DNA of 44,671 nt, taken from the IMG/VR virus record IMGVR_UViG_3300017613_001403, positions 1-44,671 of that record. The stretch is one strand, 5' to 3'. A program made the position numbers and the translations under genes. Origin of the DNA: a virus. Position 1 is the stretch's first letter. Every line of letters starts with the position of its first letter. Below, in pieces: positions 1 through 44,671 of this stretch. The notes under the pieces are model-generated. The model was given only the letters and a program-made list of their open reading frames with translations, was not told where the DNA came from and made no database searches.

Positions 1-121
1 ATGGGGTCTAAATACGGCGCAAGAGAATGTTCCGGTACGGTTGACTGGGGCTTGATTTATTTCGACATTTACAAGGATGGTTATTCATGGACACCCAAGG
101 TAATACGGGGAACTTCAGAGG
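1..121. repeat. Terminal overlap, copy 1 (identical to 44551-44671)
   Basis: The first 121 bases are identical to the last 121. The phosphoesterase reading frame continues without interruption through the join, so the repeat most simply reflects circular closure of an assembled contig rather than two genomic copies. The coding frame does not exclude a genuine short terminal repeat. Confidence 0.97.
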
Positions 122-144
122 TAGCAAAATCGGTGAAATTGTAA
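1..144 (+). CDS. Metallophosphoesterase, C-terminal end (continued from the right edge)
   Basis: This is the tail of the gene that starts at 43909. The frame enters at base 1 and ends with TAA at 142-144. Joined across the circle the protein is 261 residues. No catalytic motif lies in this fragment; all metal-binding motifs are on the right-hand piece. The ATG at position 1 is an internal methionine, not a start. The end overlaps the next gene (start 87) by 58 bases. Confidence 0.9.
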   Translation: MGSKYGARECSGTVDWGLIYFDIYKDGYSWTPKVIRGTSEVAKSVKL

Positions 145-362
145 TTCCTACCGGGGAAGACGATGATGTTGGATATCCAAATGTTCCGGGCGTTTTTCTT
201 CAGAACGGTGTTTGGTTGGTGAGTATGCTTTTTAACGGCAAACGAAAGCGACTGTCTTGCGGCGCCGGTATCGAGGGATATCGTACAGCAGTTGAATTAA
301 AGGTGGAATTTGAGCGCAAAAAGCGCAAAAAAAAGATGTTGGAAATGTTCAAAAAAATTTAG
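87..362 (+). CDS. AP2-like DNA-binding domain protein (tentative)
   Basis: 91 residues. The centre (about residues 30-75) has the pattern of an AP2/integrase-type three-strand sheet plus helix: PGVF, a W, then a second strand ending in NGKRKRLSC, followed by an EGYRTAVELK helix. Such domains occur in phages alone or fused to HNH nucleases. The C-terminus is very lysine-rich. The start is preceded by AAGGATGG about 8 bases upstream. It overlaps the phosphoesterase end by 58 bases and the next gene by 53. The family call comes from pattern only. Confidence 0.55.
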   Translation: MDTQGNTGNFRGSKIGEIVIPTGEDDDVGYPNVPGVFLQNGVWLVSMLFNGKRKRLSCGAGIEGYRTAVELKVEFERKKRKKKMLEMFKKI

Positions 363-513
363 CGTTCAAGAAAAATGTACAAAGGAGAAAAAGATGCAAG
401 AATATGATTACGATACAGACGGATGCAGTTGTGAAGAAATAGAATGGGAACCTATTGACGGATTTGAGGGATGTCCGTTTTGTGAAGATAGGGATGTTAT
501 TTGGGTTGAATAA
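310..513 (+). CDS. Small zinc-ribbon-like protein with two possible starts
   Basis: From TTG at 310 the protein has 67 residues with a CWKC pair near the N-terminus, CSC in the middle and CPFC near the end, consistent with a zinc ribbon. AAAGGTGG lies just upstream of that TTG. A second, stronger site AAAGGAG (381-387) precedes an in-frame ATG at 394, which would give only the acidic 39-residue C-terminal part and lose the first Cys pair. Both forms could be made. The stop abuts the next ATG (514). Function unknown. Confidence 0.6.
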   Translation: MSAKSAKKRCWKCSKKFSVQEKCTKEKKMQEYDYDTDGCSCEEIEWEPIDGFEGCPFCEDRDVIWVE

Positions 514-750
514 ATGGAAGCGATCCTGAAATTCGATCTACCTGAAGATAAAAACAAGTACACTATGGCCTATAATGGGCCTCGGTACTGGCATACCCTG
601 TATGACATGAACCGTTGGTTCAGGAATGAAATCAAATATCGTGGTGAGGAATGGGAAAAACATAACGGTGTAGTTACTCTTGACAGGGTTTGGGAACAGT
701 TTCTTTTCATATTAGAGGAACACGGTGTCAGATTAGAGGATGTAACCTAA
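514..750 (+). CDS. Conserved phage protein, 78 aa
   Basis: Starts immediately after the preceding stop, so probably translationally coupled. It begins MEAILKFDLPEDK and contains YNGPRYWHTLYDMNRWFRNEIKY, cut here by wording as an aromatic-rich amphipathic segment near residues 19-42. This N-terminal pattern recurs in small proteins of many phages, but no function is known to me. Its TAA overlaps the next ATG in TAATG. Confidence 0.75.
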   Translation: MEAILKFDLPEDKNKYTMAYNGPRYWHTLYDMNRWFRNEIKYRGEEWEKHNGVVTLDRVWEQFLFILEEHGVRLEDVT

Positions 751-878
751 TGGAAGCCCTGTATGGAATATTCACAACGATACCTATAGCAAGCGTTAAG
801 CTGCTCGGATTGGTGTATCTGATAGCCATAACCGGCATTGTGATATTTAAGATTGTTCTGACGAAGCCAAAGAAATAA
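750..878 (+). CDS. Small single-pass membrane protein, 42 aa
   Basis: The ATG at 750 overlaps the upstream stop (TAATG). One hydrophobic segment spans about residues 9-36 and is followed by a basic tail ending KPKK, so a single-pass inner-membrane peptide is likely. An in-frame TTG at 690 would lengthen it but lacks support. Its stop overlaps the ATG of the next small frame. Confidence 0.6.
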   Translation: MEALYGIFTTIPIASVKLLGLVYLIAITGIVIFKIVLTKPKK

Positions 879-982
879 TGTGGGAAAATTTTAAATGCCT
901 GATTTTGAAGATAATAATAATAGTGGTTGCGGTGATTGTGTGCTTGGGGATCAAGTTTACCAAAATGTCCTCCAACAATTAG
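878..982 (+). CDS. Very small membrane peptide, 34 aa
   Basis: The ATG overlaps the preceding TAA (TAATG). The peptide has an isoleucine/valine-rich stretch (residues 9-24) followed by polar residues. It overlaps the next frame (895-1074) out of register over most of its length. Either both are used, or one is spurious. Confidence 0.4.
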   Translation: MWENFKCLILKIIIIVVAVIVCLGIKFTKMSSNN

Positions 983-1074
983 CGATTCTAAGTTCTAGGA
1001 TTTCGATTCTCGAATTGAAATTAGCCAATTATGAGATCCCCAAATTAGCTGATGCCGTTGGCAAGAATCATTGA
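895..1074 (+). CDS. Small heptad-rich protein, 59 aa
   Basis: Starts at ATG 895 inside the preceding small frame, in another register. It has a Cys-containing polar head (GCGDC) and then a leucine/isoleucine heptad-like run (about residues 25-45) suggesting a short coiled coil. It is the last gene of the rightward unit before the convergent boundary. Function unknown. Confidence 0.45.
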   Translation: MPDFEDNNNSGCGDCVLGDQVYQNVLQQLAILSSRISILELKLANYEIPKLADAVGKNH

Positions 1075-1106
1075 GATTGTTGATTCTGCCCGGTGGGGCG
1101 GATAAA

Positions 1107-1121
1107 CACTTACAATAAGTG
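1107..1121. terminator. Hairpin in the convergent intergenic region
   Basis: CACTTA-CAA-TAAGTG is a perfect 6-bp stem with a 3-base loop, between the ends of the rightward genes (1074) and the leftward genes (1174). There is no strong T tract, so it is at best a weak or bidirectional terminator. Confidence 0.35.
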
Positions 1122-1173
1122 CATATTACAATGAGCAGATACTATATTTTCATGTGTTAATACGAATTAATTG

Positions 1174-1674
1174 TCATAAACCCAATTTATATTTAATCCA
1201 TTCTTTTTGTATTTTGCCGAGTTTGATTTTATCTTCATTTTTTAAAAACCATTCATCTGTGTTGTTTTCTCCTGTGATGGCCATTCCCGCCCCATGCCAA
1301 TCTGCGAGCATCTCTTTTAGATATTTCATAGGCATTGGTATTGTTTTCAAATCTCCATCATCTTCTTGTAACAACCAATATTGCCAATGATGAGGATTTC
1401 TGTGGATATGTTTTAACCATGCAATGTCAAAATGCCTTTGGATATCCTCTTTAAATAAACCATTATAACAATCTTTCCCCTCACCTTGAATAAATTTTTC
1501 ATGCTCTGGGTAATCTCCATAAAAATATCGTGCGTATGGAACAAATTCAGATGGCAACAACTTGCTTAAATCGTGTGTTATTCCTCGCCAATACAGTTTT
1601 ATTTTCCAACATTCTCTTAATACAAACCACTTATGTCGAATCACATATTTTAGATATTTTGTGTACTTTTTCAT
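1174..1674 (-). CDS. DUF5662-like protein
   Basis: 166 residues from ATG 1674, chosen because GGGAGGGG lies directly upstream; longer in-frame starts up to 1770 have no such site and run into the methyltransferase gene. The protein begins MKKYTKYLKYVIRHKWFV and contains WRGITHDLSKLLPSEF (His-Asp near residue 36) and KHIHRNPHHWQYW (about residues 84-96). This resembles DUF5662, a family with conserved His/Asp pairs suggestive of a metal-dependent HD-like fold. It is the last gene of the leftward unit. Confidence 0.8.
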   Translation of the reverse strand: MKKYTKYLKYVIRHKWFVLRECWKIKLYWRGITHDLSKLLPSEFVPYARYFYGDYPEHEKFIQGEGKDCYNGLFKEDIQRHFDIAWLKHIHRNPHHWQYWLLQEDDGDLKTIPMPMKYLKEMLADWHGAGMAITGENNTDEWFLKNEDKIKLGKIQKEWIKYKLGL

Positions 1675-1729
1675 AACCCCTCCCTTCATGCACTCACCCC
1701 CCATATGATTGATATGGGTTTTACGGTAC

Positions 1730-1745
1730 GATATGTCGGCGGGTG
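1730..1745. repeat. 16-bp direct repeat, copy 1
   Basis: GATATGTCGGCGGGTG, identical to 2460-2475. The two copies lie just outside the two ends of the cytosine methyltransferase gene. Confidence 0.9.
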
Positions 1746-1748
1746 GTG

Positions 1749-2447
1749 TCAAGGTTTCAGTATCTCCCATGCAGTCGCAGCCACTTGTGGAATCTGTCCG
1801 TTGCCAATGGCCTTAAGTCTGTCCATCCTGTGGGCCACCCTATCAGATATTCTTGATTTATCGGGCATGGTTTCCCAAATATTTTTTTGAATAAACGGCA
1901 ACTTTTCCATTTTTGCATCGATCGAGATGAATAGTTCGCCTTGGTTGTTGGAGTATGAACATAGCCAATATCGTGACCGAATGTGATCTGCGCCCATGTC
2001 TGACGCTTTAATCTTAATCGCCCTGGAATAGTAACCCAAAAGATGTAAGTCCGATGCAGCCTTTCCAATTGCTTTTTTGTTGACATTCTCTGCGAAGACG
2101 AAACCAGGCTTAATTGTTGAAATGGTCTTAAACATCCAAGGCCATAAGTTGGCTGCTGTGATGACTCCATGGGTGGCCGTGGAAAATGTTTGGCATGGAA
2201 ATCCCCCCGTAACGAGGTCAACCATGCCCCTATATCGTCTGGCGTACCCTTGATGGATGAAATCTTTGATACAGCCGAATATCGGGGCTTCGTCAAGGAA
2301 TCCGTCTTTTTGTCTTTGTCTGATAACTTTTTGGCAGTACTCATCTATTTCCACATATCCTACACACCTGAATTTTGGTTTTATTAAGTGCTGAAATGCT
2401 AACCCTCCACCTTCCACGCCTGAGAACAGGCTCAAATACGTCTGCAT
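1749..2447 (-). CDS. DNA (cytosine-5) methyltransferase
   Basis: 232 residues from ATG 2447, with AAGGGG six bases upstream; an adjacent GTG at 2450 is the alternative start. C5-methyltransferase motifs appear in order: I, SLFSGVEGGGLAF (6-18), binds AdoMet; IV, GGFPCQ (81-86), with catalytic Cys85; VI, ENV (120-122); VIII, IRSRYW (156-161); IX/X, RLKAIGNGQIP (210-220). It is small because the target-recognition region between VIII and IX is only about 45 residues. Probably protects phage DNA from host restriction; specificity cannot be predicted. A 16-bp direct repeat flanks the gene. Confidence 0.95.
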   Translation of the reverse strand: MQTYLSLFSGVEGGGLAFQHLIKPKFRCVGYVEIDEYCQKVIRQRQKDGFLDEAPIFGCIKDFIHQGYARRYRGMVDLVTGGFPCQTFSTATHGVITAANLWPWMFKTISTIKPGFVFAENVNKKAIGKAASDLHLLGYYSRAIKIKASDMGADHIRSRYWLCSYSNNQGELFISIDAKMEKLPFIQKNIWETMPDKSRISDRVAHRMDRLKAIGNGQIPQVAATAWEILKP

Positions 2448-2459
2448 CACCTACCCCTT

Positions 2460-2475
2460 GATATGTCGGCGGGTG
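2460..2475. repeat. 16-bp direct repeat, copy 2
   Basis: Second copy of GATATGTCGGCGGGTG, immediately upstream (on the minus strand) of the methyltransferase start. Confidence 0.9.
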
Positions 2476-2485
2476 TTTGCAACAT

Positions 2486-2620
2486 CTATTTCCTATCCTC
2501 TTTGCAAAAATGAGGACACCGATCACAATGCGCCCTGATTTTCTTCCTTTGCATTTCCTTGCAGAATTTGTTATGGTAATAAACCGCTTTGCTGAATGTT
2601 TCGTGCGGACACTTTTTCAT
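2486..2620 (-). CDS. Small Cys/His-rich protein, 44 aa
   Basis: The ATG overlaps the upstream stop as ATGA. It begins MKKCPHETFSKAVYYH and has C4, C20, C32, C35 and C39 plus several histidines (CDRCPHFC), so it probably binds zinc. It fills the gap between the DUF1367-like gene and the methyltransferase, is tightly coupled to the upstream gene, and is dominated by charged residues. Function unknown. Confidence 0.65.
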   Translation of the reverse strand: MKKCPHETFSKAVYYHNKFCKEMQRKKIRAHCDRCPHFCKEDRK

Positions 2621-3096
2621 CCCATCCTCGCTTTGGCTTCTGCTATCAATCTATCAACACTCATGCTCACCATTTTACCTATTTCCTTCAAGGCATGGTC
2701 GTAGTACCTACAGGCCTCTAAGTGCTTCATATTAGCAAATGACGTTGATATTGGTTCTAAATATGTGATACCCCCAACTATCTTGAACCTTCTGATTAGT
2801 TCCGGTTTCTTTTTAGCAACTCGAATCTTTGCATCAAAGTCGATGTCCCTTCTGTCTAATATGTTGTCGTGGTCTGATAAGAGTTCAGCGGCAGTTGAAC
2901 AGCAAGCCCAATATAATCCCAACTGAGCATATGACCTCGCTTTCTTTGAGCCTGTGAGCTTCGAGTCAAGGACTTGATTGACCGTGAACTCCTTGATTTT
3001 TTCAACAGCTTCATCACCGTATGGAACACAGTAAAAACTTCGGCCAACTTCCCACCGGAGTTGAAGGGGTATGTTTATGGAGCGTTTCTTTTTCAC
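2617..3096 (-). CDS. DUF1367-like protein, possibly recombination-associated
   Basis: 159 residues from GTG 3096, preceded by AAGGGGGAG. The middle has SKKARSYAQLGLYWACCS followed by an acidic helix, and the C-terminal third has PISTSFANMKHLEACRYYDHA. This resembles the layout of DUF1367-type phage proteins, where a basic patch precedes an aromatic-leucine helix and a late S-F-M-E/F-Y segment. It lies just downstream of the HNH, ERF and exonuclease genes, which supports a DNA-metabolism role. Identification is moderate. Confidence 0.6.
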   Translation of the reverse strand: MKKKRSINIPLQLRWEVGRSFYCVPYGDEAVEKIKEFTVNQVLDSKLTGSKKARSYAQLGLYWACCSTAAELLSDHDNILDRRDIDFDAKIRVAKKKPELIRRFKIVGGITYLEPISTSFANMKHLEACRYYDHALKEIGKMVSMSVDRLIAEAKARMG

Positions 3097-3105
3097 TACT
3101 CCCCC

Positions 3106-3345
3106 TTATAAATTCCCATCATGGATTAATCTGTGGCATCGCCAGCACACGACTTCCAGATTGTCTTCCGTATCCCCGCCACCAGCACCCTTTGAGATTT
3201 TATGATGAAGGTGGGTGGTTTCCGGTGGTGTGTACATGTCACATTTTGAGCAAGCCCTGTACGCCTTTTCCCATAGCTGATGTTTGAGTTTGACATATTC
3301 CGACTTGCTTAATTTGACCGCTTTGGTTTTTTGTTGAGGGTTCAA
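3106..3345 (-). CDS. HNH endonuclease, small free-standing
   Basis: 79 residues. ACSKCDMY, then HLHHKISKGAGGG and NLEVVCWRCHRLIHDG, form a classic HNH fold with two CxxC zinc pairs and catalytic His-His. The only in-frame start available is TTG 3345; no strong ribosome site precedes it. That TTG sits inside one of two 27-bp imperfect repeats (3333-3359 and 3364-3390), so its initiation region looks duplicated. It may be a homing-type nuclease, or may act in recombination or packaging; its place beside ERF favours recombination or mobility. Confidence 0.85.
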   Translation of the reverse strand: MNPQQKTKAVKLSKSEYVKLKHQLWEKAYRACSKCDMYTPPETTHLHHKISKGAGGGDTEDNLEVVCWRCHRLIHDGNL

Positions 3346-3390
3346 TTATAGCTCATCAACCGGGTTGCGGGTTCACTTATAGTTCATCAA
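3333..3390. repeat. Two 27-bp imperfect direct repeats at the HNH start
   Basis: Units 3333-3359 and 3364-3390 match at 24 of 27 positions and are spaced 31 bp. The second carries the ERF stop codon; the first carries the HNH TTG start. Each contains a small in-frame start/stop cluster on the minus strand. Confidence 0.85.
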
Positions 3391-4046
3391 TATGGTGTGT
3401 CATCAGTTTGTGCTTCGTTCATTTTGTGTTCGGAATACTCGGACAGGACTTGTTCAAAGTTTTCTTCCGGCAGCAGCAGTTTGCTCATTTTCCAATGCCT
3501 CGGTGGGAGGTTTTGTTCATCGGCTTTCCACTTAACCATATCGACAATCTCATCTTCCGTGAGTTCGTGGTTTTTCATGCCGATGGACTTGATGAAGGTC
3601 CATTGCTTTGATGACATTTCGTTGTTAGTTTTTTGTGTCTTTGGTGCTGATGGTTGTTGTTTTTGGGTGTTGTCCATCGTGTCAGCGTCTTTTGTGTCAT
3701 CTATTAAAAATAGGCCATTTGCGCTATACTTTCGTGCATAACTCGAAGTTGACCCTGTGACCTGGCTAACACTCATACCCTTTTGGTTTTCATCTTCACG
3801 AGCAAATGCTGAACAGGAGATACTTTCCCCGTCATATGTTATTGTTATGATAGCTTTTATATAAAATCTATTACCTATATTTACCACCTCATCATTTATC
3901 GTTATAATAGAACCAGATAACAATGGTTTGACGGCTTCCAAGATATCTTCACATGATCTATAATTATACTCCCCAAATTTATTATATTGATTTTTAGGCA
4001 CTTTTAATTTTGTTTGTATATTATTTAAAATTTCATAAACTGTCAT
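3387..4046 (-). CDS. ERF-family single-strand annealing protein
   Basis: 219 residues from ATG 4046, with AAGGGGGTT about 6 bases upstream; a longer start at 4076 is not supported. The N-terminal 130 residues match ERF: VYEILNNIQTKL, NKFGEYNYRSCEDILEAVKPLL, then GSTSSYARKYSANGLFLID and DDTKDADT. ERF proteins anneal complementary single strands in phage recombination and replication. A Gln/Lys-rich linker leads to a C-terminal helical part. The exonuclease two genes upstream is the expected partner for a lambda-Red-like system. Confidence 0.92.
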   Translation of the reverse strand: MTVYEILNNIQTKLKVPKNQYNKFGEYNYRSCEDILEAVKPLLSGSIITINDEVVNIGNRFYIKAIITITYDGESISCSAFAREDENQKGMSVSQVTGSTSSYARKYSANGLFLIDDTKDADTMDNTQKQQPSAPKTQKTNNEMSSKQWTFIKSIGMKNHELTEDEIVDMVKWKADEQNLPPRHWKMSKLLLPEENFEQVLSEYSEHKMNEAQTDDTPY

Positions 4047-4048
4047 AA

Positions 4049-4174
4049 TTAACCCCCTTCTATTTGTTTTTTCCAATTATTATATAGTAATTCAAACTCC
4101 TTAAACGTTGAATTGTTTTTCATTCTATTTGCTTTATAACTTATTGTTTGCACGTTATCTTTGACATCGGTCAC
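4049..4174 (-). CDS. Small charged protein between exonuclease and ERF, 41 aa
   Basis: The GTG start overlaps the exonuclease stop as GTGA, and the end carries the AAGGGGG ribosome site used by ERF. It begins MTDVKDNVQTISYK and ends KKQIEGG, with a central helical FKEFELLYNNW segment. Tight coupling on both sides supports a real gene bridging the pair. Function unknown. Confidence 0.5.
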   Translation of the reverse strand: MTDVKDNVQTISYKANRMKNNSTFKEFELLYNNWKKQIEGG

Positions 4175-4890
4175 AAGGAATTGGTACTTTTACCATCTTG
4201 CATCCTCCTTGCTATAATTGGATGTCGCAATATGTAAAGTTCCACCATTGCATTAAAGGTTGCTAAATCTTTTTCATATCGTTTTGAGTAATCCTTCCAA
4301 TCTGGAAGACCTGTTTCTTTATCTATCCTTAATATTCCACACCCTTCAGCAGAAGGAATACAACTTCGATATGCAGCAATTTGAGGGCCATGTTGGGCAG
4401 GGTAATGATTTTTTGAAGTCTTCCAATCAATTACATATTCTTTGCCATTTAAAAAACAATGGATATCTAATGTCCCTGCCCACCGATCACCCCACACGGT
4501 TTGCTCAAGGGATATGGGTTTGATGTCATTCTCCACCCACCATGCAAGAAACGCCTGAAATGCTTGGTTTGCCTGTTCATGTTTTGACCATGAAAGTTGG
4601 GAATCTATGGTAATGGAATCCTGATTTTTTAAATAACTTTCAATCAGGTCGTGAACCTCTGACCCAATATCCAACGCCTTTTGGCTGACCTTGCGGAAGT
4701 TGAAACGAGCATCGTTTAAATGGTCATCGGTTACAGGATATATCCCAATTTCTTCTTGTCCCACATTCTCCTTTATCCATTCCACAACCATGTTAGCTGC
4801 CCACTGAGTCAACGCACCGGATGAATTGGTACAGTCAGATATAATGTTTGTGCATCTTGGAAATTTTTTACCGTCTTTTTCATATGGCAT
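4171..4890 (-). CDS. PD-(D/E)XK exonuclease (RecB/Cas4-like)
   Basis: 239 residues from ATG 4890, with TAGGAG 8 bases upstream; an in-frame start at 4944 lacks a site. Nuclease residues are visible: GSEVHDLIE with His80, GTLDIH with Asp142, and VIDWKTSK with Asp155 and Lys157, followed by HGPQIAAY (Gln170). This is the RecB-type core. It likely resects double-stranded ends to feed the ERF annealing protein. Confidence 0.88.
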   Translation of the reverse strand: MPYEKDGKKFPRCTNIISDCTNSSGALTQWAANMVVEWIKENVGQEEIGIYPVTDDHLNDARFNFRKVSQKALDIGSEVHDLIESYLKNQDSITIDSQLSWSKHEQANQAFQAFLAWWVENDIKPISLEQTVWGDRWAGTLDIHCFLNGKEYVIDWKTSKNHYPAQHGPQIAAYRSCIPSAEGCGILRIDKETGLPDWKDYSKRYEKDLATFNAMVELYILRHPIIARRMQDGKSTNSL

Positions 4891-5155
4891 TATTAAATCT
4901 CCTAAAAAGTATTTTCCTGGACTTGGTTTTGACCATATAGTCATTGATGAATATTTCCACCTCGTCTAAATCCTTAAAAACTTTTTGGTTACACTTTCCA
5001 AATACAAAATATGATAAACATATTTCTGTTTCGGGTATTCCGTTTGCCTTGCCCCACTTGACATAATGCGTCCATGTGCTGTGTTCGATTTTGACCGAAT
5101 CACCTAAAAAATCAGCGAATTTTTTTGATAGTTGTTCTGCTCGTTTTATCCTCAT
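4880..5155 (-). CDS. Hypothetical protein, 91 aa
   Basis: ATG 5155 is preceded by AAGGAGG. The protein begins MRIKRAEQLSKKFADFLGDSV, then has an aromatic middle (WTHYVKWGKANG, YFVFGKC) and a lysine/arginine-rich end. The end overlaps the exonuclease start by 11 bases. It does not match a family I recognise; position suggests a recombination accessory. Confidence 0.75.
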   Translation of the reverse strand: MRIKRAEQLSKKFADFLGDSVKIEHSTWTHYVKWGKANGIPETEICLSYFVFGKCNQKVFKDLDEVEIFINDYMVKTKSRKILFRRFNNAI

Positions 5156-5354
5156 TATTTTCCCTCCTTAATATCAAATCAAACTCAAAATCGCATATGT
5201 CACAGGACACACAATATTTGCCTATGCCGTACTGGATTTCACGCTGCTCGTGGGGACACGCATCAATATAGCAGTCCTCACAGACCACAGCGCCGGAGTG
5301 CTTGATTACCCTTGGAAAATTTGTGTTGAATCCGCACTTTTCGCAACAATCCAT
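5112..5354 (-). CDS. Cys-rich zinc-binding protein, 80 aa
   Basis: Starts at ATG 5354, overlapping the previous stop as TGATG; AAAAGGGGT inside the end of the upstream gene is the ribosome site. Cys pairs CCEKC, CEDC, C-P-H and CVSCDIC indicate two zinc knuckles, followed by a basic tail. The end overlaps the next gene by 44 bases. Likely a small regulator or host-takeover protein, not identified. Confidence 0.65.
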   Translation of the reverse strand: MDCCEKCGFNTNFPRVIKHSGAVVCEDCYIDACPHEQREIQYGIGKYCVSCDICDFEFDLILRRENNEDKTSRTTIKKIR

Positions 5355-5638
5355 CAGAGATACCCCTTTTCCTCCAGAGCGAGCCATGTAAGCTTTCCGG
5401 CCCTTTCTTGGTTACGACCGTAACACGGACACTCACCCCAACCATCCTGGCAACGATTAGCCCCGATAAAATCCCAACAGATGTCGCATTGTGGCGCATC
5501 TAATTCTTCGCTTTCTCCGTCCCACAGAGCCACACCCATAACCTTCTTCATTTCTACCGAGGGACAACGCCCACAAGTGTTTGTTTCTGAAAAAATTATT
5601 AACAACCCCTCTGCGTGTATCTTCTTAGTATACTTCAT
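5354..5638 (-). CDS. Cys-rich protein, tandem paralog 1
   Basis: 94 residues from ATG 5638, which overlaps the previous stop as ATGA. It shares most residues with the neighbouring upstream gene (5635-5919): both have MKYT-KIHAEGLLIIFSE, a CxRCP pair, VMGV, QCDICWDFIGA, QDGWG and ECPC/KCPC, and end WLALEEKGY. Three Cys pairs suggest zinc binding. The last codons (EEKGY) also encode the AAAAGGGG ribosome site of the next gene, so copies chain translationally. Function unknown. Confidence 0.75.
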   Translation of the reverse strand: MKYTKKIHAEGLLIIFSETNTCGRCPSVEMKKVMGVALWDGESEELDAPQCDICWDFIGANRCQDGWGECPCYGRNQERAGKLTWLALEEKGYL

Positions 5639-5919
5639 TGGATATACCCCTTTTCCTCTAAGGCAAGCCATGTTCGCCTTGCGGCCCTTTCTTGGTTACG
5701 ACTGGAACACGGACACTTACCCCAACCATCTTGCCAAGACTTAGCCCCAATAAAATCCCAACAGATGTCGCATTGTGGCATATTAAATCTGTGTTTTCCA
5801 TCCCACCGAGTCACACCCATAACCGCCTTTATTCTACTTGCTGGACAACGGTGACAAGTGTCTATTTCTGAAAAAATTATTAATAACCCTTCTGCGTGTA
5901 TTTTTTCTGTGTATTTCAC
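5635..5919 (-). CDS. Cys-rich protein, tandem paralog 2
   Basis: 94 residues from GTG 5919, whose GTGA overlaps the upstream stop. It is the sister of the gene at 5354-5638 with the same Cys pairs (CHRC, CDIC, CPC) and the same length. The differing middle (RWDGKHRFN against LWDGESEEL) shows divergence after duplication. The end again encodes the downstream ribosome site. Confidence 0.75.
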   Translation of the reverse strand: MKYTEKIHAEGLLIIFSEIDTCHRCPASRIKAVMGVTRWDGKHRFNMPQCDICWDFIGAKSWQDGWGKCPCSSRNQERAARRTWLALEEKGYIQ

Positions 5920-6155
5920 AGCATGCCTCCATGCTCATCCTCTGCAATCTCAACCCAACAGGCTTCTTCAACCTCATGCTGAAAATCTTTCATAATGCTG
6001 TTAAACAGTTTCATGTCTAGTTCGATGTCGTTTATCAAAAGGGTGTTGATTTCAACCCCTGCCGGATTGCCCGGATAGTGACGAGTCATCGGTTCTGCCT
6101 TTTGAGCGTCAAAATCAACCTCAACCTCTAATTCTAAATGTACGATTGTTCTCAT
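5916..6155 (-). CDS. Hypothetical acidic protein, 79 aa
   Basis: ATG 6155 is preceded by GGAGGATC. It starts MRTIVHLELEVEVDFDAQKAE with alternating beta-like residues and ends in an acidic helix (FQHEVEEACWVEIAEDE). Its start overlaps the end of a 24-residue frame; its stop overlaps the next GTG. The pattern is common among small phage early proteins; family not recognised. Confidence 0.7.
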   Translation of the reverse strand: MRTIVHLELEVEVDFDAQKAEPMTRHYPGNPAGVEINTLLINDIELDMKLFNSIMKDFQHEVEEACWVEIAEDEHGGML

Positions 6156-6226
6156 TTTTGATCCTCCGGTAAGTATTCGGCAAGGGTTTTTAGTTTCCCA
6201 AGCAGTTGGTCACAGCATACCTCCAT
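6152..6226 (-). CDS. Possible 24-aa peptide
   Basis: ATG 6226 lies inside the end of the preceding membrane peptide; the stop overlaps the next start (ATGA). The sequence begins MEVCCDQLLGKLKTLAEYL and is amphipathic. The chain of overlaps supports translation; size and lack of homologs limit confidence. Confidence 0.35.
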   Translation of the reverse strand: MEVCCDQLLGKLKTLAEYLPEDQK

Positions 6227-6308
6227 ACAGCGCCCACGGGATCACGACCATAAGAGCGCCGAGTAAAAACCAAATGATGTAGTTGAGATGTTGCCAGGGT
6301 GTTTTCAT
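6210..6308 (-). CDS. Small membrane peptide, 32 aa
   Basis: Begins MKTPWQHLNYIIWFLLGALM; one hydrophobic span covers nearly all of it. ATG 6308 lies just after the stop of the 26-residue peptide (6310), so the two are close-packed. GGGGG precedes the start. Role unknown. Confidence 0.45.
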   Translation of the reverse strand: MKTPWQHLNYIIWFLLGALMVVIPWALYGGML

Positions 6309-6309
6309 T

Positions 6310-6390
6310 TTATCCCCCGTAGAAAATGCCGATGCTGTAGGCCATCGCAAATCCCAGAATCATCAGCCAAAATATTGTGCGGTTGCTCAT
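6310..6390 (-). CDS. Small membrane peptide, 26 aa
   Basis: Begins MSNRTIFWLMILGFAMAYSI. The ATG (6390) overlaps the stop of the upstream gene as ATGA, with GAGGGAGAAAAG before it. It is a single hydrophobic helix. Role unknown. Confidence 0.45.
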   Translation of the reverse strand: MSNRTIFWLMILGFAMAYSIGIFYGG

Positions 6391-6716
6391 GGCTTTTCTC
6401 CCTCGGCCCTGATTCTCCACGTGTGGCCACCATAACCGGAGAAGGTTATCCAACCGTCTTTATTATTAGGATCTCCACTTATGCCGCCAACCTTAACGTC
6501 AAACCCACACCCCCAACCATCAGAACTAACCTCAAAATATGCAGAGTCTTTTCCATTCGGACGCAGGACAATATCTGTGATAATTCCACGAGCACCCTTG
6601 AAACCCATTGCCCTATCCATTCCATCTCCAAAGTCTTCAAGTGTGCCGCCAAGCCACTCTTCCTTACGCTCAACAAATTGACCCCATAGCGGGTAGTGTT
6701 TTCCGTTTACTTTCAT
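6387..6716 (-). CDS. Hypothetical protein, 109 aa
   Basis: Starts at ATG 6716 after TAGGAG. It begins MKVNGKHYPLWGQFVERK and has beta-type repeats of G/D/W (SSDGWGCGFDVKVGG, DGWITFSGYGGHTWR). It resembles small beta-barrel-like proteins of phage early regions. An upstream in-frame extension to 6785 lacks a site. Function unknown. Confidence 0.7.
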   Translation of the reverse strand: MKVNGKHYPLWGQFVERKEEWLGGTLEDFGDGMDRAMGFKGARGIITDIVLRPNGKDSAYFEVSSDGWGCGFDVKVGGISGDPNNKDGWITFSGYGGHTWRIRAEGEKP

Positions 6717-6760
6717 GGCGTTTCTCCTAATTTGGTTGAGGGCCGGGCAATCCGATGATT

Positions 6761-6847
6761 TTAAGCGGGTGGGCCTACCACCCATTGTTTTTTTGGTTCA
6801 TTGCCCAGCCCCACATTGATGGGATAGCACCCTTCCACTTTCACCAT
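6761..6847 (-). CDS. Doubtful 28-aa peptide
   Basis: Frame beginning MVKVEGCYPINVGLGNE. The nearest ribosome-like GAGG is 13 bases before the start, so support is weak. It is reported only because the 6717-7027 interval otherwise lacks a gene. Its last codons overlap the hairpin at 6767-6783. Confidence 0.2.
   Translation of the reverse strand: MVKVEGCYPINVGLGNEPKKQWVVGPPA
6767..6794 (+). terminator. Rho-independent terminator, plus strand
   Basis: GGGTGG, loop GCCTA, CCACCC, then ATTG and seven T. It points against the leftward genes, so it would stop antisense readthrough into the early unit rather than end a known gene. Confidence 0.6.
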
Positions 6848-6912
6848 TGCTGGCTTACTGACCTCACCCTTTCGGTGTTCCACCACCGCCCGTCAGACTA
6901 TCCCAAACTGTC

Positions 6913-6997
6913 GCCCCCGCACCGGAATCGAACCGGTCTGTACTTTCCCTATGAAAGCATCCATGGACGGATATACAGGTCACCAGAATCAGGAGGG
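6913..6997 (-). tRNA. tRNA-like element, probably degenerate
   Basis: On the minus strand a perfect T arm is present: stem ACCGG/CCGGT around the loop TTCGATT, followed by GCGGGGG. A possible 5' acceptor strand CCCTCCT pairs with that G tract except for one mismatch and two wobbles, giving an 85-base molecule. A stem CTTTC/GAAAG would fit a long variable arm. No anticodon loop with U33 can be drawn convincingly, so no amino acid is assigned. It could be a decayed tRNA, a tRNA mimic, or a copy of a host tRNA 3' end. Confidence 0.3.
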
Positions 6998-7027
6998 CAT
7001 GTAAAAGAACTTGCTGCTATGCCGCCT

Positions 7028-7228
7028 TTAGATGTTTTCGTTTAGCTTGTGATCTCCGCACCAGTCAGATTCAAAAACTACTGGGTAGCCGTTCATTGTG
7101 GGGGCATGCCTTCGACATCGCCCAATGTGGCCAACATCTGAGCTTGCCGGTTGTGTGGTATCCTTTATTGTAAACCACATGCATGTCTTACACCTCATTC
7201 CCTCGCTTCGATGCTTCCAGTTGTCCAT
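7028..7228 (-). CDS. Cys-rich zinc-finger-like protein, 66 aa
   Basis: ATG 7228 has AAGGAG upstream. It has CKTC, then GRCRRHAP and SDWCGDHK, forming a CxxC...C...C pattern common in small phage early proteins of unknown role (MRCKTCMWF ... TMNGYPVVFESDWCGDH). A long untranslated stretch (7229-7386) carrying a pseudoknot-like structure lies upstream. Confidence 0.75.
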   Translation of the reverse strand: MDNWKHRSEGMRCKTCMWFTIKDTTQPASSDVGHIGRCRRHAPTMNGYPVVFESDWCGDHKLNENI

Positions 7229-7325
7229 AATTTCTCCTTTTTGAGATTTATGCTTTTGCCGCCGTGTCCATCTCGGGCGCTTCTTTCTGTGAGTGTGGAA
7301 GCCGTAAATGAACGTGGCGGCTATT

Positions 7326-7379
7326 TGACCCTGCCCCCTTCTGGTACTCAGCAGCTATGGCCTTTCGGGTCAGGGGGCA
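7326..7379 (-). ncRNA. Pseudoknot-like structured segment
   Basis: Two complementary pairs are interleaved: TGACCC (7326-7331) with GGGTCA (7367-7372), and TGCCCCC (7332-7338) with GGGGGCA (7373-7379). The order A-B-A'-B' defines an H-type pseudoknot with 6- and 7-bp stems and a 28-base inner loop. It lies in a 158-base gap between two leftward genes, so on the transcribed strand it is a 5' leader for the Cys-rich gene ending at 7028. Role inferred only. Confidence 0.4.
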
Positions 7380-7386
7380 TTGGACT

Positions 7387-7926
7387 TTAACCTTTTATTT
7401 CTGCAATTTCTTCCTTATACTCATCCCACATGGACAGAGTTTTTTCGGCCCAAGTTAAAACCCTCATTTTTCTGGCCAATTTATAAAAATCTTTCCAGCA
7501 TAAATTTGTCTCCATTCTGATTCGTGCTGAAAAGTTTTTTTGACTTTTCGTATTGGATTTGCGCCAGAGTATTTCTGATGCGAATTGATGGGAATTGATA
7601 GGTGGGGTTTCAACTCCGACAAGATACGCTCCGGCAAGATTCGCTCGGGCAAGATCCGCTCCGGCAAGATCCGCTCCGGCAAGATTCGCTCCGGCAAGAT
7701 TCGCTCGGGCAAGATCCGCTCGGGCAAGATTCGCCTCGACAAGATTCGCTCGGGCAAGATTCGCCTCGACAAGATACGCTCCGGCAAGATTCGCTCCGAC
7801 AAGATCCGCTCGGGCAAGATCCGCTCCGGACCTAACTGCGATCTCAACCGCTACTTTCAAAGATTCCGCTTTAGTTGAAAAAATAACCTTGCCATCATAT
7901 CGTGACTTTATCTCTATGGTTTTCAT
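7387..7926 (-). CDS. Pentapeptide-repeat protein
   Basis: 179 residues from ATG 7926, with AAAGGAG upstream; it is the first gene of the leftward unit. The N-terminus ([18 protein letters not shown]) has a short beta region. Residues about 33-102 are 14 consecutive pentapeptides of A(D/N/Y)L type ([15 protein letters not shown]), predicting a right-handed quadrilateral beta-helix. The C-terminal 75 residues are charged and helical. Such helices mimic DNA in Qnr/MfpA proteins; a gyrase- or defence-directed role is only a possibility. Confidence 0.9.
7620..7829. repeat. 14 tandem 15-bp units encoding the pentapeptides
   Basis: Units of CAAGATNCGCTCSGG on the plus strand, all 15 bp and in phase with the pentapeptide codons of the minus strand. 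Because 15 is a multiple of three, all frames stay open here and several false plus-strand frames arise. Confidence 0.95.
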
Positions 7927-7963
7927 GGCACTCCTTTGGATGGGTTTTTGTGCTTTTAAAAAC

Positions 7964-7993
7964 ATTAAAACACACATTGATATATTATGTCAA
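7964..7993 (-). promoter_or_regulatory. Leftward early promoter with operator-like palindrome
   Basis: On the minus strand TTGACA (7993-7988) and TTTAAT (7969-7964) are separated by 18 bases, a near-consensus sigma70 promoter 38 bases before the pentapeptide-repeat gene. A 17-bp imperfect palindrome TTGATATATTATGTCAA (7977-7993) overlaps the -35 element; the HTH protein at 8103 is the obvious candidate to bind it. Confidence 0.7.
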
Positions 7994-8066
7994 GTCATTT
8001 TATTAACATAGACACACTTTTTTTAAATTGGTGGAATATCAGTGGTTTATGTGTAAGTAAAAGTGG

Positions 8067-8095
8067 TTGACAATCGGGTTGTAGTTTGATAGTCT
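8067..8095 (+). promoter_or_regulatory. Rightward promoter for the HTH regulator, possibly leaderless
   Basis: TTGACA (8067-8072), 17-base spacer, TAGTCT (8090-8095). The expected start of transcription falls at the ATG (8103), and no ribosome site precedes that ATG, so the message may be leaderless. The palindrome ACAA-TCGGG-TTGT (8070-8082) overlaps the -35 region and spacer and may be an operator. Confidence 0.55.
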
Positions 8096-8102
8096 ATATA
8101 TC

Positions 8103-8288
8103 ATGAAGCTAAATACAGAAAAAATACGGAATGAGTTGAAACGCATAGGCGAGACTCAGGTTTGGCTGGCTAAACAGCTGGGGGTAACACGGCAACGAGT
8201 AAATCAGATTTTATCCGCAGCATCTCTGAAAAACGCTGAGCGGATAGCTGAGGTCTTCGATATCGATCCGAAAGACTTGATCAGATGA
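8103..8288 (+). CDS. Cro/XRE-type HTH regulator, 61 aa
   Basis: A single helix-turn-helix domain and nothing else: QVWLAKQLGVTRQRVNQILSA (about residues 18-38) is the recognition unit, followed by KNAERIAEVFDIDP. This size fits a Cro-like switch protein rather than a CI repressor with an oligomerisation domain. It sits at the divergent promoters and probably regulates both. ATGA overlaps its end with the next gene (8285). Confidence 0.9.
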   Translation: MKLNTEKIRNELKRIGETQVWLAKQLGVTRQRVNQILSAASLKNAERIAEVFDIDPKDLIR

Positions 8289-8623
8289 AAAAAATATATC
8301 TGGCCGCACCATATAGCCACCCAGAGGTTCACGTTAGAGAATGGCGCGTTAGAAGGGTCGATAAAAAAGCTGCCGAATTAATGATGGAGGGCAATCTTGT
8401 TTTCAGCCCACTTTCTCACTCTCACCCGATATCTAAACATTGCACAGTTGATCCATGCGACCATGACTTTTGGTTGCGTCAAGATTTGTGGGTTTTAGAT
8501 ATTTGTGATGAGATGCACGTTTTATGCTTGCCGGGATGGGACGAGTCAAGGGGAATTCAAACAGAAATCGAACATGCTGAATCAAAAGAGATTAAGGTGG
8601 TCTATTGTGAACCAGAAATATGA
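8285..8623 (+). CDS. DUF1937-like, nucleoside 2-deoxyribosyltransferase-related protein
   Basis: 112 residues, starting MKKIYLAAPYSHP, with FSPLSHSHPIS in the middle and LCLPGWDESRGIQTEIEHA near the end. This is the DUF1937 pattern; the Rossmann-like fold is related to nucleoside deoxyribosyltransferases and phosphoribohydrolases. It probably acts on nucleotides or modified bases. It overlaps the upstream stop (ATGA) and the helicase start by 17 bases. Confidence 0.85.
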   Translation: MKKIYLAAPYSHPEVHVREWRVRRVDKKAAELMMEGNLVFSPLSHSHPISKHCTVDPCDHDFWLRQDLWVLDICDEMHVLCLPGWDESRGIQTEIEHAESKEIKVVYCEPEI

Positions 8624-9989
8624 GGATTTTCTTGAATCAAAAATAGTTCAGCATGGTTCGTATGGGTTTGAAATGTCGATATCGAGTCTAAATCCGATGC
8701 TTTTTGAATGGCAAAAAGTGTTGATAAGGTGGGCATTGTTTAAGGGCCGGGCTGCTATTTTCGCAGATTGTGGTCTTGGCAAAACTCCAATGCAACTTGA
8801 ATGGGCTAATCAAATCTATATTAAAACAGGAAAGAATATTATTATATTTGCTCCATTGGCAGTATCGCTTCAAACAAAGCACGAGGGTGAGAAATTTGGA
8901 ATTTCTGTTAATGTGTGCAAATCACAAAAAGATGTCAAATCTGGAATTAATATTACGAATTACGAACGGATAGAAAAATTTAATCCCGATGAATTCGGAG
9001 GTGTTGTTCTTGATGAATCAAGTATTTTAAAAAACTTTGCAGGAAAAATAAGAAACTATATAATAGACGCTTTTTTATATATTCCATATAAACTTTGTTG
9101 CACGGCAACACCAGCCCCAAATGATTATATGGAGCTTGGTAATACCTCTGAATTTTTAGGAGTTATGACAAGAGCTGAGATGCTTTCTATGTATTTTATT
9201 AATGATGCATCTCATACCGGGACCTGGAGATTAAAGGGGTATGTTAAAGATAATAAGTTTTGGGAGTGGGTGGCAACATGGGCTGTAATTATGCAAAAAC
9301 CACAGGATATAGGATTTGCAAATAACGGTTTTAATTTGCCGCCACTGAATATAAAAGAGCACCTTTTACCATATCATGGCAAGAAATACTCATTGTTTGT
9401 AGAGGAAGCCACAACACTATCAGAAAGGCGTTTTGCAAGAAAGGAATCTATGCCACAAAGGCTTGATAAGACTTTACAACTAGTACAAAATAATCCAGAT
9501 GACATATGGCTTGTTTGGTGTAATCTTAATATTGAAGGCGAGCTACTTAAAAAACATCTCGTTAATGCCGTTGAAATAAAAGGATCGGATTCAATAGAAC
9601 ATAAAGAAAATACTGTCTTAGAGTTCTCAAAAGGAAATATAAAGCGACTTATAACTAAAAGCAAGATAAATGGTTTCGGTGTTAATTGGCAGGCGTGCCA
9701 CAACATCATTTTCTTTGGTTTGTCAGATTCATACGAGCAATTTTATCAGGCTACAAGAAGATGTTGGCGGTTTGGTCAAAAAAATCCGGTCAATTTGCAT
9801 ATTGTTATTGGGGAACGAGAAAGGCCAGTGCTTGAAAATGTTAAACGTAAAGAAGAAGATGCCCAAAAAATGTTTCACGAAATGGTATCATATGTAAAAA
9901 CAAATACAATAAAACAACTAAATAGATACGATATCAAAACAGAACCATATAATCCTAAAATTAAAATGGAGATCCCAAAATGGTTATGA
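8607..9989 (+). CDS. SNF2-like superfamily 2 helicase
   Basis: 460 residues from GTG 8607, chosen because AAGGTGG ends six bases upstream; a longer in-frame start inside the previous gene is unlikely. Motifs: Walker A ADCGLGKT (53-60), Walker B-like LDESS (135-139), TATPAPND (166-173) and motif VI QATRRCWRFGQ (381-391). It is a compact SNF2 engine without visible extra domains. It probably translocates on double-stranded DNA. The methyltransferase gene starts within its last codons, so the two are likely co-produced. Confidence 0.92.
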   Translation: MNQKYEDFLESKIVQHGSYGFEMSISSLNPMLFEWQKVLIRWALFKGRAAIFADCGLGKTPMQLEWANQIYIKTGKNIIIFAPLAVSLQTKHEGEKFGISVNVCKSQKDVKSGINITNYERIEKFNPDEFGGVVLDESSILKNFAGKIRNYIIDAFLYIPYKLCCTATPAPNDYMELGNTSEFLGVMTRAEMLSMYFINDASHTGTWRLKGYVKDNKFWEWVATWAVIMQKPQDIGFANNGFNLPPLNIKEHLLPYHGKKYSLFVEEATTLSERRFARKESMPQRLDKTLQLVQNNPDDIWLVWCNLNIEGELLKKHLVNAVEIKGSDSIEHKENTVLEFSKGNIKRLITKSKINGFGVNWQACHNIIFFGLSDSYEQFYQATRRCWRFGQKNPVNLHIVIGERERPVLENVKRKEEDAQKMFHEMVSYVKTNTIKQLNRYDIKTEPYNPKIKMEIPKWL

Positions 9990-10930
9990 AGGTATTAGAT
10001 CAAAAAATAAGTGATAATTGGGCGTTATATCATGGGGATTCTATTGAAGTAATAAAACCGATTCCAAACAATTCAATTCATTATTCATTATTTTCACCCC
10101 CATTTTCAGATTTATTTACATATTCTGATTCTGAAAGAGATATGGGAAATTCAAAAGGGGACAATGAATTTAAAAAACACTTTGGGTTTTTAATCCCAGA
10201 ATTGTTTAGGGTTATAATGCCGGGGAGGTTGGTGTCTGTTCATTGTATGGATTTGCTTGCGACAATAACCAAAGATGGATTTATTGGGTTAAAAGATTTT
10301 CCTGGTAAAATAATTCAATCATTTGAAGAAAATGATTTTATTTATCATTCAAGAGTAACGATATGGAAAGATCCTCTCATTCAAGCAGTAAGGACAAAAG
10401 CCCTCGGATTAGCTCATAAACAGATTTCAAAGGATTCATCAAGATGTAATATGGGGTTGTCTGATTATATCATTACAATGCGAAAGCCAGGGGAAAATCC
10501 AGAACCAATATCTCACGGAAGGGGTTTTGAAAGATACATTGGAGAAAGACCAGAACCACAACGGGCAAAAAACGATGACCCAAGGAAAAATAAATATAGC
10601 CATGAAGTTTGGCAAAGATACGCCTCTCCAGTTTGGGATGATATTAAACAATCAAATACCTTGAACATTTCTGCGGCCAGGGATGAAAAAGACGAAAAAC
10701 ATATATGTCCATTGCAATTAGATTCAATTTCAAGATGTCTCGAGTTGTGGACCAACAAAAACGACACGGTTCTTGATCCGTTTGTTGGTGTAGGGAGTGT
10801 TGGTTATCAGGCATTGAAAATCAATCGGAGGTTTATAGGAATTGAACTTAAAAAATCATATTACAATCAAGCTATCAAGAATTTAGAGCGTATTGAATTT
10901 GAACAAAAACAACTAAAATTATTCACATGA
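9980..10930 (+). CDS. DNA N4-cytosine/N6-adenine methyltransferase (beta class)
   Basis: 316 residues. Motif IV SPPF (39-42) comes before motif I DPFVGVG (266-272), which is the beta-class order with the target-recognition region between. SPPF-type motifs occur in N4-cytosine and some N6-adenine enzymes, so the target base is uncertain. GGAG lies 8 bases before ATG 9980; a second ATG at 9986 overlaps the helicase stop. With the helicase it forms a two-gene unit. Confidence 0.9.
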   Translation: MVMKVLDQKISDNWALYHGDSIEVIKPIPNNSIHYSLFSPPFSDLFTYSDSERDMGNSKGDNEFKKHFGFLIPELFRVIMPGRLVSVHCMDLLATITKDGFIGLKDFPGKIIQSFEENDFIYHSRVTIWKDPLIQAVRTKALGLAHKQISKDSSRCNMGLSDYIITMRKPGENPEPISHGRGFERYIGERPEPQRAKNDDPRKNKYSHEVWQRYASPVWDDIKQSNTLNISAARDEKDEKHICPLQLDSISRCLELWTNKNDTVLDPFVGVGSVGYQALKINRRFIGIELKKSYYNQAIKNLERIEFEQKQLKLFT

Positions 10931-11097
10931 AAAACTGTCCCATATGCTACCAAGACAATCACGGACACAAAAACATATGCCCCAGATATCCAATCAGGGG
11001 GCCGATGGAGCCAGTATATGAGCAAGCCAAAGAAGCGGATATCCGCAAGGGAAGCCAACAACAAGCGTCTACTGAAGATGAAACCCCGATTAATTAG
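10927..11097 (+). CDS. Small zinc-knuckle protein, 56 aa
   Basis: The ATG overlaps the methyltransferase stop as ATGA. MKNCPICYQDNHGHKNICPR has a C-P-x-C, His and Cys arrangement suited to one zinc ion; the rest is polar and probably disordered. Function unknown, but coupling suggests an accessory to the upstream pair or the replication genes. Confidence 0.6.
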   Translation: MKNCPICYQDNHGHKNICPRYPIRGPMEPVYEQAKEADIRKGSQQQASTEDETPIN

Positions 11098-11124
11098 GGC
11101 GCTGAATAAAATGGAGAATCCGAG

Positions 11125-11286
11125 ATGAAACCCAAAATTATAGGCAAGGTTGAGCCGGTTCTCAAGGCGAGGCTGGACTGGCTGCAGGAATACATTGACA
11201 ATCTACTTGAGCGTCACGACTGGATACCTGATGATGTTTTTAAGGCCCTCATTGATAAAAAGCAAGAGTTGGTTGAGATGGTTTAG
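11125..11286 (+). CDS. Small helical protein, 53 aa
   Basis: Starts ATG 11125 after GGAG. Sequence MKPKIIGKVEPVLKARLDW then long amphipathic helices with acidic and basic faces. No family recognised. Placed between the methyltransferase and the replication initiator. Confidence 0.6.
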   Translation: MKPKIIGKVEPVLKARLDWLQEYIDNLLERHDWIPDDVFKALIDKKQELVEMV

Positions 11287-11289
11287 TGG

Positions 11290-11955
11290 ATGAATCGAGG
11301 CTATATCAAAATATGGCGAAAGTCTATTGATAATGAGTGGTTGGGAAATCATAAATTGTGGGCTTTCTGGACATATTGCCTCTTGAAAGCATCGCACAAA
11401 GAAAGGACTGCGATAGTTGGCTACCAAAGAGTGCTGATAAAACCCGGACAATTCGTCTTCGGAAGACGTAAGGCTTCCAAGGACTTACGGATGCACGAGT
11501 CCGCAATCCGGCGTTGTGTCGCGTTTCTTGTGAACTCAAACAATATTAGCGTAAAATCGACCAACAAATATAGTATAATAACGATAATAAATTGGGATAT
11601 TTATCAAGGTGATAAAACCGACTCCGACCAACAAGCGACCAACAAGCGACCAACAAGCGACCACAGACAAGAATGTAAAGCATTAAAGAATAAAGATATA
11701 AGAGCGAATTTTAAGTTCCCCCAAAACACACCACTTCCCACCAACATTTTCCTTACCGACAGAATGAGGGCTTACGTCAAAAAACAAGGTTGCGAAAACT
11801 CAGGGTATGCGGAGCAGCTTTTCGAGGACTTTAAAAACCACCACGGCGCAAAAGGAACGAAGTGGAAGGACTGGACATTGGTTTTTTATAAGTGGGTTAG
11901 GAACGACAAAAAACATTACAACAAAGATAAGTATATCAGGTACGAGCCGATATGA
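11290..11955 (+). CDS. Replication initiator (DnaD/O-like, winged helix)
   Basis: 221 residues. The N-terminal 115 residues (GYIKIWRKSIDNEWL, GQFVFGRRKASKDL, HESAIRRCVAFL, YSIITIINWDIYQG) match the winged-helix part of phage replication proteins of the DnaD/O type. A polar linker (about residues 112-125) is encoded by 11-bp iterons. The C-terminal part (DWTLVFYKWVRND) resembles the partner-binding region of such proteins. Like lambda O, the origin probably lies inside the gene. The downstream ATPase overlaps by 4 bases. Confidence 0.8.
   Translation: MNRGYIKIWRKSIDNEWLGNHKLWAFWTYCLLKASHKERTAIVGYQRVLIKPGQFVFGRRKASKDLRMHESAIRRCVAFLVNSNNISVKSTNKYSIITIINWDIYQGDKTDSDQQATNKRPTSDHRQECKALKNKDIRANFKFPQNTPLPTNIFLTDRMRAYVKKQGCENSGYAEQLFEDFKNHHGAKGTKWKDWTLVFYKWVRNDKKHYNKDKYIRYEPI
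11558..11662. other. Probable replication origin: 11-bp iterons
   Basis: Three perfect tandem copies of CGACCAACAAG (11625-11635, 11636-11646, 11647-11657), a partial fourth at 11658, and a separate CGACCAACAA at 11558. The 11-bp period is about one helical turn and is not a multiple of three, so it is not driven by protein repeats. AT-rich DNA lies on both sides (11566-11610 and 11670-11720). Confidence 0.7.
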
Positions 11956-12815
11956 CACATGACAATATGGACATGGTTAGTTTGGATATAGTTAAAGCTC
12001 ATGAATTTGCAATGCAGGCTCCTGGTTGGTTTCACGTTAGGGAGATGACGAACGATATTGACCGCCAGCAAATTTATATTCGCAAGTTTGAGAAATTGGT
12101 TTTAATGAATTTTATTGAGCGCCATGCGAGTAAGCGGGGGATGTATCGCAGGAAAGAAACTGAATTAGAAATAATGGATTTCAAGAATGTGGATGCTGAA
12201 CCGGTAGATCTTTGGTTGCCGTTTGAATTGTCCGACTACGTTGAGATTTACCCAGGCAACATGATTATGATCGCAGGAATGAAAAGTTCTGGAAAGACCG
12301 CTATTATGCTGAATATGGTTTATGAGAATCAAAGGGGATGGGATGTACACTATTTCAATTCAGAGATGGGCGCAAAAGAGATGCGGAAACGGTTAGATTT
12401 ATTTCCATATACTTCGATAGACCAGTGGAAGTTTAGCGCATATCGAAGGTCTGAGAATTTCGGTGATGCTATTCCGGGCGGTGAAGATAAATTAATTTTA
12501 ATAGATTTCTTAGAGATACACGATGAGTTTTATGCAGTTGGAAAGGCGCTTAAGGCGATCCACGACAATCTCAAAGGGGCTATTGCGGTGGTGGCGATTC
12601 AAAAAAATCCAGGGGTAGAGGTTGGGCTTGGTGGCTGGCGAAGTGCAGAGGTTTCCAGATTGTATCTATCTATGGACAAAGGGAAAGTTAAAATAACTGA
12701 TGCCAAAAACTATCGAACAGAAAAAAACCCAAATGGATGGGTAAGGTATTTTAAATTAAGCCTGGGTTGTCAAATTAGCTGTCCCCATGATTGGCAAAGG
12801 GAGGTAAAACCATGA
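11952..12815 (+). CDS. RecA-fold ATPase, replicative helicase or loader
   Basis: 287 residues. The N-terminal 75 residues look like a winged-helix module (basic, with HASKRGMYRRKE). The ATPase core has Walker A GMKSSGKT (109-116) and Walker B LILIDFLE (181-188), with YFNSEMG (134-140) as in DnaB-type RecA folds. The single core, without a DnaB N-terminal domain, and the gene order initiator then ATPase suggest a DnaB-related helicase or loader that brings the host helicase. The start overlaps the initiator stop (ATGA). Confidence 0.75.
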   Translation: MTHDNMDMVSLDIVKAHEFAMQAPGWFHVREMTNDIDRQQIYIRKFEKLVLMNFIERHASKRGMYRRKETELEIMDFKNVDAEPVDLWLPFELSDYVEIYPGNMIMIAGMKSSGKTAIMLNMVYENQRGWDVHYFNSEMGAKEMRKRLDLFPYTSIDQWKFSAYRRSENFGDAIPGGEDKLILIDFLEIHDEFYAVGKALKAIHDNLKGAIAVVAIQKNPGVEVGLGGWRSAEVSRLYLSMDKGKVKITDAKNYRTEKNPNGWVRYFKLSLGCQISCPHDWQREVKP

Positions 12816-13093
12816 AGAAACTATTTTTAGTTTTATGTGTTGTGTGTTTATTGGCGGGCTGTGTCACTACACCGATGATATGTCCACCGGATAATGTGGT
12901 AGTGGATTATGTGGATCCATCGGGAAACGCTACACCGCTTAGACTGGAAAAGGGATACTTTGATACACCCGAAGGATGGATGACTTGGGATGATTTTTAT
13001 AAATGGTACGAAGATCGTGGAATGGAGCATTTGTTAAGAGATTTCGATGTAGAGGATGGCAAAAAAAAATGCGGTGAGGATGACTGCACATAG
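12812..13093 (+). CDS. Lipoprotein, 93 aa
   Basis: ATG 12812 after GGGAGG; it overlaps the helicase stop (ATGA). MKKLFLVLCVVCLLAGC is a type II signal with lipobox LAGC (Cys17). The mature part has a beta-like region, then aromatic/acidic residues and CGEDDC at the end. Phage lipoproteins of this size often block superinfection at the envelope, but that is inference; it is not the usual lysis spanin position. Confidence 0.75.
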   Translation: MKKLFLVLCVVCLLAGCVTTPMICPPDNVVVDYVDPSGNATPLRLEKGYFDTPEGWMTWDDFYKWYEDRGMEHLLRDFDVEDGKKKCGEDDCT

Positions 13094-13105
13094 GAGGGAA
13101 AAGCC

Positions 13106-13219
13106 ATGAAAACTATCCTCGGCATAGCTCTAATCATAACAGGCTGGTGGATATTGCGCAGGGCAAAAAAACACCGGATACGGGATATCATGCCTAACGA
13201 CACGGAGACAATGAAATGA
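13106..13219 (+). CDS. Small membrane protein, 37 aa
   Basis: TAGGAGG lies 8 bases before ATG 13106. MKTILGIALIITGWWIL is a membrane span; the rest is basic (RRAKKHRIRD). The stop overlaps the next ATG (ATGA). Function unknown. Confidence 0.6.
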   Translation: MKTILGIALIITGWWILRRAKKHRIRDIMPNDTETMK

Positions 13220-13305
13220 AAAAATATGTAATTAAAATCCTACTGGCAATCGTGGGTGTCCTTTGGGTTTTGTGTAATGCGGTGGGAGCGCATAAAAGCG
13301 AATGA
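13216..13305 (+). CDS. Small membrane or secreted peptide, 29 aa
   Basis: MKKYVIKILLAIVGVLWVL is hydrophobic with positive head, ending NAVGAHKSE; it looks like a signal anchor or a tiny exported peptide. It overlaps its neighbours by 4 bases on both sides, which supports translation. Role unknown. Confidence 0.55.
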   Translation: MKKYVIKILLAIVGVLWVLCNAVGAHKSE

Positions 13306-13643
13306 CATCATATCCAATAACACCCATAGGCAAACCGAGAATGACACAACGTGATAAATATCGGCCTGTTCACAAGCGGTATTTCCAGTGGTGTGAAGGC
13401 GTAAGAATGTTGGATATTCAACTACCTGTACATGGAGCTCATGTTATTTTTATCATTCCAATGCCTCCGTCATGGTCTAAAAAAAAGAAGCATAATATGT
13501 GCGCTCAACCACATGAACAGACCCCCGATATTGACAATCTGTTTAAAGCTCTTGCTGATGCTATCTATAAAAACGACAGCCATATATCAGATGTGCGCCT
13601 TACCAAATTGTGGGGCTATGAAGGAGCGATAATTATAAAATGA
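13302..13643 (+). CDS. rusA: RusA-family Holliday junction resolvase
   Basis: 113 residues. RusA hallmarks: early PITPIGKPRMTQRDK, PMPPSWSKKKK, and the acidic site TPDIDNLFKALADAIYKND (Asp76, Asp78, Asp92). RusA dimers cut Holliday junctions; in phages they resolve recombination or replication branches before packaging. ATGA overlap with the preceding small gene. Length is normal for the family. Confidence 0.95.
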   Translation: MTSYPITPIGKPRMTQRDKYRPVHKRYFQWCEGVRMLDIQLPVHGAHVIFIIPMPPSWSKKKKHNMCAQPHEQTPDIDNLFKALADAIYKNDSHISDVRLTKLWGYEGAIIIK

Positions 13644-13659
13644 GGATTATTGAGAAATA

Positions 13660-14025
13660 ATGGGCTTTTCAAAACAATGCACAAAATGTGGAACGGTGAA
13701 ATGGTGGTATCAGTTTAGAGCGAGTAAGCAACACAAGTTTAGCAGGAATGTATGGTGTATATGTTGCATGGCGGAATATAATAAAAAATGGATAAAAAAC
13801 AATCCCGAAAAATACAAGAGACGGCACAAGCCAGAGCCAGATACCAAAGAATATGGACTGAGGGTGCTTAGAGAAGCAGCTAAAGAATATGCAGCTTTGA
13901 ACTGCCTAAAATATCGGGATTGTCTTGATGCGGCCAGCATGAACCGTTGTGGTGAGTTTAATTGCCTTGGATGCGAAAAAGCTGATTTTATGGACGGTGC
14001 ATATCGGCGGGAGCCGGATGCTTAG
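13660..14025 (+). CDS. Zinc-ribbon protein, endonuclease VII-like N-terminus
   Basis: 121 residues. CTKCGTVKWWYQF and CICCMAEYNKKW form a treble-clef zinc site similar to the first part of endonuclease VII/HNH proteins, but no HNH catalytic motif follows. A second Cys set near the end (C-x4-DCLDA, RCGEFNCLGC) suggests another metal site. It could be a DNA-binding regulator or a decayed nuclease. Confidence 0.65.
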   Translation: MGFSKQCTKCGTVKWWYQFRASKQHKFSRNVWCICCMAEYNKKWIKNNPEKYKRRHKPEPDTKEYGLRVLREAAKEYAALNCLKYRDCLDAASMNRCGEFNCLGCEKADFMDGAYRREPDA

Positions 14026-14028
14026 GTA

Positions 14029-14086
14029 CGGAAAGATTTTAAGGAGTGAAAATACTTCGGAAAGATTTTAAGCACCGAAAAAACTT
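14029..14086. repeat. Two 29-bp imperfect tandem repeats
   Basis: Units at 14029 and 14058 share CGGAAAGATTTTAAG exactly and then GAAA..ACTT. They lie 40 bases upstream of a promoter, a position suited to activator binding. Confidence 0.8.
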
Positions 14087-14125
14087 CCGTTCAATAGTGG
14101 TCAAATCGTTCATCGACACCATATG

Positions 14126-14154
14126 TTGACATTTTCATCAAATTGGTGTATGAA
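14126..14154 (+). promoter_or_regulatory. Promoter for the zinc-ribbon regulator and late genes
   Basis: TTGACA (14126-14131), 17 bases, TATGAA (14149-14154); AGGAGGG follows before ATG 14179. It is the first good promoter upstream of the terminase genes, and the 29-bp repeats upstream of it may be control sites. Confidence 0.6.
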
Positions 14155-14178
14155 AAATCAAACACTATAGGAGGGTTT

Positions 14179-14370
14179 ATGAGCAAAGAAATGTATTGTC
14201 CGGTGTGCGGAGGTGACAGCAAGACGCTAAACACAAAACCTTTAAGCACTCCATTTGTAATTAGGCGCTATAAGCAATGTAAGGATTGTGGCGAAAAATT
14301 CAACACCGATGAAACCCCCAACGTTCTATCCATCGTAGAAATCCTCCAAAAATACCTGCCTAAGTCGTAA
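14179..14370 (+). CDS. NrdR/Ogr-like zinc-ribbon protein, candidate late-gene regulator
   Basis: 63 residues from ATG 14179, with AGGAGGG upstream. CPVCGG, a 25-residue loop with FVIRRYKQCKDCGEKF, and T-DE form the CxxC...CxxC ribbon seen in NrdR and, less closely, in Ogr/Delta activators (RYxQC..C...F.T.E). There is no ATP-cone. Its place just before the packaging genes, with its own promoter, suggests transcription control of late genes; that is inference. Confidence 0.7.
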   Translation: MSKEMYCPVCGGDSKTLNTKPLSTPFVIRRYKQCKDCGEKFNTDETPNVLSIVEILQKYLPKS

Positions 14371-14391
14371 AAAAATCAAATCTTACTATAT

Positions 14392-14428
14392 GCAGTACGC
14401 TACTGCCTCTTAATCTCTGATATATAAT
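14392..14428 (+). promoter_or_regulatory. Palindromic operator and extended -10 promoter
   Basis: A perfect inverted repeat GCAGTA-CGC-TACTGC (14392-14406) lies at the expected -35 position of an extended -10 element, TGATATATAAT (14418-14428). No good -35 is visible, so an activator at the palindrome would be needed. Confidence 0.45.
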
Positions 14429-14445
14429 AAGTGAGAGGGGGCTAC

Positions 14446-14625
14446 TTGTTCCAATATTACAATCAATGTATGGGAAGTGATTTTACCGATCTCGATGTAG
14501 CTGAAGCTTATTTCCTGGAACGCCAAGAGAAAAGCATGGTCATCGATAACAACGGCCCAAAATTCCAAATCGGCGAAGGCTGCTATTGGACAAGATCACG
14601 ACTTAATTCACCATTAGAAGAATAG
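14446..14625 (+). CDS. Hypothetical protein, 59 aa
   Basis: The start is uncertain. TTG 14446 is preferred because GAGGGGG ends five bases upstream; GTG 14431 and ATG 14470 are alternatives. The protein is aromatic at its N-terminus (FQYYNQCMG) and acidic in the middle (DFTDLDVAEAYFLE). It follows the palindromic promoter and precedes the terminase small subunit; no family recognised. Confidence 0.5.
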   Translation: MFQYYNQCMGSDFTDLDVAEAYFLERQEKSMVIDNNGPKFQIGEGCYWTRSRLNSPLEE

Positions 14626-14695
14626 ATGACAGGCAGGGCCACAGTTGACTCAGTGGGGACCAGGAAACAGGGGCGGGGTTTTCTAATTAAATATT

Positions 14696-15061
14696 ATGAC
14701 CACACCAAAGAAAGAGTTCACCACCAAACAGCAGCGATTCATTGATTTCTACGACGGCAACGCTACAGATGCGGCCAGAAAAGCAGGATATAAGCAAGCG
14801 GAAAGGTCGGGACTTCAGAACGTAGGGAAACGTAGGATTATACAGGCTATTAAGGAGCGAGAGCAAAAACGGAAAAAAGGGCCTATCGCTACGAGAGAGG
14901 AAAGGCAGAAATTCTGGACTGATACCATGAGAAATACAGACATTGACATCAAAGACCGGCACAAAGCCTCGGAGCTGATGGGAAAGAGCGAGGCTGATTT
15001 CACGGAGAAGATTGTTCAGGATCAGGAGATTAAAATCGAGATAGTGAAGTATGACAAGTAG
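14696..15061 (+). CDS. terS: Terminase small subunit
   Basis: 121 residues with the small-terminase HTH start: KEFTTKQQRFIDFYDGNATDAARKAGYK, discussed here as residues 6-33, followed by RSGLQNVGKRRIIQAIKE and a long charged helix. It recognises the packaging site on the concatemer and hands DNA to the large subunit, whose gene overlaps by 11 bases. The ribosome site is weak (a distant GCGGGG). Confidence 0.88.
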   Translation: MTTPKKEFTTKQQRFIDFYDGNATDAARKAGYKQAERSGLQNVGKRRIIQAIKEREQKRKKGPIATREERQKFWTDTMRNTDIDIKDRHKASELMGKSEADFTEKIVQDQEIKIEIVKYDK

Positions 15062-16526
15062 TTTTATGAGAATACCCTATAATTTTGAGCCAAGACCTTA
15101 CCAGCTGCCGTTCTTACAGGCGATGGATAGTGGATATGACCGGGCAATCTGTGTGTGGCATCGCCGCTCTGGCAAGGACAAAACTTTTCTTAATTTCATG
15201 GTTGCGAGGATGTTAGAGCGTGTGGGCTCGTATTACTATTTCCTACCCACATACAAGCAGGGCAGGCTTATTTTGTGGGAAGGGGCGGACGCTGCGGGTT
15301 TTCCATTTATGGATCACATACCAAAAGCTATCAGGCGGCACGTTAGAAATGATGAAATGAAGATTGAGATAGTAAATGGTTCAGTATTTAGAATTGTTGG
15401 TACTGATCAGGTAGACGCAATTATGGGTACCAACCCGATAGGATGTGTTTTCTCAGAGTACAGCCTACAAAACCCGCAAGCGTGGGATTATATCCGGCCG
15501 ATCATCCGTGAAAACAAGGGATGGGCGGTATTCAACGGCACTCCCAGGGGTAGAAATCACCTATTCAAGCTTCTAAACGATAACCAAGACAACAATGCTT
15601 GGTATATATCGATCCTTACGGTAGACAACACCACGAACAATGACGGCAAACCGGCGATATCTAAGGACGACGTTCAGGCAGAGCGTGAGGCTGGCATGGA
15701 TGAAGCCCTGGTACAGCAGGAGTTTTACTGTTCATTTGATGCCATGCTTGAACTGTGTTTCTTTGGCGATTCGCTCACACGGCACAAAAAGACAACTACC
15801 GGAGTTACGGGCTGGCTGGTTAAGAGTAAGGGCGGTGAGATTGTGTTTCGAGAGGGTAACAAGGGGATCCTAGAAATATGGCGTTATCCATACATTTACA
15901 ACCAGGATTACGACGACCTGCCGTGGTCTAAGCGTTATGTTATCGGAACCGATATATCCGAGGGTTTAGGGCGTGATTACAGTGTGGCATATGTATATGA
16001 CCGTATCACACATGAAATTATAGCCCGTATGCGGAGCAATAAGATCGATTCTGTTGAATGGGCGAGGCAACTGTACCGGTTGAGCCAGTATTTTGACAAT
16101 GCGTTGATCGTGCCGGAGCGAAACGGCGCTGGAATCACGGTTTGTAAGCAATTGCGGCAGATGAAAGCCAATCTCTATGTCAATACGGTATCTGCGAAGG
16201 TCGGGAGTGGACTGACGAAGGTTGTAGGTTGGCAGAGCAGTAAGCAGGCCAAATTCGATATCTGCGGGGATCTTCGGGAGTATTTTATCAGTACAAAAGC
16301 AAGGGTTTATTGCAAGCACTTGTTGTCAGAGGGCGCTACATTTATCAAAACAGAATTAGGTGAGAGGTTGGAAGCTGAGGAGGGTTTTCACGATGACTGC
16401 GTAATTGCTGCTGCCTTGGCTATACACGGTCATTTTTGGCAATCACTGCCGGAGAAAGCGAAAAAGCCGCTAACAGGCTGGCGTCGGCGTTTTCAGGACA
16501 AGGGAAAATCAAATTGGGCATTATAA
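15051..16526 (+). CDS. terL: Terminase large subunit
   Basis: 491 residues. ATPase: Walker A WHRRSGKDKT (36-45), Walker B GCVFSEYS (131-138), coupling motif FNGTPRG (161-167). Nuclease (RNase H-like): GTDISEGLGRDYS near residues 303-315 and EEGFHDDCVIAAALA near the end, giving the acidic metal site. It powers DNA translocation into the prohead and cuts concatemers. Circular assembly without defined ends fits headful packaging, but the class is not proven. Confidence 0.96.
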   Translation: MTSSFMRIPYNFEPRPYQLPFLQAMDSGYDRAICVWHRRSGKDKTFLNFMVARMLERVGSYYYFLPTYKQGRLILWEGADAAGFPFMDHIPKAIRRHVRNDEMKIEIVNGSVFRIVGTDQVDAIMGTNPIGCVFSEYSLQNPQAWDYIRPIIRENKGWAVFNGTPRGRNHLFKLLNDNQDNNAWYISILTVDNTTNNDGKPAISKDDVQAEREAGMDEALVQQEFYCSFDAMLELCFFGDSLTRHKKTTTGVTGWLVKSKGGEIVFREGNKGILEIWRYPYIYNQDYDDLPWSKRYVIGTDISEGLGRDYSVAYVYDRITHEIIARMRSNKIDSVEWARQLYRLSQYFDNALIVPERNGAGITVCKQLRQMKANLYVNTVSAKVGSGLTKVVGWQSSKQAKFDICGDLREYFISTKARVYCKHLLSEGATFIKTELGERLEAEEGFHDDCVIAAALAIHGHFWQSLPEKAKKPLTGWRRRFQDKGKSNWAL

Positions 16527-16529
16527 TTA

Positions 16530-16556
16530 TTGGGAGGCAATTATTGGGAGGCAATT
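16530..16556 (+). promoter_or_regulatory. Duplicated ribosome-binding site
   Basis: ATTATTGGGAGGCA occurs twice in tandem upstream of GTG 16557. Only the second copy is at proper spacing; the first is 14 bases farther upstream. Confidence 0.8.
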
Positions 16557-16820
16557 GTGGAAAACAGATTACAGATTATAGAGGGACGGCTTGAATCTCT
16601 GGAAGAATTGAACAGGAAAAGGCTTCATGGGACACCAGATCCAGATATGGTGCGTAAGACATGGGAGAAGAAAGCTCAGCTTGATGCTAAGATAGCATTT
16701 AAAAGGGCAATGGAAAAAGCCGGGGCTTATGTTAGCGATTTTTGCTACTTGGATGAGAAGGTCGTAAAAACAATGCTAAAAAAAGCCAAGAACGAGTGTC
16801 TTGCAAATTGGCCTGAGTAG
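16557..16820 (+). CDS. Hypothetical late protein, 87 aa
   Basis: Start at GTG 16557 after GGGAGG. Mostly helical and charged: NRLQIIEGRLESLEELNRKR forms a short heptad stretch, followed by WEKKAQLDAKIAFKRAMEKAG. Located between terminase and portal; perhaps a packaging or head-completion accessory. Function unknown. Confidence 0.7.
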   Translation: MENRLQIIEGRLESLEELNRKRLHGTPDPDMVRKTWEKKAQLDAKIAFKRAMEKAGAYVSDFCYLDEKVVKTMLKKAKNECLANWPE

Positions 16821-16825
16821 AAGAA

Positions 16826-17284
16826 ATGAGCAACGTAATCGACATGAATAAGCGCAAGATCAAGCGTTACGAGGACATCAAGCATGACCCAAGGGTTGCG
16901 GAAGCCCTGCAGGATTTAAGGGAATATGTTGAGAATCAGGGTACAGGGAAAACTCAGCTTGTAAGGGGTATTTATCAGACTGCCCCGATTGATACGGTTC
17001 AGACTACAGTGGTGCATCCGTGGGAATTCGGCTACCAAGTGAAGTCCACTATAGATCCCGGTTTATTTGTAAGGCATGTTTATATCAGGCTGCCGGGTGA
17101 GCAAATCCTGGACGTACCGGAGGGTGAAAGGTCAAAAATCATGGCGGCGGTGTTCGAGTCATGTATTGATAAGGGCAACGAGTTTCCATCATTTGAGCTA
17201 ATTGCTGATGACTGCATTAAGCTCACACAGCATTTTGCGGTTACGTTTTGGTATGAAAGAAGTCCGGGGATAGTGACACCATGA
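16826..17284 (+). CDS. Hypothetical late protein, 152 aa
   Basis: Begins MSNVIDMNKRKIKRYEDI; the middle has beta-rich HPWEFGYQVKSTIDPGLF and HVYIRLPGEQILDVPEG. No family recognised. It overlaps the portal start by 4 bases (ATGA), so it is tightly linked to portal expression. Probably a head-associated accessory. Confidence 0.7.
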   Translation: MSNVIDMNKRKIKRYEDIKHDPRVAEALQDLREYVENQGTGKTQLVRGIYQTAPIDTVQTTVVHPWEFGYQVKSTIDPGLFVRHVYIRLPGEQILDVPEGERSKIMAAVFESCIDKGNEFPSFELIADDCIKLTQHFAVTFWYERSPGIVTP

Positions 17285-19218
17285 AATCAATAAACATAGA
17301 CAAGATACAAGGATCGGACGCAAAACCCGAAGTCGTTGAAGTTTATCGTGAGCTGAAACGATTTAAGGATGCACCGGAGCGTAAGGACTGGCTCACAAGA
17401 GATAAGGACGGTGAAAAGGCTGTTATCTTCAATGAGATGTGGGAGTCTGGCGAAAAAGAGGAGCTTGCAGAGACGGGCCAGATCCCCGTTACGGTGAACA
17501 AGTGCCGTAAGGGTGTGCAGGGTAATTCCGCCATTGTTACAGCCAACAACCCGGAAATTAAGGTATTTCCGACCAGGGAGAGCGACCCGTATGTAGCTGA
17601 ATTGCTCAAATGGGCGTTGGATTTTGTGGCCGCAAAAAACAACAAGCAGGAAGTCATAAGGGACGTTGTTGACCGTAAGGAAACCGGCGGTCATGGGTTC
17701 TTTTATGTCAAGCAGGACGAAAGCAAGGGTATGTTTGGCCGTGTGGTGGTCGAGGGCCAAGACCCTACGTTGTGGTATTGGGATGCCAAGTCAAAGAAAC
17801 GAGATTTTTCAGACACCCATCTTATTAAGGCACAGTTAAGAACCAAGAAGTATATTTTAGATCACTATGACGTAAAAGAAGAAGACTTAGTTTTTGAGAA
17901 GGTTGACGATACAGATGAGGAAAGAACCGGCGAGCTAACCGATACTGTAGAGGGTGAGGATAACTACGCTATAGATCCTGAAAAGCCCGGTGACACTCCC
18001 GAAGACCTGAAAAAACGGGTGATTTGGGAGATCGAAGCTTACATGTTGAAGGTGGAAAAAGAGGACTGGGCGGTTTTTATGCGCAAGGGTGACGAATCTC
18101 CAACGGTTGTAAAGATAGGGCTCAGACCCGGACAAAAACCTGAAGACGTGATCAAGGACTATGCAGTAAGGAACGGTTTCGACCTGATGGCCGATCATTG
18201 GCCGAGAAGGGTAAGCAATCGCTATCTTAGGCTTATAGTCGGCAAGAAATTGATACCACAGACCGATGAGAGCAAGCAGGAAGTTGATGAGCTTTTAAAC
18301 CCCTATGGCGTGGATTCAGACGGTGATCCTGTACTCCCGGTTATACCTTTGACCGGAAAAAGGGCGTTCAGTCATTCTTATTGCTATGCCTCTACTTTCT
18401 ACGCACTTCCCGTCAATAAAAGCCTGAACAAGCGTGAGGCGCAGTTTATATTTGCGGTGTCTAAAGCTTTAAATGCTCCTGTTGTAAGAACAGACGACTC
18501 TAAATGGTCAGGTCAACCCGATAAACCCGGATCAGAACTTATAGTTGATAAAGCCGCACCCTGGCCGCCGTTTAGGTTGTCACCAGGTACTGTTGATCTA
18601 TCCGGTTTGGCTATGAGAATCGAGGAAGACAAGCAGAACATAGACGATCAGTATGATCTTCCAGAAGTTATGCGGGGTAAAATACCCAAAGGCCAGGAAA
18701 ACATGAGCGGCAAGCTCGGACTGGCATTACAGGACACAGCTTCAATGATGCAGAACCCGACCCTTAAAGAGTTAGAGGTTGCATTGGTAAAGGGGGCAAA
18801 AGCGGAGCTTGCTATCATTTTGAGGGTTTGGCCGAAGTATATGTGGGATCGGCTGTTACCTGAAGGGGGCAGAGAAACCAAGTACCCCGAAGGTGAAGAA
18901 CCGCCCGATGGCACAAAGGATAACGAGGAACTTGAGAAGATCGAAAAGGTTGAGAATCGTAAGAAGTGGGACATGGCCTTGCAAAAAATCAATAAAGACA
19001 AAATCAAGCTGGTGGATCTTGATATAAGACTGACTGCCGGAAGTTCATTGCCTACCAACAGGATGGCAAAAGAACAGATTGCGATAGAGAAATTTAAGGT
19101 CGGTCTTTACGACAGGCAAGCCGCACTTGAATACTCAAGCGACCCAAAGGCAGAGGAAATATCAGATCGGATGGACACAAAAGAGGAAAAAATGGCACAA
19201 TCGGGGATGACGAAATAA
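17281..19218 (+). CDS. Portal protein (P22-like)
   Basis: 645 residues, in the size range of P22-type portals. Features: early acidic FNEMWESGEKEEL, then VTVNKCRKGVQGNSAIVTAN, DPTLWYWDAKSKKRDFSDT, and the late DQYDLPEVMRGKIPKGQ with SGKLGLALQDTASMMQNP. The portal forms the dodecameric DNA channel at one vertex and docks terminase and the tail. Its place right after terminase is standard. Confidence 0.9.
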   Translation: MKSINIDKIQGSDAKPEVVEVYRELKRFKDAPERKDWLTRDKDGEKAVIFNEMWESGEKEELAETGQIPVTVNKCRKGVQGNSAIVTANNPEIKVFPTRESDPYVAELLKWALDFVAAKNNKQEVIRDVVDRKETGGHGFFYVKQDESKGMFGRVVVEGQDPTLWYWDAKSKKRDFSDTHLIKAQLRTKKYILDHYDVKEEDLVFEKVDDTDEERTGELTDTVEGEDNYAIDPEKPGDTPEDLKKRVIWEIEAYMLKVEKEDWAVFMRKGDESPTVVKIGLRPGQKPEDVIKDYAVRNGFDLMADHWPRRVSNRYLRLIVGKKLIPQTDESKQEVDELLNPYGVDSDGDPVLPVIPLTGKRAFSHSYCYASTFYALPVNKSLNKREAQFIFAVSKALNAPVVRTDDSKWSGQPDKPGSELIVDKAAPWPPFRLSPGTVDLSGLAMRIEEDKQNIDDQYDLPEVMRGKIPKGQENMSGKLGLALQDTASMMQNPTLKELEVALVKGAKAELAIILRVWPKYMWDRLLPEGGRETKYPEGEEPPDGTKDNEELEKIEKVENRKKWDMALQKINKDKIKLVDLDIRLTAGSSLPTNRMAKEQIAIEKFKVGLYDRQAALEYSSDPKAEEISDRMDTKEEKMAQSGMTK

Positions 19219-19227
19219 GGAGATAGC

Positions 19228-19497
19228 ATGACAGTATCAGACGACTTAACTCTATGCTGGACTGAAAAAGTCCAGCGAGAGGCGGCATTTTCGGCAAGGG
19301 CGGCGCTTGAGGACTGCACGAACAATATCGAGCAATGCCATGCGACTATTCAAGGGATTGTGGATAGTGGCAATTTCACTACGCTGCCGACCGACCTAAA
19401 GCAGACGCTCAATCAATGGTGGACGATCATCAAAGCGGCTCGGACTGCTATCGGTGGAAATGCCGACATAATGAGCGTGTTTAATTGGAGGCCGTAA
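19228..19497 (+). CDS. Hypothetical late protein, 89 aa
   Basis: AAGGAG lies six bases before ATG 19228. Helical: DDLTLCWTEKVQREAAFSAR and QTLNQWWTIIKAARTAIGGN. The next gene starts within 4 bases. Small structural or assembly proteins occupy this spot in related phages; not identified. Confidence 0.7.
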   Translation: MTVSDDLTLCWTEKVQREAAFSARAALEDCTNNIEQCHATIQGIVDSGNFTTLPTDLKQTLNQWWTIIKAARTAIGGNADIMSVFNWRP

Positions 19498-19500
19498 TTA

Positions 19501-20742
19501 ATGGCTTACACGGCAAAATGTGACACTGCCGTTGCTACTAAATGGTGGATCACGGGTACGGGTAGTACTGTCAACCGTCTTTCCGAAGTGATGGACGATA
19601 ACCCTGCTGGTGTTGAAGAAGACGACAATCCCGGCAACTTTCAGCCGTGGACTACGTTTATGACGGAGCATGTCGAGGATCGGATTTATCAGATTCATCT
19701 TCCGCTTGAAATCGGGAATGGTTCGACTTCAACTACGTTGATAAGTCTAAACGAGCATGTGTATTTTGATGACAATACTGGTTTCATTATAAAAGCGTTA
19801 GCTACACTAACAATCGGTGCAAAGGTTGGTGATTGGGGAACTAATGGAAGTTACTGGAATGTTAGTTGGGCAGATAATGCTAATGTTACTTTCGTTAATG
19901 CGGCTACAACTACACTTCAAATCTATGCCTCACATTTACACTGTAGGTCTTTAACACAACTTTATGCAATATCTGGAACTGTTGAAATATTAAATTCTAT
20001 TCTTTCAATGCTGGAAAAGGATAACCCCAGTTGGCGACATACTTATAATTTCGGAAATTTAGTATCGGGAATATTTAAGAGGGTGTTTAATACAAACGTT
20101 TATGCTGCTAAATTTCAAGCAGCACAAGACACTATGGAAGATATTCATGTTCATAATTGTGCTAGTGGTATGTGGGGTCAATCGTCTGGGGTCGAAGCTT
20201 CAGATGTTTTAATTACATCTAATTCGGGTAATCAGTTATATAATCAAGGGGAGGGAAGTACCTTAAAGATAATTGACCCAAAAATCTCGACAACCTCAAG
20301 AGCAAATTATTTAACTTTGGAAACTGATTGGTGTGCGGAAGCATACACCATCAACATTCACATAACCGACAAGGACGGGGCAAATCTTTCAGGCGCAACC
20401 GTCAATCTTGAAGGTTCTGATTCATCCAACTACGACACAGACGCATGGACTGCCGATTCGGTCACTACGGCGGCAGATGGCACGATAACAGAACAGACCG
20501 TCACGGCTAAAAAATGGGTCGGCACTTCTGAAACCGAGACTGATTACAACGTGTTTCGATTGACCATATCCAAATCGGGATACGAAACCCTTGTGCTTGA
20601 AAACATTACCATAGATTCGCCGATTGACTGGCATCTTGAACTGTTGCCCGCATTATCAGAAGGCGATGTAAGGGCCGGTGTTTCATTTGGAGAAAATAAA
20701 ACCGGGACCATGCCACCCCCAAAAGTTTATGTTGTGGGATAA
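19501..20742 (+). CDS. Virion surface protein: beta-rich with Ig-like C-domain
   Basis: 413 residues. Residues about 70-280 contain short beta repeats (VYFDDNTGF, NVTFVNAATTT, VEILNSILS, SDVLITSNSG), suggesting a small beta-helix. Residues about 282-375 (YTINIHITDKDGANLSGATV, ISKSGYETLVLENI) look like a carboxypeptidase-regulatory/Ig-like domain. The end EGDVRAGVSFGENKTG resembles tips of phage decoration proteins. No signal peptide, unlike several later proteins. Confidence 0.7.
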   Translation: MAYTAKCDTAVATKWWITGTGSTVNRLSEVMDDNPAGVEEDDNPGNFQPWTTFMTEHVEDRIYQIHLPLEIGNGSTSTTLISLNEHVYFDDNTGFIIKALATLTIGAKVGDWGTNGSYWNVSWADNANVTFVNAATTTLQIYASHLHCRSLTQLYAISGTVEILNSILSMLEKDNPSWRHTYNFGNLVSGIFKRVFNTNVYAAKFQAAQDTMEDIHVHNCASGMWGQSSGVEASDVLITSNSGNQLYNQGEGSTLKIIDPKISTTSRANYLTLETDWCAEAYTINIHITDKDGANLSGATVNLEGSDSSNYDTDAWTADSVTTAADGTITEQTVTAKKWVGTSETETDYNVFRLTISKSGYETLVLENITIDSPIDWHLELLPALSEGDVRAGVSFGENKTGTMPPPKVYVVG

Positions 20743-20752
20743 GGAAAGTATT

Positions 20753-21286
20753 ATGAAAAAAGAAGTACTTAATTTTTATTCGGGTTTAGGTTTACAACTT
20801 CCAAAACTCATCAAATTAAGAGGCAAGGCCACAAAGGAACAAGTTGAGGCCGCTATGGAGAAGGTTTATTATGAGTTGATGAGTGGCGAGTTAGATATAA
20901 AACCTATAATGATTGGCAGACATATATTAAGCATTGCGGTTAGTGTTGATGATTCTAAGGTTATCGAAGATCATCAATTAATAGAAACCGCAAAAGTCAA
21001 ACTTGCAAAGGCACACAAAGAGAGAGACAAGGCATTGGGTGTGGTCAAAAAGAAAAACGATGCCTTTAAAGCGGCACTTGGCAGGGAAAAGGCCAAGAAC
21101 CAGGGAAGGATGGAAGAATTAAGAAATAGAATTACAAGGCTCTATGGTAGAGACAAGCAAAACCTTATCGAAGAAATAGACAAGCTCTATAATAAAAACA
21201 TGATATATCAGTTAGTTGTTTCGGGTTTGGCTTTTCTGCTTATAAATTCATTAATATACTGTTTAATATTGGAATCATTAAGATGA
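20753..21286 (+). CDS. Module A1: helical protein with C-terminal membrane segment
   Basis: 177 residues from ATG 20753 (AAGGAAAG upstream). The N-terminal 65 residues are homologous to the gene at 21595: both share MK-E--NFY, GL, KLI, KVYYE, KP-MIG. Between residues about 80 and 145 is a lysine/glutamate coiled coil; the end (YQLVVSGLAFLLINSLIYCL) is a membrane span. The next gene starts within its last codons (ATGA), forming an A-B pair. Confidence 0.75.
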   Translation: MKKEVLNFYSGLGLQLPKLIKLRGKATKEQVEAAMEKVYYELMSGELDIKPIMIGRHILSIAVSVDDSKVIEDHQLIETAKVKLAKAHKERDKALGVVKKKNDAFKAALGREKAKNQGRMEELRNRITRLYGRDKQNLIEEIDKLYNKNMIYQLVVSGLAFLLINSLIYCLILESLR

Positions 21287-21594
21287 AAATAGCTAAGAGT
21301 TCAAAAAAGACTGCTTCAGGAATCGTCTATACCGGCGAGTGTGCATTTTTGGCATTTTTTATAGGTACTGATGGGGCTAATGATCCAATCGTTACTATCT
21401 ATGACGGGATAGACAATACCGGCACAGAGATAATGCCAACAAACCCATATGATGCGAGCGTATTAGGTTTAAATGGCGCTATTTTAAAAGTGCCTATTAT
21501 GTGCTGGACGGGTATATATATTGAGATAACTTGCAGTGGTACGGTTGAAGTTGTCACTCATTATTTGGAGCGCCAGAATTGGGGTATAGGATAG
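21283..21594 (+). CDS. Module B1: beta-sandwich-like protein
   Basis: 103 residues, homologous to the gene at 21897 (shared TASG-YTGEC, IGTDGANDP, D-YDASV, TGIYI, W G-G ending) and related to the gene at 37680. The pattern of short strands with GTDGANDP and conserved GIYI predicts a compact beta sandwich. Possibly capsid decoration or an adhesin tip. No signal peptide here. It abuts A2 (stop 21592-21594, ATG 21595). Confidence 0.75.
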   Translation: MKIAKSSKKTASGIVYTGECAFLAFFIGTDGANDPIVTIYDGIDNTGTEIMPTNPYDASVLGLNGAILKVPIMCWTGIYIEITCSGTVEVVTHYLERQNWGIG

Positions 21595-21900
21595 ATGAAA
21601 CAGGAGATTATAAACTTCTATGCCAAGAAAGGGTTGCATATTGAAAAGCTGATTCAAAAGAGAGATCCAGGCATAACACCGGATCAAATAAAAGTGGCGG
21701 CGGCAAAGGTTTATTATGAGATTAAGAACGGCCTTAAACTCAAACCCCGAATGATAGGCCACAGGGTTCACCGGTTGTCTAAAATGGTTGATGTTGAAAA
21801 AATAGCCGCTTGGTATCGCAAAAAGGAAAAGAATGTTGTCGAGGTTGATAAAAGCGACAAAGACGTTGAGATAACCGTTAAAATAAAGGGTTTAAAATGA
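21595..21900 (+). CDS. Module A2: short paralog of A1
   Basis: 101 residues. Residues 1-65 align with A1 (MKQEIINFYAKKGLHIEKLI, KVYYEIKNGLKLKPRMIG) but the coiled coil and membrane segment of A1 are absent; the end is a lysine/acid-rich beta strand (EITVKIKGLK). It overlaps B2 by 4 bases. So one duplication unit carries a membrane anchor and the other does not. Confidence 0.75.
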   Translation: MKQEIINFYAKKGLHIEKLIQKRDPGITPDQIKVAAAKVYYEIKNGLKLKPRMIGHRVHRLSKMVDVEKIAAWYRKKEKNVVEVDKSDKDVEITVKIKGLK

Positions 21901-22211
21901 AAAGTTGCAGAACCAAGGAAATGACCGCATCGGGGCAGGCATACACAGGGGAATGTTTGTTGTGTGGAGTTCTCATAGGTACAGACGGCGCAAATGATCC
22001 AACCGTAGCAGTGTTTGACGGTACAAGTACATCGGGGATAGAGGTTCTACCCACAAACACTTATGATGCGTCTGTAAAACGTCCATTTAGATATGATTTT
22101 GCAACCCCTATTAAGTGTGACACTGGCATATACGTTAGTATTTCGTTAGGCGCCGGGGCTTGCGAGGTTACAATTTTATATCGAGAAAGGGAAAACTGGG
22201 GAAGTGGTTAA
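21897..22211 (+). CDS. Module B2: paralog of B1
   Basis: 104 residues from ATG 21897. Same framework as B1: TASGQAYTGECLL, IGTDGANDPTVAVFDG, NTYDASV, TGIYVSI, RENWGSG. Divergence is greatest in the middle loop. Probably a structural ornament gene copied with A2. Confidence 0.75.
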   Translation: MKSCRTKEMTASGQAYTGECLLCGVLIGTDGANDPTVAVFDGTSTSGIEVLPTNTYDASVKRPFRYDFATPIKCDTGIYVSISLGAGACEVTILYRERENWGSG

Positions 22212-22651
22212 TGTCCACCATAATTTCACATAAGCACAAGTTTATATTCTGCCATGTTCCAAGGACGGGGGGTACGTCATTCACCGAGGCCGTAAAGCCG
22301 TTTCTTGGGCCTGATGATGAGCTTGACACATGGCCGAAGCACACGCCTTTATCTAATATGAGTAACCCTAATTGCAGAACAGGCAAGGTGTTTAAGGACT
22401 ACACGAAGGTTTCAATTTTTAGATACGATGAGGATAGACTTGAAAGCCTAAAGAGACTTAAACCACCTGAAGGGGTAAAGCCTAATGATGATTTTTGGTG
22501 GGAAAATGTAAAATGGTTGTATGACAAAAACGGTGATTTGCTGGCAGATATATTGATTAGCTTCTACAGCTTGCCTGATTCAGCGATTGAGTTTTTGCAG
22601 AAATACGGCATTGAGGTTGAAGATTATCCACATTTGAACAGGGGGAGGTAA
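22211..22651 (+). CDS. Sulfotransferase-like protein
   Basis: 146 residues from ATG 22211 (overlapping the B2 stop in TAATG). KFIFCHVPRTGGTSF (10-24) is the 5'-phosphosulfate loop of PAPS-dependent sulfotransferases; KVSIFRYDEDRLESL resembles the 3'-phosphate motif that usually reads R-NP-DR. The protein is shorter than typical enzymes (200+ residues), so it may be a minimal or decayed form. If active it would transfer sulfate to a sugar or protein. Its presence in the late operon is unusual. Confidence 0.7.
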   Translation: MSTIISHKHKFIFCHVPRTGGTSFTEAVKPFLGPDDELDTWPKHTPLSNMSNPNCRTGKVFKDYTKVSIFRYDEDRLESLKRLKPPEGVKPNDDFWWENVKWLYDKNGDLLADILISFYSLPDSAIEFLQKYGIEVEDYPHLNRGR

Positions 22652-22843
22652 ATGTCACGAATTAAACAGGCCGAGATTGAAGAATTCTTAAAAGATGATA
22701 TTCCAATGAAGTCGTTTATCAAGAAGGGTAGAAGCACATCTGAGACTTTAATGTTGTGTGAAGAAGAAAACGATAGGAGGCTCAGAAGGGATTTATATAA
22801 ACTTACAATGGGGGAACGATGTCGCCAGTTAGACAAATCCTAA
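22652..22843 (+). CDS. Hypothetical charged protein, 63 aa
   Basis: GGGGGAGG lies upstream of ATG 22652, which abuts the previous TAA. Highly charged helix: IKQAEIEEFLKDD, EEENDRRLRRDLYKL. Overlaps the following lipoprotein-like gene by 25 bases. Unknown function. Confidence 0.6.
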   Translation: MSRIKQAEIEEFLKDDIPMKSFIKKGRSTSETLMLCEEENDRRLRRDLYKLTMGERCRQLDKS

Positions 22844-23022
22844 TAGGCTTGATTATCGGACTCGTTTTAAGCACCTCTTTTTCTTTTGTAATTACGGGTT
22901 GTGATAATGACAGGTATAGGAATCCCCCAAAGGAAATCATACCGGAAATCATACCGGAAATCATATGGCACAGGCTTATAATAGACGAAGATCATTACGT
23001 GAAACTAGTGAGGAAAAAATAA
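22819..23022 (+). CDS. Lipoprotein-like or signal-anchored protein, 67 aa
   Basis: ATG 22819 has GGGGGAA upstream. SPVRQILIGLIIGLVLSTSF is followed by VITGC, a near-lipobox with Cys28, giving a probable lipoprotein. Then comes a proline-spaced repeat PEIIPEIIPEII encoded by three 12-bp units (about 22933-22968), and a basic end. It is just ahead of the terminator at 23088. Confidence 0.65.
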   Translation: MSPVRQILIGLIIGLVLSTSFSFVITGCDNDRYRNPPKEIIPEIIPEIIWHRLIIDEDHYVKLVRKK

Positions 23023-23048
23023 CTGAACATAAAATATAGTTTGGGCTA

Positions 23049-23066
23049 CTCTACCGGCCAGTAGAG
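23049..23066 (+). other. Hairpin upstream of the terminator
   Basis: CTCTAC, loop CGGCCA, GTAGAG: six-base-pair stem in the leader before the branched terminator. It belongs to the same structured intergenic region (23023-23250). Confidence 0.5.
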
Positions 23067-23087
23067 GACGCATAGGCGAATAAATTA

Positions 23088-23155
23088 ACGGGATTTAGTG
23101 GATCGATCCACATGGAGCAAAGATAGCCTCCATGATTCACTAATTCCGTTTTTTT
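23088..23155 (+). terminator. Branched rho-independent terminator
   Basis: Outer stem ACGGGATTTAGTG with CACTAATTCCGT (one bulge), then seven T (23149-23155). Inside it are the palindrome GTGGATCGATCCAC and a stem CATGGAG/CTCCATG, giving a branched or mutually exclusive structure. It separates the lipoprotein-like gene from scaffold and capsid. Confidence 0.7.
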
Positions 23156-23250
23156 GTTGCCCTGAAAATAAACCCACTTGCCGGGGAAACGGCATGGACA
23201 ATTTTCTAATTTAAGCGGCTTACCGGCTCACAGGTATGGAAAGGATCGTC

Positions 23251-24213
23251 ATGGGATACGAAATCTTTGAGGAAGATTACACGGACGAAGAACTAGAGGC
23301 TTTGGGAGAAAAGCCGGAAATCAGTCAAGAGGATGTCGAGGATGAAACCAAGTCTGAAGAAGCTGAAACCGAAGACGATGTTGAAACTGAAAAAGAACCT
23401 GAACCAGATGAGGAACCAGACCCGACAAAGCACAAACCGCCTGAAGACAACCTCATTCCGCAAACCGAGTTTGATAAGCGGGTGGGTGAGATCAGGACTC
23501 AGGCAGATCAAAAACTTGATCTTTTAAAATCGGACCCGGACGCATATTACGCCAAATATCCTGACGAAAAGCCGGAGGAAAAACAGCAATTAGCCGACAC
23601 CGTTGATGAGGGCGCTCTCATAATTGAGGGCGGTAAATTTGATGGTCAGACTCTAAACGCGGTTTTTCAGCAAGACCCGATTTCGGCCAACAAGATATAT
23701 TTTAATTATCTTAAAGACCAGGACAGGCAAGCCGAGAGCCGAGAGGCCGAAGCTGAACGCATAAAGAAAGAGTCTGACGCTGAAATCGCAGAGTTTAGCG
23801 ATAGCACCGCAAGGGAGCTTTTCAACAAGGATTTTAAAACGCTTACTGTTGAGGAATTCAAAGAAGTTGAGAAGGTAATGGGCGACACTCTTTCATGGAT
23901 GCAGCAGACCGGCAGGGGCGGCGGTGTAATTATGGATGCCCATTATTTAATGAACATGGGCAACCAGGAGAAGAAAGCCGCCGCACAGGGCGCAAGAGAC
24001 GTAATAGATGCAACCAACAAGGGCAATATCAAGGTCATCACATCCGATGTTCCGGGTAGTGATGGACTTACAGGCTACGAGGCTTACGAAGCTATGTCAC
24101 CGGATCAACTAGCTGATGAAATGGACGGCTGGACGGAAGACAAGTACAACAAGTTTCTAAAGGAAGCCCCGAAGTCTTTAAAAAAGAAATACCCTGATAT
24201 TCCGTGGTCCTGA
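23251..24213 (+). CDS. Capsid scaffold protein
   Basis: 320 residues from ATG 23251, with AAAGGA upstream. Very acidic N-terminus (GluGluAsp-rich, residues 5-75), proline-rich segment (EPEPDEEPDPTKHKPP), then helical core with charged heptads and C-terminal KKKYPDIPWS. Position directly before major capsid and composition fit a scaffold that guides shell assembly and leaves. Not a protease: no catalytic motif. Confidence 0.85.
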   Translation: MGYEIFEEDYTDEELEALGEKPEISQEDVEDETKSEEAETEDDVETEKEPEPDEEPDPTKHKPPEDNLIPQTEFDKRVGEIRTQADQKLDLLKSDPDAYYAKYPDEKPEEKQQLADTVDEGALIIEGGKFDGQTLNAVFQQDPISANKIYFNYLKDQDRQAESREAEAERIKKESDAEIAEFSDSTARELFNKDFKTLTVEEFKEVEKVMGDTLSWMQQTGRGGGVIMDAHYLMNMGNQEKKAAAQGARDVIDATNKGNIKVITSDVPGSDGLTGYEAYEAMSPDQLADEMDGWTEDKYNKFLKEAPKSLKKKYPDIPWS

Positions 24214-24221
24214 TTTAAAAG

Positions 24222-24239
24222 ATCCTTCATTTGGAGGAT
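24222..24239 (+). promoter_or_regulatory. Hairpin covering the capsid ribosome site
   Basis: ATCCT (24222-24226) and AGGAT (24235-24239) can pair; the latter overlaps the GGAGG site (24233-24237) of the capsid gene. A translation-control role is possible but the stem is short. Confidence 0.35.
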
Positions 24240-24245
24240 TTTAAT

Positions 24246-25238
24246 ATGACAGACTGGGGATTTGCAACCGGAAATGCCTTGACAAGAAAAGCGTGGGCAA
24301 AACGCTTCTGGGTTGAGGCTAAAACGGAGTCATATTTTTATGGCAACGGTCTGGTAGGCAGGGACGAAAATCAAGCAATAATTGTCGAACTGCCGGACCT
24401 TGAGAAAGAGCAGGGCGATGTCATTAACTACGGTCAGATTCGAGAACTTTCAGGTGACGGCGTTGAGGCCGACAACACTATGGAAGGAAACGAGGAAGAT
24501 GTAACGACCTATGACGATGACGTTACTCTAAACCAAAAACGAAATGCCATCAGAACCGAAGGTAAACTTTCTGGCCAGCGTCCGAGTGACAAACGGCTCA
24601 GAATGTGGGCGAGCGAGCTTTTAAAGCGATGGATGGCAAAAACTTTAGACGAAGACCTTTTTGAAGCTTTGGGTGAGGACTTGACAAAAGCGGTCTATGG
24701 CGGTGATGCAACCGCTACGTCAGGCATAGAGGCCGGGGATTATTTTACGCTGGCTTTAATTGCCAAGTTTGTAGCTTACGCTAGAAAGGCCACCCCGAAG
24801 ATTATTGGCCCGTCATTTAAGGGTAAAAAGACAAACGGGATTGTAGTTATTTCTCCTGATCAGTCTTACGACCTCACCGAAAGGGATGCGGCTTACAGTC
24901 AGAGCAGGATGGAAGCGGCCTTGAGGGGTTATTCAAACCCGATCTTCACCGGCGCATTAGGTATGCACAAATCAGTGCCTATCCATGAACATTCAAGGGT
25001 AGCGGTAAACACTACATGGGGAGGTAGCACAAACCTCAATGGTGCAACCGCACTGTTTATGGGCGTAGGTTCCGGTGTGATTGCATACGCCATGAAGAAG
25101 ATTTGGAATGAAAAGACGTTTGATTATGGAAACAAAGTAGGTTTTTGCATCGGCAAGATTTACGGTACGTCAAAGAGTGTTTTTAACTCTGCTGACAATG
25201 CTGTTGTCGGGGGAAGAACTTACCGATCTAATAATTAA
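24246..25238 (+). CDS. Major capsid protein (N4-gp56/DUF4043-like)
   Basis: 330 residues from ATG 24246, with GGAGG upstream. Start MTDWGFATGNALTRKAWAKR and the following AKTESYFYGNGLVG, DVINYGQIRELSGDG, MEGNEED match the N4-gp56-type capsid family; the second half has KTNGIVVISPDQSYDL and ALGMHKSVPIHEHSRV, typical HK97-fold A-domain strands. It builds the icosahedral head. A terminator follows it directly, which allows strong expression of this gene. Confidence 0.9.
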   Translation: MTDWGFATGNALTRKAWAKRFWVEAKTESYFYGNGLVGRDENQAIIVELPDLEKEQGDVINYGQIRELSGDGVEADNTMEGNEEDVTTYDDDVTLNQKRNAIRTEGKLSGQRPSDKRLRMWASELLKRWMAKTLDEDLFEALGEDLTKAVYGGDATATSGIEAGDYFTLALIAKFVAYARKATPKIIGPSFKGKKTNGIVVISPDQSYDLTERDAAYSQSRMEAALRGYSNPIFTGALGMHKSVPIHEHSRVAVNTTWGGSTNLNGATALFMGVGSGVIAYAMKKIWNEKTFDYGNKVGFCIGKIYGTSKSVFNSADNAVVGGRTYRSNN

Positions 25239-25244
25239 CGGCTT

Positions 25245-25320
25245 GGGCTGATAGTCGGCTCAGTGATCTTGGCCGATGAATCGGTAGCCCCTCCCACCTA
25301 CCCTTCAGCCCTTGGTTTTT
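25245..25320 (+). terminator. Terminator after major capsid gene
   Basis: GGGCTGA (25245-25251) pairs with TCAGCCC (25305-25311), then TTGG and five T (25316-25320). Inner sequence GTCGG...CCGAT adds a second stem. Likely partial, since late genes continue. Confidence 0.6.
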
Positions 25321-25350
25321 ATAGGGAGAAACACGCAGGGAGCGTATAAA

Positions 25351-26064
25351 ATGACAAAGAAAAAACTAACAGACCCGGTAGACGAGGGCAAAGAACAGGG
25401 TAAAGGCGAGCTTGACGAGGAAATGGCGCAGATGCTCGACCCGGAAAGTAAACTTCCTGACGGAGTGCTGACAGAAGGTGAAGTCGGTTCAGTACCGGTT
25501 TCAGCGACAACAGCAATACATCCGTTTCAGGGTTTTCATCTTGGTAGAGAAATTAAGGTTGGTGAGTCTGAAATCTCATCAACATTTATTATACTGTTAC
25601 GGGATGACGACATATTTCAGGATGAATCCGGCAAGAGGGTTTCACAGGCTTTTTTCAAGAAGGACGGCAAGGGCAATGATATCCGAAAAGAGGTTGACGG
25701 TAAATTCTATCCCCCAAAGGTGGATAAGATCAAAACCGTTGATCTAAAATCCTATCATAACAGGGTGACAACACATCCGAGAACGGGTGTTAGTACGGAC
25801 ACGGTTTTTGACAGACAGGTTAAGGTAGGAAATCGGATGAGGGTATGTGCGGTTGAACCCAGCCACAGCGCAAGGGCGCAGATATGTCTACACCTTAACA
25901 AAGGAAAGGTCGGTGTAGACCGCCGGTATCAGCTTGCAGACACCAGACAGGTAAAGCGATTAAGGAAGGTGTTCGACCAGGCTAACTACCAGCACATGAA
26001 AGCCGAAAGGCTCGCCAAGAAATTTGACTCTGAACAGAGCAATCAAGGCCGGGGAGGAAGGTAG
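25351..26064 (+). CDS. Hypothetical head protein, 237 aa
   Basis: ATG 25351 with AGGGAG upstream; the in-frame start at 25312 is inside the terminator and not used. MTKKKLTDPVDEGKEQGK is polar, then beta-type FIILLRDDDIFQ, and a basic end (KRLRKVFDQANYQHMKAERLAKK). No family recognised. It follows the capsid gene and may help head maturation or joining. Confidence 0.7.
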   Translation: MTKKKLTDPVDEGKEQGKGELDEEMAQMLDPESKLPDGVLTEGEVGSVPVSATTAIHPFQGFHLGREIKVGESEISSTFIILLRDDDIFQDESGKRVSQAFFKKDGKGNDIRKEVDGKFYPPKVDKIKTVDLKSYHNRVTTHPRTGVSTDTVFDRQVKVGNRMRVCAVEPSHSARAQICLHLNKGKVGVDRRYQLADTRQVKRLRKVFDQANYQHMKAERLAKKFDSEQSNQGRGGR

Positions 26065-26067
26065 TCT

Positions 26068-26736
26068 ATGGGTAATATATTTCCAAATATAAAACCTACC
26101 GGGCTAACAAAACGTGACCTTGTAGATGCGCTTGGTATGCTTGTAAGAAGCCTTTACACGCTTTGTGTCAAGATAGACACTGACACTTCAGCAGGCGCTA
26201 CCACACACCTTGCGAATTGTTACACTGCGATTATCAATGCGATTATAACAGATAGCAAGGGCAACCGTACTGATGCTTTGGGCAGCGATGAAAGTTCTAC
26301 GAGGATGCCTATTCATATCATCGGTCCGGGCAGAATTGACGATGCCTCGCTAAACGCTGCATTGTATCAGATTGTGCTGAGTATAAAGACGTTATGCACA
26401 CAGCTTGATACCGAGGCCGTGAGCTTTACGAATTATTTAGCCACGGCGTACACGGCGATTTTCACACCACAGCGAATCGAGGACGGAAAAGGGAATTTTG
26501 TGGGTGTGGGTACAGGATTCACGTTTAAACCCGGCGGTATGTTTAACCAAAAACACTTAGTCGAAATTCTATATAAATGTTTTCAGTCCATTAATTTAAT
26601 TTGTGCTGATAACACTACTACAGGATTAGACGGAGATTCGTACACTGACACGGACTATAACGCACTTTGCTATACCGCAATCTGTACTTTAATGATTGAG
26701 AATGGGGCAGGGAGCAGATTGGGCGTGTCACGATAA
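26068..26736 (+). CDS. Hypothetical protein with three internal repeats
   Basis: 222 residues built of three homologous units of about 70: LTKRDLVDALGMLVRSLYTLC (13-33), DDASLNAALYQIVLSIKTLC (91-110) and FNQKHLVEILYKCFQSINLIC (158-178), each followed by an N/C-YTAI segment and a D-GKGN or N-GAGS turn. Each unit is a short helical hairpin with small beta loop. GGGAGGAAGG precedes the start. Probably structural. Confidence 0.7.
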   Translation: MGNIFPNIKPTGLTKRDLVDALGMLVRSLYTLCVKIDTDTSAGATTHLANCYTAIINAIITDSKGNRTDALGSDESSTRMPIHIIGPGRIDDASLNAALYQIVLSIKTLCTQLDTEAVSFTNYLATAYTAIFTPQRIEDGKGNFVGVGTGFTFKPGGMFNQKHLVEILYKCFQSINLICADNTTTGLDGDSYTDTDYNALCYTAICTLMIENGAGSRLGVSR

Positions 26737-26748
26737 CGGAGGACTAAA

Positions 26749-27609
26749 ATGAGAAAATTTTTTAAGATGATTGCAACCGCAATGCTGGTTTTTGCGTTGA
26801 TTGTACCGGTTGCAAATGCCGAACTTCAGGACATGAAAGCTACGGTTTACAGCTGGGACGGCAAAATCAGCACTGACGGCAAACCTGTTCTAACCAAGCT
26901 GACTTCAGGCGTAAGGTTCTGGGTGTGTGCGATTAATACGTCCACACTGGAAACGCTGTATGAACACACGGACTTGGACGGGCAGGCCATGACATCCTTA
27001 ACAAACCCGATTACTTCCACTAATTTTGCAAGTGATACGGTTTGCGGGGATAAAATTAGGTTTAAGGTAGATCCGACAGACTCAGCGGATGACAGATATG
27101 TCGATCTTTATGTCGTTGATACCAACGGCGGATATTTCGCATTTGTTGAGAACTTCGACAAATACCATCACACCGTTGTTATCGATGAGCGTCCCGGCGT
27201 TGTGCATCACGGGGTATATCGCTCGGCTGTAATTACCAGCACCACTGAGGTTGATACCGAAATTGACTTTGATTATGACACCTTTATTCACAATGTTTTT
27301 GTCGAGATTGTCACGGTAGAAACCGCACAAAGTGGCGGCGTGGGGGTAGGTGTGGATGTCGGGCTTGATACGTCTTCATCTGGCGATGTTAACGGTTTTG
27401 TTGACGGATCGGATTTGACATCATCAGGGTACCCGACCCAGAGCGCAACCGTAAAGGGTGCTTTGATTGACGATGGCACAAGCGACAGCCTTGCATATGC
27501 GATTGACGGCACGGACGAAGTTGAATTGTGCTATGCCGGTGACAGTACCGGAAACGCATTAGGGGTTGTTAATATTCATTATATGTTCAGCGTAATACCG
27601 AAACATTAA
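26749..27609 (+). CDS. Secreted beta-rich protein, 286 aa
   Basis: MRKFFKMIATAMLVFALIVP then VANA gives a Sec type I signal peptide (cleavage after residue 25). The mature part is beta-rich with repeated short Asp/Gly strands (VRFWVCAINTSTLE, VEIVTVETAQSGGVGVGVDV, GDVNGFVDGSD). GGAGG precedes the start. Virion proteins seldom carry cleavable signals, so either the host exports it or it is a virion protein tolerating one. The end touches the O-antigen-ligase-like gene (27609). Confidence 0.7.
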   Translation: MRKFFKMIATAMLVFALIVPVANAELQDMKATVYSWDGKISTDGKPVLTKLTSGVRFWVCAINTSTLETLYEHTDLDGQAMTSLTNPITSTNFASDTVCGDKIRFKVDPTDSADDRYVDLYVVDTNGGYFAFVENFDKYHHTVVIDERPGVVHHGVYRSAVITSTTEVDTEIDFDYDTFIHNVFVEIVTVETAQSGGVGVGVDVGLDTSSSGDVNGFVDGSDLTSSGYPTQSATVKGALIDDGTSDSLAYAIDGTDEVELCYAGDSTGNALGVVNIHYMFSVIPKH

Positions 27610-28706
27610 TGAGGTATGTACTTCCGATAATTTATATAATGCTGCCCTTTGCGTTTTTGTCTAAAGGGCTTATCCACATCGGGCAGCATTACGCTTTTTA
27701 CATAGCATCGGGGGTACTGTTCGGAACCATGCTTTACGGTGGTTTTCCAGAGATCAAGAACAAGTATATAGGCGTATTTTTTATATATCTTTCTATACTT
27801 GTTTTGGCAATGTGCGCTTTAAACATGCTCGGATTTGCCAGAGTTATTCATGTAAAGTCAAGCATAGTGACCCTGTTTTACTTTACATCGGCAGTTGTTG
27901 TTTACATAGCAGTAACCGGAAGTAAGTTGAAATCCGAAACCTTCTATAACGCTATCTGTATATCGGCATTAATTCAGGTTGTGATAGTGGTTTTTCAATA
28001 TTTTAGGATATATCCGGTTGTTTATTTAATTTCCAAAATAGTTAGAGTTGAACACTTTAAAGACTTCGGGGGGATCGTATCAGGCACGCTTGGAAACGTG
28101 AATTTTGTAATGGCATATATAGTTATGTCAACACCGTTCTTTTTCCGAAAAAGATGGGTTTATTGCCTGGGGCTGATTGTTCCGATTGTCGTTTTATCAA
28201 AGGTGAGTTTTGCGTTTATGTCTTTAGCCGTAGGCATAGCGGTATTTTATAACAAAGGCGCAAAATGGATTATAACGGGTTGTGTTATTGGTTTGCTCTA
28301 TGCGCTTTGGTCAGACCTGGAAAAAATCATCAATGGCGAAAGGGTGATAATGTGGCAGAAATGTATAAAAGAATTTACTTGCTGGCCTAATGTTCTATTC
28401 GGGTTCGGCCCGTTCAGCGAATGGAAGGGCAGAGTGCCTTTGCACAACGAATATCTTGCGTCAATACATAGATTCGGGATTGTAGGGCTTGCCGTTATAA
28501 TTGGGTTTATCAATGATAAAATCAAGCATTTCAATTTCTTTGGAATTATAACCGGGAACAAGATTTTATATTCTGCAATGGCCATAACACTGACCAACAG
28601 TATCGGAAATCCTACGCTTCATTTTGCGCCTACGCTCGTTTTAATTATTTTCATATTCGGACTTATCGAAAGGGAGCAATATGGCAGATTACCTAACCTT
28701 TCTTAA
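27609..28706 (+). CDS. O-antigen ligase/polymerase-like membrane protein
   Basis: 365 residues with about ten hydrophobic helices. The conserved Wzy_C/WaaL layout is visible: R245 in GERVIMWQKC, GFGPFSEW (265-272), then the periplasmic PLHNEYL with His279 and Asn280, and a Gly-rich helix. These enzymes join or polymerise undecaprenyl-linked glycans at the inner membrane. In host genomes they sit in glycan loci; here the gene lies between a secreted protein and an adaptor-like virion gene, overlapping both, so it is expressed with them. A surface-conversion role is inferred. Confidence 0.75.
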   Translation: MRYVLPIIYIMLPFAFLSKGLIHIGQHYAFYIASGVLFGTMLYGGFPEIKNKYIGVFFIYLSILVLAMCALNMLGFARVIHVKSSIVTLFYFTSAVVVYIAVTGSKLKSETFYNAICISALIQVVIVVFQYFRIYPVVYLISKIVRVEHFKDFGGIVSGTLGNVNFVMAYIVMSTPFFFRKRWVYCLGLIVPIVVLSKVSFAFMSLAVGIAVFYNKGAKWIITGCVIGLLYALWSDLEKIINGERVIMWQKCIKEFTCWPNVLFGFGPFSEWKGRVPLHNEYLASIHRFGIVGLAVIIGFINDKIKHFNFFGIITGNKILYSAMAITLTNSIGNPTLHFAPTLVLIIFIFGLIEREQYGRLPNLS

Positions 28707-29598
28707 TATAATCAACGAGGTTCAGAGGGGCTTAAAGCTCAAGGCAACCGCAAAACTCGACCTTATCAAGATGATAATAAACATGGTGTATCTTGACGAG
28801 GTTATGGCTTGTGACAGCCTGTACCCGTTTTTCTGGCTCAGAAAGATGGACGATTCTCTAGCATCTAAAGCACCCACGACAATAACCGCTATAAATCAAA
28901 GCTCTCCTGGTGATGTTGCAACGGCTCATTCGTTTGTAACGGATGACATTGTTTCTCTTTATAATGTCGGTGGAATGACCGAGATTAACAATCGTCTATT
29001 TAGAGCTGTTAGGACAGATGGGAGTGCATTGACCCTAAAAGACCTTGAGGGCAATGCAATTGATACGACAGGTTACACAGCTTACACAAGCGGGGGAACG
29101 GTTCACCACAGGGGTTTAACCCTTGCAACAACGAGTATTGATGTTCAGAAAATCCTACATGCCAAATGGCACGATAAGGGAGAAATGACATCAATTACCT
29201 CGGAAGAAACTGAAGAAAAAAACAGCTATTTGAGCGACAGCACATCAAGGCCGAAAAGATATTTGCACAAAAAATCTTTTACCGCAGCAGGAGCAGAAAC
29301 AAATCAACTTATTTGGTTTCCGGCTTCTGATGATGCCTATGATTTAAGATATTGGGCTGAAATAAGAGTCGCCAAAATGGCAAATGATACCGATGTTCCG
29401 TTACTACCTCCACAGTTTCATCATGCGATTGTGGCAGGGGCATTGGTAAGGCTCGCAGAAAGCGAAGTTCAGGTGGAGAATCAAGTGGTATGGCCTGGTG
29501 TCTATGCTGCCCAGTTAAAAGCTCTCAAGTCGTTTAACCGTGAGTTTTACGAACAGTCACAGACAGACCTTTCAACTGCAAAACCGTATCTATTATGA
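28681..29598 (+). CDS. Head-tail adaptor/connector-like protein
   Basis: 305 residues. Begins MADYLTFLNIINEVQRGLKL with helical N-terminus (DLIKMIINMVYLDEVM), a beta middle, and the late PPQFHHAIVAGALVRLAESE helix, an arrangement common to phage adaptor proteins that plug the portal. Overlaps the O-antigen-ligase-like gene by 26 bases and the tail gene by 4. Moderately sure. Confidence 0.7.
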   Translation: MADYLTFLNIINEVQRGLKLKATAKLDLIKMIINMVYLDEVMACDSLYPFFWLRKMDDSLASKAPTTITAINQSSPGDVATAHSFVTDDIVSLYNVGGMTEINNRLFRAVRTDGSALTLKDLEGNAIDTTGYTAYTSGGTVHHRGLTLATTSIDVQKILHAKWHDKGEMTSITSEETEEKNSYLSDSTSRPKRYLHKKSFTAAGAETNQLIWFPASDDAYDLRYWAEIRVAKMANDTDVPLLPPQFHHAIVAGALVRLAESEVQVENQVVWPGVYAAQLKALKSFNREFYEQSQTDLSTAKPYLL

Positions 29599-32500
29599 TT
29601 AAAAGACTCTCTATAATATTTTTAGCGTTGTTATTGATTGTTGGTGTTGCGATAGGTGGCCAGTTAAAACCATTTCCGTTTGCGTTTTTCGGAAAGTGGC
29701 AGCCCTCGGAAGATCCCTTGCTAATTGATGACAACGGGTTTCAGGACATTCAGAATCTACGCAAGGATGGTAAAAGACTAAAGGGTGTTTCCGGTCATTC
29801 TAAAATAAACACGACCTCCATTGATAACGGCGGGGATATCTACATATATCCAAAGAACGGATATCACTTCTCGAAAGATCAACCATCCGAAAGCCATGTA
29901 ATTATATATGCGACCAGAAGTGACGGGACACTCCCAAGGCTTTACCAAAACACCACGGCTATTCCATCGGCCGGTAATTTCTCGACTACCATACTTCATA
30001 CGGACGCAACAGGTGCGGGTATAGGTAGGTTCTCAAAAGCCCCCCAGGGAAACATGATCTATACGAACGGCCTTGAATCTATGATCTGGGGTGGGGATGA
30101 GTTTCTACCTGTTTCTTTTATCACATCAACAGCAGCGATTTCAAGCACAGCCACAAATCCGCATGATTACAGTGAGGCTATAAACAATTCTCTGACTACA
30201 GGCTCAAACATCGCTATTATCGGCGGGGGAAATGATGACCATTCCGTACTTTTGATGCACTTTGACGGTGCTGACGAAGCGATTGTCATGCCTGATTCGT
30301 CACTGGGCGGGGCTCATGGTAATGCCACCATAGTCAACGATGCCCAATACGACACGGCTCAAACCAAGTTCGGTACAAGCTCAATTTTATTCGCCGGTTC
30401 AAGCGATGCCATAACTTTTGCTGATAGCGGCGACTGGACACTCGGAACCGTTGATTTCACGATAGAGGCATGGGTTAGATTCGCCACGGTAGCAGACGGC
30501 ACATATCAGACAATCGCCACACAGCATGTAGATGATGACAATGAATGGGTTGTATATTGGTATAGAAGCGGGGCCACAAAAAAGCTCGTATTTTACTATC
30601 AGACCGGCGGCGGGGCTGTTGAGATCGACATGTCGGTTGACTGGGATCCGTCTGCGGACACATGGTATCATGTTGCGCTTATTCGTGGATGGGGCGGAGT
30701 AGCCGGACGGTGTGCATTTACGGTTGACGGTACGCTTCAGGGTAGCTATGCGGCTCATGCCGATGATATGGCGAATTTTGCAGACAGCCTTTCCATAGGC
30801 GTGAGATACAGCACAGCCATAGGAGATAAATATTTTAACGGCTGGATGGACGAACTAAGAATAGACAAAGCCCTTGCTGCATGGACATCCAACTTCACGC
30901 CGCCCACAAGGGCGTATAATTCGTCCGGTAAAACATGGCTTGTGGGATCATACAGGCCGCTTCAGGGAGTTAAATATTACGTTCAGGACGCTAACGGCGA
31001 AGCATCCACCATGACCGTCAAAGAATGGCAGGGAGCTACATGGGAAACCCTGACGGTTACGGACAACACCGACACCGGAGCATCTTTAGCTACTACCGGG
31101 ACGGTTACATGGACGAAAACCGGACTCGCCAAGGTTAAATATATAGAAGGTCTTTCTCTCTATTGGTATCAGTTTTCAATCGATGCCGGAAACGCATCTA
31201 TATACAGATGCACAGCAGACGCACCTTTTGGAGATATAAGAAACATATGGGACGGTTCGGTGGTGGTGGTAGCGTCCTTTAAAAAATGGAACGATTCCAC
31301 TTTTATCGACTACACGGACTATGTCAACACCGATGTTGTGACCGATGTTGCAGACATAGACACGCTGGACACCACTCAATACCTACTTTTAGGATTTACC
31401 GAGCCACAGCAGGGCTTTAATATATTTTTCGTACCCGGTGAAACAAACGCCATCGCCACGGTTATGTCGGCGTATTACTGGGATGGTGCTGCATGGGTAG
31501 CGGTAGCTGGACTGACTGACGGTACGGATGTTTCGGGTACGAGTCTTTATAAATCAGGCACTATTTCATTTCAGCCGGTAGCGACAGGAAACGAATTTCC
31601 AAAAGCCATTAGTGACGAAATACCTCTATATTATTACAAGCTCCAATTTACCGTACAGTTAGGTGCAAGTGTCGATATTTACTATGTGACCGGCATACCA
31701 AACCCGGAACCTGTAGGAAAATATAAGTTCTCCGCATTTTTCCAGAACCGATCATTTTTATTCAATGAGAACAACGGGCGTAAAAACAAGTGTATTTATT
31801 CGACATATAACGCACCGGACATATGGAATGGTGACGATTCAGGAACCCTGTACTTCGGAGATGACACAGCACTTACGGCGGCGGCGGTAATCTACAACGT
31901 ATTTCAAACCACCGGATATGAACAGCTTTTAGTTACCAAAGCGAATGAGACTTACAGGGTTGTTGGGGATGGTCCTGATAATTGGATTACAACCAAGATG
32001 TCCGGTAATGTCGGGTGTGTTGCTCCACTCTCGATGGTGGTAGCCGAGGTTGCGGATATATCACAGGACACAAAAAGGCACGTTGCGATATGGCAGACGA
32101 GCAACGGCGTTTTTATGTGTGACGGTTCCGCTATAATTCCGATCAGTCAAGACATTGCTAATTATTGGGATGCCAACAGTTCGGATTATATCCCGGCAAG
32201 TAGACAGGACGATTCGGTGGGATGGTATGACCCCGATTTACAGTCTTATAAACTTCTTGTCTCATCCGGCTCGGGTCAAGCCACTCACAATGTCGAGTTG
32301 GAATACTCGCTTAAATATCAGGAATGGACAAAAATATACAGGGAAAACGGAAGTGGAGCAAACCCGCTTCAGGCAGGGTTTCAGGTCAGGGACACTACCG
32401 GAAACACATATTCATACGGTGCGACAAACGAGGGTACAATTTATTATACGGAAAACTCTCTGACATGGGCAGGAACGGACATAGCTCAATATGTATGGAC

Positions 32501-32846
32501 AAAAGACCTAATGCTTGATGACCAAATTCCGTTAATGAAAGACACAGTAATTGATTATTTCAGATTGTTATTAGAGAAGAAAACAAACACATCGGGTGAG
32601 GATATATCGGTTGAACATTATTGCGACAGGACAATCACAACCGATGGCACAGACTATCAGGACGTACCTGCAGACATAGATCCCGATTCAAGCACCATAG
32701 CTACAGAGGACACGAATTTAGGGCCGTGTCTTATACATAGCTTTAAACTATCGGCTGATGTTAATTCTATGGTTGATGGAATGGAATTGATGGGTATGGG
32801 GCTTTATTATGACACACAGGACGATATAAGCGGTGTGAACGATTAA
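29595..32846 (+). CDS. Tail nozzle-like protein with LamG domain and signal peptide
   Basis: 1083 residues. Begins MIKRLSIIFLALLLIVGVAI with GGQ, a Sec-type signal or anchor, unlike classic tail genes. The N-terminal mature part (NGFQDIQNLRKDGKRLKGVSG) resembles gp10/tail-tubular-B proteins. Residues about 217-435 form a LamG/concanavalin-like lectin domain (FTIEAWVRF, DTWYHVALIRG, GWMDELRIDKALAAW). Further beta-sandwich and propeller-like segments follow. Probably a large tail protein with inserted glycan-binding domain, exposed on the virion. Confidence 0.75.
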   Translation: MIKRLSIIFLALLLIVGVAIGGQLKPFPFAFFGKWQPSEDPLLIDDNGFQDIQNLRKDGKRLKGVSGHSKINTTSIDNGGDIYIYPKNGYHFSKDQPSESHVIIYATRSDGTLPRLYQNTTAIPSAGNFSTTILHTDATGAGIGRFSKAPQGNMIYTNGLESMIWGGDEFLPVSFITSTAAISSTATNPHDYSEAINNSLTTGSNIAIIGGGNDDHSVLLMHFDGADEAIVMPDSSLGGAHGNATIVNDAQYDTAQTKFGTSSILFAGSSDAITFADSGDWTLGTVDFTIEAWVRFATVADGTYQTIATQHVDDDNEWVVYWYRSGATKKLVFYYQTGGGAVEIDMSVDWDPSADTWYHVALIRGWGGVAGRCAFTVDGTLQGSYAAHADDMANFADSLSIGVRYSTAIGDKYFNGWMDELRIDKALAAWTSNFTPPTRAYNSSGKTWLVGSYRPLQGVKYYVQDANGEASTMTVKEWQGATWETLTVTDNTDTGASLATTGTVTWTKTGLAKVKYIEGLSLYWYQFSIDAGNASIYRCTADAPFGDIRNIWDGSVVVVASFKKWNDSTFIDYTDYVNTDVVTDVADIDTLDTTQYLLLGFTEPQQGFNIFFVPGETNAIATVMSAYYWDGAAWVAVAGLTDGTDVSGTSLYKSGTISFQPVATGNEFPKAISDEIPLYYYKLQFTVQLGASVDIYYVTGIPNPEPVGKYKFSAFFQNRSFLFNENNGRKNKCIYSTYNAPDIWNGDDSGTLYFGDDTALTAAAVIYNVFQTTGYEQLLVTKANETYRVVGDGPDNWITTKMSGNVGCVAPLSMVVAEVADISQDTKRHVAIWQTSNGVFMCDGSAIIPISQDIANYWDANSSDYIPASRQDDSVGWYDPDLQSYKLLVSSGSGQATHNVELEYSLKYQEWTKIYRENGSGANPLQAGFQVRDTTGNTYSYGATNEGTIYYTENSLTWAGTDIAQYVWTKDLMLDDQIPLMKDTVIDYFRLLLEKKTNTSGEDISVEHYCDRTITTDGTDYQDVPADIDPDSSTIATEDTNLGPCLIHSFKLSADVNSMVDGMELMGMGLYYDTQDDISGVND

Positions 32847-32857
32847 GGGGGTATAGA

Positions 32858-33643
32858 ATGGCGTTAAATTTTTCCCAAATGCTAATGGAAGCCAAGCGCA
32901 AGGCACAGCTTGCCGGGCGACCTTTAACAAGGCAGGAGACTTCAGGCATAGCCGAGGGGTACGCCTCAAGCGCATCTGAAAGGCTTGCAAGGGCAAAGAC
33001 CGTGGCAAACCAAGAGAAAGGTCTAAGTCTTGAGGAAGAACGTATTAAGCAGCAGAACGAGCAATTTAAAGAATCTCTTGAACAGCGCAAGGTCGAACAG
33101 CTTGCACAGATGGATGCCGCCAGCCATGCCTCGGCAGAGGGAAAGCGACAATCACAGGCTACCGGTGCTGTCACTGGCGCTGCAATCGGTGGATATATGG
33201 CGGCAGGAACGGCTATGGGCGGGCCTGTTGGTGCAGGCCTTGGTCTTGTTGCTGGCTTTCTTGCTTCCAGTGGTTCATGGCTTTGCACCGAGGCAAAGAG
33301 GATGGTAGACCTTGATGAGGAAGATATTGCCGCCTTGCGTAGATTTAGGGCATATGTTCTTGAACATCATAAAATCCCGTTTTTATGGTATTTAGAAAGA
33401 GGATCAGAGATTGTAAAAGCAATCGATGTTGGAGAATTTGGAAACACAAACGAATTTTATAGGAACTTAAAGAAAAACATGATCCGGCCCATTGTTGTGA
33501 AGACGGATAGCGGTCATCTTGAAGAAGCATATGAATTGTATAGGGATACCGTTTTGGACGTACTTGAAAAATATACCCCTTGGTTGTCAAATGATCTTAA
33601 ATTTTTATTAGAAGTAGATGAAAAATCAAGGAGGGCCGCATAA
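32858..33643 (+). CDS. Ejection-type protein with glycine zipper, 261 aa
   Basis: Charged N-terminal helix (residues about 20-85), then a glycine-zipper membrane segment ATGAVTGAAIGGYMAAGTAM through VAGFLAS (about 102-137), then WLCTEAKRMVDLDEEDIAALRRF (about 141-163) and a helical end. This resembles phage DNA-ejection proteins that leave the head and form a channel in the host envelope. Start and stop overlap neighbours closely. Confidence 0.8.
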   Translation: MALNFSQMLMEAKRKAQLAGRPLTRQETSGIAEGYASSASERLARAKTVANQEKGLSLEEERIKQQNEQFKESLEQRKVEQLAQMDAASHASAEGKRQSQATGAVTGAAIGGYMAAGTAMGGPVGAGLGLVAGFLASSGSWLCTEAKRMVDLDEEDIAALRRFRAYVLEHHKIPFLWYLERGSEIVKAIDVGEFGNTNEFYRNLKKNMIRPIVVKTDSGHLEEAYELYRDTVLDVLEKYTPWLSNDLKFLLEVDEKSRRAA

Positions 33644-35082
33644 TGGGAAACCCGTATTATATCCCCCGGCAAAACACATTCACCAAGACCGCCTTTGGCC
33701 TGGCTGACCTTGGCACACGGCTTTATGGCATAAAGGAAAGATCAAGGCTTGAGCAGGGACGGCAGGGCATAGCAAAAGATCAGCTTAAGGAAACCGCAAA
33801 AAGAACCAATATTATGAGCGAAGACTTAGAGTTACAAAAAGGTGCTGCACAGCGAGAACAAGAAGCCCACGATGCAAAAATGGCGGTAGTGAGAACAAGG
33901 GCAGTAGCACTGTCTCCATATGACTCGATGAAAGTCACCAAGGCAAAAGCAGCACTTTCGGTTGTGGATCAACAATACGGCACAAAACTTATACAGGCGT
34001 GTCAATCCGCATCAAGGTTTTTCGAAGGGCTTGACGGAAAGGGATTCACTAATTATGACGCTTTGCAATATGCGAGGAAAAACTGGGCTGGTTCTGCCGA
34101 GCAAAAACAGTTTTTTTTAGACATAAACAAGGAGCGTATGCGCTTGATGGCATTAGGCAAAGAGGGCGAACCGGGCTTGATGAAGCTCGAAGAAGTTGCA
34201 AGAGACTTAGGGGCTGATGGTGTTCCCGATGTTCTGTTTGCCAAGAGTGTCGAATTTGAAGCGAATGAGAGGGCGGCGACAAGGGCAACCCAATTAGGCA
34301 AGGAAACCTGGGGCGACCTAAAGAAAGATGAGTATGGGAACATTGTTCAGCAAAGTTCAACCGGAAAATTCTCAAGGGTTTCAAGCCCTACAAAGGGTAT
34401 GGAAATTACAACTATTGACGGCACTACGATTAGAACGGGTGTCACATCGGGAGATATGCAGAAAGGGACTCAAAAAGACCTTGAAAAAACTATGATCGCA
34501 ACGACAGAAGGGCTTGCAAGGCTTGGAGAAATTGCAGGGCTATATAAGCCGGAATTTCAGGAAATACCCACGAAATTAGGATTAAAATGGACAGAAATTA
34601 AAAACAAAATGGGGGTAGATATTCCCGAAGAAGACCGAGGGAAATTAGAGGAATTTGGGGCATACAGGCAGGATGCGCTTGATAATATTAATCGTTCTAT
34701 AAAGGAAATGACGGGCGCACAGATGAGTCACCAGGAAGCAAAGAGATTGAGGAAGGGTGTGCCAGATCCGGGTGAGGGTATTTTTGACGGTGATTCTCCT
34801 GCTGTATTTCAGTCTAAAATAGTTCGCAAGTATAAACAGCTAAAAGCGGTTCAGATGAGAACGGCATATTATATGAAACAGGGTATTAAGTCTGAAGTGT
34901 TTAACGACATGGTGAAAAACGATATGCTTATGTCAATAGACAAGATGGAAAGTCTTATTGAAAAAAAAGGTCAGGCATATGAGGCAGAGCTAAAAAAGCA
35001 GAACCCAAGCATAACAACCGCCGATTTGTTTGCACAGGTTAAACAAAGACTTGCGGAAGAATTTGGGACGGGGTCACAATAA
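33643..35082 (+). CDS. Internal virion/ejection protein, 479 aa
   Basis: Highly helical and charged; residues about 20-70 are Lys/Glu/Gln-rich (RLEQGRQGIAKDQLKE, LQKGAAQREQEAHDAK). Later DIPEEDRGKLEEFGAYRQ and YKQLKAVQMRTAYYM. No membrane helix. Located between glycine-zipper protein and the 810-residue protein, the classical place for ejection proteins. The next gene abuts with 1-base overlap. Confidence 0.75.
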   Translation: MGNPYYIPRQNTFTKTAFGLADLGTRLYGIKERSRLEQGRQGIAKDQLKETAKRTNIMSEDLELQKGAAQREQEAHDAKMAVVRTRAVALSPYDSMKVTKAKAALSVVDQQYGTKLIQACQSASRFFEGLDGKGFTNYDALQYARKNWAGSAEQKQFFLDINKERMRLMALGKEGEPGLMKLEEVARDLGADGVPDVLFAKSVEFEANERAATRATQLGKETWGDLKKDEYGNIVQQSSTGKFSRVSSPTKGMEITTIDGTTIRTGVTSGDMQKGTQKDLEKTMIATTEGLARLGEIAGLYKPEFQEIPTKLGLKWTEIKNKMGVDIPEEDRGKLEEFGAYRQDALDNINRSIKEMTGAQMSHQEAKRLRKGVPDPGEGIFDGDSPAVFQSKIVRKYKQLKAVQMRTAYYMKQGIKSEVFNDMVKNDMLMSIDKMESLIEKKGQAYEAELKKQNPSITTADLFAQVKQRLAEEFGTGSQ

Positions 35083-37514
35083 TGGGCAAATATTCAGATA
35101 CACTTTTATTGCCTCCTAAAAAACAAGAGGAACAAAGGCAAAGGGTTAAATATTCAGATTCATTATTGCTTGGAGATTTGGGGCCACAGGATCAATTCAT
35201 TGGTGACAAGCCTCTTAGTAGTGTGATGACAAAACAATTTATGAAGGATCAAAAAGATCCTGCCGGGATGGGTACGATGCTTCAGGCGGGGATTGTTGAC
35301 GATCCGCAGACAAAAATTAAGATATATGCAAAGACACGCTTTCCCAATGACCCCAATGCTGAAAAGCGTTATGGGTTTCACAAGGGCGAGATTGTCTATA
35401 TGGGTGATGATGGTAATTTGTATAGAGAAACCCCCGATACCTGGCTCGCCAAAGCAAAGCGATTTACTGCCGAAACAGGAGCGCATTTACCGACACTTAT
35501 CCTATCTTCTATCGGTGCTGTTGGTGGACCTGGGACGGCGGCCTTGGGTGCTGCCGGTGGGGAAGGTATAAGAAAATCCATTGGGTCAACAGTCTATGGC
35601 GAACCCCAAACCGCTACCGGAAACATTAAGTCAATGGCAACAGAAGGGGCCTTGGCTTTTGGTGGTGAGAAGGTTGGAAGGCTTATTGGTCGTGGTGTTA
35701 ATCGAATTGGAGCAGCAAGAGGGGGTAAACTTTCGACCCACGCCGGAAGACACAGGGGTTTAATTAACCCTAAAGAAGTCGCAAGAATGGAGCGCCTTGG
35801 CAAAGATTTTGGGATTGACCTTTATGCTCCACAGACAACAGGAAGTAAACGCCTTGCTGATAAATTCAGTCTGCTTGGAGATTTAGAACCATCTTCAGGT
35901 ATTATCCAGAAAGCACGAACCAAACAGGTAGAACAGATAGACGATGCTGTTTATAAATTTCTAAAAGAAGTTTCACCAGGAAAAGAAACTGTAAGCGAAA
36001 CAGGGGGGAAATTAGTTAAAGCATCCAAAAAAGCATTAATGGAACCCGTAAGCGTCCGAAGGGCAAGGGCGGGCCCTATATATAAGAAAGCGTTTGAAAA
36101 AAGGTCAGTAGTTGATACTGACAGGCTCTTGGCCTCCCTAAAATTAACCAAAAACCGTATTAAAAACCTAGAAAATGTCAAACCCACTGCGGTCCTAGAC
36201 GATATGATAAAAGAACTAAAAGGCCGTGGCGTACCGACAATGAGGGTAACAAAAGAAACCGATCAAGCATATTTAAGTCGCATATCATCAGACTATAAAA
36301 GAATACTCAAAAAAGATGTACCCGTAGCCGGTGGCACAAAGGATATCAAAGAGATAAACAAATTAAAAAAGCATAAAAACGCAATAGAACAGGCGCTTGA
36401 AGGAAAGCCACCTGATGGTTTTAAGGTGCCGAAGAAACCGAGAGTCATCAATGTTTCAGATGCAACCCAAGAAATTGACGGTCTATTGGGAAAAACTGTC
36501 AAGGGTGATCCATCTTTTGCGGTTTTAACTAAAATCAAGAATATGATTCAGGAATCGAAAGGCGATTTGCTAAAATTACACAGGGTGAAAACAAGGGGGA
36601 TTGATGCTGTATTAAACAAGGCAAAATCAGATAGGGTTTTACGCCGTGAAATGAAGATAGTAAAAGACAAACTTGTTAAGGCTATGGACGAAATAAGCCC
36701 CGATTATGCTAAGGCGAGAAAAATATACGGGGATTTATCCGAGGAAATCACAAAACAAGGCAAAAAAACCATACTTGGTGATGTTGCTAAATTAGAGGGT
36801 GACAAGGTTGTAAGTGCAACCCGTAAACTTCTTGCATCTCCTGAAGTGAAAAGAGCGCCTGAAATAGTTAGAAAGGTTAGAAACGCCATAACAAAACAAG
36901 ACCCTGAAGTATGGGACAGGGCAATGGCGGTTCATCTTCAGGAATTATTTGAATCTACAAAAATGAGCGCAACGGGTGGAATTACAAATATCGGAGGGCA
37001 TTTCTACAAAAAGGCATGGGGTGATTTGGCACAAAGGAAAGTTTTAAAGCAAGCAATGTCGCCGAATCAGTTCAATAATCTCAAGCGATTCATGCAAGTA
37101 CTCGAAAGAACGGGCATGATTTTAGGCAAAGAGTCAGCTACAGCATCAAGACAAGTTATGCTTGAAGAAATGCAGGGTAAAACTTTAGGTCGGGTTGTCA
37201 GGGCGGCAACAAGACCCCTTTACACAAAAGAGAGGCTTTTAGGTGATAGGTTGCTAGAATCGGTCTTGTCTAAAAATGCTAAGAATTTAGCAGAAGCAAT
37301 GACATCGGAAAAAGCATCTCAACAATTACAGAGAATGCTGCAGTTGAGTAAAAGAGGCCAAAACGTGCTTGCGCAATTTACGACATTTCTAACACTCGTT
37401 AGTTCTGGTGAATTTAGGCGGGGTCGTCAAAGGTCCAAAACCCAAGACGTTCTCCCAGCCAGATTAAAAGGGCAAAAAAGCACCCAACAAGGCCGAATAA
37501 AAATGCCACAATAG
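35082..37514 (+). CDS. Large internal virion/ejection protein, 810 aa
   Basis: N-terminus has two near copies of KYSD(T/S)LLL (3-10 and 23-30). A glycine-alanine hydrophobic run (HLPTLILSSIGAVGGPGTAA, about 134-153) may insert into membrane. The rest is helical with many Lys and Glu, and a C-terminus of basic residues (GRQRSKTQDVLPARLKGQK). Fits the third ejection protein. Its last 101 bases overlap an antisense membrane frame. Confidence 0.8.
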   Translation: MGKYSDTLLLPPKKQEEQRQRVKYSDSLLLGDLGPQDQFIGDKPLSSVMTKQFMKDQKDPAGMGTMLQAGIVDDPQTKIKIYAKTRFPNDPNAEKRYGFHKGEIVYMGDDGNLYRETPDTWLAKAKRFTAETGAHLPTLILSSIGAVGGPGTAALGAAGGEGIRKSIGSTVYGEPQTATGNIKSMATEGALAFGGEKVGRLIGRGVNRIGAARGGKLSTHAGRHRGLINPKEVARMERLGKDFGIDLYAPQTTGSKRLADKFSLLGDLEPSSGIIQKARTKQVEQIDDAVYKFLKEVSPGKETVSETGGKLVKASKKALMEPVSVRRARAGPIYKKAFEKRSVVDTDRLLASLKLTKNRIKNLENVKPTAVLDDMIKELKGRGVPTMRVTKETDQAYLSRISSDYKRILKKDVPVAGGTKDIKEINKLKKHKNAIEQALEGKPPDGFKVPKKPRVINVSDATQEIDGLLGKTVKGDPSFAVLTKIKNMIQESKGDLLKLHRVKTRGIDAVLNKAKSDRVLRREMKIVKDKLVKAMDEISPDYAKARKIYGDLSEEITKQGKKTILGDVAKLEGDKVVSATRKLLASPEVKRAPEIVRKVRNAITKQDPEVWDRAMAVHLQELFESTKMSATGGITNIGGHFYKKAWGDLAQRKVLKQAMSPNQFNNLKRFMQVLERTGMILGKESATASRQVMLEEMQGKTLGRVVRAATRPLYTKERLLGDRLLESVLSKNAKNLAEAMTSEKASQQLQRMLQLSKRGQNVLAQFTTFLTLVSSGEFRRGRQRSKTQDVLPARLKGQKSTQQGRIKMPQ

Positions 37515-37635
37515 GGGGGATCGTAATTACCTCAAACCATGAGGATGATTGATAAAATATAACTTTAAAGAAACAAATTGCACCGGCCATAAAAGCAAAG
37601 AAAATAACGAATTTTTTATATTTCCAAGGAATCAT
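37414..37635 (-). CDS. Antisense two-helix membrane protein, 73 aa
   Basis: From ATG 37635 on the minus strand. FVIFFAFMAGAICFFKVIFY and IPPIVAFLFGLVGCFFALLI are two membrane helices, then WLGERLGFWTFDDPA. It occupies the 165-base gap before 37680, which otherwise holds no rightward gene, and overlaps the tail of the 810-residue gene. No strong promoter or ribosome site is visible, so this may be a chance frame; the composition, however, is protein-like. Confidence 0.4.
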   Translation of the reverse strand: MIPWKYKKFVIFFAFMAGAICFFKVIFYQSSSWFEVITIPPIVAFLFGLVGCFFALLIWLGERLGFWTFDDPA

Positions 37636-37679
37636 AAAGAACTTTAAGCATATTTTTAAGAAAAAATCAAGGGGTAAGC

Positions 37680-38030
37680 ATGAAAACACTAATAAGAATC
37701 CTGTTAATCACGTTTCTTTTAATTGGATCGGCACACGCATTTGAAGCCTCTATAAGCAGTGGGGAAAAAACCGCAGATGCCCAGATTGTAACCGGAAACG
37801 GGGCCTTATCTGCCTTTGAGGTTATCACTGATGGAACAAATGATGCCAAGATAATTATATACGACAACACGGCAGCATCAGGAAAAGTCTTGGCTGAAAT
37901 GACGGTAAACGGTGGCGCTCATTTTGGTGGCCGTGAGCCTAAGTTCCCACCTGAATTTTATAATGGGATATACGTTGATGTTTCCGGTACAGGTGCATCA
38001 TACATTATCGAAACGCTACAGAGGAACTAA
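37680..38030 (+). CDS. Secreted module B3 (paralog of B1 and B2)
   Basis: 116 residues. MKTLIRILLITFLLIGSAHA is a signal peptide (cleavage after AHA). The mature part matches B1/B2: TDGTNDAKIIIYDNTAASG, FYNGIYVDVSGTGASYIIE. AAGGGGT precedes the start. So the same fold appears with a signal peptide here and without one at 21283 and 21897. Confidence 0.75.
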   Translation: MKTLIRILLITFLLIGSAHAFEASISSGEKTADAQIVTGNGALSAFEVITDGTNDAKIIIYDNTAASGKVLAEMTVNGGAHFGGREPKFPPEFYNGIYVDVSGTGASYIIETLQRN

Positions 38031-38031
38031 A

Positions 38032-39096
38032 ATGAAAAAGCAGGTCATTATATTTTTCACGTTATTACTTTCTATTGTTTGCCTTGGTTTTTATAGCGGT
38101 GCTGATCTTTATACCGATGACATAAATACCCCTGCCAAACTCGAAAGCGTAGCCAACCTTGGAGCATATGCGAGTGACATATTAGCAGCGACATCCGAAG
38201 CCAATTTTAAAAGCATTACGAACCTTGAAGCTGGTACTGACTTTTATTCTGTCGCTGCGGCAGATGCGGCATTTGAAGTACAACTAGTCAACGAGGCTGG
38301 ACTCTATGCTGTTTTATCAGATGTTAGTAATTTTACCCAACCAGGAACAAACGAAACCATCACAGGTTATTGGACACATCTTATTTTCAGGGGAACACTC
38401 GCAGCCGGAGCGTTAGGTTCTATTGCAAACGGTGATATTTTCTGGACCGACCCCGATAATTACGACCCTGCTTCAACGAGTGGTTCCGGCGAGGGTGATG
38501 ATTACTTAGCTCTTAAAACAGATTCAGGATATTCTGCACTTCTTAAAAAGGATGGCACTTGGTTACATGGGCCTTTCCAGCTACCATATTCTGATTCCGG
38601 GGATGCAACTCTAACCGAAGGCTATATCCAACAGAAATCGGATGAAGACGGGATAGTTTACGCCTTTGCCAGTGATGGAGAAATACCCGGCGAGGTTTTT
38701 CAGTCTCTTATACAGCACGTTTCAATGGCGTTTGATCCTACTGGAGCATACGACCAAGAAAGCACTTATCGTTCATTACCCCTATTTTATGTTGGAGATG
38801 ACTTTCCTCATGGTATCACGATTACTGAATGGAAAGCATTTTACGTCAAGGGCGATCCAACTACCGAGCTTGATGCTGATATAATTTGCGACACTACACC
38901 GGATTTCAACACGGGGGCAGGGGCAACCGTTATGGATGCGATCAACACCACAAACGGAACCTCAACTGCAGATGCGGGTTTTGATTCTGGTTCTTGCGCT
39001 AATGGGAGTTACGTTTATATTCACTTTGGGGCTGATCCGGTAGATGACAATGTGCTGGTAGCATTTGACCTTTGGTTCTACGCAGAGGAAGACTAA
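38032..39096 (+). CDS. Secreted protein, 354 aa, tail-fibre-like
   Basis: Starts ATG 38032 (GAGG upstream). MKKQVIIFFTLLLSIVCLGF is a signal peptide or anchor. Then short repeats as in fibre proteins (TPAKLESVANLGAYASDIL, FKSITNLEAGTDFYSV), and a C-terminal sandwich (YGS... HFGADPVDDNVLVAFDLWF). Resembles trimeric fibre proteins except for the signal peptide. It ends two bases before the next gene. Confidence 0.7.
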   Translation: MKKQVIIFFTLLLSIVCLGFYSGADLYTDDINTPAKLESVANLGAYASDILAATSEANFKSITNLEAGTDFYSVAAADAAFEVQLVNEAGLYAVLSDVSNFTQPGTNETITGYWTHLIFRGTLAAGALGSIANGDIFWTDPDNYDPASTSGSGEGDDYLALKTDSGYSALLKKDGTWLHGPFQLPYSDSGDATLTEGYIQQKSDEDGIVYAFASDGEIPGEVFQSLIQHVSMAFDPTGAYDQESTYRSLPLFYVGDDFPHGITITEWKAFYVKGDPTTELDADIICDTTPDFNTGAGATVMDAINTTNGTSTADAGFDSGSCANGSYVYIHFGADPVDDNVLVAFDLWFYAEED

Positions 39097-39097
39097 T

Positions 39098-39634
39098 ATG
39101 AAAAAATGGCTTGTCTTAATTTTGTGCTTAGTCGCTTTCCCTGTTTATGCAGGGCAGTTGCGGGTGTTGAGTCCTTTTATATCTTCTGGCGGAGTTACTT
39201 GTACCGATACCGCTGTTCAATGTGATACAGATGCACATGGATACAACATTGGCTTAACCTTCAATCAGTTAATAAAAGCCCAGGGCGCTGAAATTACAAT
39301 CTGTCAAGTCGATGTCTGGATGAACGAGGATGGAACCGCCGGGGATGCTCATGTTGAGATTTGGAACACTGATACTAATGTGCAATATGGAGACGATTCA
39401 GACTCACAAACCATAGATGCCGGATCAGCCACAGAATATAATTTTACATGGTCTGGAACAAAACCCGTAGTCCCAAATGCCGATTTTAGACTGTATGTCA
39501 TAGAGGAAGACGGAAACCTTGAAGTAAGGGACTCACAGAATGTTAATTGTTATGAGGATACCAATTACGATGCCTGGAATGTTGGTGCTGACGTTGGAAC
39601 TGATCTTAAATTTAACATTCACACGGATCAATAA
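39098..39634 (+). CDS. Secreted beta-sandwich protein, 178 aa
   Basis: MKKWLVLILCLVAFPVYAGQ gives a clear signal peptide (cleavage after YAG or YA). The mature protein has TCTDTAVQCDTDAHGYNIGL, then ITICQVDVWMNEDG, HVEIWNTDTN, and RLYVIEEDGNLE: a beta-sandwich with four cysteines, possibly disulfide-bonded, consistent with export to an oxidising compartment. The next gene starts right after the stop. Confidence 0.7.
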   Translation: MKKWLVLILCLVAFPVYAGQLRVLSPFISSGGVTCTDTAVQCDTDAHGYNIGLTFNQLIKAQGAEITICQVDVWMNEDGTAGDAHVEIWNTDTNVQYGDDSDSQTIDAGSATEYNFTWSGTKPVVPNADFRLYVIEEDGNLEVRDSQNVNCYEDTNYDAWNVGADVGTDLKFNIHTDQ

Positions 39635-41602
39635 ATGAAAAAACTGTTTTTTACAACTCTTATATTTTTCCTTCTTTGCCTTTCTGTAAACGCAACAGAT
39701 TATCACGCTGACCAAGACGGCGGGGCTGCCAATCTTGCGGCTTGTTCCGGTGCTGATCCTGGCAACGGTAGTCGTTGTGACACCGAGGATGTTGAGGATA
39801 TCACAGCAGGGAATACGGTCTATTGGTATGACGATGGAGGAGTAATCACCGGACAGATAAACGTGAGTCAAAATGGCTCAAGTGGAAACGTCATTACTCA
39901 TGTTAAGGCCGTAGGTGAAACTCCTGTTTTTACACGCTCTGGGAGTGCATCATTTGATATTAACGACAAGGAGTATATCAAGCTCGATGGATTGACATTT
40001 ACAGGTGGGTCGGGTCGACAAGTGTATGCTTATAACGGCTCACACTATCTCGAAATAGATGACTGTACTTTCTCCGGTATTTCCAGCTATTCATCACTTG
40101 ATATCAGAGATAGTAATTATCCACATGTGCATGACAATACTTTTGGGGCAGGGCCAGCGGCAAGCGAAGAAGCGGACGAAACAGACGATATCCATTGTAT
40201 TGACGTTGATTATGGTCGTTTCATAAGCAACAGTTTTTCTGTCGGCAACGGCCACATGATGATATGGTTGTCTGACTGCGATTATAATGTGATTAGAAGT
40301 AACGATTTTGAAACTACCACAGCGACAAACGGCAACGAATATGGGACTGCGGACAGTTTTATAAATCTATCAAAATGCGAATATAACTTGGTAGAATTAA
40401 ACACAATGAACTGCCAAACGACCCCTGATGCCGATAATTGGACGTATGGAGTTTATATATCTGGATCAAGTTCGTTTAATATCACCCGAAAAAATACAGT
40501 CAACACATCTCTTGGCCCCGCATTTAATGTTTGGAACTCGACTGGAACCTCACAATATAATCAAACATACAACAATACTGCGTATGATTCTAATCCCAAT
40601 CCTATCAGTGGTGAGCAATGGGGTTGCATCGTATTGAGTAAAACTGATAGCGGTCTGGAAAACAATAGATTTTTAAATAATATCTGCTCTGAAAGTGGTG
40701 AGTTTGGAGTTGCAAAACAAAGCAATGCCGCTGGTGAAGACACCAATTATTTTTCCACCAATATATTCTACAATATAGATGTTGAAGATGTCTATTATGA
40801 AGGTACTCCGGCGATAACAATAACAGCCGCCGAAGATACTTACGGTTCGGAGTTTGAGGATGGAACGCATCTAACCGGCGATCCAAAATTTACAACCCCT
40901 GGAAGTGATTTCACCCTTCAAAGCAATTCCCCTGCCATCGATGCTGGTGCTTGGCTCACTACTATTAATCAAGCGAGTGGTTCAGCACAAACGATAACAT
41001 TGGATGACTACCCATATATGTTCTATGACGGTTTTGGAATATCAGGAGAAACAGGCGACACTATCAAAACCGAGAACGGTCAAACAGGTGTGATCCAATC
41101 TATTAACTACGGAGCTAAAACGATTACGCTCACATCAGCAATTCAGATTGTGGACAATGAGGGAATCGGCCTTGATTACTCAGGCATTAAGTCCGATATT
41201 GGAGCAGAAGAATACTCGTCACCTTCCCCCGGTGTTGGAATAGAAGATCCCACCCCTGCAAACGGAGTGACAGGACAAGGTTTAGCTGTCGATCCATCGT
41301 GGACAAACGGTGCTGGTGTTACCGACACAGACATATATGCCGACAAAGTGGACTGCTCAACCGAGGTCGATAATGACGGTGTGGCTGAAACGACATACGA
41401 CCTGACGACCACACATGACGAAACCTGGTACTGGAAAGTGGTGGTAAATCCTGACGATGAGAATTTAACTTTCCCCCCTACCGGTTGCTATTCATTTACA
41501 ACAATAACAACCCCATCGGTCTTGGGTGGGGCTGTCTATGATTCAAATGCAGGGGCAGGGGCGTATAGCTCGGGTGGCGCCACATGGGGCTATCTGCCAT
41601 AG
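39635..41602 (+). CDS. Secreted beta-helix protein, tailspike- or lyase-like
   Basis: 655 residues. MKKLFFTTLIFFLLCLSVNA is a signal peptide. Residues about 70-350 are a right-handed parallel beta-helix with N-rich turns (YIKLDGLTFTGGSG, YNVIRSNDFETT, YNLVELNTMNC, NTAYDSN), as in polysaccharide lyases and tailspikes. SPAIDAGAWLT and DIGAEEY near residues 430-520 are typical ends of such helices. A FN3-like domain (TPANGVTGQGLAVDPSW) closes it. Probably binds or cleaves surface glycan. Confidence 0.75.
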   Translation: MKKLFFTTLIFFLLCLSVNATDYHADQDGGAANLAACSGADPGNGSRCDTEDVEDITAGNTVYWYDDGGVITGQINVSQNGSSGNVITHVKAVGETPVFTRSGSASFDINDKEYIKLDGLTFTGGSGRQVYAYNGSHYLEIDDCTFSGISSYSSLDIRDSNYPHVHDNTFGAGPAASEEADETDDIHCIDVDYGRFISNSFSVGNGHMMIWLSDCDYNVIRSNDFETTTATNGNEYGTADSFINLSKCEYNLVELNTMNCQTTPDADNWTYGVYISGSSSFNITRKNTVNTSLGPAFNVWNSTGTSQYNQTYNNTAYDSNPNPISGEQWGCIVLSKTDSGLENNRFLNNICSESGEFGVAKQSNAAGEDTNYFSTNIFYNIDVEDVYYEGTPAITITAAEDTYGSEFEDGTHLTGDPKFTTPGSDFTLQSNSPAIDAGAWLTTINQASGSAQTITLDDYPYMFYDGFGISGETGDTIKTENGQTGVIQSINYGAKTITLTSAIQIVDNEGIGLDYSGIKSDIGAEEYSSPSPGVGIEDPTPANGVTGQGLAVDPSWTNGAGVTDTDIYADKVDCSTEVDNDGVAETTYDLTTTHDETWYWKVVVNPDDENLTFPPTGCYSFTTITTPSVLGGAVYDSNAGAGAYSSGGATWGYLP

Positions 41603-41611
41603 GAGAAATCA

Positions 41612-41662
41612 ATGGGTGAATGTTCAGTTAAAAAAGTACCATACGGTACATTTTTTTCTTGA
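41612..41662 (+). CDS. Possible 16-aa leader peptide
   Basis: AGGAG lies 7 bases before ATG 41612. The peptide MGECSVKKVPYGTFFS crosses the hairpin at 41631-41657 and stops on the next -35 element. A coding leader over a terminator suggests attenuation, but it may be incidental. Confidence 0.35.
   Translation: MGECSVKKVPYGTFFS
41631..41657 (+). terminator. Terminator of the adhesin operon
   Basis: AAAAAGTACC, loop ATAC, GGTACA and seven T (41651-41657), with A:T pairs extending the stem. It ends the upstream operon just before the lysis promoter. Confidence 0.6.
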
Positions 41663-41685
41663 CATAATGTACCACTTGGTATAAG
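41637..41685 (+). promoter_or_regulatory. Lysis promoter with two operator-like palindromes
   Basis: TTGACA (41659-41664), 15-base spacer, TATAAG (41680-41685) with upstream TGG (extended -10). TACCATACGGTA (41637-41648) and TACCACTTGGTA (41670-41681) share TACC-N4-GGTA and are 33 bp centre to centre, three helical turns, flanking the -35. A dimeric regulator could bridge them. Confidence 0.5.
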
Positions 41686-41695
41686 AGGAATTAAT

Positions 41696-41941
41696 ATGAA
41701 AGATTGGCTGCCAACTGCCATTTCGGGGTTGTTGATAACTATAGCTGGATGGCTTTTTATGAGGAAATACAACAAAATGGAAGAGGATTATTTAACGGAA
41801 AAGACACATAAGTTGCTGTGTGAAAAAGCCCACTTGGAATTTCAAAAATATGTGACAGATGCAGTCGTGGATCTCAAAGAAAACTATTTGGAAAAGAAAT
41901 TTAGAGAATTAATTGAAACCATCGAAAAGAATGGAAAATGA
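41696..41941 (+). CDS. Inner-membrane spanin-like protein, 81 aa
   Basis: MKDWLPTAISGLLITIAGWL is one N-terminal membrane segment, followed by a long charged coiled coil (MEEDYLTEKTHKLLCEKA to EKKFRELIETIEKNGK). This topology fits an Rz-like i-spanin or a signal-anchor holin accessory. No overlapping lipoprotein (Rz1) frame was found. AGAGGAA precedes the start. Confidence 0.5.
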   Translation: MKDWLPTAISGLLITIAGWLFMRKYNKMEEDYLTEKTHKLLCEKAHLEFQKYVTDAVVDLKENYLEKKFRELIETIEKNGK

Positions 41942-42342
41942 TTTCACCAACCGGACACGGTATTCGAGGCCATGACGAACACGGCTTCGGACTGTACGGA
42001 AAGCCGAGAGGAAAAAATAAGATTCACAAAGGCGCTGATTTTATCGCTATTCCCGGCCAAGAGGTCGTGGCTCCGGCAAAAGGAGATGTTATCAGGGTTA
42101 AAATGCCATACGGAAAGCCGGTCAAGGGTGTTTGGTTTTCCGGTCTGTTAATTCGGGCGTCTGATTTTGAATATACTTTATTTTATTTCGAACCTCTGAA
42201 AGAGGTTATTAAAATGAGAGTTGAGGAGGGGCAGTTGATCGGTCATGCACAGGACATATCAATCAAATATCCGGGGATCATCCCCCATGTGCATATGCAC
42301 TTTGACAGTATCAATCCGGAACTGTTTATGCGACTGCCGTAA
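41938..42342 (+). CDS. M23 endopeptidase endolysin
   Basis: 134 residues. LytM/M23 motifs: HKGAD (His30, Asp34) and HVHMH (117-121), which coordinate zinc; GQEVVAPAKGDVI is the usual beta loop. Small, no cell-wall-binding domain. It cleaves peptidoglycan crosslinks during lysis. The start overlaps the upstream gene by 4 bases (ATGA). Start codon ATG 41938. Confidence 0.88.
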   Translation: MISPTGHGIRGHDEHGFGLYGKPRGKNKIHKGADFIAIPGQEVVAPAKGDVIRVKMPYGKPVKGVWFSGLLIRASDFEYTLFYFEPLKEVIKMRVEEGQLIGHAQDISIKYPGIIPHVHMHFDSINPELFMRLP

Positions 42343-42348
42343 ATATCT

Positions 42349-42444
42349 ATGTGTATACCTTGCCCACTATGCGCACCATTATACATTATTGCTATCTACT
42401 GGATAGCAAAAAAGGTTAAAAAGCTATGGCAAAAATCGAAATAA
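42349..42444 (+). CDS. Small Cys-rich membrane peptide, 31 aa
   Basis: MCIPCPLCAPLYIIAIYWIA then a basic end KKVKKLWQKSK. The CxxCxxC start with membrane helix and basic tail may insert in the membrane; a role in lysis fits the position. No ribosome site stands out and it overlaps the next gene by 19 bases. Confidence 0.45.
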   Translation: MCIPCPLCAPLYIIAIYWIAKKVKKLWQKSK

Positions 42445-42665
42445 AAAAAGAGCACGAGAGCCCTAAAACCGGCCATCCTTTAGTTGTTGAATTTGTACTT
42501 GGGGGCAAAGATGTCCCAATGAAATTTTTTTGCAAGGTGTGTGAGAAAGATCGGTTCTGGTTTGCCGAAGATCACACTCTCATATATTGTTCGAATTGCA
42601 GAGAAACATTGTGTCGTAGAGTCGGCGATTTTGTAATGACCGATAAGGTTCAATGGAAGGTGTAA
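42426..42665 (+). CDS. Zinc-ribbon protein, 79 aa
   Basis: FFCKVCEKDRFWF and YCSNCRETLCRR form a CxxC...CxxC ribbon. Otherwise beta-type. Short proteins like this occur in lysis or late regulatory regions. Function unknown. Next gene starts 1 base after the stop. Confidence 0.7.
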   Translation: MAKIEIKKEHESPKTGHPLVVEFVLGGKDVPMKFFCKVCEKDRFWFAEDHTLIYCSNCRETLCRRVGDFVMTDKVQWKV

Positions 42666-42666
42666 C

Positions 42667-43023
42667 ATGTTTTCAAAATTAATTGAAAAAACTATTGGAG
42701 CGATGCGCCATGTCATAGAAAAGCATGGATTAAGAAATTATTTTCCGGTTGGTTTTTCTGTTGTGTTTTACAATCCAAATGCTGCCCTAGAAGAAAAATG
42801 GTTCTATGATATGAGGGTTATTATCGATGAACATAGCAATGCTCCATATGACACAAAGGTTAGAGAAAGAATTAACATGGTTAATGAGTTTTTGGCCGAA
42901 GGAATAAAGAAAATCCTCGAAGGTGAAATGGATGAATTGATGGTGGATCAGGATAGAATTAGCGACACAGTTTTTCAAGTTCCCGGGCTGAAGGGAAGGG
43001 ACAATGAAAGCAAATGTACGTAA
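42667..43023 (+). CDS. Hypothetical protein, 118 aa
   Basis: Contains FSVVFYNPNAALEEKWFYDMRV and a helical acid-rich end (GIKKILEGEMDELMVDQD). No family recognised. It overlaps the following gene by 20 bases, so probably coupled. Confidence 0.65.
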   Translation: MFSKLIEKTIGAMRHVIEKHGLRNYFPVGFSVVFYNPNAALEEKWFYDMRVIIDEHSNAPYDTKVRERINMVNEFLAEGIKKILEGEMDELMVDQDRISDTVFQVPGLKGRDNESKCT

Positions 43024-43432
43024 AGAACTCGATGTCTTGCTCGAAAAAGTCGCGCATTGGAAAAACAGCTACCTAAAAGAAGTCGAAGGTAAAAATGATG
43101 AGTGGCTAATTGACGAACTAAAAGAGGATATCGCCACATGGATGGCCCCTTATGTGCTTCGGTTAGAAGAAACAAAGCATATAACCAGACAAGAATCGGA
43201 CGATTTTTGGCGAGAGGTCGGAAAGAGCTTCCGAGAATTTATCAAGGATATTGAAGCAGGGAAAAGAATTGAGCAGAAAACTATAGTTGATGTTCCGAAA
43301 CTACTAAGCCAGTTCAAGGTGCATAAAAAATTAATCGAGGGTAACTATATCAACCATGAATTTCAGGTGGAACAGAAAATAAAACTGGCCGACATTGCAA
43401 TGATATTAGTTCCTGCATTGGAGAAATCATGA
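43004..43432 (+). CDS. Hypothetical helical protein, 142 aa
   Basis: AAGGGAAGG precedes ATG 43004. Almost entirely charged helices (VRKELDVLLEKVAHWKNSYL, EFIKDIEAGKRIEQK). The last codons overlap the next ATG (ATGA). May be part of the lysis timing set; not identified. Confidence 0.65.
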   Translation: MKANVRKELDVLLEKVAHWKNSYLKEVEGKNDEWLIDELKEDIATWMAPYVLRLEETKHITRQESDDFWREVGKSFREFIKDIEAGKRIEQKTIVDVPKLLSQFKVHKKLIEGNYINHEFQVEQKIKLADIAMILVPALEKS

Positions 43433-43605
43433 ATAACTTTTGGAGATTTTTAACAGATATTTTTGACAATGACACCTTGATCATAGCCGGTATGTTAAGC
43501 GTTCTTATCATCGGTTGTTTTTACACTGAGGGACTCGTTAAGGATGCTCAAATGATTATAATTGGTGGTCTATTATCAACACTGAAAACAAAGAAAGGAG
43601 TATAA
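43429..43605 (+). CDS. Holin-like protein, 58 aa
   Basis: Two hydrophobic segments (LIIAGMLSVLIIGCFY and AQMIIIGGLLST) with a charged linker and basic end KTKKGV. Small two-helix proteins of this shape near an endolysin are usually holins. Its TAA is two bases before the next ATG (43608). Confidence 0.6.
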   Translation: MNNFWRFLTDIFDNDTLIIAGMLSVLIIGCFYTEGLVKDAQMIIIGGLLSTLKTKKGV

Positions 43606-43607
43606 TT

Positions 43608-43889
43608 ATGTCTATGTCTGTAACTGCAATATTGGGAATCGTATTTCAATTTCTGCCTATCTTGGTAGAGCTGGCTGAGAAACTTTTTGACAAGAATGGC
43701 TCTGGTGCTGAGAAAAAGGATTTCGTAATTAGCACCCTGCCGAAAATTGCAAGCGGAATTGGAGCGATTTCAACCGGTGGCCAAAAGGAAACATGGGAAC
43801 TCATTAATGCAAACATGGATTCTATTGGCAGGGCGGTTGATGTAACTGCGGGAGCATTGTTTCCGAATGACGAGGAAGCACACGGTTAA
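43608..43889 (+). CDS. Hypothetical lysis-region protein, 93 aa
   Basis: AAAGGAG precedes ATG 43608. N-terminal VTAILGIVFQFLPILVELAE is hydrophobic or amphipathic, then a polar KNGSGAEKKDF, glycine-rich IASGIGAISTGG, and an acidic end. It may be a holin partner. No family name is certain. Confidence 0.6.
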   Translation: MSMSVTAILGIVFQFLPILVELAEKLFDKNGSGAEKKDFVISTLPKIASGIGAISTGGQKETWELINANMDSIGRAVDVTAGALFPNDEEAHG

Positions 43890-43908
43890 CCCTAACTTGT
43901 GAGGGGTA

Positions 43909-44671
43909 ATGAGTGATGAGAAAGATTTTAAACGAGTAGTTATTATTGCTGATCTTCATTGCGGACATCGTGCTGGCCTAACACCACCTAAATTCCAAAG
44001 TGCTATCTGCGGCAGAAAATACTATCGAATCCAACGGGAACTCTGGAAGCAATACGTTAAAATCCTTGAGGAAATCAAACCAATAGACATCTTGCTTGTG
44101 AACGGTGATTGCATCGATGGAAGGGGTGAAAGGTCCGGCAGTGTTGAGCTAATAGCCCGGTCAAGGATGAAACAGGTTGAAATAGCTATCGAATGTATTA
44201 AAGAATGTGAAGCTAATAAAATTATAATGACTCGTGGAACTCCATATCATACCGGATACAAAGAGGATTGGGAGGACATGATTGCCACTGGGGTCAATGC
44301 CCTAAAGATAGGAGAACATGAATGGATTGAAGTAAACGGGCAGGTTTTTGACATGAAGCACAAGATAGGCAACACATCTGTACCCCACACAAGAGGCACA
44401 AGCATCCGAAGGGATAAGCTATGGAACATCCTATGGGCAGAAAGGAAGCAGCAACCCAAGGCAAACATTTTTATTCGCTCTCATGTCCACTGGTTTGACT
44501 ACAGTGGGGATATCGACACGCTTTGTATATACACCCCTGCCTTACAGGGGATGGGGTCTAAATACGGCGCAAGAGAATGTTCCGGTACGGTTGACTGGGG
44601 CTTGATTTATTTCGACATTTACAAGGATGGTTATTCATGGACACCCAAGGTAATACGGGGAACTTCAGAGG
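43909..44671 (+). CDS. Calcineurin-like metallophosphoesterase (runs off the window)
   Basis: The start is ATG 43909 (GAGGGG upstream); the frame is open to the end and continues at base 1 to 144, total 261 residues. Motifs: IADLHCGH with Asp15 and His17; GDCIDG (66-71); RGTPYH (109-114) in place of the usual GNHD; SHVHW (191-195). These form a two-metal site. Phage members process nucleic-acid ends or signalling nucleotides; the substrate is not evident. The variant third motif (GTPYH) occurs in other phage enzymes. Confidence 0.88.
   Translation, partial: MSDEKDFKRVVIIADLHCGHRAGLTPPKFQSAICGRKYYRIQRELWKQYVKILEEIKPIDILLVNGDCIDGRGERSGSVELIARSRMKQVEIAIECIKECEANKIIMTRGTPYHTGYKEDWEDMIATGVNALKIGEHEWIEVNGQVFDMKHKIGNTSVPHTRGTSIRRDKLWNILWAERKQQPKANIFIRSHVHWFDYSGDIDTLCIYTPALQGMGSKYGARECSGTVDWGLIYFDIYKDGYSWTPKVIRGTSE
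44551..44671. repeat. Terminal overlap, copy 2 (identical to 1-121)
   Basis: Exact copy of the first 121 bases, including the joint phosphoesterase frame. Confidence 0.97.

Follow-up and report, generated by a model that had tools for sequence, protein, structure and literature searches.

What does a gene for a membrane enzyme of glycan transfer do within the capsid operon of a virus, and on what does its product act? The question is raised by the window, that is, the whole stretch of DNA analysed here (IMG/VR virus record IMGVR_UViG_3300017613_001403; 44,671 bases), in which a preliminary description had proposed an O-antigen-ligase-like enzyme lying between virion genes. The ORF (27609–28706, plus strand; 365 aa) is found at exactly the coordinates claimed for it, and the motifs named, R245, GFGPFSEW (residues 265–272) and PLHNEYL (residues 277–283), are all present; the reported gene overlaps are likewise correct (1 base with the upstream gene, TAATG; 26 bases with the downstream gene). 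The downstream gene (28681–29598, plus strand) encodes a homologue of the SU10-type adaptor protein (PF24175, 27.2 bits against a cut-off of 27), and about 2.4 kb upstream the operon also holds the gene for the major capsid protein (24246–25238, plus strand; PF13252, E 3.3e-30; phrog_334, E 3.5e-53). The label of virion gene is established for these two only, the immediate upstream gene being of no known family; the late-gene position is supported. Judged by its sequence, the ORF is a real gene and not a chance reading frame, since relatives in the same slot align over their full length (28–29% identity, E ~1e-30) and R245, G265, G267, H279, and N280 are conserved.

The window enzyme can be placed in the Wzy_C/WaaL superfamily on three lines of evidence. 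As the sole query it matched nothing in Pfam, PHROGs, or NCBIfam, and a PDB sequence search gave no relevant match. The PF04932 (Wzy_C) model, run against the whole record, found a single place, inside the enzyme ORF (E 5e-4; 14.9 bits against a cut-off of 31.7; profile positions 13–149 of 149), and three full-length relatives exceed this cut-off (L013, 36.6 bits; L028, 36.7 bits; L020, 36.5 bits). The HMM comparison suggested in the preliminary description thus gave a near full-length match and three passing relatives, with the window protein itself sub-threshold. An AlphaFold2 model built from alignment A6 (11 enzyme sequences) has a mean pLDDT of 68 and a pTM of 0.72, with pLDDT <50 in the catalytic loop (residues 264–289); a single-sequence model was dropped (pLDDT 41.5). 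In a Foldseek search of the PDB with the A6-based model, the top match is the WaaL O-antigen ligase (7tpg_B; E 3.4e-3; prob 1.00; TM 0.52/0.48) and the second-best has E 1.0 and prob 0.06, WaaL 7tpg being the sole credible PDB fold match of this predicted structure; a search of BFVD with the model turned up nothing credible among viral structure predictions. The proposed enzyme class is supported by the profile match, by the relatives that exceed the cut-off, and by the fold search, and the Wzy_C/WaaL fold implies lipid-linked glycan transfer as the class of activity. In the tree, the window's own enzyme subclade is firm (7 rows; support 100/99); a single phage clade set against bacterial Wzy_C proteins (support 33/13) was too weak for use.

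Residue conservation was read from an alignment of 20 proteins (15 phage members and five bacterial Wzy_C proteins), and through alignment with the bacterial proteins R245 and H279 of the enzyme are equated with R288 and H338 of Escherichia coli WaaL. These, and the corresponding R298 and H349 of N. meningitidis PglL, are residues reported to matter for function (PMC3643930). R245 (codon 28341–28343, plus strand) is present in 15/15 phage members and in all five bacterial proteins; G265 and G267 of GFGPFSEW (28401–28424, plus strand) are nearly invariant; H279-N280 of PLHNEYL (28437–28457, plus strand) is kept in 14/15 phage members, the sole one without the His-Asn motif being L076. The phage relatives stand at ~20–33% identity, and retention of R245 and H279-N280 in 14/15 members at such distances argues for selection for catalysis. 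At the position equivalent to R215 of E. coli WaaL, the third residue of functional importance there, no conserved Arg was found in the family (K, R, Q or other), the alignment being uncertain at that place. The divergent transferase relative of L076 (gene 6431–7525, minus strand), encoded close to an exported protein, retains the loop Arg and has lost His-Asn. Ten helices had been counted in the enzyme, which is too low: the alignment-based model predicts ~12 membrane helices. Under an arrangement with both termini inside, the Lys + Arg density is 0.20 in the inner loops and 0.13 in the outer loops, and R245 and H279 would share one long outside loop.

Relatives were recovered by several routes. 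Single-protein scans of viral and genome contigs with the enzyme yielded none, and tblastn of every member tried against 50,697 phage records was likewise negative. On contig L004, whose capsid protein is 64% identical to that of the window, the same slot holds a 350-aa protein 29% identical to the enzyme over its full length (E 2e-30). Scans with an enzyme profile added L010/L011, L013, L014, L019, and L020; enzyme-bearing L021, L026, L027, L028, and L039 came from a scan with the upstream protein. The A6 profile, run on 46 genomes (class of the Syntrophorhabdus MAG holding L020) and on 395 from its phylum, gave five new phage-type loci (L067; L068; L074, L075, and L076, all three from one genome) and two further matches without nearby phage genes (G128; G348, in a glycan gene cluster). 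L067 and L068 are probably prophages, since their lambda/HK97-like modules sit within long contigs (115 and 146 kb); the capsid, partner, enzyme, and adaptor genes of L074 and L075 match those of the window in kind and in order. Hosts of L020, L067, L068, and L074–L076 belong to the phylum of Syntrophorhabdus (Thermodesulfobacteriota of NCBI = Desulfobacterota). The conservation in phages that had been put forward as a check is therefore seen in metagenomic viruses and in Desulfobacterota phage and prophage contigs, and not in the 50,697 phage records. Across several phage types the genes of the relatives lie in late structural modules; the enzyme is carried by several unrelated phages of sediment-type bacteria.

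The enzyme gene is immediately preceded by a gene (26749–27609, plus strand) for a protein of 286 aa of no known family, here called the partner, with an N-terminal Sec-type signal peptide (~residues 1–24; signal peptides were assigned with a simple rule and not with SignalP); its only PDB sequence match is weak, to an entry named 'Structural protein' (E 0.13). A link of the enzyme with secreted proteins had been claimed, and it returns as a recurrent upstream neighbour: by the rule, an exported protein is encoded directly upstream of the enzyme on 10/10 contigs (window, L004, L010, L013, L019, L020, L026, L027, L028, and L039), and, judged by eye, in L014 and L021 too. In L010, L013, L014, L019, and L020, which were found with the enzyme sequence alone, the pairing was not selected for. 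Of the five new phage loci, which served as a test on fresh data, four have an exported-protein gene immediately before the enzyme gene; in L076 it is one gene removed. The partners form five sequence-unrelated families (window type; L013 and L019; L014 and L020; L067 and L068; L076). With a rough base rate of exported proteins of ~0.08–0.17 per contig, the joint chance of an exported upstream neighbour in five lineages is roughly 3e-5, or ~2e-4 when L013 and L019, whose partners are homologous, count as one, for a hypothesis that was framed after the first cases had been seen.

Further exported proteins were noted. In L020, a second signal-peptide protein gene (7119–7601) lies directly downstream, so that exported proteins are encoded on either side of the transferase. 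Sec-type signal peptides are also present on virion-like proteins of the window (29595–32846; 37680–38030; 37912–39096; 39065–39634; 39635–41602), among them a large tail-type protein and one resembling a beta-helix spike; of the homologues of the tail-type protein, those in L004, L026, and L030 bear a signal peptide and those in L005, L010, and L075 lack it.

The partner is not bound to the enzyme. The window-type partner was found on 19 contigs; in L030 its gene is followed at once by the adaptor gene, in L031–L036 lysozyme and other genes occupy the slot behind it, and in L024 the slot holds a radical-SAM/B12-binding-type gene (8954–9697). The enzyme profile gave no match elsewhere on the L030–L036 and L024 contigs, which may be fragments; the partner is without an enzyme in L030–L036 and probably so in L024. 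The partner must then be able to work in the absence of the enzyme, and the position behind its gene is an accessory slot. A comparison of partners with and without an enzyme showed no glycosylation tag and no difference in C-terminus or Ser/Thr content. That the partner occurs alone weighs more than anything else against a strict pairing of enzyme and acceptor, though not fatally, given the parallel of the pilins, which occur both with and without an O-oligosaccharyltransferase (O-OTase) of their own.

Other glycan-related genes had been invoked as signs of a glycan system. A sulfotransferase in the window is present as a similarity only over its first part: the short ORF (22160–22651; 148–163 aa) has an N-terminal match, below the Pfam cut-off, to Sulfotransfer_2 and to a phage galactose-3-O-sulfotransferase family, and is probably a fragment or minimal form. 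The label 'lectin-like', given to the secreted proteins, found no match in its support. The virus of L010 (69 kb; contig L011 is 99.99% identical) is richer in such genes: its portal and scaffold genes are separated by ~14 kb of genes for glycan biosynthesis (L050, 7914–17204; L010, 472–3321), namely GT2, PIG-L, ATP-grasp, GT4, epimerase, Bac_transf, E1 dehydrogenase, DegT aminotransferase, FkbM methyltransferase, and hexapeptide transferase; a Sulfotransfer_3 protein is encoded farther along. Its initiating sugar transferase (Bac_transf) was rejected as proof of a complete pathway and not counted as functional, because the N-terminal part is missing. These genes support a glycan role in the L010 virus and are only suggestive for the window. 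Elsewhere in the window, 7387–7977 (minus strand) encodes a pentapeptide-repeat-like protein with many near-identical repeats, and overlapping frames are open there on both strands.

We tentatively favour a reading in which a lipid-linked glycan is transferred late in infection and the exported partner, in preference to a host surface glycan, is the likeliest acceptor. The enzyme would be a phage-borne inner-membrane glycan transferase with its catalytic loop (R245, H279) facing the periplasm, made late from the capsid-adaptor operon alongside the Sec-exported partner encoded just upstream; it would take glycan from an undecaprenyl-pyrophosphate carrier of the host and transfer it in the periplasm onto the partner, in an O-oligosaccharyltransferase-like act. 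Here we infer the topology, the donor, the late timing of expression, and most of all the acceptor. The partner is preferred as acceptor because substrate-linked O-OTases adjoin their acceptors and because a late position ill suits lysogenic conversion; against it stand the partner family without enzyme, the lack of a tag, the missing PglL_A and Wzy_C_2 domains, L076 without the His motif, the rule-based calling of signal peptides, and the sub-threshold Wzy_C score of the window protein. An extension, in which some outer virion proteins are exported, the partner is glycosylated in the periplasm, and the glycoproteins join capsids when the inner membrane opens at lysis, is unlikely; its examples in the window are the signal peptides of the partner, the tail protein, and the beta-helix spike-like protein.

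Next in probability, and a serious contender, is an enzyme that remodels the surface glycan of the host late in infection, acting as an additional or modified ligase or polymerase of O-antigen, capsule, or some other surface polymer, the exported neighbour being an independent envelope or virion protein; progeny would so escape trapping on debris, or the dying cell would be spared re-infection. The shared WaaL superfamily and fold, the known surface-altering phage Wzy enzymes (Wzy-beta, PMC4815439; wzy1Ph and wzy2Ph, PMC13228068), the filling of the accessory slot by other genes in relatives, and the glycan-gene island of the L010 virus all speak for it, but it leaves unexplained an exported upstream protein drawn from five unrelated families in several phage lineages. 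In the form of classical lysogenic conversion it is further opposed by the location of the enzyme gene within a late structural operon, which would presumably be silent in the lysogen.

Two other explanations are given less weight, the first of them being unlikely. A weak or inactive relative might bind lipid-linked glycan or the WaaL/Wzy of the host and so block glycan assembly, which would suit both the unconserved R215 equivalent and the loss of the His motif in L076; the catalytic residues kept in 14/15 members, however, point to an enzyme selected for activity. That the motifs arose by chance in a multi-helix membrane protein of another kind (holin-like, transporter, or receptor) is highly improbable: the empty database searches with the window sequence alone, the moderate confidence of the model, and the poorly modelled catalytic loop would agree with it, but the three lines of evidence for Wzy_C/WaaL all contradict it, and it is near refuted.

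If the partner is the acceptor, this would be, to our knowledge, the first phage-encoded protein O-oligosaccharyltransferase system; if the reading of export and glycosylation is true, virions would wear host sugar chains. The known role of phage Wzy enzymes is in lysogenic conversion; a WaaL-fold transferase found in late morphogenesis operons across several phage lineages, paired with exported proteins from unrelated families, points to glycan chemistry in making or releasing virions; the data suggest that phages use host sugar chains while building new particles. The enzyme-partner gene pairs are compact (<2 kb) and directly testable in E. coli. Among the papers searched, nothing was found on phage-encoded oligosaccharyltransferases or on exported virion proteins.

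Among known systems, fold and chemistry are already familiar, and what is new is the late head module, the spread over several phage lineages, and the exported partner. The enzyme resembles the WaaL O-antigen ligase (PF04932; PDB 7tpg) in its fold and in the Arg and His of the periplasmic loop; it differs in that its gene lies in a phage late operon and not in an LPS locus, its R215 equivalent is not conserved, the window sequence falls below the family cut-off, and the acceptor is putative. With TfpO/PilO, TfpM, PglS, and PglL it shares the Wzy_C superfamily and a gene position immediately after an exported-protein gene (PMC3643930, PMC12645811): 21/31 pglL genes adjoin pilin genes (PMC3643930), and the substrates of TfpO, TfpM, and PglS are often encoded near their enzyme (PMC12645811). 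The PglL class is marked by PglL_A and Wzy_C_2 domains beside Wzy_C (PMC12645811, PMC3643930), and membership was rejected, neither domain being among the families matched by 11 members. The adjacent acceptor ends in Ser for TfpO and in Ser/Thr for TfpM (PMC12645811), and membership there was rejected as well, the phage partners ending in H, R, Q, N, Y, K or P and never in Ser/Thr; they are not pilins, and they are also found without an enzyme. Closest in being phage-borne membrane enzymes that act on lipid-linked glycans are Wzy-beta (Pseudomonas aeruginosa O16; PMC4815439) and wzy1Ph and wzy2Ph (Acinetobacter baumannii prophages; PMC13228068), which alter the surface of the lysogen, whereas the window gene sits in a head-adaptor module with an exported partner.
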